Shown in pieces: positions 1 to 64,000 of a stretch of DNA of 64,000 bases. How positions within the stretch are numbered: position 1 is the first letter of the stretch; the number at the start of each line of letters is the position of its first letter. The position numbers and the translations under genes were made by a program. The DNA lies in the NCBI GenBank assembly GCA_017559905.1, contig JAFYQF010000024.1, forward strand, positions 1 to 64,000, written 5' to 3'. This stretch comes from a bacterium (GTDB taxonomy: Bacteria; Cyanobacteriota; Vampirovibrionia; Gastranaerophilales; Gastranaerophilaceae). The notes below the pieces were generated by a model. It ran no database searches, was not told the origin of the DNA, and saw only the letters and a list, made by a program, of their open reading frames with translations.

Positions 1-1356
1 CATACCAGAAATAATTGTTTGACCTGTTTCTGTATCAGATTTAACTCTGAAAGATGGATCTTCTTCAGCAAGTTTTTGAAGAGCGATACCCATTTTATCC
101 TGGTCAGCTTTTGTTTTTGGTTCGATAGCAACAGAGATAACTGGTTCTGGGAAAGTCATTTTTTCAAGAATGATAGGTGCTTTTTCATCACACAAAGTAT
201 CACCTGTAGTAGTGTCTTTCAAACCAACTGCTGCACAGATGTCACCTGCGTAAACTTCTTCTTCTTCTTGTCTTTGGTCAGCATACATACGAACTAAACG
301 AGCGATACGTTCTTTTTTGCCGTTTGTAGCATTTAGAACATAAGAACCTGAAGTAATTACGCCTGAGTAAACTCTTAAGAATGTTAAACGACCAACGTAA
401 GGGTCAGTCATAACTTTGAATGCCAAAGCAGAGAATGGTTCAGAGTCAGAAGAATGTCTTTCAGTTTTTGAACCATCTTCCAATTCACCTTCGATAGCTT
501 TTACATCAACTGGTGATGGCATATAATCAACAACGTTATTCAATAGCAATTGAACACCTTTGTTTTTGAATGCTGTACCACAGCAAACAGGAACGATTTT
601 GTTATCGCAAACAGCTTTTCTCAAAGCAGCTTTCAATTCATCAATAGTGATTGAATCAGGATCTTCGAAGAATTTTTCCATCAAAGCATCATCTTCAGAA
701 GCGATAGCTTCAACCATAGCTTCTCTGTATTCTTTAGCTTTTTCTGCTAATTCAGCTGGAACATCTTCTTCTCTAATATCTGTACCAAGGTCATTTGTAT
801 AAATTTCAGCTTTCATTGTCATCAAGTCAACAAGACCGTTGAATTGATCTTCAGCACCGATTGGCAATTGGATAGGCACAGCGTTAGCACCAAGTCTATT
901 TTTGATTTGATCTACAACTCTGTAGAAATCTGCACCAGTTCTATCCATTTTGTTTACGAATACCATACGAGGAACTTCGTATCTGTTAGCTTGTCTCCAA
1001 ACTGTTTCTGATTGTGATTGAACACCACCAACTGCACAGAATACAGCAACAACACCGTCTAATACACGAAGTGAACGTTCTACTTCGATTGTGAAGTCAA
1101 CGTGACCAGGTGTGTCGATGATGTTTACTTGGTGACCTTTCCAAGAAGCTGTTACAGCAGCTGATTGGATTGTAATACCTCTTTCTTTTTCTTGTTCCAT
1201 AAAGTCAGTTACAGCTGCACCATCGTGAGTTTCACCGATTTTGTGAGTTTTACCTGTGTAGAACAAGATACGTTCAGTAGTAGTGGTTTTACCAGCATCG
1301 ATGTGAGCGGCAATACCAATGTTTCTGATTTTTTCCAATGGAGTTTTTCTTGCCAT
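1..1356 (-). CDS. fusA: Elongation factor G, N-terminal 452 residues (C-terminus beyond window)
   Basis: This is the translocation GTPase that moves tRNA and mRNA on the ribosome in the cytosol. Reading from the ATG at 1356, the P-loop AHIDAGKT lies at residues 17-24, followed by a switch-I region (ERGITI), DTPGHVDF (G3) and NKMD (G4), then the domain II beta barrel. The frame is open to base 1, so about 240 residues of domains III-V are outside the window. A purine-rich ribosome site (AAGGAAAA) precedes the start. The gene is divergent from pheT, so rpsL and rpsG are not directly upstream and the usual str-operon order is broken on this side. Identity is certain; whether tuf follows cannot be seen. 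Confidence 0.97.
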
Positions 1357-1424
1357 TTCTTGTTTTTCCTTTTTTTTAATTATTATAATGTACTTCTGCT
1401 ATTTTATATTTAGCCTCACTTTAA

Positions 1425-1452
1425 ATTATCGCACAAACATGATTATTGGCAA
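1425..1452 (-). promoter_or_regulatory. Possible fusA promoter
   Basis: On the minus strand TTGCCA (1447-1452) and GATAAT (1425-1430) are separated by 16 bases. This is a plausible sigma-70 type promoter about 70 bases upstream of the fusA start. It is a match by eye in AT-rich DNA, so support is moderate. Confidence 0.4.
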
Positions 1453-1487
1453 TAATTAGGGTTAATATAAGTTAATACGTTGAAAGT

Positions 1488-1516
1488 TTTACAATTAATT
1501 ACTTTTGTAATACTAT
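1488..1516 (+). promoter_or_regulatory. Likely pheT promoter
   Basis: TTTACA (1488-1493) and TACTAT (1511-1516) are separated by exactly 17 bases, with the pheT start 44 bases further on. The spacing and position fit a housekeeping sigma factor promoter. Confidence 0.55.
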
Positions 1517-1560
1517 AAAATATAGAGATATAATATTTAATTAAGAGGGAATTTAAGAAA

Positions 1561-4041
1561 ATGCAAGTATCATTAAACTGGTTAAACGAATTTGTTGATT
1601 TATCGGATATAGAAGTAGAACAAATTGCTCACGAACTTACAATGAGCGGATTGGAAGTTGAAGCAGTTGAAGAAGTAAAACCTAAATTTACTAATATTAA
1701 AACTGTAAAAATTGAAAAAATTGACAACCACCCAAATTCTGATAGACTTCACCTTGTGACAGTAAACACAGGTTCAGGATTGAAGACTGTAGTTTGTGGC
1801 GCTCAAAATATTGTAGAAGGACAAATTATTCCTTACGCTAGTGTTGGAAGCCAAGTTCTAGATAGAAAAACTGGTGAAATGTTCACACTAACTCCTGCTG
1901 TTATCCGTGGCGTTGAATCCCAAGGGATGCTTTGCTCCGCAGATGAACTAGGTGTTTCTGAAAGAAATTACCAAGAAGAAGACGGCATTCTAATTTTAAA
2001 CAGAATTTTCCCAAATGTTAAAATCGGTGAAAATGTTGAAGACGTTTTAGGATTTGACAAAGACTATATCATTGACGTTGCACCAACCGCAAACAGAGGT
2101 GATCAGATGTCTGTTATCGGTATTGCAAGAGAATTAAGTGCGATATTCAACAAACCTCTTAAATTTTCTCCTCTTGAATGCACAAGAGATTTATCAACAA
2201 ATAGTTTTAAAGTTGAAATTATTGACGAAGATGTTTGCAAATATTATTCAGTAGGTATTTTAAAAGATATTAAAATCAAACCATCTCCTGATTGGATGCA
2301 AAAAAGGCTTTTAGCTTCTGGCGTTCGTGCAATCAACAACGTAGTCGACATCACAAACTATGTAATGCTTGAATACGGCACACCTTTCCACGCATTTGAC
2401 CTTAACAAATTAAATGGATATCTTTGTGTTAGACGTGCTGAAGAAGGCGAAAAAATCGTTACACTTGACAGCATAGAAAGAACATTAACAAGAGATAGCG
2501 TACTTATTGCAGACAAAGAAAAAGGAGTTTGTTTGGCTGGCGTATTTGGTGGCGAAAACTCTGAAATCGATAATAACACAACTGCAATTGCACTTGAAGC
2601 AGCATATTTTACGCCTCAAAGCAATAGAAAAAGCTCTCACAGCGTAGGATACAAAAGCGATGCTTGCGCAAGATTTGAAAGAGGCGTTGATATTGAAATT
2701 ATCAGACCTGCTCTAATGCGTGCAATGCAACTTTTAACAGAATTGGCTGATGCAAAAATAGAAGGCGTAGTTGAAACTGGCAAAAACAAACTTGACCCTA
2801 TTGAAATAACTTTAAGATATGCACAAATCAAGAGAATTTTAGGCGTTGAAATCGCTGCAGACAGATGTATTAACATTCTTGAAAATTTAGGTTTCAAAAA
2901 ACTTGGCGGTAACGACAGCGCTGCTAAATTTCTAGTACCATCATTCAGAACAGGCGATGTTACTAGAGAAATCGATTTGATTGAAGAAATTGCGAGAATC
3001 AACGGTTACGATAAAATATCTCCAACCCTACCGCAAAAAGTTCAACTTCCTGAAATTTCATTAGAAGAAAAAATAATTAAAAAAGTTCACAACTTAATGC
3101 TTTCAAGCGGACTAAACGAAATTATGACAAGCTCATTAATCGGAAAGCCTATGCTTGATAGATTTATGATTCCTTTTGAAGAAGACAAAGCAATCTACGT
3201 TCAAAACCCAGCAAGTGAAGACTACACAATGCTACGTCAAACTCTTTCTGCAAGTGTGTTGAACGTTATGAAATACAACTTCGACAACGGACAAAAAAAT
3301 ATTTGGAATTACGAAATTGGCAAAACATACAAACGTGTAGCGGAGGCTAATGAAAAGAATTCTGGTGTAAAAGAAACTCAAACTCTTGCAGGTATTATCA
3401 CTGGAGATATCCAAAATTCATTATGGCAAACTACAGCAGAAGTTGATTTCTATACAGTTAAAGGTATTATGGAAAAACTTTTTGAAGAATTAGAAATTAC
3501 AAAAAGAATTAAATTAATGCCTTTAGAAAAAACTGAATTAGCAAAAACTCACTCAATTCTTCACCCATACAAAACTGCAGTTGTTATGTTGCTAGGAAAA
3601 ACTCCTACTCCAATCGGCTACTTCGGACAAATCCACCCAATTTTGAAAGATAAATTAAAACTTAACCAAGAAGCATTTATCTTCAATCTTGATTTGAATG
3701 AAGTGACATCAATCATTAAAGAAAGAGTTCCAAGATACAAAAAGCTTTCTCAATTCCCAGAAGTACGTAGAGATTTGGCGTTTGTAATCGGTCAAGACGT
3801 AACTTTTGACGACATTCAAAAAGTTATCAAAGGTTCAATTCAACAAAATATCTTCAAAGGTAGCGAAGTATTTGACGTTTACCAAGGTGAACACATTCAA
3901 GAAGGATACAAGAGCGTTGCGTTCCGCATCAAAATGCAAGACGAAACAGCTACATTGACAGATGAAGTAATTGAAAAACAAATGAATTCTGTTCGTGACA
4001 AACTCAAGAAAACTTATGCTGACATAAGCTTTAGGGAGTAA
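1561..4041 (+). CDS. pheT: Phenylalanine--tRNA ligase beta subunit
   Basis: This is the beta subunit of the heterotetrameric enzyme that charges tRNA-Phe. The 826-residue length is normal for bacterial PheT. An EMAP/OB-type tRNA-binding domain lies near residues 40-150, with the motif HPNSDRLHL. The B3/B4 editing region and B5 domain follow (SHSVGYKSDACARFERGVD). A ferredoxin-fold anticodon-binding domain occupies roughly the last 95 residues, starting near FPEVRRDLAFVIG. The catalytic partner pheS is not upstream; the adjacent gene is divergent fusA. Split pheS/pheT is a cyanobacterial-type arrangement. A ribosome site with GAGGGA precedes the ATG. The gene after it begins 3 bases past the stop codon. 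Confidence 0.97.
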   Translation: MQVSLNWLNEFVDLSDIEVEQIAHELTMSGLEVEAVEEVKPKFTNIKTVKIEKIDNHPNSDRLHLVTVNTGSGLKTVVCGAQNIVEGQIIPYASVGSQVLDRKTGEMFTLTPAVIRGVESQGMLCSADELGVSERNYQEEDGILILNRIFPNVKIGENVEDVLGFDKDYIIDVAPTANRGDQMSVIGIARELSAIFNKPLKFSPLECTRDLSTNSFKVEIIDEDVCKYYSVGILKDIKIKPSPDWMQKRLLASGVRAINNVVDITNYVMLEYGTPFHAFDLNKLNGYLCVRRAEEGEKIVTLDSIERTLTRDSVLIADKEKGVCLAGVFGGENSEIDNNTTAIALEAAYFTPQSNRKSSHSVGYKSDACARFERGVDIEIIRPALMRAMQLLTELADAKIEGVVETGKNKLDPIEITLRYAQIKRILGVEIAADRCINILENLGFKKLGGNDSAAKFLVPSFRTGDVTREIDLIEEIARINGYDKISPTLPQKVQLPEISLEEKIIKKVHNLMLSSGLNEIMTSSLIGKPMLDRFMIPFEEDKAIYVQNPASEDYTMLRQTLSASVLNVMKYNFDNGQKNIWNYEIGKTYKRVAEANEKNSGVKETQTLAGIITGDIQNSLWQTTAEVDFYTVKGIMEKLFEELEITKRIKLMPLEKTELAKTHSILHPYKTAVVMLLGKTPTPIGYFGQIHPILKDKLKLNQEAFIFNLDLNEVTSIIKERVPRYKKLSQFPEVRRDLAFVIGQDVTFDDIQKVIKGSIQQNIFKGSEVFDVYQGEHIQEGYKSVAFRIKMQDETATLTDEVIEKQMNSVRDKLKKTYADISFRE

Positions 4042-4044
4042 AAT

Positions 4045-4692
4045 ATGATTAAAATTTTCATAGCATTAATTTCTCTTATGCTAACAGCGTCAACACCTGT
4101 AATTGCTAGCGATGTAATGCCTTATTATTCAAAGAATTTACATACTCGCACATACGGGTTTTACCAAGTTGGGAAATTTATTACCCTACACGAAGAACCT
4201 GACGAAAATTCAAAAATCGTCAAGACAATTAGCTGGACTAAAGAGAAATTAATGCCCGAAAATTTAACTTACGATGATGTGTTTTCAGTATTCATCGAAA
4301 GCAAAGAACTTGCACTAATGGCAGTCGAAGACGAAACTGAAGATTGGGTAAAATTAATTTACGACAACAAAACAAACCAAAGTGGCTGGTTAAAAAAAGA
4401 TGACCCTTACAAGTTTATGACGTGGCTAAATCTTTATAACGCTTATGGCAAAAAATATGGTCTTAAAATCCTAAAGGATACTCCTGACGAAATGTTAGTT
4501 TTGCGTGCTAAAACAGAAGATAACTCTCAAATTGTCGCAAGAATAAACCACCCACAATTTATAAAACTAAACGTTATTAGAGGCAATTGGGCACTTGTAT
4601 CAGTTGTAGACATTGACAAAACTCCAAAAACTGGATACATTCGCTGGCGCAGTGATGACGGAATTAAATATCTATTCCCTGACATAAAATAA
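4045..4692 (+). CDS. Secreted SH3-like domain protein of unknown function
   Basis: The 215-residue product has a clear N-terminal signal peptide (hydrophobic core IALISLMLTASTPVIA, probable cleavage after about residue 22). The mature part reads as two SH3b-type beta segments: one near VGKFITLHEEPDENSKIV, with the glutamate/aspartate-rich pattern typical of SH3b loops, and one near LRAKTEDNSQIVARI. Each is followed by a WVKL/WALV plus GWLK/GYIRW strand pattern. Such domains often bind cell wall peptides, so an envelope role is likely but not proven. The gene starts 3 bases after pheT, with its ribosome site (AGGGAG) inside the pheT stop region. It is therefore probably co-transcribed, without an obvious functional link. 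Confidence 0.75.
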   Translation: MIKIFIALISLMLTASTPVIASDVMPYYSKNLHTRTYGFYQVGKFITLHEEPDENSKIVKTISWTKEKLMPENLTYDDVFSVFIESKELALMAVEDETEDWVKLIYDNKTNQSGWLKKDDPYKFMTWLNLYNAYGKKYGLKILKDTPDEMLVLRAKTEDNSQIVARINHPQFIKLNVIRGNWALVSVVDIDKTPKTGYIRWRSDDGIKYLFPDIK

Positions 4693-4733
4693 GGTTAAAC
4701 ATTGCCTAAACTTAACATTTGATAAAAAAACTA

Positions 4734-4762
4734 TCGACAATTCAAGTTGTTTGTAGTAGTAT
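4734..4762 (+). promoter_or_regulatory. Likely rplI promoter
   Basis: TCGACA (4734-4739), a 17-base spacer and TAGTAT (4757-4762) lie 43 bases upstream of the rplI start. The TAGTAT hexamer recurs in the rpsJ promoter of this window. Confidence 0.55.
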
Positions 4763-4804
4763 GGTCATACTGGCAGATTTATAAATACTAAAGGAGAATT
4801 TAAA

Positions 4805-5299
4805 ATGCAAGTTATATTGAAAAAAGACGTTCAAAACCTTGGCGAAGCAGGTGACATCGTTACAGTTAAAGACGGTTATGCTAGAAACTTTTTGCTTCCT
4901 CAAGACGCAGCAGAAATCGCAACTGAAGGCGCTTTGAAAAACAGAGAACAAAACCTAGCTAGAATCAAAGCTAAACAAGAAAAATTACATTCAGAAGCAG
5001 TTGCTAAAGCTGAACAATTAGAAAAATTTGGCAAACTAGAATTATCAGCAAAAGCTGGTGAATCTGGTAAACTATTCGGTACTATCACAACTAAAAAACT
5101 TACTGAAGAACTTCTTGCAAAATCAGGTATCGAAGTTGATAGAAAAAATGTTTCACTTAACGCTCCTATCAACAAAATCGGTGAATACACAATGTTAATC
5201 AAATTAACTTCTAAAGTTAAATGTGAATTAGCTGTTGTTGTAACAGCATCAGAAGTTGTTAAAGAAGCTGTTGAAGAAGTTGAAGAAACTGAAGAATAG
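4805..5299 (+). CDS. rplI: 50S ribosomal protein L9
   Basis: L9 binds 23S rRNA at the base of the L1 stalk. The N-terminal domain carries the diagnostic MQVILKKDVQNLGEAGDIVTVKDGYARNFLLP-type region (residues 1-32; key residues G14, G17, GYARNFL). A long connecting helix and a C-terminal domain with the LFGTIT motif follow. At 164 residues it is about 15 longer than usual because of a glutamate-rich tail (EAVEEVEETEE). The AAGGAG ribosome site is strong. rpsF, ssb and rpsR are not adjacent. Confidence 0.96.
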   Translation: MQVILKKDVQNLGEAGDIVTVKDGYARNFLLPQDAAEIATEGALKNREQNLARIKAKQEKLHSEAVAKAEQLEKFGKLELSAKAGESGKLFGTITTKKLTEELLAKSGIEVDRKNVSLNAPINKIGEYTMLIKLTSKVKCELAVVVTASEVVKEAVEEVEETEE

Positions 5300-5360
5300 T
5301 TTAAACATTAGCCACGGCTAGAAGTGGTATAGTAGTAACGGCACAGGACAAGATTAGTAC

Positions 5361-6440
5361 ATGAGAGCGAACAATCAAAATCAAACAAACTTAAAACTTG
5401 AATGTACCGCAATCGGCTCACTACCACACACAGATATCACAGAAGCAATGGATTTAGTAAAAGAAAATTTTTCTAACATCCCATTTTGGCCACAGCTAGT
5501 AAAAGTTAATAAAAATGAGGACATGATTTTCCAATTTTTGGAAGGAATGCCCTCATTTTTTTGTGAAGAAGAAAAAAATTATTTCACCACAGAATATGAC
5601 AATTTCTTCGAAGATTTAGAAGAATTTTTCTTATCTTACGAAGAAATAATGAATGATATAAACTCAACCGAATTAGACAAATTTGCAATAACAAAATCTT
5701 CTACTTTCAACAAATATCTAGATTTAATAAAAACAACAAAACCGAACTATGCAAAAGGTCAAATTGTAGGTCCATTCACTCTTGCAACAACACTTTGCCT
5801 AGAGAATGGAACATCTGCAATATACGACGACACGTTAAAAGAAATTATTGTAAAAACTTTAACTCTCAAAGCTCTTTGGCAAATAAAACAAATTAAATCA
5901 ACAAACGAAACAACCACACCAATCATCTTTATTGACGAACCATCAATATCACAAATCGGCACATCTGCTTTCGTAGGAATTACACAGGAAGACGCTATTT
6001 CTATGATTAAAGAAATAGCTGAAACAATTAATAACAACGGCGGTTTATCGGCTATACATTGTTGTGGGAAATGCGATTGGTCAATACCGTTAAAATCCAA
6101 AGTTAAAATAATTAATCCTGATGCATTCACTTTTGCTCAAAATTTGAGCTTATTTAGCGAAGATATTAATTCATTTTTATTAAATGGTGGGAAAATTGCT
6201 TGGGGTATTGTACCAACATTAGACAAAACTTCTCTTGAAAACATTTCCACAACTGATTTGGTTAACAAATTCAAGACAGCAGTTAACTATTTGACTAAAC
6301 GCGGAATTGATGAGAAACTTGTTATAGAAAATTCAATGCTTACTCCCTCTTGCGGAGCTGGAGGATTGAATAAAGAATTAGCTAAAAAAGCAATGGAATT
6401 AACTAATGAATTATCTATTCAACTAAAGGAGATGTACTAA
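5361..6440 (+). CDS. MetE C-terminal (core methionine synthase)/UROD superfamily methyltransferase
   Basis: The 359-residue product belongs to the UROD/MetE superfamily of TIM-barrel methyltransferases. An N-terminal GSLPHTD segment (residues 19-25) leads into IPFWPQL. IDEP at 191-194 matches the conserved DEP of MetE. His233 and Cys235 in AIHCCGKCDW and Cys331 in TPSCGAG match the His-x-Cys and Cys zinc ligands that activate homocysteine thiol in MetE. It lacks the N-terminal half of full MetE (about 750 residues), so it resembles the stand-alone core MetE enzymes that take methyl groups from a corrinoid protein rather than from folate. It is followed after 1 base by a CooC-like ATPase and then folD. 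Methionine synthesis is the best guess; another zinc-dependent thiol methyl transfer is possible. Confidence 0.75.
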   Translation: MRANNQNQTNLKLECTAIGSLPHTDITEAMDLVKENFSNIPFWPQLVKVNKNEDMIFQFLEGMPSFFCEEEKNYFTTEYDNFFEDLEEFFLSYEEIMNDINSTELDKFAITKSSTFNKYLDLIKTTKPNYAKGQIVGPFTLATTLCLENGTSAIYDDTLKEIIVKTLTLKALWQIKQIKSTNETTTPIIFIDEPSISQIGTSAFVGITQEDAISMIKEIAETINNNGGLSAIHCCGKCDWSIPLKSKVKIINPDAFTFAQNLSLFSEDINSFLLNGGKIAWGIVPTLDKTSLENISTTDLVNKFKTAVNYLTKRGIDEKLVIENSMLTPSCGAGGLNKELAKKAMELTNELSIQLKEMY

Positions 6441-6441
6441 A

Positions 6442-7194
6442 TTGACAACAAAACTTGCAATAACAGGGAAAAGTGGAAGCGGTAAAACCACAATCACAAA
6501 AGCATTCTTGAGAATTTTTCAAGAACTTTATCCTGAAAAATCTATTCTTTTATTTGACAATGACCTTGCAAGCGAACTTGGGCATAGCTTTGGTTTGGAT
6601 ATAAGAAATACAATATACGGCATCAGAAGCGGAAAACACGAATACAAAACAGGTATCCCAGAAGATATGTCTAAACAAGAATTTATTGAATGGGCGATGG
6701 AAGATATCGTTGTATCTATAAGTGAAAATGTAGACATAGTTGTATCTTGGTTTGTAGGTTCAAAAGATTGTAGATGTCCTATCACAGGACAAATTAACGA
6801 CGCTGTACTGAAACTAATTGACAGATATGACATTGTTATATTTGACTGCGAATTTGATTTAAAATACTTAAATCAACTTGTAGATACAGACATCGACACT
6901 ACGATAATCGTTGCAAATCCAACTGACGAAGGTGCACATCTTGCAAAAAGGATTGAAGAATTTAGTGCAAAATACGCAGCAGGTGGACAAATCGGAGTGG
7001 TTATCAATAAAGCCGACAATCAGTCAATGGCTTCTATTTACGAACTATTGAAAAAATATGATTTAGATGTACTAGGAGTAATTCCATTCGACAACGATTT
7101 AGAAAAAAATTCGATTTCTAGAGAATCTATTAAAGTTCAAGAAGCAATCAAACAATTTTATTTTAGACTAAACCTACCGCAAATAAAGAATTAG
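6442..7194 (+). CDS. CooC/AcsF-type nickel or corrinoid maturation ATPase
   Basis: This is a MinD/SIMIBI-class P-loop ATPase of 250 residues. The deviant Walker A is ITGKSGSGKTTI (residues 7-18, with signature lysine Lys10). LLFDND (36-41) fits the next switch element. Cys110 and Cys112 in DCRCP form the CxC pair that binds metal in CooC proteins, which load nickel into carbon monoxide dehydrogenase or acetyl-CoA synthase. The start is TTG at 6442, chosen because AAGGAG sits about 10 bases upstream and the frame opens 1 base after the preceding stop codon. No CODH/ACS gene is in the window. Its place between a MetE-core-like gene and folD suggests corrinoid or C1 enzyme activation. The client enzyme is unknown. 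Confidence 0.78.
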   Translation: MTTKLAITGKSGSGKTTITKAFLRIFQELYPEKSILLFDNDLASELGHSFGLDIRNTIYGIRSGKHEYKTGIPEDMSKQEFIEWAMEDIVVSISENVDIVVSWFVGSKDCRCPITGQINDAVLKLIDRYDIVIFDCEFDLKYLNQLVDTDIDTTIIVANPTDEGAHLAKRIEEFSAKYAAGGQIGVVINKADNQSMASIYELLKKYDLDVLGVIPFDNDLEKNSISRESIKVQEAIKQFYFRLNLPQIKN

Positions 7195-7201
7195 AGGTCG
7201 T

Positions 7202-8038
7202 ATGACAACAATATTAGATGGAAAAAGTTTAAGAGATAAAATTTTATCAGAACTAAAAACAAAACTTGAAAAATATGACAAAAAACCTACTCTTGTTGTA
7301 ATTCTTGTAGGAGAAAATCCTGCAAGCAAAATTTATGTTAACAACAAAAAGAAAACCGCAGAAAGTTTAGGCATAAATTCTATTGTAATAAATTATCCAT
7401 CAGATGTTTCTGAATCAGAACTTTTAAACAAAATAGAAGAACTTAACACAAATCCTGAAGTAACAGCGATTTTGGTTCAATTGCCACTACCAAAACATAT
7501 TAACAAGTTTAATATCATCAACGCTATTACTCCGTCAAAAGATGTCGACGGCTTCACTCCTGAAAACGCAGGCAAATTATTTATTGGAGAAACTCCATAC
7601 GCATACCCTTGCACACCAAAGGGTATTATAAAACTTTTAGAAGAATATAATATCGAAATTTCAGGCAAACACGCAGTTATCGTAGGGCGTTCAAACATTG
7701 TAGGCAAGCCTCTTTCACAAATGTTGCTTGACAAAAATGCGACAGTCACAATCTGCCACAGCCATACCGAAAATCTCTCTGAAATAACAAAAACAGCAGA
7801 TATATTGATTTCTGCTGTAGGGGGAAAAATTATTTTGGAAAATATGATTAAAAATAATGCTGTTGTTATTGATGTTGGGATTTTTAAGGATGAAAACGGG
7901 AAAACCCGAGGAGATGTAGACTTTGAAGCTGTTGCATCCCAAGCATCATATATATCTCCTGTTCCAGGAGGAGTTGGTCCAATGACAATTGCAATGTTGA
8001 TGTCTAATACTGTTGAACTTTTTGAAAAATCAATGTAA
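7202..8038 (+). CDS. folD: Bifunctional methylenetetrahydrofolate dehydrogenase/cyclohydrolase
   Basis: FolD interconverts 5,10-methylene-THF, 5,10-methenyl-THF and 10-formyl-THF in the cytosol. The 278-residue length is typical. The catalytic region YVNNKKKTAESLGI contains the tyrosine and the lysine of the Yx3K motif. VQLPLP and DVDGF follow, then the Rossmann segment VIVGRSNIVGKPL and the C-terminal PVPGGVGPMT signature. It starts 7 bases after the CooC-like gene and so belongs to the same transcript, which ties that pair to folate-linked one-carbon flow. No terminator is obvious before the convergent gene that ends at 8070. Confidence 0.97.
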   Translation: MTTILDGKSLRDKILSELKTKLEKYDKKPTLVVILVGENPASKIYVNNKKKTAESLGINSIVINYPSDVSESELLNKIEELNTNPEVTAILVQLPLPKHINKFNIINAITPSKDVDGFTPENAGKLFIGETPYAYPCTPKGIIKLLEEYNIEISGKHAVIVGRSNIVGKPLSQMLLDKNATVTICHSHTENLSEITKTADILISAVGGKIILENMIKNNAVVIDVGIFKDENGKTRGDVDFEAVASQASYISPVPGGVGPMTIAMLMSNTVELFEKSM

Positions 8039-8069
8039 CACAACAGTATTAAACTATCAGACAGAATTA

Positions 8070-8408
8070 TTAACCACCAATCAAGTTCAATCCACAACTT
8101 GCTTTGATGTTGTTTTGAACTAGTGATTTTGTACTGTTGATTTCTTCAGTCAACAATGTAATCTGGTTACTTAACGAATCTTGTCTTGATGTTAAATATT
8201 CTTCTTCTTTTTGTAATGCTACGTAATATGGATCATCGTCCAAATCAACTGATCCACCTCCGTTGGCACCGCTTAATAAATCTGCACGGTCTGCCATTTC
8301 TTGTTGAAGCCAATTCGCTTGGTTCATAATCAATGTTTGTTCAAATTCCAACTGGCTCTTCTGTAGCATAAATAAACTTCTCTGTGAACTTAATGCTAAA
8401 AAAGTCAT
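8070..8408 (-). CDS. Small hypothetical protein related to the SQARLL family
   Basis: I do not recognise a named family. The 112-residue protein starts MTFLALSSQRSLFMLQKSQLEFEQ and ends with a predicted coiled coil (ITLLTEEINSTKSLVQNNIKAS). Both ends resemble the much larger proteins at 36920-38608 and 39086-40210. Those begin with SASQARLLTITAR or AASQARLLSITAR and end with LxTE(I/H)xxLxTEYDxxKSxIxKN(I/V)xK. The middle is an acidic, Gly/Asn-rich linker (LSGANGGGSVDLDDD). There is no signal peptide or membrane segment. An AAGGAGAG ribosome site precedes the start. It could be a stand-alone short member of the family. Confidence 0.7.
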   Translation of the reverse strand: MTFLALSSQRSLFMLQKSQLEFEQTLIMNQANWLQQEMADRADLLSGANGGGSVDLDDDPYYVALQKEEEYLTSRQDSLSNQITLLTEEINSTKSLVQNNIKASCGLNLIGG

Positions 8409-8514
8409 ATCATCTCTCCTTATTTTTTTAGTGCTCTCTTATAAATATAAAGTATTTGAAAAACATCGAATTTCAGAGATGCTCTTTTTTGTTACATTAG
8501 TTTACATTAAATAA

Positions 8515-8538
8515 AAAAGCCCGAAACAACGGACTTTT
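8515..8538 (-). terminator. Rho-independent terminator of dnaJ
   Basis: AAAAGCCCG (8515-8523) pairs with CGGACTTTT (8530-8538) around a 6-base loop, with one G-U pair. On the minus strand the stem is followed by a T run. The hairpin overlaps the dnaJ stop codon. Confidence 0.75.
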
Positions 8539-9577
8539 AAGATAATTCTTGAATTTGTTTAAACAACTCTTTTTGTTTTTCGGTCAAATTTTTAGGTATA
8601 ACAATCTTAATTCTTGCATTCAAATTACCATTTCCGCCACCTTTTTTAGGCAATCCCAATTCTTTCAAGCGTAACTTTTGCCCTGAAGAAGTCATCGGTG
8701 GAATCGAAATTGTAATATGACCTTGCAAAGTTTTGATTTCTTTTTTAACACCCAAAACAGCTTCTGATGGAGTTATTTCAACATCTTTAGTCAAATCAAC
8801 CCCATCAACTTCGTATTCATTATCACTTATATTAATGATTAAATACAAATCGCCCTTATTGCCATAAGAATCAGAGTTGCCCTCACCTTTCACTCGGATT
8901 TTTTGACCTTGCTTAACTTCTGGAGGCAATTTCACTTTAATAGATTTTTGTTCATTAATAATCCCAGTACCGCCACAGACAGCGCAATAACCACCACCTG
9001 CTGGACACTGTGAACAACGTTTCATATCAGAATATTTAACATTGATAGGTTCATTAGAGTAAATATCTTTTATTGTAATATTAAGCGTTTTGGTAACATC
9101 TAAATTTTCAGGTTTTGCGTGTCTTCTAGCCGAACTTTGAGCTCTTGCCTGTTGAGCACCACCAAAATCAAAGCCATCAAATCCGCCAAATCCAGCAGAA
9201 GATCTTGCGCCCCCGCCCATCATATCGCCAAACAATGAGCTGAAGAAGTCTGAAAATCCTCCCATATCTTGTCCATCAAAATTGAAACTTTGGTAGCCTC
9301 CGCCACCTCCAAAGCCAAAGTTTTCAAACCCTGGAGGAGGAGTATAACTTTGCCCACCTTGCCAGTTTGCGCCTAAACTGTCATAACGTTGACGCTTCGC
9401 TTTGTCTGATAATACTTCATAAGCTTCATTTATATCTTTAAATTTGCTTTCTGCCTCTTTTGTTTTATTAACATCAGGGTGATATTTGCGAGCCAGCTTT
9501 CTATATGCCGATTTAATTTCAGCATCTGAAGACTCTCTTTTTACGCCTAATATCTCGTAATAATCTTTATATTCCAT
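8537..9577 (-). CDS. dnaJ: DnaJ-family co-chaperone with a single compact zinc site
   Basis: The J domain occupies residues 3-67 with the HPD motif at 33-35, which stimulates DnaK ATPase. A Gly/Phe-rich linker spans about 70-145 and two CTD-type beta-sandwich substrate-binding domains follow (to residue 346). A full DnaJ has four CxxCxGxG repeats. Here only four cysteines remain, Cys188, Cys191, Cys198 and Cys201, in CxxC-x6-CxxCGGTG. The protein is thus between type I DnaJ and type II CbpA. dnaK and grpE are not adjacent. ATG and ribosome site (AGGAGAA) are clear. The general chaperone role is confident; the exact class assignment is less so. Confidence 0.9.
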
Positions 9578-9765
9578 AATTTCTCCTAGTGTCTAATCTT
9601 ATAATAATACAAAAGAAAGCATTTTATAAATTAATTAATTATTTTTTAATATTAATAATCCTTTACATTATTTAAATTAAAAGCAATTTTGCAAAATTGA
9701 AATACTTTATAAATAAGTAAAGAAAATTTTTTTGGGAAAAAGGGGAAATAAAAGGAGTTATTTAC

Positions 9766-10425
9766 ATGGGCGATTATGGAAAAGTTGGGATTATTGGGGG
9801 TTATTCTCAAGTAAACGGGAAAAATTATGGCAAAGTTGGAGCTGAATACAGCTACCAAAACAGTTTTGATAATAATCCTGATATCGGTTACAAATTAGCA
9901 TTCAATGGAAATGCCTTAATCGGCAAAAAAACAGGTTTTTCTGCTGGCGCTTATGCGGGTTTAGATTTTAACAAAACAGATTGTACACAATACAACGTTG
10001 GATTAATAGCTGACTACACAAGAGTTGGAAATAGCAATGCTCTTGCTCAAATAGGAGTAGTCCCAGAAGACCAAAACGAACTTGCAAATCTTTTATATGA
10101 GGCAAAAATTCACCCTCATCAAGTTTTAAGAGCTGGTGGAGAAGTTGGTTTTACTAGAAATCTATGTTGCGATGAAGGCAAAAAATTGCATCTAGGCGTA
10201 CAAGGCGGTGCAGAATTCACTCCAAAACCAGACGCTCAAGTAGGTGACATCGAATGTGGTATTAATTACTCAAATAAACTAAATCGAGTTAAGCCATTTA
10301 TTGGCGCTAATGCGGAATACTCAACAATTGTGAACCGTAACGGTAATGAATTATTCTTCCGTGGCAACTGTCAATTGAGTGACCATAATTCAAAAGGTGA
10401 AATTGGAATCGGATTTAGATTTTAA
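9766..10425 (+). CDS. Gly/Tyr-rich beta-strand protein, possible outer-membrane barrel, unknown function
   Basis: No known family is recognised. The 219-residue sequence alternates polar and aromatic/aliphatic residues in short strands (KVGIIGGYSQV, KVGAEYSYQ, YAGLDFN, YNVGLIADYTRVG, IECGINYSN) and ends in GEIGIGFRF with a terminal phenylalanine. These are features of small outer-membrane beta barrels. However, no signal peptide is visible at MGDYGKVGIIGGY, which speaks against export by Sec. Two adjacent cysteines occur in NLCCDEG. The ribosome site AAGGAG is strong. It is a single-gene unit between dnaJ (divergent) and the ribosomal operon (convergent). Confidence 0.65.
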   Translation: MGDYGKVGIIGGYSQVNGKNYGKVGAEYSYQNSFDNNPDIGYKLAFNGNALIGKKTGFSAGAYAGLDFNKTDCTQYNVGLIADYTRVGNSNALAQIGVVPEDQNELANLLYEAKIHPHQVLRAGGEVGFTRNLCCDEGKKLHLGVQGGAEFTPKPDAQVGDIECGINYSNKLNRVKPFIGANAEYSTIVNRNGNELFFRGNCQLSDHNSKGEIGIGFRF

Positions 10426-10483
10426 TTAAAAGTTTCACATAACACATAAGCATAAAATTTTAATAGTTTGTGCTTAAAAACTA

Positions 10484-10513
10484 ACAGACGCCTTACTAAT
10501 GTAAGACGTCTGT
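10484..10513 (-). terminator. Terminator ending the rplF-rplR unit
   Basis: ACAGACG-C-CTTAC (10484-10496) pairs with GTAAG-A-CGTCTGT (10501-10513) around the loop TAAT, with one internal mismatch. On the minus strand the stem is followed by TAGTTTTT. It lies 32 bases past the rplR stop codon, so the ribosomal transcript ends at L18. It may also stop the convergent gene. Confidence 0.85.
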
Positions 10514-10544
10514 TCTCTATTTGTGTAGTTTTTTGTATCTAGAA

Positions 10545-10913
10545 TTAGAACATCAAACCAGCTTCTCTAGCAGCATCTGCTAAAGCAGCTACACGACCGT
10601 GATACAAGAATCCGCCACGATCAAATACAACACATTCAATGCCTTTTAATTTTGCTTTTTTAGCGATTGTAGCACCAACAACTTTAGCAGCTTCGATGTT
10701 ACCACCGTGCTTAAGTTCTTCTCTCAAATCTTTGTCATTTGAAGAAGCTGATGCAATAGTTACGTTATTTTCATCGTCAATCAATTGAGCATAAATATGT
10801 TTTGTACTTCTGTAAACTGCAAGTCTTGGGAATTCAGCAGTTCCTGAAACTTTTAGTCTGATTGTGCGGTGTCTTTGTTGTACTTTCGGTTTTCTTGCTT
10901 CTTGTTTAATCAT
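10545..10913 (-). CDS. rplR: 50S ribosomal protein L18
   Basis: L18 binds 5S rRNA with L5 in the central protuberance. The 122 residues carry the [29 protein letters not shown] core and the C-terminal [26 protein letters not shown] signature (quoted in parts). It is the last gene of the ribosomal cluster here: a strong terminator follows, and rpsE, the usual next gene, is absent. AAAGGAAA precedes the ATG. Confidence 0.97.
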
Positions 10914-10998
10914 TTTTCTTTCCTTTCATACCCAAACCTTCTTGAAAAACCGATTCCAAGGGTTTATGCGGGCTAGTTTTGTTACATTTAATAATTTG

Positions 10999-11050
10999 TT
11001 TGTATTTTTTATAAAATACAAAATCGAATTTTGGATTAAATTCTTAATCC
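10999..11050 (-). other. Two hairpins in the rplF-rplR spacer
   Basis: GGATTAA/TTAATCC (11033-11050, 4-base loop) begins at the rplF stop codon. A second hairpin, TTTGTATTTT with AAAATACAAA, spans about 10999-11022. Neither looks like an efficient terminator for a unit that must still express rplR, so they may be processing or stability elements. Confidence 0.5.
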
Positions 11051-11589
11051 TATTTTTTACCAGCTTTACCAGCTTTACGTCTGATGTATTCGCCTTCGTA
11101 TCTGATACCTTTGCCTTTGTAAACTTCAGGTGCACGTTTTCCTCTAATCAAAGCAGCTACATCACCAACTGTTTGTTTGTTTGAACCTTTAACACTGATT
11201 TTTGTGTTAGCTTCAACTGTAATAGTGATACCTTCTGGTGGTTCAACAACAACTGGGTGAGAATAACCTAAAGCCAAGTTTAGATTTTTTCCTTCCATGT
11301 TAGCACGGTAACCAACACCTTGGATTTCAAGTTTCTTTTCGAAACCTTCTTTAACGCCGTGAACAGCGTTTGCAACTAAAGTTCTTGACAAACCATACAA
11401 TGCGCCAGCTTCTCTAGTGTCTTCAGCTTTTGTCAAAATGATTTGGTTGTCTTCAACTTTGATAGCGATTTCAGGACGTACGTTAACTGTTTCAGTTCCC
11501 AAAGGTCCTTTAGCTGTAATAACTTGTCCATCAAGAGTAATTTCTACGCCTGCTGGGATTTCAATCGGTTTTTTACCAATACGTGACAT
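11050..11589 (-). CDS. rplF: 50S ribosomal protein L6
   Basis: L6 binds 23S rRNA near the sarcin-ricin loop. The 179-residue protein starts MSRIGKKPIEIPAGVEI and contains the L6 signature PEVYKGKGIRYEGEYIRRKAGK. Here it is the first gene of a separate two-gene unit (rplF-rplR). It is cut off from rpsH by a terminator and two unrelated genes, with its own promoter and about 170 bases of leader. The ribosome site AAAGGAGAAA is strong. Confidence 0.97.
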   Translation of the reverse strand: MSRIGKKPIEIPAGVEITLDGQVITAKGPLGTETVNVRPEIAIKVEDNQIILTKAEDTREAGALYGLSRTLVANAVHGVKEGFEKKLEIQGVGYRANMEGKNLNLALGYSHPVVVEPPEGITITVEANTKISVKGSNKQTVGDVAALIRGKRAPEVYKGKGIRYEGEYIRRKAGKAGKK

Positions 11590-11599
11590 AATTTTTTCT

Positions 11600-11760
11600 C
11601 CTTTAAGGTATATCTTCTACAATCAATTAAATCTATTATTTCGGCTGTTAGTCGTATCTTGGTTAAATCTTACCCTTCAAGTCCCATCCTACATTCTGTA
11701 ATCACGGACTTTCTACGACCCTTGATTTAATCGGCAGGCTTTTCTACCAATTGCACCTGC
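11600..11760 (-). promoter_or_regulatory. Structured leader RNA of the rplF-rplR transcript
   Basis: Read on the minus strand, the leader can form GCAGG/CCTGC near its 5' end. A multibranch unit follows, closed by GTCGTA/TACGAC (11714-11719 with 11651-11656). It encloses AAGTCC/GGACTT (11706-11711 with 11679-11684) and a short GGT/ACC hairpin. The folding was done by eye. It could be a ribosomal protein autoregulatory site, but no known leader class was recognised. Confidence 0.45.
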
Positions 11761-11767
11761 ATAATCT

Positions 11768-11795
11768 ATAATACTACGAATATAATTTTTGTAAA
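11768..11795 (-). promoter_or_regulatory. Likely promoter of rplF-rplR
   Basis: On the minus strand TTTACA (11790-11795) and TATTAT (11768-11773) are 16 bases apart, placing a transcription start about 170 bases upstream of rplF. It gives the split-off ribosomal unit its own initiation. Confidence 0.55.
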
Positions 11796-11865
11796 GCCGT
11801 AAAAACCTTTTAATTACAATAAATTTACATGTTTCAACCAACAACACGATGGCAATCTAACTTTT

Positions 11866-12435
11866 ATGGTTATAATTTTAGGTATGATATCTGCGAACAT
11901 AAATAAATATATAGAAAACTCTAAAATCAGAGGCAAACTTTGTCGTTGGAAGAAATCGACAATTACAGTGCATATCACACCCATCGTTGCCAGTATTAAT
12001 AACAAAGAGCTTATGTACTCATTCATCGAAAAAGCAATCTATAACTGGAACGAATATTTAAGAGCAAATCATATCCCAATCCAGTTCCAAACAATAAATC
12101 AACCCCACCAAGCTGATATCGTAATTCTTTGGACAAAAGTCGGAAGAGTTTTTGAAGGAATGTGCAAATATGTGAGCGTAATCAATGACGAATTGAAGAA
12201 AATATCCATTGATATTGGATTACCAAACGAGTTTTCAGGCAAAGATACAACTGATTTAAGCATATATTGTACAATTATGCACGAATTAGGACACGCACTT
12301 GGATTAGGGCACGGAGTTGAAGTGGATGATATTATGTACGTTCCACATCAGAAAAATATTCAAAATCCAAGTAATAATGATATTTATGTTTTAAAACAAA
12401 TTTATTACTCAAGTTCAGGATGCGAGCCTGAGTAA
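11866..12435 (+). CDS. Matrixin-like zinc metalloprotease domain protein
   Basis: The 189-residue product has the metzincin zinc motif HELGHALGLGH (His139, Glu140, His143, His149) followed by the Met-turn VDDIMY (Met157). This is the pattern of family M10-like peptidases. The upstream half (YNWNEYLRANHIPIQFQ, then ADIVILWTKVG) matches the helix and strands that precede this motif in archaemetzincin/matrixin-type folds. No pro-domain cysteine switch is obvious and no convincing signal peptide is seen, so its location is unclear. The start is uncertain: ATG 11866 or ATG 11884 (Met7); both have weak ribosome sites. It sits between rpsH and rplF on the opposite strand, and its last 31 bases overlap the convergent gene. 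Confidence 0.75.
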   Translation: MVIILGMISANINKYIENSKIRGKLCRWKKSTITVHITPIVASINNKELMYSFIEKAIYNWNEYLRANHIPIQFQTINQPHQADIVILWTKVGRVFEGMCKYVSVINDELKKISIDIGLPNEFSGKDTTDLSIYCTIMHELGHALGLGHGVEVDDIMYVPHQKNIQNPSNNDIYVLKQIYYSSSGCEPE

Positions 12436-13163
12436 CTATCATATTGAACTCCTTGAAATAAAGACTCCTCTAAAGCTTTTAATGATATCGCCAGATTGCT
12501 GGTCGCTCGTGTAGGATCAGAAAAGAGCATCATCCAATGAAACGGTTTCTCAGCAATACTAGCACTCCCCTCTTTCTTAACTTCTTCTTGCGCTGCTCTA
12601 TAATTGACGGCAGAAGAACCAGCATCACTACGATAAAGATTTTTTACGTCACAAAAATATTCAACTATCTCATTTAAACCTTGACCACTAGCAAGAGATC
12701 GAGAATTATCACAAACTTTTTCCATATCCTCACCTCTAGCCATTAAAAGTTTGTAGAAAGTATCAATAATTTCTTTGCAGTCATCCTGAATTAAATTAGT
12801 ACCGCCACCATAAGTACTGAAATCACTCCTAATAAATTTCATCAACGTTAAATTATCTTTATTACTTTCGAGTTTAGAAAATTGTTCCATAACCTCTAAA
12901 ACATTATATTTAGTAAGTTTCTCGCAAGCCTTTTTCATAGCCTCTTTGTCCGTACCAAGCCCATCCATAGCATTAAAAAACTCCTGAGCAATATCATTTG
13001 CCTTTTCTATATCAACATTTTGATACCCTAATGGACGTTCCTTAACCCTATGCCAACGCCCATTGAAATTAATATCAATCTTTTCATTCAAAGCTCCTAA
13101 CCCTTTATTAGAATCAAGCGATTTGCATTTTGAAATACCGTTAACGTTCAAATTATCAGACAT
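12405..13163 (-). CDS. Helical protein with annexin-type GLGTD motif, unknown function
   Basis: The 252-residue protein is soluble, helical and has no signal peptide. Residues 66-95 (AMDGLGTDKEAMKKACEKL) carry the GxGTD calcium-loop signature of annexin repeats followed by an amphipathic helix. A second, degenerate unit about 75 residues later reads LLMARGEDMEKVCDNSRSL. Calcium binding is possible but unproven. The ATG at 13163 is chosen over a GTG six bases upstream because GGAG sits 5 bases before it and overlaps the GTG. It lies within the ribosomal cluster, downstream of the rpsH terminator, and overlaps the metalloprotease gene tail to tail by 31 bases. Confidence 0.65.
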   Translation of the reverse strand: MSDNLNVNGISKCKSLDSNKGLGALNEKIDINFNGRWHRVKERPLGYQNVDIEKANDIAQEFFNAMDGLGTDKEAMKKACEKLTKYNVLEVMEQFSKLESNKDNLTLMKFIRSDFSTYGGGTNLIQDDCKEIIDTFYKLLMARGEDMEKVCDNSRSLASGQGLNEIVEYFCDVKNLYRSDAGSSAVNYRAAQEEVKKEGSASIAEKPFHWMMLFSDPTRATSNLAISLKALEESLFQGVQYDSYSGSHPELE

Positions 13164-13212
13164 TTTCACTCCATTAATAATCTCTATATTTTTATTATAA
13201 CATATTTCTGAT

Positions 13213-13244
13213 AAAAAAAGTAGCGCCCCACAAAAGTGGAGCGC
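13213..13244 (-). terminator. Strong terminator after rpsH
   Basis: GCGCCCCAC (13223-13231) and GTGGAGCGC (13236-13244) form a 9-base stem with loop AAAA (one non-Watson-Crick position). On the minus strand it is followed by TAC and a T7 run. It ends the main S10-spc transcript immediately after rpsH. Confidence 0.88.
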
Positions 13245-13263
13245 TCTTTATTATATCTTGTAT

Positions 13264-13659
13264 TTAGTAAACATAGCAAAGCACTTCGCCGCCGATGTTT
13301 TCTTTTCTTGCTTTTCTATCTGTTAACAAACCTTTGCTTGTTGAAACGATTGCAATACCCATACCACCCAATACTTTTGGAAGGTTTTTAGCTTTACAGT
13401 AGTTTCTCAAACCTGGTTTTGAAATTCTTTCTAATTTAGTGATAACAGGTTTTTTCTTGTCATCATATTTAAGTGTAATTGATAATACTTTGAATTTACC
13501 AACTTCTTTTACTGCATAATCTGTGATAAATCCTTCGTTTTTTAACAATTTTGCTAATTCAACCTTCAATTTTGAAGATGGCATTTCAACTGTTTCATGA
13601 GATACCATATTAGCATTTCTGATTCTTGTTAGCATATCTGCTATTGGATCTGTATTCAT
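13264..13659 (-). CDS. rpsH: 30S ribosomal protein S8
   Basis: S8 binds the central domain of 16S rRNA and in many bacteria regulates the spc operon. The 131 residues begin [18 protein letters not shown] and end with the family signature [34 protein letters not shown] (quoted in full only as positions 98-131). It is the last gene of the long ribosomal transcript; a strong terminator follows 20 bases later. The spacer to rpsN is long (155 bases) and structured. Confidence 0.97.
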
Positions 13660-13682
13660 TATTATAATTCCTTTTTACTTAT

Positions 13683-13699
13683 GTCAGATTATATCTGAC
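13683..13699 (-). other. Hairpin in the rpsN-rpsH spacer
   Basis: GTCAGA (13683-13688) and TCTGAC (13694-13699) form a perfect 6-base stem 24 bases before the rpsH start. Another small stem, CGGC/GCCG, lies near 13726-13737. No T tract follows, so termination is unlikely. Confidence 0.5.
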
Positions 13700-13814
13700 G
13701 CTACTTACCAATTGTTGTCTGGTTCGGCTTATGCCGCCTTGACGAGTTTTAGCAGTTTAGCAAGGTTTTTGTTGTAACTTGTCGATGCAAATAACTCTAC
13801 AACGACGACACTTG

Positions 13815-14021
13815 TTACCAGCTTGCTTTTGTTACGCCAGGTAATAAACCTTGGTGTGCCATTTTTCTTAAACAAATTCTGCAAAGACCGAAATCTCTGT
13901 GAAAACCGTGTGGTCTACCACAAATTGAGCATCTGTTGTGCAATCTAACTTTTGGGTATTTACCTTTTGCAGCTAATGCTTCGCGTCTTAGTTCTTTGTT
14001 TATCATCGCTTTCTTAGCCAT
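13815..14021 (-). CDS. rpsN: 30S ribosomal protein S14, zinc type
   Basis: The 68-residue S14 carries zinc ligands Cys31, Cys34, Cys47 and Cys50 (CSIC and CRIC) and ends in LPGVTKASW. It is therefore the short zinc-binding type rather than the roughly 100-residue zinc-free type common in Cyanobacteria and Proteobacteria. It lies between rplE and rpsH as in standard spc order. AAAGGAGAAA precedes the ATG. Confidence 0.97.
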
Positions 14022-14058
14022 GAATTTCTCCTTTGTTTGTTATCTTGTAACTGTTAGA

Positions 14059-14616
14059 CTATTTGTTTAAGCCTTTGAATGGCATACCTAATAATCTTAA
14101 CAATTCTCTAGCTTCGTCATCTGTGTTAGCTGTTGTGATAATAGATATGTTCATACCTTTTACCAAATCAACTTCTTCGTATGTAATTTCTGGGAATAAT
14201 GCTTGTTCTTTCAAACCTAATGTGTAGTTACCACGACCGTCGAAAGATTTTGCACTAATACCTCTGAAGTCACGAATTCTTGGCAATACTACGCAGATTA
14301 ATTTTTGTAAGAAATCATACATTCTTTCACCACGCAATGTAGCCATTGCACCTACTGGCATACCTTCTCTTAATTTGTATGACGCAATAGATTTTTTTGC
14401 TTTTGTAACAACTGCTTTTTGACCAGCAATTTTTGTCAATTGAGCTTCAATTGTTTCTGCAATTTTTGAGTTGTGAGAAGCTTCACCTACACCCATATTC
14501 AACACGATTTTGTGAAGTTTTGGGATTTCATTTTCGTTTTTATATCCGAATTTTTCTTTTAAAGCGGCTTTAACTTCTTCGTTGTATTTTGATCTTAAAC
14601 TTTTTGTTGTTGTCAT
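14059..14616 (-). CDS. rplE: 50S ribosomal protein L5
   Basis: L5 contacts 5S rRNA and the P-site tRNA. The 185 residues include [36 protein letters not shown] (residue block about 95-117) and [20 protein letters not shown], all family hallmarks. It follows rplX with a 48-base spacer and precedes rpsN. Confidence 0.97.
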
Positions 14617-14664
14617 TTTGTTTTTCCTTACTTTTTGAACGTTAATATAAGTTTATAACAAATA

Positions 14665-15003
14665 CTAGACGTCTAATTGTTCACCACATTTTTTACAAAC
14701 ACGTACTTTTTTGCCGTCTACTACTTCGTGTTTGATCCTTGTCGGTTTTTCGCAAGCCGGACATACAACCATAACATTTGATGCATCCATTGGAGCTTCA
14801 AGTTTGATTAATCCACCCTGAATACCTGCCATTGGTTGAGGTTTTTGAGCTTTAGTCACCATGTTTGCGCCTTCAACAGTAACTTTTGACTTTGAAGGAT
14901 CGGCTTTTTTAACGTTACCGATTTTTCCTTTGTCTTTACCTGCAATAACGATAACTCTGTCACCGTTTTTTACATGTAAACCTTTTTTGTTTTTATCTGT
15001 CAT
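14665..15003 (-). CDS. rplX: 50S ribosomal protein L24
   Basis: L24 is an assembly initiator of the large subunit. The KOW motif lies near residues 13-40 (GDRVIVIAGKDKGKIGNVKK). The C-terminal part has an extra four-cysteine cluster, Cys81/Cys84 and Cys103/Cys106, that could bind zinc, as in some bacterial L24 proteins. The length of 112 is normal. Confidence 0.97.
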   Translation of the reverse strand: MTDKNKKGLHVKNGDRVIVIAGKDKGKIGNVKKADPSKSKVTVEGANMVTKAQKPQPMAGIQGGLIKLEAPMDASNVMVVCPACEKPTRIKHEVVDGKKVRVCKKCGEQLDV

Positions 15004-15033
15004 TTTTCTGTTTTCTCCATTTTTTATACGGAT

Positions 15034-15128
15034 TCGATATCCTGTATCGAGCGTATAGTTTGTATTTGTTTCCTGTTTTCCTGAATATTGTCAGGATTTA
15101 ATTCGTTGGTTTGCTTTTGGCAAACCAA
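15034..15128 (-). other. Three consecutive hairpins in the rplN-rplX spacer
   Basis: The stems are TTGGTTTGC/GCAAACCAA (15106-15128, 9 pairs, 3 bases past the rplN stop codon), TCCTGA/TCAGGA (15079-15096) and TCGATA/TATCGA (15034-15050). None is followed by a T run on the minus strand. They fill most of the 128-base gap and may act in RNA processing or stability. Confidence 0.55.
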
Positions 15129-15131
15129 GAA

Positions 15132-15500
15132 TTAGATAACTTCTGGAGCCAAAGAAACTATTTTCATATAGCCTTTGTCTCTTAATTCACGAGCTACAGG
15201 TCCGAAAACACGAGTTCCGCGTGGGTTACCATCTTTGTTGATGATAACTGCAGCATTTTCGTCAAATCTGATTACAGATCCGTCTTCGCGTTTGATGTCA
15301 GCTTTTGTTCTAACTACAACTGCTCTTACTACTTCACCAGCTTTTACTGTTTGGTTAGGAGCTGCCGATTTTACAGAAGCAACGATTTCTTCGCCTACTG
15401 CTGCAAATTTTTTGTTAGAACTGCCCATAACACGAATACATAACAATTGTTTTGCACCTGTATTATCTGCTACTTCTAATCTTGTTTCTTGTTGTATCAT
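15132..15500 (-). CDS. rplN: 50S ribosomal protein L14
   Basis: L14 forms part of the subunit interface bridge. The 122 residues start [26 protein letters not shown] and end [19 protein letters not shown], both diagnostic. It follows rpsQ and precedes rplX in the standard order. Confidence 0.97.
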
Positions 15501-15578
15501 TTTAAATTTCCTTTATTTTAGAATTTTTTAACTTGTTTGGCCTCTCATTATTCTCTGATAATGCTGCCACTGAAGCAA

Positions 15579-15824
15579 TTATCTTGCTTTTTCTACTACT
15601 TCTACAACTGTCCAGCGTTTGCCACCTGAAATTGGTTTTGATTCGATAATTCTAACTTTATCGCCTTCGTTACAAACATTGCCTTCGTCATGTGCTTTGT
15701 AGTTTTTATTTGTTTCAATAATCTTTTTGTATTTTGGATGTGGATCGTAAGATGCAACTTTTACAACTACAGTCTTATCCATTTTGTTACTGATTACTAT
15801 TCCTTGTTTTTCTTTTTTAGGCAT
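15579..15824 (-). CDS. rpsQ: 30S ribosomal protein S17
   Basis: S17 is an OB-fold primary binder of 16S rRNA. The 81 residues include [27 protein letters not shown] (residues 8-34) and a [18 protein letters not shown] block, both family hallmarks. Its start overlaps the end of rpmC by 8 bases, indicating translational coupling. Confidence 0.96.
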
Positions 15825-16014
15825 TTTGTACCTCTTTTTCTTTAATTACAGTTTTAGCTTGAGCGATTAGTTTTTTTGTTTTAGAAATTAACGCTGTATT
15901 TTCTAATTTGTGAGTTGAAAGTTGTAATCTGTATGTGAACAAATCTTTCTTCCAATCTACTATTGCACTCTTCAGCTCATCTACTGTTTTTTCGCGCATT
16001 TCATTTAATTTCAT
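15817..16014 (-). CDS. rpmC: 50S ribosomal protein L29
   Basis: L29 is a small two-helix protein near the peptide exit tunnel. The 65 residues start [31 protein letters not shown] (key ELK and LFTYRLQ) and end with a lysine-rich helix. It overlaps rpsQ by 8 bases and follows rplP. Confidence 0.94.
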
Positions 16015-16038
16015 TGTTTATTTCCTTTATTTTAATAG

Positions 16039-16461
16039 TTATTTTGTCTCTAATTTAGCTTTTTCTACCACTTTAACTTTGATAGGCAATTTTTGTGCTG
16101 CTAATTCAAGAGCGTGAACCGCAATGTTTCTATCAAAATATTCAAGTTCAAATAGAATTCTGTTTGGTTTTACAACCGCTACCCAGTATTCTAAATTACC
16201 TTTTCCTGAACCCATACGTGTTTCAGCTGGTTTTGCTGTAATTGGTTTATCAGGGAAAATTTTAATCCAAACATTACCGCCACGTTTGATTTCACGAGTC
16301 ATTGCACGACGAGCTGCTTCGATTTGACGGCTGGTAATCCAACCAGGTTCTACAGCTTGCAATGCGTAGCTACCGAACTCAAGATGTGTACCTCTAGTTT
16401 CAGTACCTTTCATTCTGCCTTTCATCATTTTGCGGTATTTAGTTTTTTTAGGCTGTAACAT
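16039..16461 (-). CDS. rplP: 50S ribosomal protein L16
   Basis: L16 lies at the A-site of the large subunit. The 140 residues carry the initial [19 protein letters not shown] block and the signatures [17 protein letters not shown] and [18 protein letters not shown]. Order rpsC-rplP-rpmC is standard. The TTGC-rich spacer to rpsC is short. Confidence 0.97.
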
Positions 16462-16497
16462 TATATTTGCTCCTATTAATTATTTATATACCTTTTA

Positions 16498-17238
16498 TTA
16501 TTCAGCAGCTGATTCTGTTGATGCTGCTCTGTTACGTTTTGGACGTCTCATACCTTTGTCAGATCCGCCTTTTTCATTTTTAGCTTTGATGTTTTGGTCT
16601 GCTTTTTCGCCTGGCATTAATACACCTTTGAAAATCCAAACTTTAACACCGATTTTACCCATAATTGTATCTGCTTCTGTGAAACCAAAATCTACATCAG
16701 CTCTTAATGTTTGAAGAGGAATTCTTCCTTCTTTTGCCCATTCTGAACGAGCGATTTCTGCACCACCTAAACGTCCTGATACCATTACTTTGATACCTTG
16801 TGCGCCAGCTCTCATTGAACGTTGCATTGCTTGTTTCATTGCACGTCTGAATGCTACACGTTTTTCTAATTGTTGAGCAATTGCTTCAGCAACTAATTGA
16901 GCATCTACGTCAATTCTTGCTACTTCTACTACGTTAATGATTACTGGTTTGCCAATGTGTTTTGAAACATCTTGTTTCAATTCTTCAATACCTTGACCGC
17001 CACGTCCAACTACAATACCAGGTTTAGCTGTTACTACTGTAATTGTAGTGTTTTGTGCTTTTCTTGCGATTAAGATTTTTGATACACCAGCTGTGTATAA
17101 TTTTTTCTTAACAAATTTTCTGATTTTAGCATCTTCTGCTACGAATTGGCCATATTCTTTAATCTTTGCAAACCAAGTGCTTGCCCAAGGTTGAATTATG
17201 CCTACTCTAAATCCGGTTGGATGTGTTTTTTGTCCCAT
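16498..17238 (-). CDS. rpsC: 30S ribosomal protein S3
   Basis: S3 lines the mRNA entry tunnel and has helicase activity with S4 and S5. The N-terminal [14 protein letters not shown] is diagnostic. A type 2 KH domain contains [13 protein letters not shown] near residue 75, and the C-terminal domain has [20 protein letters not shown]. It ends with a basic, low-complexity tail ([15 protein letters not shown]). Length 246. Confidence 0.97.
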
Positions 17239-17262
17239 TTTTTATACCTTTTGTTTTTACTA

Positions 17263-17604
17263 CTACTTTTTAACGATGTCACTTACTTTAAGAGTTAAGT
17301 GAGATGTACGTTTTAGTCTGCTGTACATACGGCCTTGAGCTCTTGTTCTTGCTCTTTTATATGTAACGCTTTCATCAGCAAAGATTTCAGAAATCTTTAA
17401 GCTTTCAGCGCCGATACCGTATTTTTCTTGAGCATTAGCTACTGCAGCTTTCAAGTTCTTTTCAACAACTCTTGCTGCAAAATAAGGCATAAAACGTAAC
17501 ATGTCTTGAGCTTCTGTGACAGATTTTCCACGTACTTCGTTGATTACTCTGCGAAGTTTTCTTGCTGTCATTTTTATATCTGTTTGTTTTGCTTTAGCTT
17601 CCAT
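17263..17604 (-). CDS. rplV: 50S ribosomal protein L22
   Basis: L22 lines the nascent peptide tunnel. I start it at ATG 17604 (MEAKAKQTDIKMTARKLRR), giving the normal 113 residues. AAGGAAAG stands just upstream, whereas the longer frame would use a GTG at 17667 with a poor ribosome site. The signature ISEIFADESVTYKRARTRAQGR is present (near the C-terminus). Confidence 0.95.
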   Translation of the reverse strand: MEAKAKQTDIKMTARKLRRVINEVRGKSVTEAQDMLRFMPYFAARVVEKNLKAAVANAQEKYGIGAESLKISEIFADESVTYKRARTRAQGRMYSRLKRTSHLTLKVSDIVKK

Positions 17605-17670
17605 TTTTACTTTCCTTATAATTTTTTCTAACTCGTTTGCTTTTGGCTTGTTGCCTTTTATGCGCACTTG

Positions 17671-17952
17671 CTATTTTCTTTTTGCAGTTTTGTCTGAACC
17701 TGCGTGTCCTTTGTACATTCTTGTAGGTGCAAATTCACCTAATTTGTGTCCAATCATTTGCTCTGTTACGTAAACAGGAACGTGAGTTTTACCGTTGTGA
17801 ACAGCAATTGTATGTCCTAACATATCAGGTACAATCATTGATGCTCTTGACCAGGTTTTAATAACTTTATGTTCTGAATTCGCATTCATTTTTTCAATTT
17901 TCTTTTGTAGAGCTTCTTCTACGTATGGACCTTTTTTTAATGAACGTGCCAT
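17671..17952 (-). CDS. rpsS: 30S ribosomal protein S19
   Basis: S19 binds the 16S 3' domain with S13. The start is ATG 17952 ([15 protein letters not shown]), which has AAGGAGAAATT upstream and gives 93 residues. A longer open frame reaching 18048 is leader. The signature [12 protein letters not shown]-type block appears here as [19 protein letters not shown], with [10 protein letters not shown] after it. Confidence 0.96.
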
Positions 17953-18054
17953 TAATTTCTCCTTTATTATTTTATTTGATTTGTTTTTTTTATTTTGTCT
18001 TGGAGAAGCTGGGTTTTTGCCAAGCTTCAAACCCAGCACCTTATCCAAAATCTA

Positions 18055-18882
18055 TTATTTTTTTCTTCTTCTAACGATTAATTTATCAGAAGCTTTGCCT
18101 TTTTTACGTGTTTTTTGACCTAGAGCTGGTTTACCCCAAGGTGTTTTTGGGTGTCCACCAGGACCAGTTTTACCTTCACCACCACCGTGAGGGTGATCAC
18201 ATGGGTTCATTGTCACACCACGTACAGTTGGTCTGATACCCAAGTAACGTTTTCTACCAGCTTTACCAATTGAAAGGTTTTTAAATTCTGCGTTACCTAA
18301 TGTACCGATTGTAGCCATACATTCTTTTCTTACCATTCTCATTTCTGATGATGGAAGTTTAATTGTAACGTAGTTACCTTCTTTTGCCATAACTTGAGCT
18401 GCGTTACCTGCTGATCTTACCATAACTCCGCCACGACCTGGGTTCAATTCGATATTGTGAACAATTGTACCTAGCGGAATCAATTCTAATGGAAGTGCGT
18501 TACCTGTTTGTACAGGAGCTTCTGGTCCTGATACGATTACATCACCTACATTTAAGCCTTCTGGAGTCAAGATATATCTTTTTTCACCATCAGCGTAGAA
18601 TACTAATGAAATTCTAACGTTTCTGTTTGGATCGTACTCAATAGTTTTTACTGTTGCAGGTACGCCAAATTTTTCACGTTTAAAGTCAATTACACGGTAT
18701 GATCTTTTTACACCGCCGCCTTTGTGACGACATGTAATTCTACCTGTATTATTTCTTCCGGCAGTTTTTTTCAATGACTTCAATAATGATTTCTCTGGAG
18801 TTGAAGTTGTTACTTCTTGGAAATCACTTTTTGTCATTCCTCTTTGACCCGGAGATGTTGGGTTAATTTTTCTGATTGCCAT
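18055..18882 (-). CDS. rplB: 50S ribosomal protein L2
   Basis: L2 is needed for peptidyl transferase centre assembly. The start is ATG 18882 ([17 protein letters not shown]), 9 bases after AGGAG; a TTG six bases upstream is too close to that site. The 275 residues contain [16 protein letters not shown] and the catalytic-region block [13 protein letters not shown]. Length and ends are typical. Confidence 0.97.
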
Positions 18883-18965
18883 TTTCAATTTCTCCTTTTT
18901 TTGGCTTTGTTCTACTTTAGGGACCTGTGCCTATTGCCTGTCTTTGACCTGCAAATCGCCCCGTT

Positions 18966-18977
18966 GGACTTTCGTCC
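18966..18977 (-). other. GNRA-type hairpin in the rplW-rplB spacer
   Basis: On the RNA strand GGAC-GAAA-GTCC forms a four-base stem closed by a GAAA tetraloop, a very stable small hairpin, within the 114-base spacer between rplW and rplB. No T run follows. Confidence 0.45.
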
Positions 18978-18996
18978 TGAAGAATGGGAGTTATGA

Positions 18997-19302
18997 TTAA
19001 ACTCCTACTAATTCTTCGATTGGATCGCCTTCGATTGTAACGATGGCTTTTTTAGATGAATCAGTTCTGCCGAATTTGTATCCCATTCTTTTTTCGTGAG
19101 ATGGCATATATACTGTTCTTACTTTTGTTACTTTTCTACCAGGGAATACTAGTTCCACTGCTTGTGCTATTTCAATCTTAGTCGCATCTTTTACTACTTC
19201 AAAAGTGTATTGACCAAGTGTAGTTGCACCTACTGACTTTTCAGTAATTAAAGGCTTTTTAATGATGCCGTATAATCTTTCTGTATTTGCTGTGTTTTTC
19301 AT
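18997..19302 (-). CDS. rplW: 50S ribosomal protein L23
   Basis: L23 sits at the tunnel exit and docks trigger factor and SRP. The 101 residues contain IIKKPLITEKSV and YTFEVVKDATKIEIAQAVE, then KVTKVRTVYMPSHEKRMGYKFGR, which are family marks. It lies between rplD and rplB in standard order. Confidence 0.96.
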   Translation of the reverse strand: MKNTANTERLYGIIKKPLITEKSVGATTLGQYTFEVVKDATKIEIAQAVELVFPGRKVTKVRTVYMPSHEKRMGYKFGRTDSSKKAIVTIEGDPIEELVGV

Positions 19303-19346
19303 TATAATTTCCTTTTCTATTTCTTGGTTTAAGTTACACTTCTAAA

Positions 19347-19973
19347 TTAGCTTAATCTTTCAGTGATTTCTTTTACTGATGCTTCTGTCATAACAACAAA
19401 ATCTGCTTCCAATAAGTCTTTTACGTTCAAGTTTGAAGGTAAAATCATTTTAATGCTTGGAACATTTCTTGCAGCTAATTCTAAAAATTTGTTTTCAGCT
19501 GCTTTTGTATCTGCTACAACAAGAACTTTACCTGACAAGTTTAGAGATTTCATAGCTGAAACCATCAATTTTGTTTTTGGTTCAGTAATTGTTGAGAAAT
19601 CTTTAACTACGATTAATTGTTCTTGTCTTGCTGATAATGCAGATTTCAATGCTAATTGTCTAGCTTTTTGTGGCATGTTGAATGCATAGCTTCTTGGTTT
19701 TGGTCCAAATACTACACCACCGCCTGCAAATAGAGGTGAACGTAATGAACCAGCTCTAGCGCGACCTGTACCTTTTTGTTTCCAAGGTTTTTTACCACCG
19801 CCAGAAACTTCAGCTCTTGTTTTTGCACAAGCTGAACCTTGACGAGCGTTGTTTAATTGTCTTCTTAATGCTAAATGCATTACATGTAAATTAGGTTCAA
19901 CACCGAACACTTCTGCGTTCAATTTGATTTCGCCTAATTTTTCACCATTTGTATTTAAAATTTCTTTTGACAT
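19347..19973 (-). CDS. rplD: 50S ribosomal protein L4
   Basis: L4 has a globular domain and a long loop reaching the exit tunnel; in some bacteria it also autoregulates the S10 operon. The 208 residues show the tunnel-loop block with KTRAEVSGGGKKPWKQKGTGRARAGS (about residues 49-74) and the end DLLEADFVVMTEASVKEI. Upstream lies a 136-base spacer with a strong hairpin. Confidence 0.97.
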   Translation of the reverse strand: MSKEILNTNGEKLGEIKLNAEVFGVEPNLHVMHLALRRQLNNARQGSACAKTRAEVSGGGKKPWKQKGTGRARAGSLRSPLFAGGGVVFGPKPRSYAFNMPQKARQLALKSALSARQEQLIVVKDFSTITEPKTKLMVSAMKSLNLSGKVLVVADTKAAENKFLELAARNVPSIKMILPSNLNVKDLLEADFVVMTEASVKEITERLS

Positions 19974-20077
19974 TTTGTTTTTCCTTTATATTTATCTACT
20001 GCCTGTTACCCCTTTCGGTTTTATCCGTTTTATATGGCAACTCGGGATTTTTAAAACTTATCTGTTTAAAACCTGTT

Positions 20078-20110
20078 ACGAATTATTGCGTCACTCTACG
20101 CAAAATTCGT
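20078..20110 (-). other. Strong hairpin between rplC and rplD
   Basis: ACGAATTATTGCGT (20078-20091) pairs with ACGCAAAATTCGT (20098-20110) except for one bulged base, giving a 13-pair stem that begins at the rplC stop codon. No T run follows on the minus strand. It may partially attenuate, or protect the upstream mRNA end. Confidence 0.6.
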
Positions 20111-20745
20111 TAGTTCCATTTAGTTCTTGTTGGAACGATTGTTACCAATCTGCCTTCGCATCCAGGTACTGAACCTTTTACTAATACAAGATTTTTTTCT
20201 GCATCAACTTTAACTAATTTCAATTTTGTAATAGTAACTCTTTCGTTACCCATGTTACCAGCCATTCTTTTACCTTTGATAACACGTGATGGAGTTGTAC
20301 CAGCACCGATTGAACCAGGTTCTCTGTGGTTTTTAGAACCGTGACCCATTGGTCCTCTGCCGAAGTTCCAACGTTTAACTGTACCTTGGAAACCTTTACC
20401 GATTGATTTTCCAGTTACATCAACTTTTTCTACGTTGTCAAGAACTGAAAGTTCAATTTTATCACCTACTTTGTAATCAGATGGGTTATCTACTCTGAAT
20501 TCTTGTAAGTGTCTGAAGTTTTCTAAATTATTCTTTTTGAAGTGACCCAATTGAGCTTTTGTTAAGTGTTTTTCTTTAGCTGCAATTGTACCAACTTGGA
20601 TTGCATTGTATCCGTCTGTTTCTACTGTTTTAACTTGAGTAACAACGATGTCATCAACTTTAATAACAGTTACAGGGATTGCTAATCCATGTTCGTCAAA
20701 AATTTGTGTCATTCCAAGTTTTTTGCCTATTACACCTAGTGTCAT
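20110..20745 (-). CDS. rplC: 50S ribosomal protein L3
   Basis: L3 is an early assembly protein near the peptidyl transferase centre. The 211 residues start GVIGKKLGMTQIFDE and contain the signature GTVKRWNFGRGPMGHGSK followed by HREPGSIGAGTTPSRV. Upstream is an unusually long, structured 213-base spacer from rpsJ. Confidence 0.97.
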   Translation of the reverse strand: MTLGVIGKKLGMTQIFDEHGLAIPVTVIKVDDIVVTQVKTVETDGYNAIQVGTIAAKEKHLTKAQLGHFKKNNLENFRHLQEFRVDNPSDYKVGDKIELSVLDNVEKVDVTGKSIGKGFQGTVKRWNFGRGPMGHGSKNHREPGSIGAGTTPSRVIKGKRMAGNMGNERVTITKLKLVKVDAEKNLVLVKGSVPGCEGRLVTIVPTRTKWN

Positions 20746-20958
20746 ATTTTACCTTTCTAGCTCGCCCTACTTGGTGCGGACACTTTCCGCCCCTCTTTCG
20801 GGTTTGCATTTTCACTTGCGAGCGCTACTTGCTGCCTTGTACTTTACCTTCGGGACTTTCACCCTCCACGCTTATAATCTGAAATTATAAAGTGGGTAGT
20901 AGATCACATTATATATGCATAATGCTTATTTAGTTTTCAATTTTAGCTGTTGCCGAAA
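20746..20958 (-). other. Structured 213-base spacer between rpsJ and rplC
   Basis: On the RNA strand GCTCGC (DNA 20818-20823) pairs with GCGAGC (20760-20765), enclosing GCGGA/TCCGC (20776-20790) and a CCC/GGG hairpin (about 20790-20802). Further upstream are TTATAA and CATTAT/ATAATG stems. It reads as a folded RNA between two genes of one operon. No terminator and no clear promoter were seen. Confidence 0.5.
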
Positions 20959-21276
20959 TTATAATTTAACTTCGATATCAACACCAGCTGGCAAATCTAA
21001 TCTACTTAACTCTTCAGTTGTCTGTTGAGTTGGTTCGTATATATCGATAATGCGTTTGTGTGTTCTTAATTCAAAGTGTTCACGAGATTTTTTATCAACG
21101 TGTGGTGAACGAAGAACGCAATATATACGTCTTTTTGTCGGTAAAGGAATCGGGCCTGCAACTTTAGCATCTGTTCTTTTTGCTGTTTCTACGATTTTGT
21201 CTGAAGACACATCAATCAATTTGTGATCGTATGCTTTTAAACAAACTCTGATTCTTTGTCTTTTTGTGCTTGCCAT
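20959..21276 (-). CDS. rpsJ: 30S ribosomal protein S10
   Basis: S10 binds the 16S 3' domain and, with NusB, acts in antitermination. The 105 residues include [15 protein letters not shown] and [32 protein letters not shown] (residues 42-73), all diagnostic. It is the first gene of the cluster, with a consensus-like promoter and structured leader upstream; tuf and fusA are not adjacent. Confidence 0.97.
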
Positions 21277-21309
21277 ATTTATTCCTTTTCTTTTTGTATA
21301 AATACACTT

Positions 21310-21339
21310 GAGGTTTAAAACAGGCGAAACCTCGTCGCC
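21310..21339 (-). promoter_or_regulatory. Candidate H-type pseudoknot in the rpsJ leader
   Basis: On the RNA strand GGCGA pairs with TCGCC (DNA 21335-21339 and 21323-21327). The loop CGAGGTT can pair with the downstream AACCTC, whose DNA complement lies at 21310-21315. The result is a compact pseudoknot about 33 bases before the rpsJ start. No named riboswitch or leader class is recognised. Confidence 0.5.
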
Positions 21340-21418
21340 GTCATACTTTTCGCTTGATTTGCTATTTGTAAATAATTTCGGGTATTTGTAAGAATTTACT
21401 ATACTTCAAGCATAATTG

Positions 21419-21447
21419 ATACTATTACAAACATAAAAGCCTGTCAA
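21419..21447 (-). promoter_or_regulatory. Promoter of the S10-spc ribosomal operon
   Basis: On the minus strand a perfect TTGACA (21442-21447) is followed after 17 bases by TAGTAT (21419-21424). This is the best promoter match in the window. It lies about 140 bases before rpsJ and leaves room for the structured leader. Confidence 0.8.
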
Positions 21448-21474
21448 CCGTGTTTTTGTCATTATGTTTAGTTT

Positions 21475-21504
21475 TTGTAACATGTTTTGTAACAACTTGT
21501 AACA
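21475..21504. repeat. Three direct copies of TTGTAACA between divergent genes
   Basis: TTGTAACA occurs at 21475-21482, 21487-21494 and 21497-21504, spaced 12 and 10 bases, between the rpsJ promoter and the divergent transglycosylase-like gene. The middle copy is TTGTAACAA, a near-palindrome seen elsewhere. It could be an operator or part of the rightward promoter. Confidence 0.4.
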
Positions 21505-21580
21505 TTTTTTATAAATTTGAAATATTTGAATTCAGAAAAACTTTATACAAGTATTGTGAAGTTAAAAAAGAGGGCCAAAC

Positions 21581-22903
21581 ATGGTAGATATCAATCCAAA
21601 CGGCAAACGACAAGGCTTAACCTATCTTTTAGTGGATTATGCCAAATCTGTAAATGGTGGTAAAGACTTAAAAATCAACTCAAAAAAATGGGTAACAATA
21701 ATGAAAGTTGTTGAAGAAATCAACAACAAACGCTCGCATGATAATAAAATTTACACAGGCGGCTCTAACTTGTTTGGTAAAACAAACGAAAACTTTATTT
21801 TAACAAACAACACCATTCATTTTTCAGAAGCTGAAATCGCCCTCATACTCAAAGAAATGGGAGTTGAAACTCAAGAGAAAAAAGAAGATCTTTTTCAAGA
21901 AAAAGGTTTTGAGATAAAAGGGTTATCTGTTGAACGCTCAACCTCAAGTAATCAGCAAGTTTACAACAGAAACGACTATAGTATTCACCCTGATTTTGCA
22001 GATATTTCACCAGACGAACTTGTAGAACAGGCACCGAAAACTATTGATACACAAGAGTCTAAACCTACAACAACAAATAACAATAATGATAATAATATTA
22101 TTAAGCCTGACGAAAACTCAAAATCATTTTTAAGTCAATTTAAAGCTGATGCATACGAAAAAATGTACCAGTCAGATTTGCTTACATCATTGATACAACC
22201 AACAACAACAAAAGAAGTATCACCTAATATTTACACATTAAGCAACGGAGAACCTATTGAACTTAATCCTCTAGCGAATAATGTAACCGTAACCTCCGCT
22301 AACGACACAATTAATCTAGCACCACCATATAAAATAAAAACTCCTACACTAGGTAAACGTGGTGGTGGAACAAGAACTATCTCTGAACAATTCCACAGAC
22401 GTGCTATGGAAATCGCAGATAGCATTGGATGTAAATATGAAGACTTGATTACCGTCATGAATTTTGAAAGTGGAATTGACACAACAAGCGGTAAAGAAAA
22501 TCCACGAAAAAGACCTGTTGGGTTAATTCAATTTACAGGAACTGCTATCAAAGCACTAAACAAAACCTATGGGTATAATTTGGATAAAGACAAAATTCTT
22601 CAGATGAATGAAATAGAACAACTTGATATTGTAGAGAAGTATTTCGAAATGACAAAAAGAGATTCTTCTCATTTGAAAAACAAAAAAACATTAGATGCTG
22701 CAGACTTGTATACTTTAACTATTTTGCCAGGTAGAGCAGGCAAAGATGTTCTCTGCCAAAAAGGTGAAACCGACAAACACGGAAGACTCTTAAGATACTA
22801 CGAATCAAATAAAGGCATCGACGTTGGTAAAGACGGAATTATCTCTAGGTCTGACATTTTGGCAAAACTTGACGAATTCAGAATTCACGTACAAGTTGTT
22901 TAG
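21581..22903 (+). CDS. Lytic transglycosylase-like protein with long low-complexity linker
   Basis: The 440-residue protein has a short helical N-terminal region and a Thr/Asn-rich linker (about 150-270). Its C-terminal roughly 170-residue lysozyme-like domain contains AIDSIG-type helix residues (MEIADSIGCKYEDLITVMNFESG), where the Glu of NFESG is the likely catalytic acid as in SLT enzymes. GLIQFTGTAI, the glutamine-phenylalanine signature, and ALNKTYGY follow. There is no signal peptide, so export, if any, is by another route. A paralog with the same C-terminal domain lies at 25304-26377, on the other side of minCDE. Substrate is presumably peptidoglycan. The ribosome site AGAGGG is modest. 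Confidence 0.72.
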   Translation: MVDINPNGKRQGLTYLLVDYAKSVNGGKDLKINSKKWVTIMKVVEEINNKRSHDNKIYTGGSNLFGKTNENFILTNNTIHFSEAEIALILKEMGVETQEKKEDLFQEKGFEIKGLSVERSTSSNQQVYNRNDYSIHPDFADISPDELVEQAPKTIDTQESKPTTTNNNNDNNIIKPDENSKSFLSQFKADAYEKMYQSDLLTSLIQPTTTKEVSPNIYTLSNGEPIELNPLANNVTVTSANDTINLAPPYKIKTPTLGKRGGGTRTISEQFHRRAMEIADSIGCKYEDLITVMNFESGIDTTSGKENPRKRPVGLIQFTGTAIKALNKTYGYNLDKDKILQMNEIEQLDIVEKYFEMTKRDSSHLKNKKTLDAADLYTLTILPGRAGKDVLCQKGETDKHGRLLRYYESNKGIDVGKDGIISRSDILAKLDEFRIHVQVV

Positions 22904-22966
22904 CTAATAGCCGTTCCAAGCGGGATTTTGTATGACTGGACTTTAGTATAGATGTGGTTCAACCAC

Positions 22967-22991
22967 AAAAAAAAGCCGTATTGCTACGGCT
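22967..22991 (-). terminator. Terminator of the minCDE unit
   Basis: AGCCGTA (22974-22980) and TACGGCT (22985-22991) form a 7-base stem with loop TTGC. On the minus strand it is followed by a T7 run. A second perfect palindrome, CTCTGAAAAATTTTTCAGAG at 23007-23026, lies between it and the minE stop codon. Confidence 0.85.
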
Positions 22992-23043
22992 GATTCTCTC
23001 TCTTAACTCTGAAAAATTTTTCAGAGGATTATTTTGATTTGTT

Positions 23044-23478
23044 CTATTTGGTATTAGAATTTTTTTCTTCAGAAACTTGTTCATCGTCATCTTCATTTTC
23101 TTCAGACTCATCAGTTTCATCTTCAGTATCGTCATCTACTTCTTCAGAATTTTCATCATCTTCATTTTCTTCAGCTTCGATTTCGTCTTCTTCTTTAGCT
23201 CTTAAAACTGGGATAGAAAGCATAAGAGCCATTTGGTCGCCTTCTTGTTCAAAATTAAGTTCAAGAGCTTCTTTATCCATTTCGACGTATTTTGAAAGAA
23301 GTTCAATTAATTCGCCACGCATTTTTTCGAGAAGTTCAGGAGTAAGATTAGTTCTATCTTGCATTAAAACAACTCTCAAGCGATTAACAGCAACATCTTT
23401 TGCAGATTCGTCTTGTTTTTCAGCTTTGCTAAAGAAACCAAAAACTTTGCTAAAAATACCAGTGAAAATATCTTTCAT
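23044..23478 (-). CDS. minE: Cell division topological specificity factor MinE with acidic tail
   Basis: MinE displaces MinC from MinD and drives its ATPase, restricting the FtsZ ring to mid-cell. Residues 1-90 are MinE: an N-terminal amphipathic membrane-targeting helix (MKDIFTGIFSKVFGFF), a MinD-contact segment with NRLRVVLMQDRTNLTPELLEKMR (about residues 32-54) and a beta domain. The remaining 50 or so residues are nearly all Glu, Asp and Ser, which ordinary MinE (about 90 residues) lacks. It lies one base after minD and shares its operon. Confidence 0.93.
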   Translation of the reverse strand: MKDIFTGIFSKVFGFFSKAEKQDESAKDVAVNRLRVVLMQDRTNLTPELLEKMRGELIELLSKYVEMDKEALELNFEQEGDQMALMLSIPVLRAKEEDEIEAEENEDDENSEEVDDDTEDETDESEENEDDDEQVSEEKNSNTK

Positions 23479-23479
23479 C

Positions 23480-24295
23480 TTACTTCTCCTTTCCTACTAA
23501 ACCGGAAAAGAATTTTTTAACTTTTGCAAGAACGCCCGTATCTTCTTCTAAATTTAAGAATGGAACTTCTTCACCGATAATTCTTTTTGCAACGTTGTTG
23601 TAAGCACGACCAGCTAAAGATTTTTCATCGTTAACAATAGGGTCGCCTTTGTTTGTTGAAGTAATGATGCCGGTATCTTCTGGAATAATACCGATAAGTT
23701 GAGCTGAAAGAATTTCAACAACATCTTCAACGCTCATCATATCATTTGATTTGATAAGATTTGGACGAACTCTGTTCAAAAGCAATCTGTAAGATTTGAT
23801 TTCTTCTTTTGCCTCTAAAAGTCCAATAATTCTATCAGCGTCACGAACAGCAGACATTTCTGGAGTAGTAACAACGATAGCTTCACTAGCACCAGCAACA
23901 GCGTTTTGGAAACCTTGTTCAATACCTGCAGGACAATCAACTAGAATAAAGTCGAAGTCTTTTTGAAGTTCTTCGCAAATTTTCTTTAACTGATCTTCAG
24001 TAACAGCAGTTTTATCTCTAGTTTGAGCTGCAGCTAACAAACAAAGATTTGGGTTTTTCTTATCTTTAACAAGAGCTTGTTTAAGTTTGCAACGTTCTTC
24101 AACTACATCGACAATTGTGTAAACAATACGATTTTCAAGACCCAACAAAAGGTCAAGGTTTCTCAACCCCAAGTCGGTATCTATCATAACTACTTTTTTG
24201 CCAGCTCTAGCAAGAGCTGTTCCAATATTAGCGTTTGTAGTAGTTTTACCTACTCCTCCTTTTCCGGAAGTGATAACTATAACTCGACCGCTCAT
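23480..24295 (-). CDS. minD: Septum site-determining ATPase MinD
   Basis: MinD is a membrane-associated ATPase that recruits MinC. The 271 residues have a deviant Walker A (GKGGVGKTTTNANIG, from residue 10), the Walker B-like VMIDTDLGLRNLDLLLG and FILVDCPAGIE. The C-terminal amphipathic helix FLNLEEDTGVLAKVKKFFSGLVG resembles the membrane-targeting sequence (residues about 245-267). It is transcribed between minC (39-base gap) and minE (1-base gap). Confidence 0.97.
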   Translation of the reverse strand: MSGRVIVITSGKGGVGKTTTNANIGTALARAGKKVVMIDTDLGLRNLDLLLGLENRIVYTIVDVVEERCKLKQALVKDKKNPNLCLLAAAQTRDKTAVTEDQLKKICEELQKDFDFILVDCPAGIEQGFQNAVAGASEAIVVTTPEMSAVRDADRIIGLLEAKEEIKSYRLLLNRVRPNLIKSNDMMSVEDVVEILSAQLIGIIPEDTGIITSTNKGDPIVNDEKSLAGRAYNNVAKRIIGEEVPFLNLEEDTGVLAKVKKFFSGLVGKEK

Positions 24296-24334
24296 TATTT
24301 CTCCTTTATAATCTATACTTCAAAATTTTTAGAG

Positions 24335-25207
24335 TTAAACAGCTTCGTGAAGCTTATAAATAACAATATGTTTTTTGCTTACACGAGCTTCTTCAGGTGT
24401 GAAAGAATCAGACTTTTGAACATAAGGAACGTTCACAGTATCAGGACGCCTAGCAAAAACATCCCCGATTCTTAATTGGATAGCATAAAGTTTTAAAGCA
24501 CGAATTCTTGAATAAGAATTACCGTCAGAACCTGCGTGTGCAATACCTCCTAATACTCCCCATACAGTGATATCTCCTTTTGCCACAATTTCAGCACCAG
24601 GATTAACATCACCGATAATAACAACATTACCGTCAGACTTTAAACTTTGCCCTGAACGCAAAGTCCTTTGAACGTATAATGTCGGTAATTTTTCATTTTC
24701 TTTCATTTGCCTTTTAACTTCAGCCATATCTTCAGCATCATCAGCAAATTCATCTGTTGAGATAGTTTCTTCTGAACGAACTTCTTCGCTCACTTCATCT
24801 TCTTCAGGATAACGCTCATCAAAATCACCTTCGCCAAAAATCTTGTCTAATGCAATTTCTAGCTCTGGATTAACAGAAGTTTCAGCAGTTCCATCTTCAT
24901 TAAAATCAGGAGCTTCTACTTCATTTTCTAATTCAAATATCTCAATCCCCAAAGTTGTGGCAGCCGCTCTTGTTTCATCAGAAACAGTTGAAATAAATTC
25001 CAACTGACTGTCCATTGATTCAATCATTGCTTTTACACTTATTAACTGTGATTGATTTAAGTTAACTTCGCCAAGTTTTAAGCAAACTTTTTTCTCTTTT
25101 GCTTCAGGCAAATCAAGAATTCTGCTCAATTCATAAATGATTTCAGAAGTCTTTTTAGCGTTACTCAAATCGACAATAAAGCCATTTTCAATGTATCCCT
25201 TAATCAT
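24335..25207 (-). CDS. minC: Septum formation inhibitor MinC
   Basis: MinC inhibits FtsZ assembly away from mid-cell when bound to MinD. The 290-residue protein has a small N-terminal FtsZ-inhibitory domain (about 1-105), an unusually long acidic linker (about 110-190), and a C-terminal beta-helix domain. That domain carries the MinC signature RSGQSLKSDGNVVIIGDVNPGAEIVAKGDI (about 199-228) and WGVLGGIAHAG. It is the first gene of minC-minD-minE. Confidence 0.95.
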   Translation of the reverse strand: MIKGYIENGFIVDLSNAKKTSEIIYELSRILDLPEAKEKKVCLKLGEVNLNQSQLISVKAMIESMDSQLEFISTVSDETRAAATTLGIEIFELENEVEAPDFNEDGTAETSVNPELEIALDKIFGEGDFDERYPEEDEVSEEVRSEETISTDEFADDAEDMAEVKRQMKENEKLPTLYVQRTLRSGQSLKSDGNVVIIGDVNPGAEIVAKGDITVWGVLGGIAHAGSDGNSYSRIRALKLYAIQLRIGDVFARRPDTVNVPYVQKSDSFTPEEARVSKKHIVIYKLHEAV

Positions 25208-25303
25208 GTTATCCCTTCCAACAATCTGATTTATTCCATGACAATATAAAAAAAAATTTAAGCATGCAATAGATTATTAATAAAAATTAATAAGCAAATA
25301 AAA

Positions 25304-26377
25304 TTATGCAAATGTTGAAAGTCTCACTCTTTTTTGTGCCAAACGTTGTTCTAAATCATCTTTTGTAATTTTCTTGTCATAATTCATATCTAAACCCTTA
25401 TTGCTTTCATAATAAGAATTGCCAGCTTCACCTTTTTGGCACAAAACTTCTCTTGAAGCTCTTGATGGCAAGAAAGTTACTGAATATAAATCTGCAGCAG
25501 TAAGCTTGCCTGATGGCATATTGTGTCTATTCATTTCATAATACTTTTGAACCAAATCTAGTTGTTCAATAGCACTCATATTTTTAATTTTTTCAATAGT
25601 TAAGTTTAACCCATAAATTCTATTCATTTCAGGTATAGCAGCGTCCCTTGTGAACTGAATTAAGCCAACTGCAGTAACCTCACCTTTTTTATTTTTATGT
25701 TCACTTTTTGGGTTTAATGTTGATTCAGAATTCATCACCGCCAACAAATCTTGGTAATCACATCCAATGTTTTTAGCAACTTCTTTTGTTTTGTTCAAGA
25801 AAGCTTGGTTCAAATGCGCTCCTGCTATTTGTTCATAAATAGGTGGATAAATTTTTCTTTCAGCTCTAACTTCAGATGTAACTTCATCAACTTTCTCTGT
25901 TTGTGTTGAGTTAACAGAAACGCCATTGTTTACACTAGATTTTTTTGTAGTTGATAATGACAAACCTAAAGCATCAAACATATTGTTTGAATATGAATTT
26001 GTATAACTTGATGAGTAATCATAAGCAGGATAAGAATATGTTGGCACTTGATATTGCGAAACAGCAGCATATGATGTGTAAATATTATCATACAAACTAC
26101 CTTTTGAATGATAATAATCAGTATATTGAGGCAAATTTAATGCACTATAATCAGGATACGACCACTGTTGCTGACAAGGATACGTATGAGAATAAGGTTG
26201 CAAAGTTGGGAAATTACCATTAATTAATTGTTTTGCAGTTTCAAAAACTAAAAACGGATTATGCAAACATTGAGCAGCAACCATTCTTCCATAAGGATTG
26301 TAGCAACCGCCAAACATATTGTAATTGGCAATTCCATACATATTCATATTGTGAAATCCAATAAATCCGAATGACAT
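25304..26377 (-). CDS. Lytic transglycosylase-like protein with Tyr/Ser/Asn-rich N-terminal region
   Basis: The 357-residue protein has a low-complexity N-terminal half rich in Tyr, Asn and Ser (roughly 1-160). The C-terminal lysozyme-like domain is paralogous to that at 21581-22903: NIGCDYQDLLAVMNSEST (Glu likely catalytic), GLIQFTRDAAIPEMNRIYGL, then LTAADLYSVTFLPSRASREVLCQKGE. No signal peptide is evident. It lies 96 bases upstream of minC in the same direction and could share its transcript. A peptidoglycan role next to the division-site genes is attractive, but function is inferred only from the domain. Confidence 0.7.
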   Translation of the reverse strand: MSFGFIGFHNMNMYGIANYNMFGGCYNPYGRMVAAQCLHNPFLVFETAKQLINGNFPTLQPYSHTYPCQQQWSYPDYSALNLPQYTDYYHSKGSLYDNIYTSYAAVSQYQVPTYSYPAYDYSSSYTNSYSNNMFDALGLSLSTTKKSSVNNGVSVNSTQTEKVDEVTSEVRAERKIYPPIYEQIAGAHLNQAFLNKTKEVAKNIGCDYQDLLAVMNSESTLNPKSEHKNKKGEVTAVGLIQFTRDAAIPEMNRIYGLNLTIEKIKNMSAIEQLDLVQKYYEMNRHNMPSGKLTAADLYSVTFLPSRASREVLCQKGEAGNSYYESNKGLDMNYDKKITKDDLEQRLAQKRVRLSTFA

Positions 26378-26529
26378 ATTATCCCCGTAAATTTCCTTAT
26401 ATATATAAAGTATTTTTTGAATAAATAATTTACTTTTATTAACAATTTGTAAAAAAATATTAATTGTGTAATTATTAACTTATGTAAAAATATATGTTTA
26501 TTGTATGATTTTTATAAGGTAAATAAATT

Positions 26530-27213
26530 ATGTTCAATGAAACAAAAACTCACGAGATTACAGTCGACGTTGTAATTCTAACAATTAAAAACGGGACACT
26601 GCAAGTATTATTGGTAAAACGTACAAACGAACCATTTAAAGATAAATGGGCAATTCCTGGTGGTTATGTAAGATTATCTGAAAACCTTGACCAAGCGGCA
26701 TTAAGAGTACTGAAAGAACGTACTAATGTTGACAACATTTATCTAGAACAACTTTACACATTCGGCGACCCACTTCGTCACCCAAATGCGAGAGTTATAA
26801 CTTGTGCATATTTTGCACTTGTTCGTTCTGAAGATATCCAAATTGTTTCAACACCTGAACTTGGTTGGCACAAAATTTCAGATTTACCACCTCTAGCGTT
26901 CGACCACAAAGAAATCATTGAATATTCACTTAAACGCACAAGAGAAAGATTAGAAATCTGTCCTGTTGCTTATCAGTTGTTAAACGAAAAATTTACCCTT
27001 ACAGAAATGCAAAAATCTTACGAATTGATTATGGAAAAGAAATTGGACAAACGTAACTTCCGTAAGAAAGCACTCTGTACCGAAGGTCTTATCGAACTAG
27101 ATGAATATACAAAATCTTCCTCTAAAAGACCTGCTAGACTTTACACGTTTGAAAGTATCAAATTAAATTCAAAACGTGCACATTTTATTTCGAAGAAAAA
27201 GGAGAAAAAATAA
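26530..27213 (+). CDS. NrtR-like transcriptional regulator (degenerate Nudix plus winged helix)
   Basis: The 227-residue protein has a Nudix fold (about 10-145), starting VDVVILTIKNGTLQVLLVKR with WAIPGGYV, and a C-terminal winged-helix domain (about 150-225; FTLTEMQKSYELIMEKKLDKRNFRKKAL). The Nudix box is broken: consensus REUxEExGU reads RVLKERTNV at residues 59-67 (Val60, Arg64 and Asn66 replace Glu, Glu and Gly). NrtR regulators of NAD metabolism use such non-catalytic domains to sense ADP-ribose. The regulated genes are not in the window, so the role is by homology only. secG follows 3 bases later. Confidence 0.82.
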   Translation: MFNETKTHEITVDVVILTIKNGTLQVLLVKRTNEPFKDKWAIPGGYVRLSENLDQAALRVLKERTNVDNIYLEQLYTFGDPLRHPNARVITCAYFALVRSEDIQIVSTPELGWHKISDLPPLAFDHKEIIEYSLKRTRERLEICPVAYQLLNEKFTLTEMQKSYELIMEKKLDKRNFRKKALCTEGLIELDEYTKSSSKRPARLYTFESIKLNSKRAHFISKKKEKK

Positions 27214-27216
27214 ACA

Positions 27217-27441
27217 ATGGTTACATTTATCTGGACTATCCAAATCCTTTCAGCATTATTGCTAATTGTGATGATATTACTTCACTCTCCAAAAGGCGAT
27301 GGCATCGCAGGGATGGGTGGAGCGTCTCAAATTTTTAGCTCACAAAAAAGTGCAGAAAAAGGTTTAAACAAAATTACAGGTATTATGGCAGGAATTTTTG
27401 TTCTTTGCACATTTTTACTAGGTTACGGCATCATTAAGTAA
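27217..27441 (+). CDS. secG: Preprotein translocase subunit SecG
   Basis: SecG assists SecYE in protein export. The 74 residues have two membrane helices (about 3-25 and 53-72) joined by the typical HSPKGDGIAGMGGASQIF-type loop. It follows the NrtR-like gene by 3 bases and precedes the E1-like gene by 16, so four genes (26530-28923) probably form one transcript. Confidence 0.9.
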   Translation: MVTFIWTIQILSALLLIVMILLHSPKGDGIAGMGGASQIFSSQKSAEKGLNKITGIMAGIFVLCTFLLGYGIIK

Positions 27442-27457
27442 TTGAAAGTGTCTACAA

Positions 27458-28219
27458 ATGAGTATGACAGAATTATTTTCTAGAAACGAATTGTTCTGGG
27501 GTGCTGAAGCTCAAAATATTTTAAAAAACGCACACGTTGCAGTTTTCGGACTAGGCGGCGTGGGCGGTTTTTGTGCAGAGAGTTTAGCAAGAGCTGGAGT
27601 GGGAGAACTTACAATTATTGACTTTGACACAGTTTCAGAATCTAACATTAACCGCCAACTTGTCGCACTACACTCAACCATTGGACAAAGTAAAGCACAA
27701 TTATTCAACACTAGATTAAAAGACATAAATCCAGACATCAAACTCAACGTAATTGAAGATTTTTACACTGACAATTTAAACAATATTTTCAACAACTTTA
27801 AATTTACATATTGCGCAGATGCGATTGACACGTTACGTTCAAAAATCAGCTTAATCGAAAATTGTGTAAAAAACGGAATTCCCGTAATTAGTTCAATGGG
27901 AGCTGGTAATCGTGTTGACCCAACCAAACTTTACATAACTGATATTTCAACAATCGAAAATAAAAACGCACCTTTTGTATCAAATTGTATTTATCAGTTG
28001 AAAAAACTTGGAATTGAAAATGGGATAACGGTTGTTGCAAGCAGAGAAAAACCCTACTGCAAAGAGAAAATTTCTTCAAAAGAAAACGTAACTACAAAAG
28101 CCGGAGAGTTGTTGGAGTTCACTAAAATCACACCTTCCTCAACTCCGTTTGTCGCAAGTTGCGCAGGGATTTTTATGGCATCATATATTGTACAGGATTT
28201 AATTAAAGGGTTAAAATAA
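27458..28219 (+). CDS. tcdA: ThiF-family E1-like enzyme, probable TcdA (tRNA cyclic t6A dehydratase)
   Basis: The 253-residue protein has the ThiF/MoeB Rossmann fold: a nucleotide-binding GLGGVGGFCAESLARAG (about residues 31-48), the DFDTVSESNINRQL block (residues about 54-67) and GAGNRVDP. TcdA (YgdL) cyclises N6-threonylcarbamoyladenosine at tRNA position 37 in an ATP-dependent way, and the N-terminal FSRNELFWG matches that subfamily. MoeB or HesA remain alternatives. Its stop codon overlaps the start of the next gene by 1 base. Confidence 0.8.
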   Translation: MSMTELFSRNELFWGAEAQNILKNAHVAVFGLGGVGGFCAESLARAGVGELTIIDFDTVSESNINRQLVALHSTIGQSKAQLFNTRLKDINPDIKLNVIEDFYTDNLNNIFNNFKFTYCADAIDTLRSKISLIENCVKNGIPVISSMGAGNRVDPTKLYITDISTIENKNAPFVSNCIYQLKKLGIENGITVVASREKPYCKEKISSKENVTTKAGELLEFTKITPSSTPFVASCAGIFMASYIVQDLIKGLK

Positions 28220-28923
28220 TGCATAAAATTTTAATTACTGGAGCATCAAAAGGCATAGGCAGAGTCATTGCAGAAGAAATGAAATCTTGCGGTGAAATTT
28301 TTGTATCAGGTAGAAATGAAGAAGCCTTAAAAACCATTAATGCAAACGGGTATTGCGTATGTGACTTATCCCAAAACCCAAAAGTTTTAGGTGAATTTAT
28401 AACTGAAAATAAAATAGATATTTTAATTAATAATGCAGGAGAATATGTTTACAGCGAAATCGACAAAATGGATTTTGAAAGCATTGAACGTATCCACAAA
28501 ACAAATCTTATTTCACCAGCATACTTAATTTCAAAAGCAGTTCCATATATGAAACAAATAGCTTTTGGCAGGATTATTAATATCGGCTCAATTTCAGGAG
28601 TGATGGGTGAAGCAAGTGCCAGCACCTACTCTTCTTCAAAAGCAGGATTGTTAGGATTAACCAAAGCTTTGGCGCTTGAACTTGCAGAATACGGAATTAC
28701 TATCAACACAATAAACCCTGGTTGGGTTGACACAGAATTAGGGTTAAACTCTATTGAAGAAAGTGAATTTTCTAAAGAAGAAATTCTTGATTGTATTCCC
28801 CAACGAAGATTTGTAAAACCTGAAGAAATAGCAAAACTTGCAAAATACTTAATGTCAGAAGACGCAAAAGGCATTACTGGTCAAGGAATTAATCTATGCG
28901 CAGGTTTAAGTGTAGGAATTTAA
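28219..28923 (+). CDS. Short-chain dehydrogenase/reductase, FabG-like
   Basis: The 234-residue SDR protein has the NAD(P)-binding TGASKGIG (residues 7-14), NNAG, and the catalytic Ser...Tyr-x3-Lys set in GRIINIGSISGVMGEASASTYSSSKAG (residues about 115-141). It resembles 3-oxoacyl-ACP reductase (FabG), but the exact substrate cannot be told. It overlaps tcdA by 1 base (TAATG) and is followed by a strong terminator. Confidence 0.85.
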   Translation: MHKILITGASKGIGRVIAEEMKSCGEIFVSGRNEEALKTINANGYCVCDLSQNPKVLGEFITENKIDILINNAGEYVYSEIDKMDFESIERIHKTNLISPAYLISKAVPYMKQIAFGRIINIGSISGVMGEASASTYSSSKAGLLGLTKALALELAEYGITINTINPGWVDTELGLNSIEESEFSKEEILDCIPQRRFVKPEEIAKLAKYLMSEDAKGITGQGINLCAGLSVGI

Positions 28924-28930
28924 CTAATTA

Positions 28931-28955
28931 AAGCCCTCTAAAGGAGGGCTTTTTA
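28931..28955 (+). terminator. Terminator after the SDR gene
   Basis: AAGCCCTC and GAGGGCTT (28931-28951) form an 8-base stem with a 5-base loop and a T run to 28954. It can also act for the convergent gene that ends at 28960. Confidence 0.88.
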
Positions 28956-28959
28956 AATA

Positions 28960-29343
28960 TTATTTAGAAGAATCTTTGTATATATCAACTAGTCCGTTTT
29001 TACTTTTTCTCGCTATACTTTGAACAAAAGCATCCTCATCAACGGCATGAGTTTTTAGAACTATGTGGTCCACAGGTTTCTTTACGATATCAAGCAACCT
29101 AGTTAACAAATTAGCTGGTTTTACATTATATACTGATAAAGCCAAATAGTCATTCTTATTTCCCAATTGAGAGCTTTTTACACTTACTATACCAATATTT
29201 GCATCATAATTTTTGGCAAAAGTTTTAACAACTGGAGTTTTTGAAACCTCCTGAAATATTTTATTAGACATTGTCAAATCAGGTTTCAAAGCACCAAACG
29301 ATTGGTGATGACGACTAGCGCCATTTACATTTTGAATTTTCAT
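28960..29343 (-). CDS. Small hypothetical protein with N-terminal QSFGAL motif
   Basis: I do not recognise a family. The 127-residue protein begins MKIQNVNGASRHHQSFGALKP. A short N-terminal serine-phenylalanine-glycine element of this kind also appears in the protein at 54645 (AFKGF); I have seen SFxG-type starts on proteins of this lineage, but cannot cite function. The body has two beta-alpha units (IGIVSVKSSQLG, YLALSVYNVKP). No signal peptide or membrane helix. It overlaps nothing and is read toward the SDR gene. Confidence 0.6.
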   Translation of the reverse strand: MKIQNVNGASRHHQSFGALKPDLTMSNKIFQEVSKTPVVKTFAKNYDANIGIVSVKSSQLGNKNDYLALSVYNVKPANLLTRLLDIVKKPVDHIVLKTHAVDEDAFVQSIARKSKNGLVDIYKDSSK

Positions 29344-29381
29344 TTAATAATCCTTTCTATTGGGGTAATATAATCAATCTA

Positions 29382-30392
29382 TTATAAAAACATTTTATTG
29401 AAAATATCTTGTGCCGATATTTTTAAACACTTTAAGCAATCACAAGTTGTTTGTCTATGTTCCCAAAGACAAGGCTTAATCTTGCAATCATCATTTGCTT
29501 TAATCGCCGTAACCAATTCTGATTGCGGAATTAATTTTTTATCATCAGTTGGTCCAAATATTGCATAAGTGCGAGTTTTCATAGCCACAGCAACATGTAA
29601 CGGTGCAGAATCTGAACACACAAAAACTTCTGCTTTACCAATCAATACAGCTAAATCTTTCAGGCTTTTTGTCTTGCCGTAATAATCTGAAAACAACAAA
29701 TTTTTAGGAACAACTAAACCTCGAATTTTTTGAATACACTCATCGTCATCAGGTCCACCTGCTAAAATTACATGTTTACCTTTTTCCATAAGTATATTAA
29801 TTAGCTCTGCCCAAGTTTCAGCAGGAATAGTTTTTATCATTCCTTTTTGAACGCTTAATTTACTAACTCCTGGGTGTATCAATACTGAATTTGGAATTTT
29901 TTCTTGTTCTGGGACATTTATTTCCGGCAGTAATGTTTTGTTTGCAGTCAACGCCGAAACCAAATCATGATACATATCACACGCATATTGATTTTTATTC
30001 AACGGAATAGCTTGTGTCAAAAGCTGACGACTAAATTCACCAGTATAATAACCATACCGTTCTTTAACCCCTGTCATATATAACAACAAACTAATTAACT
30101 TATTCCCACCAGAAGATATTACGATATCAAACTTTCCAGCTCTAGCTTTCAAGATTAATTTAAACAACTCATGATATTTTTTAAGCTTACATTCAGCTTT
30201 CACATCAATCAATATCAAATCATCTATTACATCAGTCAAATCCTTAACTGACTTGCTTCGAGGTTCTAGTGCAAGCGTAATTTTAGAATTAGGAAATTCT
30301 TTTTTCAAAGAAATTAATGTAGGCAAAAAGAAAATCTCATCACCTATTCCACCAAAATTTATTGCTAATATATTTTTAAAATCATTCGTCAT
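29382..30392 (-). CDS. Glycosyltransferase family 9 (heptosyltransferase-like)
   Basis: The 336-residue protein begins ILAINFGGIGDEIFFLPTL, the nucleotide-sugar enzyme start of WaaC/WaaF/GT9 proteins. It then has the motif HPGVSK, a KHVILAGGPDD segment, and the GT9 acceptor-proximal FVCSDSAPLHVAVAMKTRTYAIFGPTD (residues about 265-291). Such enzymes add heptose or similar sugars to lipopolysaccharide core, which supports an outer membrane in this organism. It is divergent from yifB with an 81-base gap. Confidence 0.85.
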   Translation of the reverse strand: MTNDFKNILAINFGGIGDEIFFLPTLISLKKEFPNSKITLALEPRSKSVKDLTDVIDDLILIDVKAECKLKKYHELFKLILKARAGKFDIVISSGGNKLISLLLYMTGVKERYGYYTGEFSRQLLTQAIPLNKNQYACDMYHDLVSALTANKTLLPEINVPEQEKIPNSVLIHPGVSKLSVQKGMIKTIPAETWAELINILMEKGKHVILAGGPDDDECIQKIRGLVVPKNLLFSDYYGKTKSLKDLAVLIGKAEVFVCSDSAPLHVAVAMKTRTYAIFGPTDDKKLIPQSELVTAIKANDDCKIKPCLWEHRQTTCDCLKCLKISAQDIFNKMFL

Positions 30393-30473
30393 AAGTAAAT
30401 TGTAGCACTAACAAATTCAATTACAAAACAATCTATCTTGTTCAAGTAATAGATTTTATAGTATAATCCTCAT

Positions 30474-32009
30474 ATGGTAAACAAAGTAACAACTGCAACA
30501 ACTATTGGACTGGAAGCTCATAAAATTACGGTAGAAATTGATGTGATTAATTCACTACCTGCAATATCTATTGTCGGACTTCCTGACACAGCAATCAACG
30601 AAGCAAGAGATAGAGTACGTTCCGCAATCAAAAATAGCGAATACACATTCCCTTCTAAAAAAGTTGTTGTAAATCTTGCCCCCGCTGATATTAAAAAAGT
30701 CGGAACAAATTTTGACCTTCCTATTGCAGTGGGAATACTTGTGGAAGAAGAAATTATAAACAGTGACAAACTTTGCAATTACGCTTTTTTAGGAGAATTA
30801 TCTCTTGATGGAACTATTAGAAGCGTGAATGGAGTTTTGCCTTTAGTTTTGGGACTTAAAAATTTTGGGGTAAAAAATGTTATTGTACCTCAATCAAATG
30901 CTAATGAAGCAGCTCTCGTTGATGACATAAACATATACGGCGCAAACCATTTAACAGACGTCGTAAACCATTTTTTAGAAAGCCCAATAACACCCACTAA
31001 AATAAACATTCAAGAATATATAAAAAGTAAAAATTCAGAAGACTTTATATATGATTTTAAAGACGTTAAAGGACAAAAAAAAGCTAAAAAGGCACTAGAA
31101 ATTGCAGCTGCAGGTGGACACAATATGCTTATGTCAGGTTCTCCAGGCTCTGGGAAAACTCTGATGGCAAAATGTTTTGCATCAATATTACCACCATTAG
31201 AACTTTCTGAAGCTTTAGAATTAACAAAAATCTACAGTATATCTGGGCTTTTGACATCGGACGAACCTCTAATGACAAAACGTCCGTTCCGACCAATCCA
31301 CCATACAGCATCTGCAAACGGAATTATCGGTGGAGGCTCAAACCCAAAACCTGGAGAAATAACTTTAGCCCACAGAGGCGTTTTATTTATGGATGAAATC
31401 GTAGAATTCCCTCGCCAAGTTTTAGAGGTTTTAAGACAACCACTTGAAGATGCAAAAGTTGTAATTTCTAGAACAAACCATTCTATTACATACCCTGCCA
31501 AATTTATGTTACTAGCAGCTATGAATCCTTGTCCTTGCGGATACTTGGGCGACAAAGAAAAACAATGTACCTGTTCAGAATTTCAAATCAACAGATATCT
31601 TGCAAAACTTTCAGGTCCGCTTTTAGATAGAATTGATTTGCAAATAGAAGTACCACGCCTTACTTCTGACGAACTTTTAAACTCAACAACACAAGAAGAA
31701 TCATCAGAAGAAATAAGAAAAAGAGTTGTTTCTGCAAGAAAAATCCAAGCTGAACGTTACCAAAATGACGGAATTCTTACAAACGCAGAATTAACTCCAA
31801 AATTAATAAAAAAATATTGCAAAATAGACAAAACGTGCGAAGAAATTTTCAAAACCGCAATCGTCAAATACCAACTTTCAGGAAGACGCTACGATAGGAT
31901 TTTAAAACTAGCTAGAACAATAGCGGATCTTGAAAACTCACAAGAAATAAAACAAACTCACCTAATGCAAGCTCTGCAATATCGAACATTTTTAAACACA
32001 CAAAACTAA
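30474..32009 (+). CDS. yifB: YifB/ComM-family magnesium-chelatase-like AAA+ ATPase
   Basis: The 511-residue protein has the N-terminal ChlI-like domain with VGLPDTAINEARDRVRSAI, then Walker A GSPGSGKT (about residue 222), Walker B LFMDEIVEF, and AAMNPCPCGY with a Cys cluster typical of YifB/ComM. ComM aids branch migration of DNA during natural transformation in some bacteria; the physiological role here is inferred. TATAAT (30462-30467) stands only 6 bases before the ATG with no ribosome site, so a leaderless transcript is possible. Confidence 0.9.
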   Translation: MVNKVTTATTIGLEAHKITVEIDVINSLPAISIVGLPDTAINEARDRVRSAIKNSEYTFPSKKVVVNLAPADIKKVGTNFDLPIAVGILVEEEIINSDKLCNYAFLGELSLDGTIRSVNGVLPLVLGLKNFGVKNVIVPQSNANEAALVDDINIYGANHLTDVVNHFLESPITPTKINIQEYIKSKNSEDFIYDFKDVKGQKKAKKALEIAAAGGHNMLMSGSPGSGKTLMAKCFASILPPLELSEALELTKIYSISGLLTSDEPLMTKRPFRPIHHTASANGIIGGGSNPKPGEITLAHRGVLFMDEIVEFPRQVLEVLRQPLEDAKVVISRTNHSITYPAKFMLLAAMNPCPCGYLGDKEKQCTCSEFQINRYLAKLSGPLLDRIDLQIEVPRLTSDELLNSTTQEESSEEIRKRVVSARKIQAERYQNDGILTNAELTPKLIKKYCKIDKTCEEIFKTAIVKYQLSGRRYDRILKLARTIADLENSQEIKQTHLMQALQYRTFLNTQN

Positions 32010-32019
32010 AATAAGTTTG

Positions 32020-32715
32020 TTATTTAATATGGTCCCATTTAAGCTTTTTGAAATATTCTCTATCTGTAGTCATTTTATAAGCACAGTTTACGCCTAATAA
32101 GTCAGATTGAGAAGTACTTAATGGACTGCAATAGAATGAATAGCTTGAAACTGGATAATCAGTAGTTGGGTCACCCATATGTTTCAATTTACCATCAACT
32201 ATTTGGAAAACAAATGTATCATAGCCTAATCTATTTGGGATTTGGTTAGCACCATTGATATCCGCCATCACATACACTGGGTCTTTCGGTGTTTTAGGAG
32301 AGCTAAACATCAACAACACTTTGCCAACAGCCATTTTCAAACCACCTGAATAAATTTCTTCAGAAATATCAGACCTACCATTATATGTTTTATATGGCAT
32401 TACAGGGGTGCAAACTTTTTCCTGAACAGAAGCACAGTTAACACCCTTATATCTAGCTCTTAAAGCATCAACCATGTACATATAAATAAGAGTACCAGTA
32501 GTATCTTCTTTATCACGTTCATATTCTGTAATTGACATGATTTCATTTAAAATTGAAACTGTTCTTTTATAACCCATTTTCAATTTACCAGTTCTAGAAT
32601 ATCCGCCAAGACTACCAGTCATAGAAAGAACAAAAAGGATAAAAAGCAATATACAAATAGATGCACGGTGCACCGATAAACCTTTTAACTGTCTCTTTCT
32701 AAAAATATTTTTCAT
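32020..32715 (-). CDS. Pseudopilin-like secreted protein without canonical prepilin motif
   Basis: The 231-residue protein has one N-terminal membrane helix (about 19-38). Its C-terminal region shares the type II secretion/type IV pilin pattern VMADINGANQIPNRLGYDTFVFQI followed by DGKLKHMG, seen in pseudopilins with calcium-binding VDING segments. The N-terminus reads KGLSVHRASICILLFILFVL and lacks the G-[FMT]-[TS]-L-[IV]-E cleavage motif. It may be a degenerate pilin or a single-pass anchored relative. It lies 12 bases after a chromate transporter gene and probably ends the atpD-atpC transcript. Confidence 0.6.
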   Translation of the reverse strand: MKNIFRKRQLKGLSVHRASICILLFILFVLSMTGSLGGYSRTGKLKMGYKRTVSILNEIMSITEYERDKEDTTGTLIYMYMVDALRARYKGVNCASVQEKVCTPVMPYKTYNGRSDISEEIYSGGLKMAVGKVLLMFSSPKTPKDPVYVMADINGANQIPNRLGYDTFVFQIVDGKLKHMGDPTTDYPVSSYSFYCSPLSTSQSDLLGVNCAYKMTTDREYFKKLKWDHIK

Positions 32716-32727
32716 ACATCAAACCTC

Positions 32728-33249
32728 TTATTTTATGAATGATAATACAAAACCTACCATTGCCGAAACCCCCAAATAGATGAGAGGGTCCCTTTTATAC
32801 TTCAAGCTTACTATAAAAAGCGCCAAAAACAATACTACACCCGATGTAGACATGTTATTTAAAAACATATTAACACCAACTGCTGCCAGCAAACCACACC
32901 CTGCGGGTTTTATACTATAAATAACAGATTTCACAAATCTATTATTTTTAAACTGTTCTAACAATTTCGAAATCATGACAACAATTATAATAGACGGCAA
33001 CAATATCGATACAGTAGCGATAAAAGCGCCTAGAATTCCCGCAGAAACATATCCTGCAAAAGTTGCAACATTCACACCCAGAGGTCCTGGTGTTACAGAC
33101 GAAATCGCAATCATATCAGTCAATTGAGCTGTAGTATACCAACCATACTTGTCAACCAAGTGATACAAAAATGGTAAGGTTGCATACCCACCACCATAAG
33201 AAAACAAACCAATATGGAAGAATTCTAAAAATAATTTTAAAAAAATCAT
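32728..33249 (-). CDS. Half-size chromate transporter, second half
   Basis: The 173-residue membrane protein has the CHR-family opening FHIGLFSYGGGYATLPFLYH (residues about 10-29) and the SSVTPGPLGVNVATFAGY signature. Full ChrA proteins carry two such domains; here they are two genes overlapping by 1 base (TAATG). Paired short ChrA proteins transport chromate in some bacteria; the substrate here is uncertain. Five or so hydrophobic helices are visible. Confidence 0.85.
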   Translation of the reverse strand: MIFLKLFLEFFHIGLFSYGGGYATLPFLYHLVDKYGWYTTAQLTDMIAISSVTPGPLGVNVATFAGYVSAGILGAFIATVSILLPSIIIVVMISKLLEQFKNNRFVKSVIYSIKPAGCGLLAAVGVNMFLNNMSTSGVVLFLALFIVSLKYKRDPLIYLGVSAMVGFVLSFIK

Positions 33250-33827
33250 TATTTATCATCCTCCTCAATTTCATCTTCCACAAGTTTTTTATCTTTCAAA
33301 ACCTGCAAAATAATTCCCGCTAAAACGGCTGAAATCACTAACCAAGCTGGTGATATTTTAAAGCATAATGACAGCAAGAAAACAATAAAAAATATTGCAA
33401 AAGTATACTGATCAGAAACACTTTTGTGCCAAATTTCTTTAACAGCAAGATATATCAAGACCAAAACACCTATTCCTACACCCCAGAATATACCTTGCAC
33501 AAAATCATATTTTATAATTTCTTCCAAAACTCTAGCCAAAACAACAATTGCCAAAAATGCAGGAGTTATAACACCTCCAATAGCAGCCAAAGCGCCACTT
33601 ATACCCAGCAACTTGTATCCAGTAAAGATAGAAATATTTGCAGCAATCAGACCAGGAATACTTTGACTTAACGCATAGTACTCTGCGACTTCATCTCCAG
33701 TTATCCAGCTTCTTTTCTCAACAAGCTCACTCTGTAAAAGCGGTAAAATTACATACCCGCCACCAAGCAGTAGCATTCCTATTTTGAAAAATGTTTTGTA
33801 TATATTATATAAATTTTTTTCCATCAC
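33249..33827 (-). CDS. Half-size chromate transporter, first half
   Basis: The 192-residue membrane protein starts with FKIGMLLLGGGYVILPLLQSE and the CHR signature SQSIPGLIAANISIFTGYK. It couples to the overlapping second half and lies 16 bases downstream of atpC in the same direction, so it may be expressed with ATP synthase genes. Its C-terminus is rich in Glu/Asp (VEDEIEEDDK). A role in chromate or other oxyanion export is by homology only. Confidence 0.85.
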   Translation of the reverse strand: MMEKNLYNIYKTFFKIGMLLLGGGYVILPLLQSELVEKRSWITGDEVAEYYALSQSIPGLIAANISIFTGYKLLGISGALAAIGGVITPAFLAIVVLARVLEEIIKYDFVQGIFWGVGIGVLVLIYLAVKEIWHKSVSDQYTFAIFFIVFLLSLCFKISPAWLVISAVLAGIILQVLKDKKLVEDEIEEDDK

Positions 33828-33843
33828 CTTTTACTTAATTAAT

Positions 33844-34236
33844 TTATCGATTCAAAGTTGCTTTCAGCCTAGCCATCGCTCTAGCCACAGCGGCTTCTGC
33901 ACGTTTTGAATCAATAGCTGCATCGTTATCTTCCAGCCTAGCTTTTGCTCGCCTTAATGCTGCTTCTGCTCTTGCCACATCAATATCATTACCGCTTTCT
34001 GCCGTAGTCGTAAGAATGGTACATTCGCCGTCCTTAAATTGGAGAACACCACCCATTGTAGTAAAGAACTTCATTGAAGAACCTTGTTTTACTTTTGTCA
34101 CACCAATATCCAACGCAGACATAATCGGAACGTGATTTTTTAAAATACCAAACTCTCCGTCCATTGCTCTTGTATAAATTTCATCTACATCTTCATCAAA
34201 TACAAGTTTTTCGTGAGTAATTATTTTCAAATGCAT
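33844..34236 (-). CDS. atpC: ATP synthase epsilon subunit
   Basis: The epsilon subunit of F1-ATPase inhibits hydrolysis and couples to gamma. I start it at ATG 34236 (MHLKIITHEKLVFDEDVDEIY) because GAGG sits 6 bases before it; a longer TTG start at 34248 would be poor. The 130 residues have the N-terminal beta sandwich (GEFGILKNHVPIMSALDIG) and a C-terminal Ala/Arg-rich helical hairpin. It follows atpD by 12 bases. Confidence 0.95.
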   Translation of the reverse strand: MHLKIITHEKLVFDEDVDEIYTRAMDGEFGILKNHVPIMSALDIGVTKVKQGSSMKFFTTMGGVLQFKDGECTILTTTAESGNDIDVARAEAALRRAKARLEDNDAAIDSKRAEAAVARAMARLKATLNR

Positions 34237-34248
34237 AATTAACCTCAA

Positions 34249-35676
<1,428 letters not shown>

Positions 35677-35769
35677 TTATAAAACAATAATTTGAAATTG
35701 GCAATTAATCTTTTTACTAAAGATTTTAAAAAATACGTTAATGTTTCTTAAAATTACCACTATGTATAT

Positions 35770-35797
35770 TTGAAATTTTTATTTAACGGTGTAGAAT
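35770..35797 (+). promoter_or_regulatory. Promoter of the PlsC-like gene, probably leaderless
   Basis: TTGAAA (35770-35775) and TAGAAT (35792-35797) are 16 bases apart, and the ATG at 35805 is only 7 bases after the -10 box. There is no ribosome site, so transcription probably starts at or next to the start codon. Confidence 0.55.
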
Positions 35798-35804
35798 AAA
35801 GTCT

Positions 35805-36626
35805 ATGAGTACAGAGGAACAATTATATTCTGACATCCCACCGACAAGACTTCGGGGCAAAGAGGAGAAATTCCGACCAGCAAAGACAAATCGTTTTTGG
35901 CTAACGATTGCAAGTTTGTTTTATTTTAACATGCTTCAAAATCGTTTTTATGCTTTTCGTTTCAAAGGCGAAGAAGAATATTACAACGCAGACAAAGATG
36001 TGCCAACAATACTTTTTGCACCACACTGCAACTGGTGGGACGGAATTGTTATGTACAACATAACACACAGAATTTTCCACAAAGAAATCCGAATAATGGT
36101 AGAAGAACTAAACAGATTTCCGCTATTGAGATACAGTGGCGCATATTCTGTAAATAAAAAATCACCTCAATCAGCAATGAAAGCACTTCAATATTCTGTA
36201 AAAGTTGTTGGCGATTTAAGAAACATGCTATGTATTTTCCCGCAAGGAATTATCAGACCACCACATTACAGCCCAATGGAATTTCAAACTGGTTTAGCGT
36301 TCATTGCACAAAATGCGGTGAAAAAATTTGGAAGAGTTAACCTTATTCCAACAGCAGTGGATTACACTTTCTTGAGAGATAATCGTCCTGAAGTAATGGT
36401 TAAATTTGGAAAACGAATTGAGCTAACAGACGCAAACATCGACAGAAAAGAATTAACTCATATATTAGAACATTCATTGACTTATGCTTGCGATGATTTG
36501 GCGAATGATATTTCAAAAGGAAAGGTTAACGATTATAAGATTTTGTTCAAACAGCATCTAAAATGGTACAGACGAATTGAACAAAGATTAAAGAGTATTG
36601 ACCTTCCACAGGTTGCAGATGTATAA
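35805..36626 (+). CDS. PlsC-like lysophospholipid/1-acylglycerol acyltransferase
   Basis: The 273-residue protein has the HxxxxD motif in APHCNWWDG (catalytic His and Asp) and FPQGIIRP, corresponding to the acyltransferase block that binds the glycerol phosphate. The N-terminal part has a membrane-associated segment (IASLFYFNMLQNRFYAFRF). The substrate (phosphatidic acid synthesis or another acyl acceptor) cannot be told. Only a PlsC-domain assignment is confident. Confidence 0.8.
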   Translation: MSTEEQLYSDIPPTRLRGKEEKFRPAKTNRFWLTIASLFYFNMLQNRFYAFRFKGEEEYYNADKDVPTILFAPHCNWWDGIVMYNITHRIFHKEIRIMVEELNRFPLLRYSGAYSVNKKSPQSAMKALQYSVKVVGDLRNMLCIFPQGIIRPPHYSPMEFQTGLAFIAQNAVKKFGRVNLIPTAVDYTFLRDNRPEVMVKFGKRIELTDANIDRKELTHILEHSLTYACDDLANDISKGKVNDYKILFKQHLKWYRRIEQRLKSIDLPQVADV

Positions 36627-36693
36627 AAAAGTCGGCATCTTTGTGAATGTAATTAGCAATTGTCTTTATTAAATTGCGTTTCGTTTATATTAT

Positions 36694-36765
36694 GTCATTC
36701 TGAAGCACAAAGTGCTGAAGAATCTCTGTTCAAGAGAGATCCTTCACATTCGTTCAGGATGACAG
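36694..36765. repeat. Palindromic dispersed repeat (two inverted half-units)
   Basis: GTCATTCTGAAGCAC...GAAGAATCTC is followed by a diverged inverted copy (GATCCTTCAC...TTCAGGATGAC). The pattern matches units at 36853-36887 and 38764-38911. It is a REP/BIME-like interspersed repeat of the GTCATTCTGA...GAAGAATCTC type. Confidence 0.75.
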
Positions 36766-36852
36766 AAAAAAGTTAAAGATGACAGATATTGATGTAATTT
36801 CATTTACCCCTAACATTCTAATGAGCATAAGCGAAGAAGTATCTATAAAAAT

Positions 36853-36887
36853 GTCATTCTGAAACTCGCAAGAGTTGAAGAATCTCC
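36853..36887. repeat. Single unit of the palindromic repeat
   Basis: GTCATTCTGAAACTC and GAGTTGAAGAATCTC form one unit containing a short stem (ACTC/GAGT) and the same ends as the 36694 unit. Confidence 0.7.
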
Positions 36888-36892
36888 TATAA

Positions 36893-36921
36893 AAAAAGTC
36901 GGGATTAAATCCCGACTTTTT
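36893..36921 (-). terminator. Terminator of the 562-residue SQARLL gene
   Basis: AAAAGTCGGGA and TCCCGACTTTT (36894-36920) form a strong stem around TTAAA. It overlaps the stop codon at 36920 and may act in both directions. Confidence 0.85.
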
Positions 36922-38608
36922 ACGCATTATATCGTTTAAACGATTTTTCAATATTCTTTTGAATTACTGATTTTATCGTATCGTATTCCGTTGATAGTGA
37001 AGAAATTTCTGTATCCAAATTTTTCATCTTCATATCTAGGATATTTTCTTTGTTATTAATTTTAGCTTTTTCTCTTGCATAACGAGCTTCAGCTTGAGCA
37101 ATACCTTCTTCGTCAGTTACCTCTTTAATAAAAGTATTAGTTGCATAGTTACCTTGATAGTAGAAACCATCATCAGAAAGTGTTGAAATATACATATTAC
37201 CGTTTTTGAATGATTCTTGTAAGTATCTATCATCTTTAACGTTAACATTTTCAACCCAACCTTTAGCACAGATTTGGTTAAACAAAGCATCCCAGAACGC
37301 CGCGATTAACAAGTTGTCACCAGAAGTATCTACATCAGTAACCATTGTGAACATAAACATATCATCAATCAAGTTACTATCTGCAACAGTACGTCCATCT
37401 TCTGACCTACCGCTTTTATAATTATCATTATCGTCAACTTTGTATGAAGAAGTATCAATACCTTCCATATATTGTGCAAAATATGTCAAGTAAGCTTTTA
37501 CCATATTTGACAAGTTTAAACCATAAGCATCATTGTACTCATCATCGCCAGGGCTTGATGCGTTTTGGATATAAACAATACCAATATGACCGTCAACATC
37601 CGCTCTATTTAATTGTTTACCAATTTCTTTAGAACTGTTACCACTAGCCCACATACTTTCCATAAAAGATTGACCACAGCGTTTGAAAAATGCAAAGTTT
37701 GAATGGTCAAGACCTCCAGAGTCAGTGATATCACTCAAACACTCAACAATATCCATTGTCATACTTCTTGCATAAGCTAATGCTGCTTGAGTATATGGGT
37801 CCCCTGTATCTAACAAATCTTCAAATTGAGTGAACATATCTTCCCAGAAACTTGATGTTGCAACACAGTCAGTTACAGCCCAAGAATAATATGGATCGCC
37901 ACTTTTTAAATGGTCAAAATTACCTTTAATACTGTAGTTACCATTTAACAAATCACCTAAAGAGATTTTGCCACCAGTACCCAAGTTAGTGTTGCCTTCA
38001 TATATATCAAGGCTGAAACCACCTTGCTCGGTACTTAATCCGTTAGCAAGGTCAGAAAAATCATAATAAGAACTGCTTACCATTTCAATCAAATCTTGTA
38101 ATGTACCTGTTGTTGTATTAACGTTAACAAGATTTGCATCACCAACACCAGCAGCTTGGTTATAGGTAGTTTTCTTGATATTATCAGCTTGAACTTGAGA
38201 AATATAACCTGTTCCTGCTAAAGAATCAATAAATGCATTGCGCAAGTCAGATGATGGCAAACCATCAAGACCTTCTTGTGGAATACCTGCATCACGTGCA
38301 GCTTTTGCCAATCTGTCATCAAGAACAATTCTACCTGAAGAATCAGTAACAGGCATTGGAGTGTAATTATTAAGTTGAGATGGTGCCATCAACAAACCAT
38401 AATTCAATGGCATTTGTTCTGAACCAGTTCCATAATAATCATAAACCAGTTTTGTTTGATTCATAGCATTGTCATATTCCGCAGAAACCTTTTCCATATC
38501 TCTAGACAAGGCAATCTTTTGGTGCGAAAGACGCATGCTTTCGTACTCACAGTCAGATTTTCTGGCTGTTATGGTTAATAATCTCGCTTGTGATGCTGAT
38601 AATCCCAT
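36920..38608 (-). CDS. Large SQARLL-family hypothetical protein
   Basis: I recognise no characterised family. The 562-residue protein begins MGLSASQARLLTITARKSDCEYESMRLSHQ, an amphipathic helix, and ends with a coiled coil, ILDMKMKNLDTEISSLSTEYDTIKSVIQKNIEKSF. The middle (about 70-480) is Asp/Asn/Ser/Gly-rich and polar, with many segments resembling secreted or surface proteins (GDDEYNDAYG, SGDNLLIAAFWD). No signal peptide or membrane helix. The 374-residue paralog (39086-40210) and a 112-residue relative (8070-8408) share both ends. The N-terminal motif could be a secretion or assembly signal. Palindromic repeats flank the gene. Confidence 0.75.
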   Translation of the reverse strand: MGLSASQARLLTITARKSDCEYESMRLSHQKIALSRDMEKVSAEYDNAMNQTKLVYDYYGTGSEQMPLNYGLLMAPSQLNNYTPMPVTDSSGRIVLDDRLAKAARDAGIPQEGLDGLPSSDLRNAFIDSLAGTGYISQVQADNIKKTTYNQAAGVGDANLVNVNTTTGTLQDLIEMVSSSYYDFSDLANGLSTEQGGFSLDIYEGNTNLGTGGKISLGDLLNGNYSIKGNFDHLKSGDPYYSWAVTDCVATSSFWEDMFTQFEDLLDTGDPYTQAALAYARSMTMDIVECLSDITDSGGLDHSNFAFFKRCGQSFMESMWASGNSSKEIGKQLNRADVDGHIGIVYIQNASSPGDDEYNDAYGLNLSNMVKAYLTYFAQYMEGIDTSSYKVDDNDNYKSGRSEDGRTVADSNLIDDMFMFTMVTDVDTSGDNLLIAAFWDALFNQICAKGWVENVNVKDDRYLQESFKNGNMYISTLSDDGFYYQGNYATNTFIKEVTDEEGIAQAEARYAREKAKINNKENILDMKMKNLDTEISSLSTEYDTIKSVIQKNIEKSFKRYNA

Positions 38609-38763
38609 TGTCTTGTCCGAAATCCTTTCAAGTTAGTAACAATCCTATTTATTCATGTAGTATGACGGCTTTTTCAGCCTAAAACTTTAAAAAGTTTATA
38701 GCTGTTTGTAACATTTATTTACATAAAATCATAAATTATTCTCCCACTCTATGAACGAACACC

Positions 38764-38911
38764 TGTCATCCTGAACGAAGTGAAGGATCTCTATTGATTG
38801 AGATTCTTCAGCACTTCGTACTCCAGAATGACATGATGAGATTCTTCAACTCTTACGAGTTTCAGAATAACGTAATTGAGATTCTTCTTCGCTTACGCTC
38901 ATCAGAATGAC
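38764..38911. repeat. Cluster of three palindromic repeat units
   Basis: Units at about 38764-38833 (double, inverted), 38838-38871 and 38878-38911 share GAGATTCTTC...CAGAATGAC or its complement with the cluster at 36694-36887. Together the two clusters flank the 562-residue SQARLL gene. Confidence 0.75.
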
Positions 38912-38997
38912 TGATGTTTCATCTTCCCCTGTAAAGGGAAATAGTTCTGTCACACAAAACTCTGTTCCAAGCGCCAATTTCACACAAAAAACTTTGC

Positions 38998-39023
38998 AAA
39001 AAAAAACCGCTTTGGATAAGCGG
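38998..39023 (-). terminator. Terminator after the 374-residue SQARLL gene
   Basis: CCGCTT (39007-39012) and AAGCGG (39018-39023) form a 6-base stem with a T9 run on the minus strand. Confidence 0.75.
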
Positions 39024-39085
39024 CAGGGAAATAGTTACGAAATTAGGGAAAATAATATGTGGGAAAAATTTAATAGGTAAATCTT

Positions 39086-40210
39086 TTATGAGAACGTATT
39101 GAATGTTTTTTCTACGTTCTTATCAATTATACTCTTAACTGAATCATATTCTGTCTGCAAAGCATTATGTTCTGTATCAAGTTTTCTTAATTGCATATCA
39201 AAAATATTGTCTTTTCTTTCAGCGTCAGCCATATCCATTTTGTATTGCTGTTCAACTCTAGCAATTTCTCGTTCATCCTCAACTTCTTGGATATTTGTAT
39301 CCTGATCAATTGAAGTAGAAATAAATTTTTTATCTACTGCTGAATAATATTCAAGTTGCAATTCGCCTTTACGAAGTTGCTCTTCAAACCAAGTATTATC
39401 TTTTAAAGTTTTTGTTTCATCAGCTTCAGTATAGTAACCTGTTTGTTGAATTCTTTGGAAAATATTCGTTAAATATTGGATGTATTCAGCGTTTTCAGGA
39501 TTTGCTGCAGTTTTCAATGTATTTGCAGAATCTGAATCGCCATAATACGCCTCTGTCAAAGCCATTGCATAGTCAAAGTTTTGACGTTGTTCAGGTGTTG
39601 TACCTTCGTAATTCAATGGTGTAGTCACACCGTCATAAGTGTATGTAGCAAAACCATTAAACGCACCCGCACCTAATGTTGTATAACCAAACTCAAGTCC
39701 GTGTTCTTCGTCCTCGAATTCTAGACCTACAGAAGTCAAATAAACATCCCAAGCATCGTGAATTTTTTGTTTTGCAAGTAACTTATCAACATCTTCATCC
39801 TCTGCGCCTGCAGTGTTTTTTGTGATGTCGATATTCGCTTGAGAATAACCCAAAGTCGCCAAGAATTTATTCAAGTCGCCATTTCCAGATTCATAAGCTT
39901 GCGCCATTTTTTCAGAAATCAAGACTTTTCCATCTTTATTTGTTACAACATATTGTTTACCAGCCGCAACAGTCTGAAATCCTGTCATCAATCCATACGA
40001 AATATCTGTATAAACTTCATCTGAACCATTAAATCCTGTAAGAACTGTCAATTTTGTAGCATCCAACGCTGCAAGATAGTTTTTGTTTAATTGATCCATC
40101 TTGTCAGTAAGTTGAATTTTAGCAGTGGAAATATCCTGACCCGTATTTTCGTTGTCAGTCAAACGAGCTGTAATACTCAACAATCTAGCTTGTGAAGCAG
40201 CCATTCCCAT
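39086..40210 (-). CDS. SQARLL-family hypothetical protein, 374 residues
   Basis: Paralog of the 562-residue protein. It begins MGMAASQARLLSITARLTDNENTGQDIS and ends with a coiled coil, IFDMQLRKLDTEHNALQTEYDSVKSIIDKNVEKTF. Between lies a mixed polar region with a Tyr/Gly stretch (GFATYTYDG) and a paired helix TPEQRQNFDYAMALTEAYYG. There is no signal peptide or membrane helix. The conserved ends and variable middle fit a family of structural or exported proteins with shared assembly segments. The 5' region has a hairpin, CCGTAAT/ATTACGG (40232-40256). Confidence 0.75.
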   Translation of the reverse strand: MGMAASQARLLSITARLTDNENTGQDISTAKIQLTDKMDQLNKNYLAALDATKLTVLTGFNGSDEVYTDISYGLMTGFQTVAAGKQYVVTNKDGKVLISEKMAQAYESGNGDLNKFLATLGYSQANIDITKNTAGAEDEDVDKLLAKQKIHDAWDVYLTSVGLEFEDEEHGLEFGYTTLGAGAFNGFATYTYDGVTTPLNYEGTTPEQRQNFDYAMALTEAYYGDSDSANTLKTAANPENAEYIQYLTNIFQRIQQTGYYTEADETKTLKDNTWFEEQLRKGELQLEYYSAVDKKFISTSIDQDTNIQEVEDEREIARVEQQYKMDMADAERKDNIFDMQLRKLDTEHNALQTEYDSVKSIIDKNVEKTFNTFS

Positions 40211-40300
40211 TTGCGTTCAGTCCTTTCATTATCCGTAATCTATACTTCCTATTACGGACAACTCTCAACTAAACTTTAAATAAAGCTAGAGAATATTAAG

Positions 40301-40320
40301 ATATTGTTACAAAACAATAT
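40301..40320 (-). other. Palindrome downstream of mgtC containing TTGTTACAA
   Basis: ATATTGTT and AACAATAT (40301-40320) form an 8-base stem with loop ACAA. It can serve as a weak terminator for mgtC or as an operator near the start of the next gene. Confidence 0.45.
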
Positions 40321-40327
40321 TCAACAT

Positions 40328-41065
40328 CTACACTAACTCATCTGGCTCTAATATAGTTATAGCTTCCAATCCATCCAACTTTTCAAACTCTTTATACATT
40401 GTTTTTACAGGACTTTTTACATTAATATCCGCAGTAAAAGATATATTTGTACAGTTTTGAAGTTTTGCACTTTGCTTTTTATTTATCTCAAGGATTGATG
40501 TAAAATTATCGACAATATAATCATAGATACAGTCTGCACTTTCGGTCACACAAGACAATTTCACCTTGATTCGTTTTTTATTTTTAGCACTACCACGTAG
40601 GAAAGTTTTTTCAAAAACCCTTGCCATTACAAGAACTATGATAGTGAAAATTGTAGACATAATTGCGATACCATACATACCTGTACCGCAAGCCATACCA
40701 ATAGCCGCAGACACCCACAATGTAGCGGCAGTAGTAAGACCAAAAACGTTTGCACCGTGTCTTAACACCGTACCACCACCAATGAAACCGATACCAGTAA
40801 CTACTTGCGCCGCAACACGAGCAGTATCTCTTGTTCCTAGTTCATCACCTATAACAGAAACTTCTGGGAATCCATATATAGAAAGAAGTGTAAATATACA
40901 AGACCCTACACAAACCAAAATATTAGTTCTCAACCCTGCATATTTATTGGTCATTTCTCTTTCCAAACCAATTGCAAAACCTAGAAATATAGCTGAAATA
41001 ATTCGCATCTCTATCTCTAAATCAAATAAGCTTTTTATAATTTCTGTTATATCTGCAATATTCAA
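40328..41065 (-). CDS. MgtC/SapB family membrane protein
   Basis: The 245-residue protein has about five membrane helices in its first 150 residues and the MgtC signature GFAIGLEREMTNKYAGLRTNILVCVGS (residues about 29-55), followed by GIGFIGGGTVLRHG. A cytosolic C-terminal domain follows. MgtC proteins affect Mg2+ and membrane energetics, and in pathogens F1Fo ATPase inhibition; the specific role here is unknown. It starts with TTG at 41065, preceded by AAGGAAGG, and lies 21 bases after oppC. Confidence 0.88.
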   Translation of the reverse strand: MNIADITEIIKSLFDLEIEMRIISAIFLGFAIGLEREMTNKYAGLRTNILVCVGSCIFTLLSIYGFPEVSVIGDELGTRDTARVAAQVVTGIGFIGGGTVLRHGANVFGLTTAATLWVSAAIGMACGTGMYGIAIMSTIFTIIVLVMARVFEKTFLRGSAKNKKRIKVKLSCVTESADCIYDYIVDNFTSILEINKKQSAKLQNCTNISFTADINVKSPVKTMYKEFEKLDGLEAITILEPDELV

Positions 41066-41086
41066 AATTCCAAACCTTCCTTAAAT

Positions 41087-42154
41087 TTACCTAACCTTGT
41101 TTTTAGGATCTAAAACATCCCTTATTGTATCACCTATGAGGTTAAATGCCAACACCGCAATAAAAATTAAAAATCCTGGTGTCAAAAGCCAAGGTCTTGA
41201 AATAATATTCGTAAACTCTTGCGCTTCCTTAAGCATATTTCCCCAACTTGCGTCAGGTTGTTGTATTCCTAACCCTAAAAAGCTTAAACCTGATTCAGAC
41301 AATATATACGACGGCACAGACAATGTCATTGCCACAATTACAAAACTAGTCGTCTGCGGAAGTATATGCTTGATTATAATACCCAATTTTGATTGTCCTA
41401 TAGAACGTGCCGCTTGAACAAATTCCTGATTTTTTACAGACAACACCATTCCTCTGACAACTCTCGCAAAACCTGCCCAACCTACAAGCGCAAGAATTAT
41501 TACTATCAAAATAAACCTTTGAATACTTGTCATGCCAGATGGAAGTACTGATGCCAGAATTATCAGCAAATAAAAGCTTGGTATTGACATAACCGCCTCT
41601 GCAAACCTCATCATTACAGCGTCAACTTTTCCGCCTAAATATCCTGAAATTCCACCATACAACAACCCTATCGGGAACAAGACAAACAATGCCAAAAAAC
41701 CAATTGTCATTGATATTCTACCGCCAAATAGCAAACGTGAAAATACATCACGCCCGTTTATATCTGCTCCTAATAAAAATAATCTTCCGTCGCTATCTGT
41801 TGTAAAAAGATGTCTTTTCATCGGAATTAACCCTAAAAATTTATAAGGTTCACCTTGCGCAAATAATTTCAGATAATGCTTTTGACTTCTATCTAAAGTG
41901 TAGACTATCTTTAAATTTTCACCGTCAAAATCTCTACGATAGTTATACGTATAAGGTTTTGACAACTTGCCGTTTTCGTCAATCACAAATATTTTTGACG
42001 GAGGCACATACGCCATTGTCCTATCAGAAAAATCTTTCGTATATGGCGCTATAAAATCTGCAAAAAATAATGCAAAATAAATTATCCCTAATACGATAAG
42101 CGCAACTCTTGCAAATTTATCTTTCCAAAGCTGTTGAAGTACATCTCTAAACAT
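41087..42154 (-). CDS. Oligopeptide ABC transporter permease, OppC-type
   Basis: The 355-residue inner-membrane permease carries the BPD transport signature ending in GADINGRDVFSRLLFGGRISMTIG and the C-terminal EAA-type loop QAARSIGQSKLGIIIKHILPQ (about residues 243-263). An unusually long extracytoplasmic segment of about 100 residues follows the first helix (about residues 30-130). It overlaps oppB by 1 base. No ATPase subunits (oppD, oppF) follow; mgtC is next. Confidence 0.9.
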   Translation of the reverse strand: MFRDVLQQLWKDKFARVALIVLGIIYFALFFADFIAPYTKDFSDRTMAYVPPSKIFVIDENGKLSKPYTYNYRRDFDGENLKIVYTLDRSQKHYLKLFAQGEPYKFLGLIPMKRHLFTTDSDGRLFLLGADINGRDVFSRLLFGGRISMTIGFLALFVLFPIGLLYGGISGYLGGKVDAVMMRFAEAVMSIPSFYLLIILASVLPSGMTSIQRFILIVIILALVGWAGFARVVRGMVLSVKNQEFVQAARSIGQSKLGIIIKHILPQTTSFVIVAMTLSVPSYILSESGLSFLGLGIQQPDASWGNMLKEAQEFTNIISRPWLLTPGFLIFIAVLAFNLIGDTIRDVLDPKNKVR

Positions 42155-43146
42155 TATGACGCACCTCCCTTAACTCTAATTCTTGGGTCTGTAATTATCA
42201 ATAAAATATCAGCAATTAAATTACCCAAAATTAGCATAATTGCACCCATCATTAACGATGCCATTACAAGATTAATATCCGAACGCAAGACAGCTTCCAA
42301 AATCAAACGTCCCAACCCTGGATATTGAAAAACATATTCTGTCAAAGCTGCTCCACTCAAAAGCCCCGCAAATTCAAAACCTAATAAGGTTATCATCGGA
42401 TTTATTGCATTTCTCAAGGCGTGTTTATAAACAACTTTGAACTCACTCAAACCTTTAGCTTTTGCAAATTTTACATAATCACTATCCAATACATCAAGCA
42501 AGTTCGCCCTCATCTGTCTTTGCAATCCCGCCAAAGATATTGTGAACAAAACTGTCACTGGCAACACCAAATGATGCGCTAAATCTAAAATTTTACGTCC
42601 AAACGTCATCTCTGCAAAATTTGAAGACGTCAAACCTCCAATCGGAAACCATCCAGTTTTTACAGCAAAAATTAACAACAAAACCGCAAAGAAAAATGAC
42701 GGAATCGCCATCCCAATACTAGTCAAAACTGTCAAAACCCTATCCAACGGAGATTTCCATTTTAAGGCTGCCGCAACACCTAGAGGTACTCCAACAACCC
42801 AAGTTAAAAAAATTACAATAACCGCTAACAATAAAGTGTTTGGAATTCTTTCTTTCAACTTTACGCTAACTTGTTCCCCATTCGAAGTTACACCCAAATC
42901 ACCTTGCACAAAAGATTTTGCCCATTTACCATACTGTACAATAATAGGTTTATCAAGCCCTAACCTTTCTGTTTCTTTTTGAAGAGTTTCTTTTGATACT
43001 GATGGATTTAATTTCAATTCCGCCAAAGGATCAACTGGCGATAACCTAATTATGAAAAAACTTATTATTGATACAATAATCAATAAAGGAATCGATTGTA
43101 ATATTCTTTTTAATATATATAAAAATATTTGCATATTACTCCTCAT
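42154..43146 (-). CDS. Oligopeptide ABC transporter permease, OppB-type
   Basis: The 330-residue permease has six helices and the EAA loop KAKGLSEFKVVYKHALRNA, with the N-terminal DPLAELKLNPSVS region typical of OppB/DppB. It overlaps the start of oppC by 1 base and the end of the substrate-binding gene by 11. The two permeases form the channel of a peptide importer. Confidence 0.9.
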   Translation of the reverse strand: MRSNMQIFLYILKRILQSIPLLIIVSIISFFIIRLSPVDPLAELKLNPSVSKETLQKETERLGLDKPIIVQYGKWAKSFVQGDLGVTSNGEQVSVKLKERIPNTLLLAVIVIFLTWVVGVPLGVAAALKWKSPLDRVLTVLTSIGMAIPSFFFAVLLLIFAVKTGWFPIGGLTSSNFAEMTFGRKILDLAHHLVLPVTVLFTISLAGLQRQMRANLLDVLDSDYVKFAKAKGLSEFKVVYKHALRNAINPMITLLGFEFAGLLSGAALTEYVFQYPGLGRLILEAVLRSDINLVMASLMMGAIMLILGNLIADILLIITDPRIRVKGGAS

Positions 43147-44968
43147 AAATTTCTTCTAAATTATACGTTATGCCCGCAAGCCCTGATGGAAAAATATTTT
43201 TATATTTTGTGCGTATAGCAGTAATTATTATTGGAGAATATATATATATAAATGGTTTTTGTTCATACGCTATTTTTTGATATTCATCATAATATTTTTT
43301 ACGAGAGTCAAAATCGGTTTCCAAAGCGCCTTTTATATATACCTCATCTAACTTTGTTTCCCAATCTAAACGAGGACTCTTTGCATCTTTTTCTAATCTT
43401 TGATTGAACATATGTAATGTCCCATCAGAAAGCCAAACATTTTTACCACCGTTAGGTTCTAGCGGGCTTCCTGTTAATCCCATAATAACCATATCCCAAT
43501 CAAGTGTATTCACCAACTTGTTTACCAACGTATTGAATTCTACAGGTTTGAAATTAACTTTCATTCCCAAATCTTCAAGGTCTTGTTTTACCATAACCCC
43601 AATTGCTTCACGTTCTGTATTCCCTGCATTAGTGTACAAATCAAATTCTACTCGGTTATTATTTTTATCAAATAGTTTTCCTTTTTCATCCCAATAGAAA
43701 CCTGATTTTTTCAAATATTCTTTTGATTTTTCAATATCCCTATCGTAAGGTTTCAAATCTTTATTCAAGAAAATTGAGTTCAAACTTTCTGCCGTAAACA
43801 AAGGTTCACCAAGTCCGTTTGCAATATTCAAAACCATATTTTTTCTATCAACTGCATAGTCACATGCCAGTCTAAAATTCAAATCTCTAAACCATTTTTG
43901 TTTTACAGGTTCAACATAGAATTCGCCTTCTTCATTTTGTCTGTCATTCAAATTCATAGTCAAAAACATTGTGCCTGTATTTGGTCCAAGATTATAAATT
44001 TTGTAATCAGAATGGAGTTCTCTTTCTTTAAATCTTGCCACGTTTGCACCTTGCAAAGTTATGACATCAACTTCGCCCCCCTCAAATTTCAAAACTTCGT
44101 TGTTCAAATCACCAACAATTAAATAAATTAATTTATCTAGATAAGGCAATTTTTCATTATTTGTATTCACGATGTAATAATTAGGGTTTCTTTCATACAC
44201 AACACGTTGTGCAGGAACATATTCTTTCAACTTAAACGCACCTGATGTTACAAATTCTTTTGGATTAGTATTTGTTGAATAGAAAGTATAAAAATAATCT
44301 TTACCTTTTTTCACTGCTGGCTCAAAAACGTGTTTCGGCGCAATCGGTGTTGAAAGCATTCTAACAAACGGCGCAAACGGTTTTGTGAGCGTAAACTTAA
44401 CTGTATATTTATCTATTTTTCTTACAGTCGGCAATTTGCCGTCAATTACAAGAGAATCTCTTGTTGAAGTATTTCCAAAACCATCAAAAATTATATTTTG
44501 CCAAGTAAACACTACATCATCGGCCGTAATCTCTTTGCCATCTGACCATTTTACACCACGTCTTAAGTGAATAATATAATCTAACCCATTAATCTCAAAA
44601 GATTTTGCTAATTTGGGAATTGGCTCTCCATCCTCTGGGCAAGTTGTTAAAAGCCCATCATACATTATCTCCGACATTGTTGAAGATGTATTATCTTTAG
44701 AATTAAATGGATTAAAAGTTTTTGGACCTTCTCCAATTGTAGACGCTCTCAATTGTCCACCAAACTTGCCAACAGGTGCTTGAGATTGCAAATATTCTAC
44801 ACCATCCACTAAAACCGTCTTTGCGTGAGCCGGAAAACTAACACTCTCAACATCGTTGTGCACAATATTATTAACAACTTCCACAGGCGGAACATCTCTA
44901 TGCACGCAAGATTTTAGAAATACAGCGCACACCAACAAAACCAAGATTACATAAACCCATTTTTTCAT
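43136..44968 (-). CDS. Peptide-binding lipoprotein, OppA-type (SBP family 5)
   Basis: The 610-residue extracytoplasmic binding protein starts with a lipoprotein signal (lipobox LKSC, Cys21). It has the family-5 start FNPFNSKDNTSSTMSEIMYDGLL and LKEYVPAQRVVYERNPNY (near residue 245). This is the first gene of oppA-oppB-oppC-mgtC, and no ATPase is seen. It captures peptides or similar solutes for import. Because of its length and the long OppC loop, it may bind larger ligands such as cell wall peptides, but this is not shown. Confidence 0.88.
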   Translation of the reverse strand: MKKWVYVILVLLVCAVFLKSCVHRDVPPVEVVNNIVHNDVESVSFPAHAKTVLVDGVEYLQSQAPVGKFGGQLRASTIGEGPKTFNPFNSKDNTSSTMSEIMYDGLLTTCPEDGEPIPKLAKSFEINGLDYIIHLRRGVKWSDGKEITADDVVFTWQNIIFDGFGNTSTRDSLVIDGKLPTVRKIDKYTVKFTLTKPFAPFVRMLSTPIAPKHVFEPAVKKGKDYFYTFYSTNTNPKEFVTSGAFKLKEYVPAQRVVYERNPNYYIVNTNNEKLPYLDKLIYLIVGDLNNEVLKFEGGEVDVITLQGANVARFKERELHSDYKIYNLGPNTGTMFLTMNLNDRQNEEGEFYVEPVKQKWFRDLNFRLACDYAVDRKNMVLNIANGLGEPLFTAESLNSIFLNKDLKPYDRDIEKSKEYLKKSGFYWDEKGKLFDKNNNRVEFDLYTNAGNTEREAIGVMVKQDLEDLGMKVNFKPVEFNTLVNKLVNTLDWDMVIMGLTGSPLEPNGGKNVWLSDGTLHMFNQRLEKDAKSPRLDWETKLDEVYIKGALETDFDSRKKYYDEYQKIAYEQKPFIYIYSPIIITAIRTKYKNIFPSGLAGITYNLEEIYEE

Positions 44969-45130
44969 ACAATTAGAATAGCACGAAAATTATAATTGAG
45001 GGAATAGGTAAGAAAGTTAATATGTAAATAATTAAAAAAATCTTAAGGATTTTAATTTTTCTCAAGACATGTTATATAAATATAATATGAACCGATTATA
45101 TGGTTATAGACAAGAAAAGGAGAGGAAATT

Positions 45131-45415
45131 ATGATTAAACCATTAGGCGACAGAATTGTTATCAAAGTTATTGAAGATACAGAACAAACTTCAGGCGGAA
45201 TTTTTATTCCTGATAGCGCAAAAGAAAAACCTCAAAAAGGTGAAGTTGTAGCTGTTGGTTTGGGCAAAATGAACGAAAAAGGCGAAAGAGAACCTCTTGA
45301 TGTTAAAGTTGGTGACACAGTTCTTTACGCTAAATACGCTGGTACTGACGTAAAAATGGAAGGTACTGAATACAAAATTTTATCAATCAAAGACGCATTA
45401 GCAATTATTGAATAA
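45131..45415 (+). CDS. groS: Co-chaperonin GroES
   Basis: The 94-residue co-chaperonin starts [33 protein letters not shown] (residues 2-34; mobile loop EQTSGGI). It caps GroEL. AAGGAGAGG precedes the start. No inverted CIRCE element (TTAGCACTC...GAGTGCTAA) was found upstream, so HrcA control is not supported. Confidence 0.97.
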
Positions 45416-45428
45416 TTTAAGTCAATAG

Positions 45429-47084
<1,656 letters not shown>

Positions 47085-47106
47085 GTCTTACAAAATAAAT
47101 AATTAA

Positions 47107-47138
47107 GAGGCGAAGATATTAAATCTTCGCCTCCTTTT
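47107..47138 (+). terminator. Terminator of groES-groEL
   Basis: GAGGCGAAGAT (47107-47117) and ATCTTCGCCTC (47123-47133) form an 11-base stem with loop ATTAA and a short T run. Confidence 0.88.
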
Positions 47139-47162
47139 ATGTCTAACTATTTAACTAACAAA

Positions 47163-47450
47163 TTATTTCGCTACTGAAATAAATGTTGCACTAATACCTT
47201 TTGGCAAACCTAAAGGAAATACTGATTCTACATTTTTATCAATTTCTGATTGAATTGCTTCTTGATTTTTGTTTCTGTAATTATATCCGTAGCCTCTAAC
47301 TTTTTGTCCATTAATTGTATCAATTGAAATTCTTCTGATAACACCATTAACTTCTTGTGTTAAAACAAGTGCATCTGCCATATCCCACTCGTTGATAGCG
47401 TTAGCCATTTTTACTGTGTCTACTTTTTGTGCGTTAATTCCTGTTGTCAT
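47163..47450 (-). CDS. Small hypothetical protein
   Basis: The 95-residue product starts at ATG 47450 (MTTGINAQKVDTVKMANAINEWD), 6 bases after GGAG; a longer frame begins in leader. The sequence is mixed alpha/beta with ISIDTINGQKVRGYGYNYRNKNQEA and a hydrophobic end. I recognise no family, signal or membrane helix. It is convergent with groEL. Confidence 0.6.
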   Translation of the reverse strand: MTTGINAQKVDTVKMANAINEWDMADALVLTQEVNGVIRRISIDTINGQKVRGYGYNYRNKNQEAIQSEIDKNVESVFPLGLPKGISATFISVAK

Positions 47451-47540
47451 ATAAAACTCCTCCTCAATCATATCTCTCTTACTTATATAAAAGAAAATTA
47501 AAAGAGCTAATTTCAGAAGATGGATTTTTCGTTACAAAGC

Positions 47541-48458
47541 TTAACAAAACATTTCGCTAGAAAGATAACGTTCACCACTATCTGGGAGAATAACAACAAT
47601 CAACTTGCCTTTATTTTCAGGACATTTAGATAATTCATTTGCAGTCCAGAGTGCAGCTCCAGAAGAAATCCCAGACAAAATACCTTCTTCTTTAGCCAAT
47701 CTTTTAGCAAAAGAAATCGCATCTTCATCTTTCACTGCAACAACTTCATCAATCAAATCTGCAACATAATTTTCAGGAACAAAATTTGCACCAATCCCTT
47801 GAATTTTGTGAGCGCCAGCAAAACCTTTTGTCAAAAGTGGTGAGGAAGCTGGTTCAACTGCAACAGCTTTAACATTTGAATTTTTCGCTTTCAAACCTTT
47901 TGCTATCCCTGAAATAGTTCCACCAGTTCCCATACCTGCAACTATAAAATCAACTTTTCCATCAGTATCCTTCCAAATTTCTTCTGCAGTAGAAATCACA
48001 TGGCTTTCAGGATTTGCAGGATTAGAAAACTGTTGAGGGATAAAAGAGTTTTTAATTTCTTGATGAAGCTCATTTGCTTTATCAACGGCACCCTGCATTC
48101 CTTTTGTTCCATCCGTCAAAACAAGCTCTGCACCATAAGCAGACAAAAGCTTACGTCTTTCAATACTCATAGTTTCAGGCATAGTCAAAATCATCTTGTA
48201 ACCTTTTATAGCGCACGCTAGCGCAAGTCCTATCCCAGTATTTCCACTGGTTGGCTCTATAATAACGGTATCCTTATCAATTAAGCCAGCTTTTTCAGCC
48301 GTTTCAATCATATAAAGAGCTGGCCTATCTTTTACAGAACCCGCAGGATTTTGTTTCTCTAACTTAACAACAATATCCGCTTCTCCATCATTCATTTTGT
48401 TAATTTTAACCAATGGAGTATGTCCAATTAATTCTAAAACATTATTATAAATTTTCAT
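47541..48458 (-). CDS. cysK: Cysteine synthase A (O-acetylserine sulfhydrylase)
   Basis: This is a PLP enzyme making cysteine from O-acetylserine and sulfide. The start is ATG 48458 ([19 protein letters not shown]); a longer TTG-type frame overlaps the next gene. The PLP lysine motif NPAGSVKDR, the [10 protein letters not shown] loop and the [12 protein letters not shown] phosphate-binding loop are all present. The 305 residues are typical. It follows hydE by 19 bases in one unit. Confidence 0.95.
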
Positions 48459-48477
48459 TTTGCACCGCCTTACTATC

Positions 48478-49500
48478 TTACTCAAGAAAAGACTTATTAT
48501 CGTTTCTGAACCCTCGCTTTAATGAAATTGTTCGCCCAATTTTTTTTAAGTCATCTTTTAAAGTTTCATAATCAACCGAAACTTTGCCTGGGTAAATTTC
48601 ATATTGCTTTTTTGCATTTTCCAAACCAACATTTGGCATCACAACATTTGCACCACTTTGCAAAGCCTTTAATCTACCATTTTCAACAAGAGTTTCCATA
48701 GCCGTTGTTGCTGGAATATTTATATTTGGCAACAATAATCTTGTTATCGCCATAACCTTTAGCGCTAATATAAAATCACCATCAACTTGACCTTTCAAAG
48801 GGGTATCAACATGCACTATCAATGGACCTATGCCAATCATATCAGCATCAAGTTCTTTATAAAACAAAATATCGTCCGCTAAATCTTCAACACTTTGTTC
48901 TGGAAGCCCGATTAAAGATCCCGTACCAGTTTCATAGCCTAATTTTTTCAAATCAAACAGGCATCTTTTACGATTTTCCAAAGTCATATTTGGGTGCATT
49001 TTTTTATATACAATAGGGTTTGTAGTTTCTATACGAAGTAAAAACCTATCAGCTCCAGCTTCTTTCAAAAGCTTATATTCTTCAAAAGAGCGCTCTCCAA
49101 TACTCAATGTTACAGCAATATCATTTTTTTTGATTTCTTTTATTATTTCAGCTAACATTTCGGCCGTAAAATAAGAATCTTCACCACTTTGAAGAACAAT
49201 TGTTTTATAACCTGATTGAATTGCAAAATTCGCCAAAGATAATATTTCATCTTTTGTAAGCCTAAAGCGTTTTACATTTTCATTATCACGGCGAATACCA
49301 CAATAAACACAATTGCAACGACAAATATTTGAAAACTCAATCAACGCCCTCAAATAAACCTCATCACCAATATACTCTTTTCGAACTTTATCTGCCACAG
49401 AAAACAAATATTCATTAATCGAATCATCTTTCAAAATTGAAAGAATCTCGTCCCGTGTTAAGTCGTGAGTAGTTTTTGCTTTATTAATCAAACTTTTCAT
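48478..49500 (-). CDS. hydE: [FeFe]-hydrogenase maturation radical SAM enzyme HydE
   Basis: HydE helps assemble the diiron subsite of the H-cluster. The 340-residue product has the radical SAM CxxxCxxC set Cys60, Cys64 and Cys67 (with an extra Cys62 between), the GIRRDN motif, LQSGED, and [24 protein letters not shown] (near residues 155-178), which are HydE hallmarks. ATG 49500 is preceded by TATAAT at 49507-49512 and no ribosome site, so a leaderless transcript is possible; GTG 49515 is an alternative. No hydrogenase or hydF/hydG is in the window. Confidence 0.88.
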
Positions 49501-49572
49501 AAAATAATTATACACAAAATAGCAAAAAAATTTATTTACATGTATTATATAAATAGAAGAAAAGGAGAAAAC

Positions 49573-49821
49573 ATGAACAGTATTTTATTAACATCTAACA
49601 TCAACAAATTTGTTGGTACAAAAATTGCCCCAAAAAGTTTCAAATACAACGGAGAAATTATTGAAAAAAATTTAAATAAAGTAATCGGCGACAAATTCAC
49701 ACCATCAATTACAAAAGAACCAACAATTGACAAAGCAACTCTTATGAAAGCTCTTGAAAGACCAAAATTTTTAACAAAAAGTATTTCTGATTTTTACAAA
49801 AATTTTGGTTTAAAAAAATAA
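49573..49821 (+). CDS. Small hypothetical basic protein
   Basis: The 82-residue product starts at ATG 49573 (MNSILLTSNINKFVGTKIAPKSFKYNG), preceded by AAAGGAGAAAAC; the open frame upstream is leader. It is basic and has a mild SFKYN element near its N-terminus. No signal peptide, no recognised family. It is followed after 24 bases by a lipoprotein-like gene that may be co-transcribed. Confidence 0.6.
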   Translation: MNSILLTSNINKFVGTKIAPKSFKYNGEIIEKNLNKVIGDKFTPSITKEPTIDKATLMKALERPKFLTKSISDFYKNFGLKK

Positions 49822-49845
49822 TAGCACCATAAGAGGTTATAAATT

Positions 49846-50343
49846 ATGAAAATTACGACTGTAACCAAAATTGTGGCAGGGACAATGTTAATTTCTCTAA
49901 ATGCGTGCAGAGGCAACATCCACAAGGTTGCACACAAAACACATTTCCCCATAATTGAACGTGTCGATTCATTTGCAAAAGCAGCTATAAATAACGTTGA
50001 CACAACTGGACTTGAATTATTCAAAGTCGACACTATTCATATTAACAACGCAAAACTAAATTCCCCAATAGAATTTGCTAAAAATTTACAAGAAAAAGCA
50101 ATTTCAAACGCTGCTGCTAGGAAAGTTTTAGTAGATTCTCACATTGGTTATGGCTACGGCTTTAAATTGACTGGCGGTCACGGTTATGGGCTTGTTAGAA
50201 AAAACACATACAAATCAAAATATTTGATAGAAAGTGCAAAACCTGTTATGCAAAATATAGTTTTTGCAAACAGGCACGAAAATGAATTCTATGTTCCAGT
50301 TAGCTACTATGCAAAGAAAAATCCTGAACTAGAAAAGAAATAA
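49846..50343 (+). CDS. Lipoprotein-like hypothetical
   Basis: The 165-residue product has a lipoprotein-type signal with the lipobox LNAC (Cys21). The mature sequence has no family I recognise; it has a Gly/Tyr/His-rich segment (HIGYGYGFKLTGGHGYGL) that could form a beta hairpin. Ribosome site AGAGG. Convergent with ileS, sharing a strong terminator. Confidence 0.6.
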   Translation: MKITTVTKIVAGTMLISLNACRGNIHKVAHKTHFPIIERVDSFAKAAINNVDTTGLELFKVDTIHINNAKLNSPIEFAKNLQEKAISNAAARKVLVDSHIGYGYGFKLTGGHGYGLVRKNTYKSKYLIESAKPVMQNIVFANRHENEFYVPVSYYAKKNPELEKK

Positions 50344-50344
50344 G

Positions 50345-50376
50345 AAAAAAGGCGGTTTTTAAAAACCGCCTTTTTT
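50345..50376. terminator. Bidirectional terminator between a lipoprotein gene and ileS
   Basis: A perfect palindrome GGCGGTTTTTAAAAACCGCC (50351-50370) with A and T runs on its two sides. It can terminate both convergent transcripts. Confidence 0.9.
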
Positions 50377-50393
50377 ATATCTTGTAATTTATT

Positions 50394-53201
50394 CTATTTA
50401 ATAGCGTCTGCGCATTCTTCACAAATTCCGTCAGAATTTAGAGTTCTATATTTCCAACATCTTGCACATTTTTCACCTTCTGCAGCAGTTACCCAAACTG
50501 TATAATCGTCTTCTTTATATTCATTCAAGACATTTAGAGGTTTTTCTGAAGCAACTTTTGCTTGAGAAGTGATAAAAATATTGCAAAGTTCATCTTCATT
50601 TGCTTTTAGAACTGTGTCATCTTTTACATTTACGTAAACAGCAACTTCTAATGAGCTTCCAACTTTTTTATCAGCTCTTAATGGTTCAATAGCACGGCTG
50701 ACAACTTCACGAGCTTTCAAGATTTTAGCGAAGTCTTCTTCAACAGTAGCGTTGTTCCATTCTGGAGTAACTTTAACCCAATCAGCCAGCAAGATACTTT
50801 CTAATCCACCTTTTTGACATTCTGGAACGCTTGCCCAAATATCTTCTGCTTGGTGAGGCATTACAGGTGTTAAAACTCTTACTAACGCTTGTAAGTTTTC
50901 ATAAAGAACAGTTTGACAAGCACGACGAGAGAGCGATTTTTTGCCTGCTGTGTATAATCTATCTTTCACGATATCAAGATAGAATGAACTCAAGTCATTT
51001 GTTGCAAAGTTTTGAAGAGCTTGGAAATATTTATAGAATTCGTAGCTTTCAAAAGACTCTGTAATTTCTGCAATAACTTTATTCAATTTGTGCAATGCAA
51101 ATTTATCAATTGGCTTCAAGTCTTGATATTTTACATAATCAACTGCAGGGTCAAAATCAAACAAGTTACCGAGCAAAAATCTTGCAGTGTTTCTTGTTTT
51201 CTTAAATATTTCAGCAAGTTGTTTAATAATATTATCACCGATTTTTGTATCGTTTCTGTAATCAACAGAAGCTGCCCAAAGTCTTAAAATATCAGTACCG
51301 TAAACCTTGATAACTTCTTGTGGAGTTACAACGTTACCGATTGATTTTGACATTTTCTTACCTTCACCGTCCATTACAAAACCGTGAGTTAATACAGATT
51401 TGTATGGAGCTTTTTCTTGAGTTGCAATTGCAGTCAACAATGAAGATTGGAACCAACCTCTATATTGGTCAGAACCTTCAAGATACATATCAACTGGAAT
51501 GTGTCCTAACTCTTGAGCACGTTTTTCAACAACAGCTCTCCAAGTAATACCAGAATCAAACCAAACATCCATAATATCAGTTTCTTTACGGAAGTGGTTT
51601 TTACCACAAATTGGACACTTAAATCCTGCTGGTAACAATTCTTCTGCTGAATATTTTACCCAAGCATCAGAACTTTCTTTTTCAAAAATATCTGCCACGT
51701 TTTTGATAGTTTCATCAGTAACAATTGCTTCGCCACAATCTTCACAATAGAATACCGGAATTGGAACACCCCAAGCTCTTTGACGAGAAATACACCAGTC
51801 AGTTCTGCTTGCTACCATGTTTGAAATTCTTATTTCACCATTTGCAGGAATCCATTTAATATCTTTTATTGCTTCAAGAGTTTTTTCTCTGAATTTGTCA
51901 ACTTTAACAAACCATTGTGGAGTAGCTCTGTAAATAACAGGCTTTTTACATCTCCAACAATGTGGATAACTGTGGTTAATATCTTGTTGTTTTAATAAAG
52001 CTTTGCAAGCACTCAATTTTTCAATAACAATAGAATTACCTTGATAATAAGGAACTCCTACCAAATCTTTATCATTAACAGCTTCTGTCCAAACACCCCT
52101 GCTATCAAGCGGTGAAAATACTTCGATACCATATTTACAACCAACTTCATAGTCCTCAAGACCGTGTCCAGGAGCAGTATGAACTGAACCTGTACCAGCA
52201 TCTAGCGTTACGTGTTCTCCCAAAATAATTGGAGATTTTCTATTTACTAATGGGTGAGTAGTATTTAAAAGTTCTAAATCTTGACCAATGCAAGAACCTA
52301 CAACTTTGATGTCACTTTCTTCCCATTCTACATCCGCTAAAAATGCGCCCAACAATGCTTGCGCAACTACATAAACATCTCCGCCTTTTTCAAAGAATGT
52401 ATATTCAAATCTTGGGTGCATACTGATTGCCATGTTTGATGGAATTGTCCAAGGAGTAGTTGTCCAAATAACTGCATATATATCTTTGCCTGAAATGTTA
52501 ATCATTTTACTGATTTTTTCAGTAGCTTCATTATCGAATTTGAATCTTACATAAATAGAAGTAGAAGTGTGATCTGCATATTCAACTTCAGCTTCAGCAA
52601 GAGCTGTTTCACAAGATGCACACCAGTAAACAGGTTTAAGACCTTTTTCAACATATCCTTTTTTGAACATTTCTCCAAATACTCTGATTTGTTCTGCTTC
52701 AAATTCAGGATTGATTGTCAAATAAGGATGATCCCAATCACCCCAAACACCAAGACGTTTAAATTCAGCTTCTTGTCCTTTCAAGTTTTTATGAGCAAAT
52801 TCTCTACATTTTGCTCTCAATTCTGTTGGAGTAAGCGCATTTCGTCCACCTTTAATATTTTTCACAACAGCGTTTTCAATAGGCAAACCATGAGCATCAT
52901 AACCTGGAACGTATGGCGCATAAAATCCTTGCATAGATTTATAACGAATTAGAATATCTTTAAGAATTTTATTTAAAGCGTGACCAATATGAATTTTGTC
53001 AGAGCTTAAATATGGAGGTCCATCATGCAAGATAAAACTATTAGTTTTATCTCTTTGTGCCAAGTTTTTTTCATAAACTTTTATTTCATCCCAAAATTTT
53101 TGGATTTCAAGTTCACGAACTGTAGCATTTGCCCTCATCGCCAACGTAGTTTGCGGAAGGTTTAAAGTGTCCTTTAATTCAACTTTTGTAGTTTCACTCA
53201 T
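50394..53201 (-). CDS. ileS: Isoleucine--tRNA ligase
   Basis: The 935-residue class I synthetase charges tRNA-Ile and edits valine. The HIGH motif is in KIHIGHALNKILKD, and KMSKS is in GKKMSKSIGN. The zinc site is CARCWKYR...CEECAD near the C-terminus. It starts 6 bases after the stop codon of the upstream symporter gene, so the two are likely coupled. Confidence 0.98.
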   Translation of the reverse strand: MSETTKVELKDTLNLPQTTLAMRANATVRELEIQKFWDEIKVYEKNLAQRDKTNSFILHDGPPYLSSDKIHIGHALNKILKDILIRYKSMQGFYAPYVPGYDAHGLPIENAVVKNIKGGRNALTPTELRAKCREFAHKNLKGQEAEFKRLGVWGDWDHPYLTINPEFEAEQIRVFGEMFKKGYVEKGLKPVYWCASCETALAEAEVEYADHTSTSIYVRFKFDNEATEKISKMINISGKDIYAVIWTTTPWTIPSNMAISMHPRFEYTFFEKGGDVYVVAQALLGAFLADVEWEESDIKVVGSCIGQDLELLNTTHPLVNRKSPIILGEHVTLDAGTGSVHTAPGHGLEDYEVGCKYGIEVFSPLDSRGVWTEAVNDKDLVGVPYYQGNSIVIEKLSACKALLKQQDINHSYPHCWRCKKPVIYRATPQWFVKVDKFREKTLEAIKDIKWIPANGEIRISNMVASRTDWCISRQRAWGVPIPVFYCEDCGEAIVTDETIKNVADIFEKESSDAWVKYSAEELLPAGFKCPICGKNHFRKETDIMDVWFDSGITWRAVVEKRAQELGHIPVDMYLEGSDQYRGWFQSSLLTAIATQEKAPYKSVLTHGFVMDGEGKKMSKSIGNVVTPQEVIKVYGTDILRLWAASVDYRNDTKIGDNIIKQLAEIFKKTRNTARFLLGNLFDFDPAVDYVKYQDLKPIDKFALHKLNKVIAEITESFESYEFYKYFQALQNFATNDLSSFYLDIVKDRLYTAGKKSLSRRACQTVLYENLQALVRVLTPVMPHQAEDIWASVPECQKGGLESILLADWVKVTPEWNNATVEEDFAKILKAREVVSRAIEPLRADKKVGSSLEVAVYVNVKDDTVLKANEDELCNIFITSQAKVASEKPLNVLNEYKEDDYTVWVTAAEGEKCARCWKYRTLNSDGICEECADAIK

Positions 53202-53206
53202 TTTCG

Positions 53207-54526
53207 TTACCCTTCTATTATATCATTTTCTATCGTGTTATCTTTTTTACCAATTTTGAACGTAAAGCCTTCTTCTTTAGAAACCCTTACGAACTCTTTC
53301 ATCTTATCATAATCAAAAACTTTTTCCCATCTTGCAATCACAACTGTTGCAACGCAATTACCAATAAGGTTTACAGTAGTTCTTCCCATATCAAGAATTT
53401 GGTCTATACCCAAAAGAATTGCAACACCAATAATCGGAATATCAAAACTTGCTAAAGTTCCAGCAAGTACAATCAAAGAAACTCTCGGAACGCCAGCAAT
53501 ACCCTTACTTGTTAGCATCAATGCCAACATCATTACTATTTGTTGATTTATATCAAGATTTATACCAACAATTTGAGATGAAAAAATTACAGCCATAGCC
53601 AAATACAACGTACTTCCATCCAAGTTAAAAGTGTAACCTGTCGGCATAACAAATCCAACTATATTTTTAGGAACACCAAATCTTTCCATAATTTCCATTG
53701 CTTTTGGAAATGCCGCTTCTGAACTAGCTGTTGTGAATGCCAACAATGCTGGCTCTTGTATTGCTCTTAATAAATTTCTGAAAGAAATTCTTGCAATTTT
53801 ACAAGCAATAAACAAAACCAAAACAACAAAAATAGCTAACGCCGCATATAATGAACCTATAATTTTGCAATAGTTTTTCAAAACAGATAAACCATTTGCG
53901 CCAACCGTTGCAGAAATAGCACCAAAAATTCCCAATGGTGCAAAATACATAACGTATTCTGTGAACTTGAACATTATCTGCGAAACTGAATTCAATAAAT
54001 CCATAACAGGTTCAGCTTTTTTACCAACTGCACAAATTGCTAATGCAAAAAATATTGAGAATACTACGATTTGCAACAAATTACCCTGCGCCATAGCATC
54101 TACAATACTGGTTGGGAATATTTCAGTAATCATTGCACCAACAGAAGTATGTGCAGGTGTTGCGAATGCAAAAAGTTCAGCTTCCTGCATTTGTATTGAA
54201 CTAACAGAATTACCTGAAACAAAACCAACACCAGGTTTAAAAATATTACCAACGGTTAAACCGATAGCAAGTGCTAATGTTGTTACTATTTCAAAATAAA
54301 TTATTGTCTTAAGCCCAATTTTCCCAAGACGTTTGGTATCCCCGTGCCCAGCGATACCAACAACCAAAGTTGCAAACAACAACGGCGCTATAATCATTTT
54401 TACCATACGTAAAAATATTGCAGCTAACGGTCGCATCTTTACTGCAAACTCCGGGAAAAAATGTCCGAAAACTACACCTAAAATAAGTGCTAAAAATATC
54501 AGGGCTGTAAGTTTAGAATGTTTCAA
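53207..54526 (-). CDS. Dicarboxylate/amino acid:cation symporter (DAACS family)
   Basis: The 439-residue membrane protein of the GltP/DctA type starts with multiple helices (KLTALIFLALILGVVFG) and contains GYTFNLDGSTLYLAMAVIF and TSKGIAGVPRVSLIVLAGTL, then INLIGNCVATVV-type ends. Substrates could be glutamate, aspartate or C4-dicarboxylates. The TTG start at 54526 is preceded by GAGGTGAG. It lies just 5 bases upstream of ileS. Confidence 0.9.
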   Translation of the reverse strand: MKHSKLTALIFLALILGVVFGHFFPEFAVKMRPLAAIFLRMVKMIIAPLLFATLVVGIAGHGDTKRLGKIGLKTIIYFEIVTTLALAIGLTVGNIFKPGVGFVSGNSVSSIQMQEAELFAFATPAHTSVGAMITEIFPTSIVDAMAQGNLLQIVVFSIFFALAICAVGKKAEPVMDLLNSVSQIMFKFTEYVMYFAPLGIFGAISATVGANGLSVLKNYCKIIGSLYAALAIFVVLVLFIACKIARISFRNLLRAIQEPALLAFTTASSEAAFPKAMEIMERFGVPKNIVGFVMPTGYTFNLDGSTLYLAMAVIFSSQIVGINLDINQQIVMMLALMLTSKGIAGVPRVSLIVLAGTLASFDIPIIGVAILLGIDQILDMGRTTVNLIGNCVATVVIARWEKVFDYDKMKEFVRVSKEEGFTFKIGKKDNTIENDIIEG

Positions 54527-54644
54527 GTATTCTCACCTCATTTGCAATTATATTACAAACATAGAAATAAATTAATTTTCACATATATATTTTGTAACAA
54601 ATACACTTATTCCGCTATTTTTGTGTTAAATAAGTAATAGAATA

Positions 54645-56099
54645 ATGCAAATAACCTTAAATACATTTAGCCCAAATAAGAGAAATAGCAAAGCTTTCCA
54701 CCCATATACAAATCAAATTGGAGAGCCAAATTTTTGTGCTATGAAAAAAAGTGCATTTAAAGGATTTGAACTTGAATGCGTTAATCGTTTCAAAGCACCA
54801 ATTGAAACATTTAATTCTAAAAAAGATTTACAAAAATGGGCAAAAGATAGATTAAGAAAAACATTGCGAGCAGAACAATACAAAACAAATGACCACATAA
54901 TTTCAGCAGAAAGAATTGACATTCTAGAAGGCTGGAATAGCTTTTTTACAAGAGATGAAAGCTACAAAAACAATCCTGCATTATCTCTAATTATCGCTGA
55001 CGGCATCACTAAAAATTTAAGCAAAACTAACAAAGATATTCCACCAATTTTATACCCAAAAGCATTGTTAGAAACCTTAAGACAAATTAGAAAAAATATG
55101 TCAGAAATAAAAGGATATTCTTTCAATTTTGGAAAAGTTTACGGAGAGAATTTGCGCAATATCGTCACAAAAGATGTCGAAACTATTACAAACTCAGATG
55201 AAACAAAGTGGGTAAAAATCCCATCCGCCGACAACGACGATACAAATTTCGACTTAAACGTTGAAAAATTAAAAATACTTTCTCACAGGACTTGGTGCAC
55301 AAAATTCACTCACGCAAGACCATATCTTTCTGCAGGAGATATGTATATTTATCTCGAAAAAGGTAAACCAAAAGTTTGCATAAGATTAATCAATGACTCA
55401 ATAGACGAAATTCAAGGCAAAAAAAATAATGGATATATTCCTGTCGATGAAATTGACAATGTTATTGATTTTATAAATAAAGAAGGGCTAGACCCAAACT
55501 TAATCAAAGGAAAAATTAAAGAGGCAAAAGAAGCAAAAAAAACTTACATTGAATTAAAAACAAAAATAGAACCTTTAATTAAAAAAAATGATAGGAAAAG
55601 ACTGTTTGCACTGTTTAACATAAGAGCAAACTTTGACGAAGATGGGAAACTTATTCTTTCTCATTACAATCAACCTAGCAAACATTATTCATATACAGAT
55701 TTAGGAATTAATGAAAATAAATTACTTGCTGGCCTGAAAAAAATTGAACGAGATGGAGATTTTATGTATTCATCTCTAGAAGTCTTGGAAGATTTGGAAG
55801 AAATTGGACATAACGCATACTTTAATAATAGTCCAATGCGCCGATTACCAAAACTCAAATCTATTGGGCTTTCAGCTAAATTCCCAGAAAACTTTAAAGA
55901 AGCTCCACAACTTGAATCCATCGGGTTTAATGCGTGGATGTGCAACTGTGATGATATGCAATTTAACTCACTAAAAAGAATTAATGGAGATTTATTCATC
56001 ACAGATTCAAAAATTAAAATTCTACCTGAACTAGAAACTGTTACTGGCGAAATTCACAACCGCAATTCAGAAACAGAATTTCCAAAATTAATCAAGTAA
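54645..56099 (+). CDS. Hypothetical protein with leucine-rich-like C-terminal repeats
   Basis: I recognise no named family. The 484-residue protein has an N-terminal AFKGF element (about residues 38-42) and a helical, charged middle. Its C-terminal tail (about 365-484) carries imperfect repeats of the type LxxLxxIGxNAxF: LEDLEEIGHNAYFNNSPMRRLP, LKSIGLSAKFPENFKEAP, LESIGFNAWM. These resemble leucine-rich repeats. There is no signal peptide or membrane helix and no clear ribosome site before the ATG. A near-palindrome TTGTAACAA lies at 54592-54600 upstream. Confidence 0.6.
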   Translation: MQITLNTFSPNKRNSKAFHPYTNQIGEPNFCAMKKSAFKGFELECVNRFKAPIETFNSKKDLQKWAKDRLRKTLRAEQYKTNDHIISAERIDILEGWNSFFTRDESYKNNPALSLIIADGITKNLSKTNKDIPPILYPKALLETLRQIRKNMSEIKGYSFNFGKVYGENLRNIVTKDVETITNSDETKWVKIPSADNDDTNFDLNVEKLKILSHRTWCTKFTHARPYLSAGDMYIYLEKGKPKVCIRLINDSIDEIQGKKNNGYIPVDEIDNVIDFINKEGLDPNLIKGKIKEAKEAKKTYIELKTKIEPLIKKNDRKRLFALFNIRANFDEDGKLILSHYNQPSKHYSYTDLGINENKLLAGLKKIERDGDFMYSSLEVLEDLEEIGHNAYFNNSPMRRLPKLKSIGLSAKFPENFKEAPQLESIGFNAWMCNCDDMQFNSLKRINGDLFITDSKIKILPELETVTGEIHNRNSETEFPKLIK

Positions 56100-56246
56100 C
56101 AATTTTGTAATAGTTGAAGTTCCATGTTGCATGCCTTTTGAAATTGATGTATCATTGTTTAATAAACCATGCTTTAAATATTTTTTATTTATGGGGATGA
56201 TTAGGTTTAAAAATTTAAGTAAGAAGATTCATATATGGAGGTTAGT

Positions 56247-58253
56247 GTGAACTTAGTGGAAGAAAAATTGAACTTATCCGAAAACGCAATTAAAGTTCTT
56301 GAAAGAAGATACTTGAAAAGAGATAAAGACGGCAATTGTACAGAAAAACCGTCAGATATGTTCAGACGTGTATCAAAAGCTATCGCAGAAGGCGATTTGA
56401 AATTCGGCGCAACATCAGCAGATGTTGAAAAACTTACAGATAGATTCTATGAATTTATTACAAGCGGTTGCTTTATGCCAAACTCACCAACTTTAATGAA
56501 TGCTGGTAGAGAACTTGGTCAATTAGCAGCTTGTTTCGTACTTCCTGTTGAAGATAGCTTGGAAGGTATCTTTGAAACAGTTAAAAACACTGCACTTATT
56601 CACAAATCAGGCGGTGGTACAGGTTTTTCTTTCTCTAACCTTCGCCCTAAAAATAGCGTAGTTCGTTCTACAATGGGTGTATCATCAGGTCCTGTATCAT
56701 TTATGGAAGTTTTCAACGCTGCAACTGAAGCCGTAAAACAAGGTGGTACTAGACGTGGTGCTAATATGGGTATCTTAAGAGTTGACCACCCAGATATCCT
56801 TGATTTTATACACTGCAAATCAGATAACAACAAATTAAATAACTTCAATATTTCTGTTGCAATTACAGACAAGTTTATGGAAGCTTTAAAAGCTGGCACT
56901 GATTACGATTTAATCAATCCACAAAACAAACAAGTTGTTGCAAAAATGAGTGCAAAAAAAGTATTTGACTTAATCGTTGACGGAGCTTGGAGAAACGGTG
57001 AACCAGGTATCGTATTCATCGACAAAATGAATTATGACAACCCAACTCCACACGTTGGTGCTATCGAATCAACAAACCCTTGTGGTGAAGTTCCACTTCT
57101 TTCTTACGAAGCTTGTAACCTTGGTTCAATCAACCTTGGCAGAATGATTGATGAAACTCCATCAGGAAACGTTATTAACTGGGAAAGACTTGCCAAAACA
57201 ACAAGAACTGCAATCCGATTCCTAGACAACGTAATTGCAGTAAACAACTACCCACTCCCACAAATTTCTGAAATGGTACAAAACAACAGAAAAATCGGTC
57301 TTGGTGTAATGGGTTGGGCTGATATGCTTATGAAAATGGGCTTGTCTTACAATTCAGAAGAAGGTACAACTTTAGCTTCACAAATTATGGAATTCATTGA
57401 TTATGAATCTAAATGTGAATCTATTGAACTTTCAAAAGAAAGAGGCAGATTTAACAACTTTAAAGGTAGCATCTACGACGGTAAAAACTTCCTTTACAAC
57501 AAATACAAAGGAAAATCTGCAGGCAAAATTTCAGACGCTCAATGGGCTGAATTAGATGCTCAAATCGAAAAATACGGTATCCGTAACGCAACTACAACTT
57601 GTATTGCACCTACAGGTACAATTTCTATGATAGCAAGTGCTTCTGGCGGTGTTGAACCATTATTCGGTCTTGTATTCTCAAGATTAATTATGGACGGAAC
57701 TGAAATGCTTGAAGTTAACCCTATCTTCAAAGAATACGCAGTGAAACACGGTTTCTACTCTGAAGAATTAATGAAAGAAATAGCAAAAACAGGTTCTGTA
57801 GCTCACGTTGCAGGCGTTTCAGAAAAAGTTAAACACATCTTTGCAACAGCTCACGATGTTTCACCTTACTGGCACGTAAAAATGCAAGCGGCATTCCAAC
57901 TTCACACAGACAACGCTGTTTCAAAAACTGTAAACTTTGAAGAACACGCTACAAGAGAAGATATCGAAGAAGCATACATATTGGCTTACGAAAACAACTT
58001 GAAAGGTATCACTGTTTACAGAAACAACAGCCGTCAATTCCAACCAATGAACTTGGATTCTAAAAAATCTGAAGCTCAAGTTGAAGCTGAAAAATCTATG
58101 AAAACTGTTGAAGTAGTAGAAGAAGTTGTTGAAGAAGAATACAACCCAACAGGTGAAATCAAAACAGTTAAATGCCCTGAATGCGGAAACGAAATCCAAA
58201 TGGCAGAAGGTTGCTTCATCTGTTTGAAATGTGGATACTCTGGTTGTTCATAA
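56247..58253 (+). CDS. nrdJ: Adenosylcobalamin-dependent (class II) ribonucleotide reductase
   Basis: The enzyme makes deoxyribonucleotides using B12 and needs no oxygen. The product (668 residues from GTG 56247, or 672 from ATG 56235) has the ten-strand barrel motifs MPNSPTLMNAGRELGQLAACFVLP (near residue 75), GGTRRGANMGIL, NPCGEVPLLSYEACNLGS and APTGTISMIASASGGVEP. The C-terminus has CPECGN and CLKCGYSGC, which rereduce active-site cysteines. GTG is preferred because GGAGG stands 5 bases before it and overlaps ATG 56235. It is shorter than many class II proteins. No B12 riboswitch was recognised upstream. Confidence 0.94.
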   Translation: MNLVEEKLNLSENAIKVLERRYLKRDKDGNCTEKPSDMFRRVSKAIAEGDLKFGATSADVEKLTDRFYEFITSGCFMPNSPTLMNAGRELGQLAACFVLPVEDSLEGIFETVKNTALIHKSGGGTGFSFSNLRPKNSVVRSTMGVSSGPVSFMEVFNAATEAVKQGGTRRGANMGILRVDHPDILDFIHCKSDNNKLNNFNISVAITDKFMEALKAGTDYDLINPQNKQVVAKMSAKKVFDLIVDGAWRNGEPGIVFIDKMNYDNPTPHVGAIESTNPCGEVPLLSYEACNLGSINLGRMIDETPSGNVINWERLAKTTRTAIRFLDNVIAVNNYPLPQISEMVQNNRKIGLGVMGWADMLMKMGLSYNSEEGTTLASQIMEFIDYESKCESIELSKERGRFNNFKGSIYDGKNFLYNKYKGKSAGKISDAQWAELDAQIEKYGIRNATTTCIAPTGTISMIASASGGVEPLFGLVFSRLIMDGTEMLEVNPIFKEYAVKHGFYSEELMKEIAKTGSVAHVAGVSEKVKHIFATAHDVSPYWHVKMQAAFQLHTDNAVSKTVNFEEHATREDIEEAYILAYENNLKGITVYRNNSRQFQPMNLDSKKSEAQVEAEKSMKTVEVVEEVVEEEYNPTGEIKTVKCPECGNEIQMAEGCFICLKCGYSGCS

Positions 58254-58271
58254 TAAAAACAATTAAAATTT

Positions 58272-58302
58272 AAAAAGGACATCTAAAAAGATGTCCTTTT
58301 TT
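58272..58302 (+). terminator. Terminator of nrdJ
   Basis: AAAAAGGACATCT and AGATGTCCTTTTT flank an AAAA loop (58272-58302) with a T run. It closes the nrdJ transcript. Confidence 0.9.
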
Positions 58303-58347
58303 GTTGAATATTTTTAGTGTATAATTTATGCACAGAGGATATTAAAT

Positions 58348-59088
58348 ATGCCAACAGAAATTCAATATAAAGAGATTTCAAAGATAGTAAAAGAAACCAA
58401 CCTAAAACACATTGCAATTATTATGGATGGAAATAGACGCTGGGCAAAAGAAAAAAATTTGCCTTCTGCTTTTGGACATAAAAAAGGTGTCGATTCTCTA
58501 AAAACAATAATGCGAGCTTGCGACGATTTTGGAGTAAAATATCTTACGGTTTACGCTTTTTCAACCGAAAATTGGAATCGTTCACCTGAAGAAGTTAACT
58601 TTTTAATGGATTTGCTTGGCGCTACATTGCAAAATGAATTGAAAGAGATGCACGAAAACAATGTTGTAATAAGCTTTATTGGTGATACAGCAAAATTAAG
58701 TGACAAACTCCAAAATATTTTAAAAAATGCAGTAGAAACAACAAAAAATAATACTGGAGTAAATCTTCAAATCGCATTCAACTATGGCGCAAGAGATGAA
58801 ATAGTAAACGCTGTCAAAACATTGGCAAAAGAAATTAAACTTGGAAACATAACACCTGACGAAATTTCAGAAGAAGTTATTTCCAAAAATCTTTATACAA
58901 AAGACATTCCAGACCCTGACTTATTAATCAGAACTGGTGGAGAAATGAGGGTTTCGAACTATTTATTATGGCAAATCGCTTATTCTGAGATAATAGTTAC
59001 AAAAAGATACTGGCCTGAATTTGACAAAAACGCACTTGCAGAAGCTATTTCAGAATTTTATACCCGCCAAAGACGCTTTGGCAAATAA
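58348..59088 (+). CDS. uppS: Undecaprenyl diphosphate synthase
   Basis: This cis-prenyltransferase makes C55-PP, the lipid carrier for peptidoglycan and O-antigen. The 246 residues contain IAIIMDGNRRWAKEKNL and AFSTENWNRS and end RTGGEMRVSNYLLWQIAYSE. AGAGGAT ribosome site. rdgB follows 48 bases later. Confidence 0.96.
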   Translation: MPTEIQYKEISKIVKETNLKHIAIIMDGNRRWAKEKNLPSAFGHKKGVDSLKTIMRACDDFGVKYLTVYAFSTENWNRSPEEVNFLMDLLGATLQNELKEMHENNVVISFIGDTAKLSDKLQNILKNAVETTKNNTGVNLQIAFNYGARDEIVNAVKTLAKEIKLGNITPDEISEEVISKNLYTKDIPDPDLLIRTGGEMRVSNYLLWQIAYSEIIVTKRYWPEFDKNALAEAISEFYTRQRRFGK

Positions 59089-59136
59089 AAATTAGATATA
59101 AGAATTCAGGTTCAAAAAACAGGAGAATTTCGGATT

Positions 59137-59718
59137 ATGAAAATTATTATTGCAACCCAAAACCCGCACAAAGTCGAAGAAATCAAGGAAATTGCAAATC
59201 TTTATGGTTACAATAATATTGAATTTTTGCCAATCGACAAATCCTTAAATTTTGACCCAATCGAAGATGGCAAGACCTTCGAAGAAAATTCTTTAATCAA
59301 AGCTAGAGAAGCAAACAAATTAACTGGAGAATACACACTTGCCGACGATTCAGGGCTTTGTGTGGAAGCGTTAAATGGTGAGCCTGGAATTCATTCTGCA
59401 AGATATGCCGACACTCCTCAAGCAAGGATTGACAAACTTCTTGACGCAATAAAAACCGCATCTAATCGTAATGCAAAATTTGTATGCGCAATGACTTTGA
59501 TTAATCCACAAGGAGAGATTGAATGCTTATCAAAAGGTGAATGTCACGGCGAAATTTCAACAAGCCAATCAGGCATCAACGGTTTTGGATATGACCCTGT
59601 GTTTATAGTAAAAGGTACAGACAAAACAATGGCAGAAATGTCAGAAGAAGAAAAAAATAAAATCTCTCACAGAAGTTTAGCTTTACAGAAAATACTTCAA
59701 CAGGTTGAAATATCTTAA
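59137..59718 (+). CDS. rdgB: XTP/dITP diphosphatase (RdgB/HAM1)
   Basis: It removes non-canonical purine triphosphates from the pool. The 193 residues contain ATQNPHKVEEIKEI and YTLADDSGLCVEALNGEPG, then NGFGYDPVFI, all family marks. AGGAGA precedes the start; the gene lies close to uppS and may be co-transcribed. Confidence 0.94.
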   Translation: MKIIIATQNPHKVEEIKEIANLYGYNNIEFLPIDKSLNFDPIEDGKTFEENSLIKAREANKLTGEYTLADDSGLCVEALNGEPGIHSARYADTPQARIDKLLDAIKTASNRNAKFVCAMTLINPQGEIECLSKGECHGEISTSQSGINGFGYDPVFIVKGTDKTMAEMSEEEKNKISHRSLALQKILQQVEIS

Positions 59719-59813
59719 AAGACTATTTGTGAAATAGACCTCAATAAACTAAACATCTAAACAACTCGGTTACTCCTGTTATCCAATTTAATATAAATTT
59801 TTCTGTAAAAATA

Positions 59814-59841
59814 TTGCCTTTTGATATAAAGACTGTATAAT
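59814..59841 (+). promoter_or_regulatory. Likely promoter of the RND efflux pair
   Basis: TTGCCT (59814-59819), a 16-base spacer and a perfect TATAAT (59836-59841) lie 51 bases before the adaptor gene. Confidence 0.6.
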
Positions 59842-59892
59842 TATAGTGTTGTAAAAGCAACACAATACAACAGACTTATCAGGAGAGAGAAA

Positions 59893-61092
59893 ATGAAGAA
59901 AAGTATAATTATAATACTTGCGATTTTGCTAGGCGCAATAGCTTTACGTTACAGTGGAACGGTTATAAATACCATAAAAACAAACAAAGAAATGAAAAAC
60001 AAACCTGCCCCACAAGTAACCGTTGACGAGATTGACGAACACAGTATCATAAGAACTTTTGAGGCTCCAGGAAGAGTTGTTTCAAAATACAGAGTAGATG
60101 TGCTTGCACGTATTTCAGGTTACTTAACAAAAAGCTATTTTAAAGAGGGCGACTACGTAGCTCAAGGGCAAACATTATTCCAAATAGAGCCGACTGAATA
60201 CGATAATGCTGCAAAAATGGCACAAGCAAACGTTGCAAATTTAAAAGCTCAACTAACATACGCTGAAAAACAATTAGCTAGAGCCCAAGAACTTGTTGGA
60301 AAAGATTACATTGCAAAATCACAATATGACCAAATGCTTTCACAAAGAGATGCCCTAAAAGCACAACTTTCATCAGCAGAAGCAAGTTACAGCGATGCTC
60401 AACGCATATTAGGTTACACAATGGTAAAATCTCCGGTAAACGGTCGTGTTGGTATCATTAACGTAACTTTAGGTAACTACGTAACACCTTCAACTGGAGC
60501 GTTAACAACAATCAACAGTACAAACCCTATTTATGTAACATTCCCACTAGATTCTAGCGACTATGCTTTGCTAGCAAATTCTGACGGCGAATTCAACTCA
60601 AACAGAAAAGTAGAATTATTTATGCCAAGCGGTGAAAAATATAACATTGAGGGCGTACAAGATTTTCAAGACAACAAAGTTGACCAATCAACAGGTACTA
60701 TAACAATGAGAGCAACTTTTGAAAATACAAATAACATTCTTATTCCTGGAGAATTTTTGACAGTAAAATTATACGCAAATAAGCCATCAAATGTTCCTGT
60801 AGTACCTCAAACAGCGGTACAAGAAAACCAAGCAGGCAAATTTGTATACACAATTGATGAAAAAGATTTGCCTCAATTAACTTACATCAAAACAAACGGA
60901 CAAGACGGCTCATACTGGATTGTTGCAGAAGGGCTTAAAAAAGGCGACAGAATCGTAACTGACGGATTACAAAAAGTTGCACCAGGACTTCCTATAACAA
61001 TAATCACTGCAGAAGAAATGGAACAAATAAAACTACAAGAACAAGCAGAAGCTCAAAAAGCTCAAGATGCTGAAAACGAAAAAAAGAAATAA
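59893..61092 (+). CDS. RND efflux periplasmic adaptor (membrane fusion protein)
   Basis: The 399-residue protein has an N-terminal signal-anchor (about 5-26), a lipoyl-type domain with VLARISGYLTKSYFKEGDYVAQGQTLFQIEP (about 71-101), a coiled-coil hairpin (about 105-170) and beta-barrel domains. It links an inner-membrane RND pump to an outer-membrane channel. The permease gene follows after 75 bases. The Lys/Gln-rich end (EQIKLQEQAEAQKAQ) is unremarkable. The substrate is unknown. Confidence 0.9.
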   Translation: MKKSIIIILAILLGAIALRYSGTVINTIKTNKEMKNKPAPQVTVDEIDEHSIIRTFEAPGRVVSKYRVDVLARISGYLTKSYFKEGDYVAQGQTLFQIEPTEYDNAAKMAQANVANLKAQLTYAEKQLARAQELVGKDYIAKSQYDQMLSQRDALKAQLSSAEASYSDAQRILGYTMVKSPVNGRVGIINVTLGNYVTPSTGALTTINSTNPIYVTFPLDSSDYALLANSDGEFNSNRKVELFMPSGEKYNIEGVQDFQDNKVDQSTGTITMRATFENTNNILIPGEFLTVKLYANKPSNVPVVPQTAVQENQAGKFVYTIDEKDLPQLTYIKTNGQDGSYWIVAEGLKKGDRIVTDGLQKVAPGLPITIITAEEMEQIKLQEQAEAQKAQDAENEKKK

Positions 61093-61167
61093 CAAAAAAG
61101 ATTCAAATATATATAAAAAAGAGAAAGGGACAGCCTGCCCGTACGCAAGCTGTTAAATAAAAGGGAT

Positions 61168-64000
61168 ATGGCAGAAAAAAAAGGTAATTTATTTATAAAC
61201 AGACCAAAGCTATCAATCGTAATATCTTTGGTCATAATACTTGCGGGTATGTTAATGATTAAACTTCTTCCACTGGAAGAATACCCATCAATTACTCCTC
61301 CACAAGTAATTGTTACAGCTACATACGCAGGTGCGAGTTCTGACGTAATTGAATCCACAATTGCAGCGCCAATCGAGGCTCAATTGAACGGTGTTGAAGA
61401 CATGATTTATATGTCATCAACATCTCAAAACGGTTCTTATAAACTGACTTTATACTTCAACATCGGCTCTGACCCTGATATGGCGGTAGTAAACGTACAA
61501 AACCAACTTCAACTGGTTACACCACGTTTACCAGAAGAAGTAAAAAGATACGGGCTTATGGTTAAAAAATCCACAGGTGGTCCAGGGTTGATGATGATTT
61601 CAGTAAACTCACCAACCCACACATACGACTCTTTGTATGTTGCAAACTACGCATCTATATATATTAAAGATGAACTTGCACGTATCAAAGGTGTAGGTCA
61701 GGTTCAAGTATTCGGCTCATCAGATTATTCAATGAGAATATGGCTTGATGCTACAAAGATGGCTAACCTTGGGGTATCAATCTCCGAAGTTAGTAGAGCC
61801 ATTCAATACCAAAACACACAAAGCCCTGCGGGTGATTTAGGTGTTGAACCTATGAAAAACAAACAAATGATTAAACTTACAATGAGAACAAAAGGTCGTT
61901 TACACGATGTTAAAGAATTTGAAGACATTATCGTACGTTCTAAACCTGATGGTTCACAAATCAAGTTGAAAGATATAGCACGAATTGAACTAGGTGCAGA
62001 AAGTTATTCATATTTCTCAAGAATAGGCGGAAGACAATCTGCAATCATTTCAGTAAGCCAATTGCCAGAAGCAAACGCAATTGACTTGTCTAACAAAATT
62101 AGCAAAAAAATGGCAGAACTTTCAAAAGGTTTCCCACAAGGTATTGAATACAAAATCCAACGTGACGAAACTGAATTCGTTCGTGAATCTATTAACGAAG
62201 TAATCCATGCAATCGGACTTGCAGTAATCCTTGTAGGGCTTGTAACATACTTATTCTTGGGTAGTGCAAGAGCTGCATTTATTCCTTTCTGCGCAATCCC
62301 TGTTTCATTAATCGGGGTATTTATATTTATGAATCTTCTTGGATTTTCTATCAACCTATTAATCTTATTCGGATTAGTATTGGCAGTAGGTCTTGTAGTA
62401 GACGACGCTATCGTTGTTTTGGAAAACACTCAACGCCACATTCAAGAGGGTAAGGATAGAAAAACAGCAACAGAAATCACTATGCAAGAGGTTTTGGGCG
62501 CAGTTATAGCAACATCATTAGTATTGATGGCAGTATTTGTTCCTGTATCATTTATGGGCGGTATTACAGGTCAAATGTTTAGACAATTTGCTTTATGTAT
62601 CGCTTCTTCAATTGGTTTATCAACTGTCGTTGCGCTTACACTAGCTCCTGCCCTTTGCTCAATGATATTGAAATCAGGAGATGAACAAAGCGATTTTGTA
62701 TTTATTAGAAAATTTGACGAATGGTTTAACAAAGTTAGAGATAAATATTTAATAGGTGCAAAATTCTTTATTGATTCATCAAAGGCTACTATTTTAGTAT
62801 TTTTAATAATCATTGGTTTTATAATATTTTTAGGCAAATTAATCCCACAAGGATTTTTACCGACAGAAGACAAAGGCGCTATTTTTGCACAAATTCAGCT
62901 TCCAGACGGTTCTTCAGCATCAAGAACAAACATTGTTGCAAACGAAATTGAACAAAAAATCTTGAAAATACCTGGAGTAGCAAACACAATTACGCTAGTA
63001 GGTTTTTCTGGAGAAAACACAGCGCTTATTGTTGCAGAACTCACAGAATGGTCTGAAAGAAAGACTAAAGAATTGTCTATGCCAAGCATTATGGGTAAAA
63101 TGCAAGCTCAATTCTCAAATTATCCATCGGCAAAAATTGCGGTATTTTCACCTCCATCAATTTCAGGTTTAGGTATGTTCGGAGGTTTTGAATATCAGCT
63201 ACTAGACAAAGGTGATAGAACACCTCAAGAGCTTTATGACGAGGCAAATAAACTTATTGCAGAAGCAAACAAAAACCCTGCATTCCAGCTTGTATACACT
63301 TCGTTCACCGCTAACTTACCACAGTTATTGATTGATGTTAATGCCGACAAAGCTATGGCTCAAGGCGTTGAGATGTCAGAAATTTACACAGCATTAGCAG
63401 GTTATTTCGGTAAATCTTACGTAAACGACTTCAATAAATACGGACGTGTTTACCGTGTATATTTACAAGCAGAATCTGAATTCAGAGAAAAACCTGCGGA
63501 TTTGGATAAAATCTTTATAAAAAACAACAGCGGGAAAATGGTACCTTTAACATCCGTGGTAGAAGTTAAAGAAATCGTTGGACCATACAGTTTGACAAGA
63601 TTTAACATGTACCCAGCAATTACAATCAACGGTATGACTCGTTCTGGAATAAGTTCAGGTGACGCAATCAACATTATGTCACAAATTTCAGACGAAGTAC
63701 TCCCAAGAGATATGGGATATGCTTGGTCAGGAAGTTCCCTACAAGAAAAAGAATCTTCAGGACAAATCTTACCAATCATTGCAATGTCATTAGTATTTAT
63801 TTATCTATTCTTGGTAGGTCTATACGAAAGCTGGATGTTACCGATAGCAGTATTATTAATTTCTCCAGTAGCATTGTTTGGAGCATTGTTCTTCCAATAC
63901 ACATCAGGTATATTCAGCACATTTGAAAGCTTATCATTAGATATTTACGCACAAATCGGACTTGTAATGTTAATCGGTCTATCAACAAAACAAGCAATCT
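61168..64000 (+). CDS. RND efflux permease, AcrB/HAE1 family (C-terminus beyond window)
   Basis: The first 944 residues of an AcrB-type proton-driven pump are visible, starting MAEKKGNLFINRPKLSIV after AAGGGAT. TM4 carries the proton-relay pair in LVLAVGLVVDDAIVVLEN (the two Asp). The periplasmic docking segments (ADSTG-type KKSTGGPG) and a repeat of this core in the second half (QIGLVMLIGLSTKQAI near the end) are visible. About 100 residues are missing. With the adaptor it implies a tripartite system; no outer-membrane factor is in the window. Confidence 0.94.
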   Translation, partial: MAEKKGNLFINRPKLSIVISLVIILAGMLMIKLLPLEEYPSITPPQVIVTATYAGASSDVIESTIAAPIEAQLNGVEDMIYMSSTSQNGSYKLTLYFNIGSDPDMAVVNVQNQLQLVTPRLPEEVKRYGLMVKKSTGGPGLMMISVNSPTHTYDSLYVANYASIYIKDELARIKGVGQVQVFGSSDYSMRIWLDATKMANLGVSISEVSRAIQYQNTQSPAGDLGVEPMKNKQMIKLTMRTKGRLHDVKEFEDIIVRSKPDGSQIKLKDIARIELGAESYSYFSRIGGRQSAIISVSQLPEANAIDLSNKISKKMAELSKGFPQGIEYKIQRDETEFVRESINEVIHAIGLAVILVGLVTYLFLGSARAAFIPFCAIPVSLIGVFIFMNLLGFSINLLILFGLVLAVGLVVDDAIVVLENTQRHIQEGKDRKTATEITMQEVLGAVIATSLVLMAVFVPVSFMGGITGQMFRQFALCIASSIGLSTVVALTLAPALCSMILKSGDEQSDFVFIRKFDEWFNKVRDKYLIGAKFFIDSSKATILVFLIIIGFIIFLGKLIPQGFLPTEDKGAIFAQIQLPDGSSASRTNIVANEIEQKILKIPGVANTITLVGFSGENTALIVAELTEWSERKTKELSMPSIMGKMQAQFSNYPSAKIAVFSPPSISGLGMFGGFEYQLLDKGDRTPQELYDEANKLIAEANKNPAFQLVYTSFTANLPQLLIDVNADKAMAQGVEMSEIYTALAGYFGKSYVNDFNKYGRVYRVYLQAESEFREKPADLDKIFIKNNSGKMVPLTSVVEVKEIVGPYSLTRFNMYPAITINGMTRSGISSGDAINIMSQISDEVLPRDMGYAWSGSSLQEKESSGQILPIIAMSLVFIYLFLVGLYESWMLPIAVLLISPVALFGALFFQYTSGIFSTFESLSLDIYAQIGLVMLIGLSTKQAI

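Follow-up and report, generated by a model that had tools for sequence, protein, structure and literature searches.

Two neighbouring genes of a Gastranaerophilales bacterium (Vampirovibrionia) raise the question of what kind of protein keeps both of its ends constant while its middle changes. Gastranaerophilales are gut bacteria, non-photosynthetic kin of the cyanobacteria, and the source genome comprises 1.84 Mb in 26 contigs. The window, by which we mean the whole stretch analysed (64,000 nucleotides, contig C24 positions 1-64000), encodes both genes on its reverse strand: SQARLL protein A1, of 562 aa, at 36920..38608, and SQARLL protein A2, of 374 aa, at 39086..40210. An earlier note on this DNA had described two large proteins with common conserved ends and no known domain, and had read the ends as assembly or secretion elements and the middle as a variable surface or cargo region.

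The SQARLL family, its ends and its middles

The description of the two proteins holds well. Both ORFs are intact, and iterated SQARLL profiles built from the ~60 N-terminal and ~75 C-terminal amino acids recover 11 long ORFs (E 1e-20 to 1e-35) in the stretches of this genome that were read, with all other ORFs there at background. One of the 11 is truncated by a contig end ahead of its C-terminus, a 12th copy is interrupted by a contig end at C13:54093, and a whole-genome search with the N-terminal profile returns 12 matches. The source genome has at least 12 SQARLL family genes, which are scattered and mostly monocistronic. Both window proteins belong to group A, with the signature MG(M/L)xASQARLLxITAR and LDTE...TEYD, while group B carries MGMAASQARFLGLTAR and LDTE...TEMDAV; A2 has nine orthologs that are 55-81% identical.

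The absence of a known domain is also borne out, in that the window proteins have no match above curated cut-off in Pfam, NCBIfam or PDB, the small window protein discussed below has none in Pfam or NCBIfam, and a PDB profile search with A2 is empty. Short SQARLL forms yield only generic coiled-coil noise in Pfam, PDB, PHROG and NCBIfam searches. On the same grounds we rejected PDB profile matches to haemagglutinin HA2 and SMC proteins and dismissed weak PHROG and NCBIfam matches. A plasmid search found no plasmid-borne copies.

AlphaFold models of both proteins (pLDDT 70 for A1 and 72.6 for A2, on alignments of 10-12 sequences) predict a globular insert with an alpha/beta middle, flanked on either side by a single long terminal helix. 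In A1 the N-terminal helix spans residues 4-49 and the C-terminal helix 500-561, with the variable middle between them; in A2 the helices span 2-50 and 313-373 and the alpha/beta middle 69-299. Foldseek comparison of the two models against PDB gives nothing at E<0.001, and the flagellar filament and hook-junction entries returned at E 0.5-0.9 are too weak to count as evidence of kinship. Hydropathy reveals no signal peptide-like or membrane segment in SQARLL proteins. SQARLL appears to be a large, previously undescribed family of constant helical ends and changing middles, and may represent a new secreted or surface-displayed kind of protein.

The contrast between ends and middles is visible in the DNA of paralogs. 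In the pairs L035/L036 and L038/L040, ~40-60 of 60 bases per block are identical at both ends, and the middles are unrelated and gapped. Near-identical ends around unrelated middles suggest gene conversion or cassette exchange. The contig ends of C13, C14, C16 and C8 (G000; L010, L011, L020, L035, L036) fall inside SQARLL genes; the near-identical paralog ends act as repeats, so the copy number may be underestimated.

The family is widespread, and its N-terminal profile finds it in 211 of 289 genomes of the class, at up to 20 copies. Every Gastranaerophilales genome drawn is positive (193/193; taxonomic families f1-f4), and the other 18 genomes belong to f6, f11 and f12. Large inserts are present in f1, f2 and f3. 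Members from f6, f11 and f12 are ~109 aa long, consist of both ends joined by a short loop, lack a middle altogether and occur at 4-7 copies per genome. A profile of this short form matches every long member of the source genome, plus a 108-aa protein of a cluster at L041:6546-9505 (E 5e-13). Since the outgroups f6, f11 and f12 carry these ends-only members, the ancestral SQARLL protein was most likely a short two-helix protein, from which the large window proteins would have been derived by insertion.

The L041 cluster comprises the 108-aa short member, a 91-aa ORF, a 273-aa glycine-rich MSYKND protein with no Pfam match, and SQARLL B4. The MSYKND neighbour again adjoins a SQARLL gene, of 117 aa, in f4 (L161).

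The earlier note had also assigned the conserved ends to a small window protein of 112 aa (8070..8408, reverse strand). Taken by itself, this protein scores E 0.1-0.3 against the family profiles, which is not significant, but the assignment survives in a weaker form, as remote membership without an insert. Orthologs of the small protein occur in 61/117 genomes of f1, and among 1415 ORFs the five best non-self matches to a profile of 30 of them are SQARLL proteins (best E 5.7e-4). Comparison of that profile with the short SQARLL family by hhalign gives 72-88% probability, which supports the small protein as a probable remote member. Its gene lacks a sigma-28-type site upstream. Instead, a distinct leader, TGAAATC ... 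AATACTTTATAT ... AAGAGAG ... AAGGAGAG, is conserved ahead of it at window positions 8409-8520 and in the upstream regions L184-L213, and this leader is not sigma-28-like.

Promoters and the export apparatus

Upstream of both large genes lies a sigma-28-type promoter that is conserved in orthologs: TTAAAGTTTTAGGCTGAAAAAGCCGT for A1 (38665..38690, reverse strand) and TTAAAGTTTAGTTGAGAGTTGTCCGT for A2 (40254..40279, reverse strand). The pattern TTAAAGTTT-N12-GCCG, or a near variant, precedes 10 of the 11 long SQARLL genes here, and the TAAAG...GCCG feature of the sigma-28 (FliA) regulon sits at a near-fixed upstream distance. In E. coli the FliA consensus reads TAAAGTTT-n11-GCCGATAA (PMC2859248), and most SQARLL sites space their two boxes one base further apart. 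A regular-expression search alone was uninformative (39 matches, versus 68 with the reversed pattern); the informative test combines a weight matrix, built from nine sites of this genome, with position near the start codon. Across 343 kb of this genome the matrix exceeds 20 bits solely at SQARLL genes, and the truncated 12th copy, which lay outside the training set, scores 25.5 bits. B4 and the short SQARLL members of this genome have no sigma-28-type site.

The site recurs in independent f1 genomes, where it is found at 46/46 SQARLL genes, 32-56 nt from the start codon, and at 6/120 other genes; its enrichment at SQARLL genes has Mann-Whitney p values of 1e-10 and 4e-12. In the remaining set, drawn mostly from other families, 15/31 SQARLL members carry it, including 109-aa ones, and the same motif precedes 5/18 flagellin genes of the class. 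The source genome encodes a true FliA (242.6 bits, cut-off 189.6), and we infer that SQARLL genes would be switched on by this sigma factor. Further sigma-28-like sites in this genome lie at L100:7668-9011, L097:7238-8371, L096:6988-7392, L095:1093-1458, L101:8918-9424 and L092:8858-10135; the genes there are candidate regulon members of mostly unknown function, one being HD-GYP-like by eye.

A nearby secretion system, which the earlier note had proposed looking for, exists in flagellar form: fliR-Q-P-O lies on the window's contig at ~90.9-93.4 kb, outside the window and ~50 kb beyond A1 and A2. The source genome encodes FlhA, FliP, FliE, FliF, FliH, FliQ, FliR and a FliM/N-type protein, together with FlgB, FlgC, two FlgF/G-type proteins and a hook-like protein, while the proteins in FliJ, FliK, FliO and FliG positions are assigned by place or between-genome similarity only. 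No flagellin domain (Flagellin_N, PF00669) is found in the whole source genome at E<=1. No SQARLL gene lies in any apparatus operon, and none appears around the second fliP among the contexts listed. Two further genes, at L036:4864-6588 (C14:230.9-232.6 kb) and L051:4396-5871 (C6:92.4-93.9 kb), encode just the cytoplasmic portion of FHIPEP (FlhA/SctV), each behind a different N-terminus. SQARLL copies lie ~2 kb and ~13 kb away from them, and the two products may serve as soluble docking factors for substrates.

Across the class, FliP is present in 232/289 genomes and flagellin in 95/289. FliP accompanies SQARLL in 210 of the 211 positive genomes, 125 of the 211 lack flagellin, and only 1 of 57 FliP-less genomes has SQARLL (G124, in 130 contigs), counts that are inflated by shared descent. 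Where a SQARLL genome also encodes flagellin, it usually carries two FliPs. In a maximum-likelihood tree, E. coli FliP falls in a flagellar clade that is set apart, with support 100/99, from a second one; the second clade holds the source genome's sole FliP and the second FliP of f1, f4, f6, f11 and f12, with the FliP of f9 at its base. This pattern shows that the source genome's apparatus, as judged from its genes, is the second one, distinct from the flagellum, and that SQARLL carriage tracks it. The apparatus is not always accompanied by the family, since FliP occurs without detected SQARLL in nine genomes of f7, four of f8 and nine of f9, and f8 and f9 carry a single FliP. The f9 genomes (G006, G012, G018 and others; L147, L148) have a filament-less flagellar-type system with neither flagellin nor detected SQARLL.

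Proposed role and competing explanations

On balance, we lean towards a second, filament-less type III secretion apparatus of flagellar type that would export SQARLL proteins as late substrates under sigma-28 control; by this reading they are analogous and not homologous to flagellin. Once the apparatus is ready, FliA would transcribe the SQARLL genes, and their products, in which hydropathy shows no Sec-type signal, would exit by way of the FlhA/FliPQR gate, with the conserved N-terminal helix as guide. The helices of both termini may then pack extracellularly into an assembly core, comparable to D0/D1 of flagellin, hook-associated and needle proteins, while the inserted middles would point away from it and provide variable domains for display or cargo. 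Several observations weigh against this reading: the extra base in the promoter spacing, the missing sites at B4 and the short members of this genome, the absence of SQARLL genes from apparatus operons, the f8 and f9 genomes with FliP but no detected SQARLL, and the lack of kinship in sequence or fold to flagellin, rod, hook or needle proteins. The earlier note's reading of ends and middle gains partial support from strong, if indirect, evidence. The sigma-28-type promoter, the export apparatus, the terminal helices, the 109-aa ends-only form, and middles that differ though the flanking DNA is nearly identical all fit it, and from these we infer secretion or export, extracellular assembly and surface display. 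More tentatively, the filament or tip of the second apparatus, which Vampirovibrionia would have evolved alongside the true flagellum, might be built from SQARLL in place of flagellin; gut Gastranaerophilales would then have repeatedly lost the flagellum, kept the machine, and turned 109-aa subunits into a large, recombining surface-display repertoire, a possibility we consider rather doubtful.

One alternative is export by the same apparatus without assembly. The proteins might be set free as soluble effectors or adhesins instead of joining an appendage, their ends forming a secretion and chaperone-binding module and the middle being the active part. Such cargo would explain the scattered monocistronic genes, the numerous paralogs and the unrelated middles as well as subunits would, and the extra FHIPEP cytoplasmic-domain proteins near two copies are possible docking factors. 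However, outgroup members consist of the ends only, at 109 aa and in 4-7 copies, and so have no cargo left, and a C-terminal helix conserved to its last residues suits assembly better; we therefore regard release as fairly unlikely. An export signal itself cannot be proven from sequence, and the flagellar sigma factor drives non-structural genes too, as the candidate sites ahead of an HD-GYP-like gene and genes of unknown function illustrate. SQARLL proteins could accordingly be cytoplasmic coiled-coil members of the flagellar regulon, such as export helpers or regulators of motility or sensing, that never leave the cell. Yet fast-changing middles, near-identical ends and up to 20 paralogs would be unusual for housekeeping partners, which makes this explanation improbable.

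It is also conceivable that SQARLL comprises surface proteins, or mobile or phage-derived ones, outside any flagellar-type system, and that promoter and co-occurrence are accidents of lineage. Genes that look by eye like phage capsid, portal and terminase (L037:774-7670) do lie directly before SQARLL copy A7. Against this stand the promoters at 46/46 genes, the order-wide distribution of the family and the lack of a convincing PHROG match or any plasmid match, and we consider this origin very improbable. If the substrates of a second apparatus are indeed what SQARLL proteins are, then the flagellar gene sets of gut Melainabacteria, treated in published work as incomplete and non-functional, would be a working secretion or display machine across an order of animal gut bacteria, and its variable proteins, under sigma-28 control, might come into contact with the host or with other microbes. 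On the same condition, one could trace here how a short two-helix protein became a display scaffold through domain insertion.

Comparison with flagellar and needle systems

Flagellin and the hook-associated proteins (FliC, FlgK, FlgL) are the closest analogy. Like them, SQARLL proteins have conserved helical ends, a variable inserted middle and multiple copies, as well as a sigma-28-type promoter, no signal peptide visible by hydropathy and a flagellar export gate in the genome; the flagellin-type layout of long end helices around an inserted variable domain is present in the AlphaFold models of A1 and A2. Unlike them, SQARLL occurs in flagellin-less genomes, has an outgroup form of 109 aa, and shares no sequence similarity or significant fold match. 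Profile comparison led us to reject direct kinship to flagellin, FlgB or FlgC; with 18 N-termini of flagellins from the class, the hhalign probability is 0.7%.

The needle proteins of type III secretion fold as two-helix hairpins. The short SQARLL form falls in the ~80-150 aa class of the SctF needle and the FlgB/FlgC and FliE rod proteins, likewise with an export gate in the genome, but SQARLL differs in lacking their Pfam matches, in having 4-7 paralogs per genome and in its later large inserts. Neither Flg_bb_rod (PF00460) and Flg_bbr_C (PF06429) nor the needle family is among the Pfam matches listed for 17 short members and the window proteins, and no needle structure (SctF) is among the PDB profile matches listed.

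Flagellar genes themselves have been noted in these organisms before. In the available portions of the earlier papers, one gut genome is reported without filament, cap and hook-filament junction genes (PMC3787301), partial flagellar gene sets are described in the order (PMC5877343), and such partial sets of gut Melainabacteria are interpreted as incomplete or lost flagella (PMC3787301, PMC4040986, PMC5877343). Those same portions contain no description of a separate FliP lineage or of the SQARLL family, and we found no description of type III secretion for these lineages in the open-licence literature. The organisms are identical to ours, as are the basal-body and export genes, in so far as these portions describe them; where our account differs from those portions is in placing the genes with a separate FliP lineage that is kept without flagellin and together with SQARLL.
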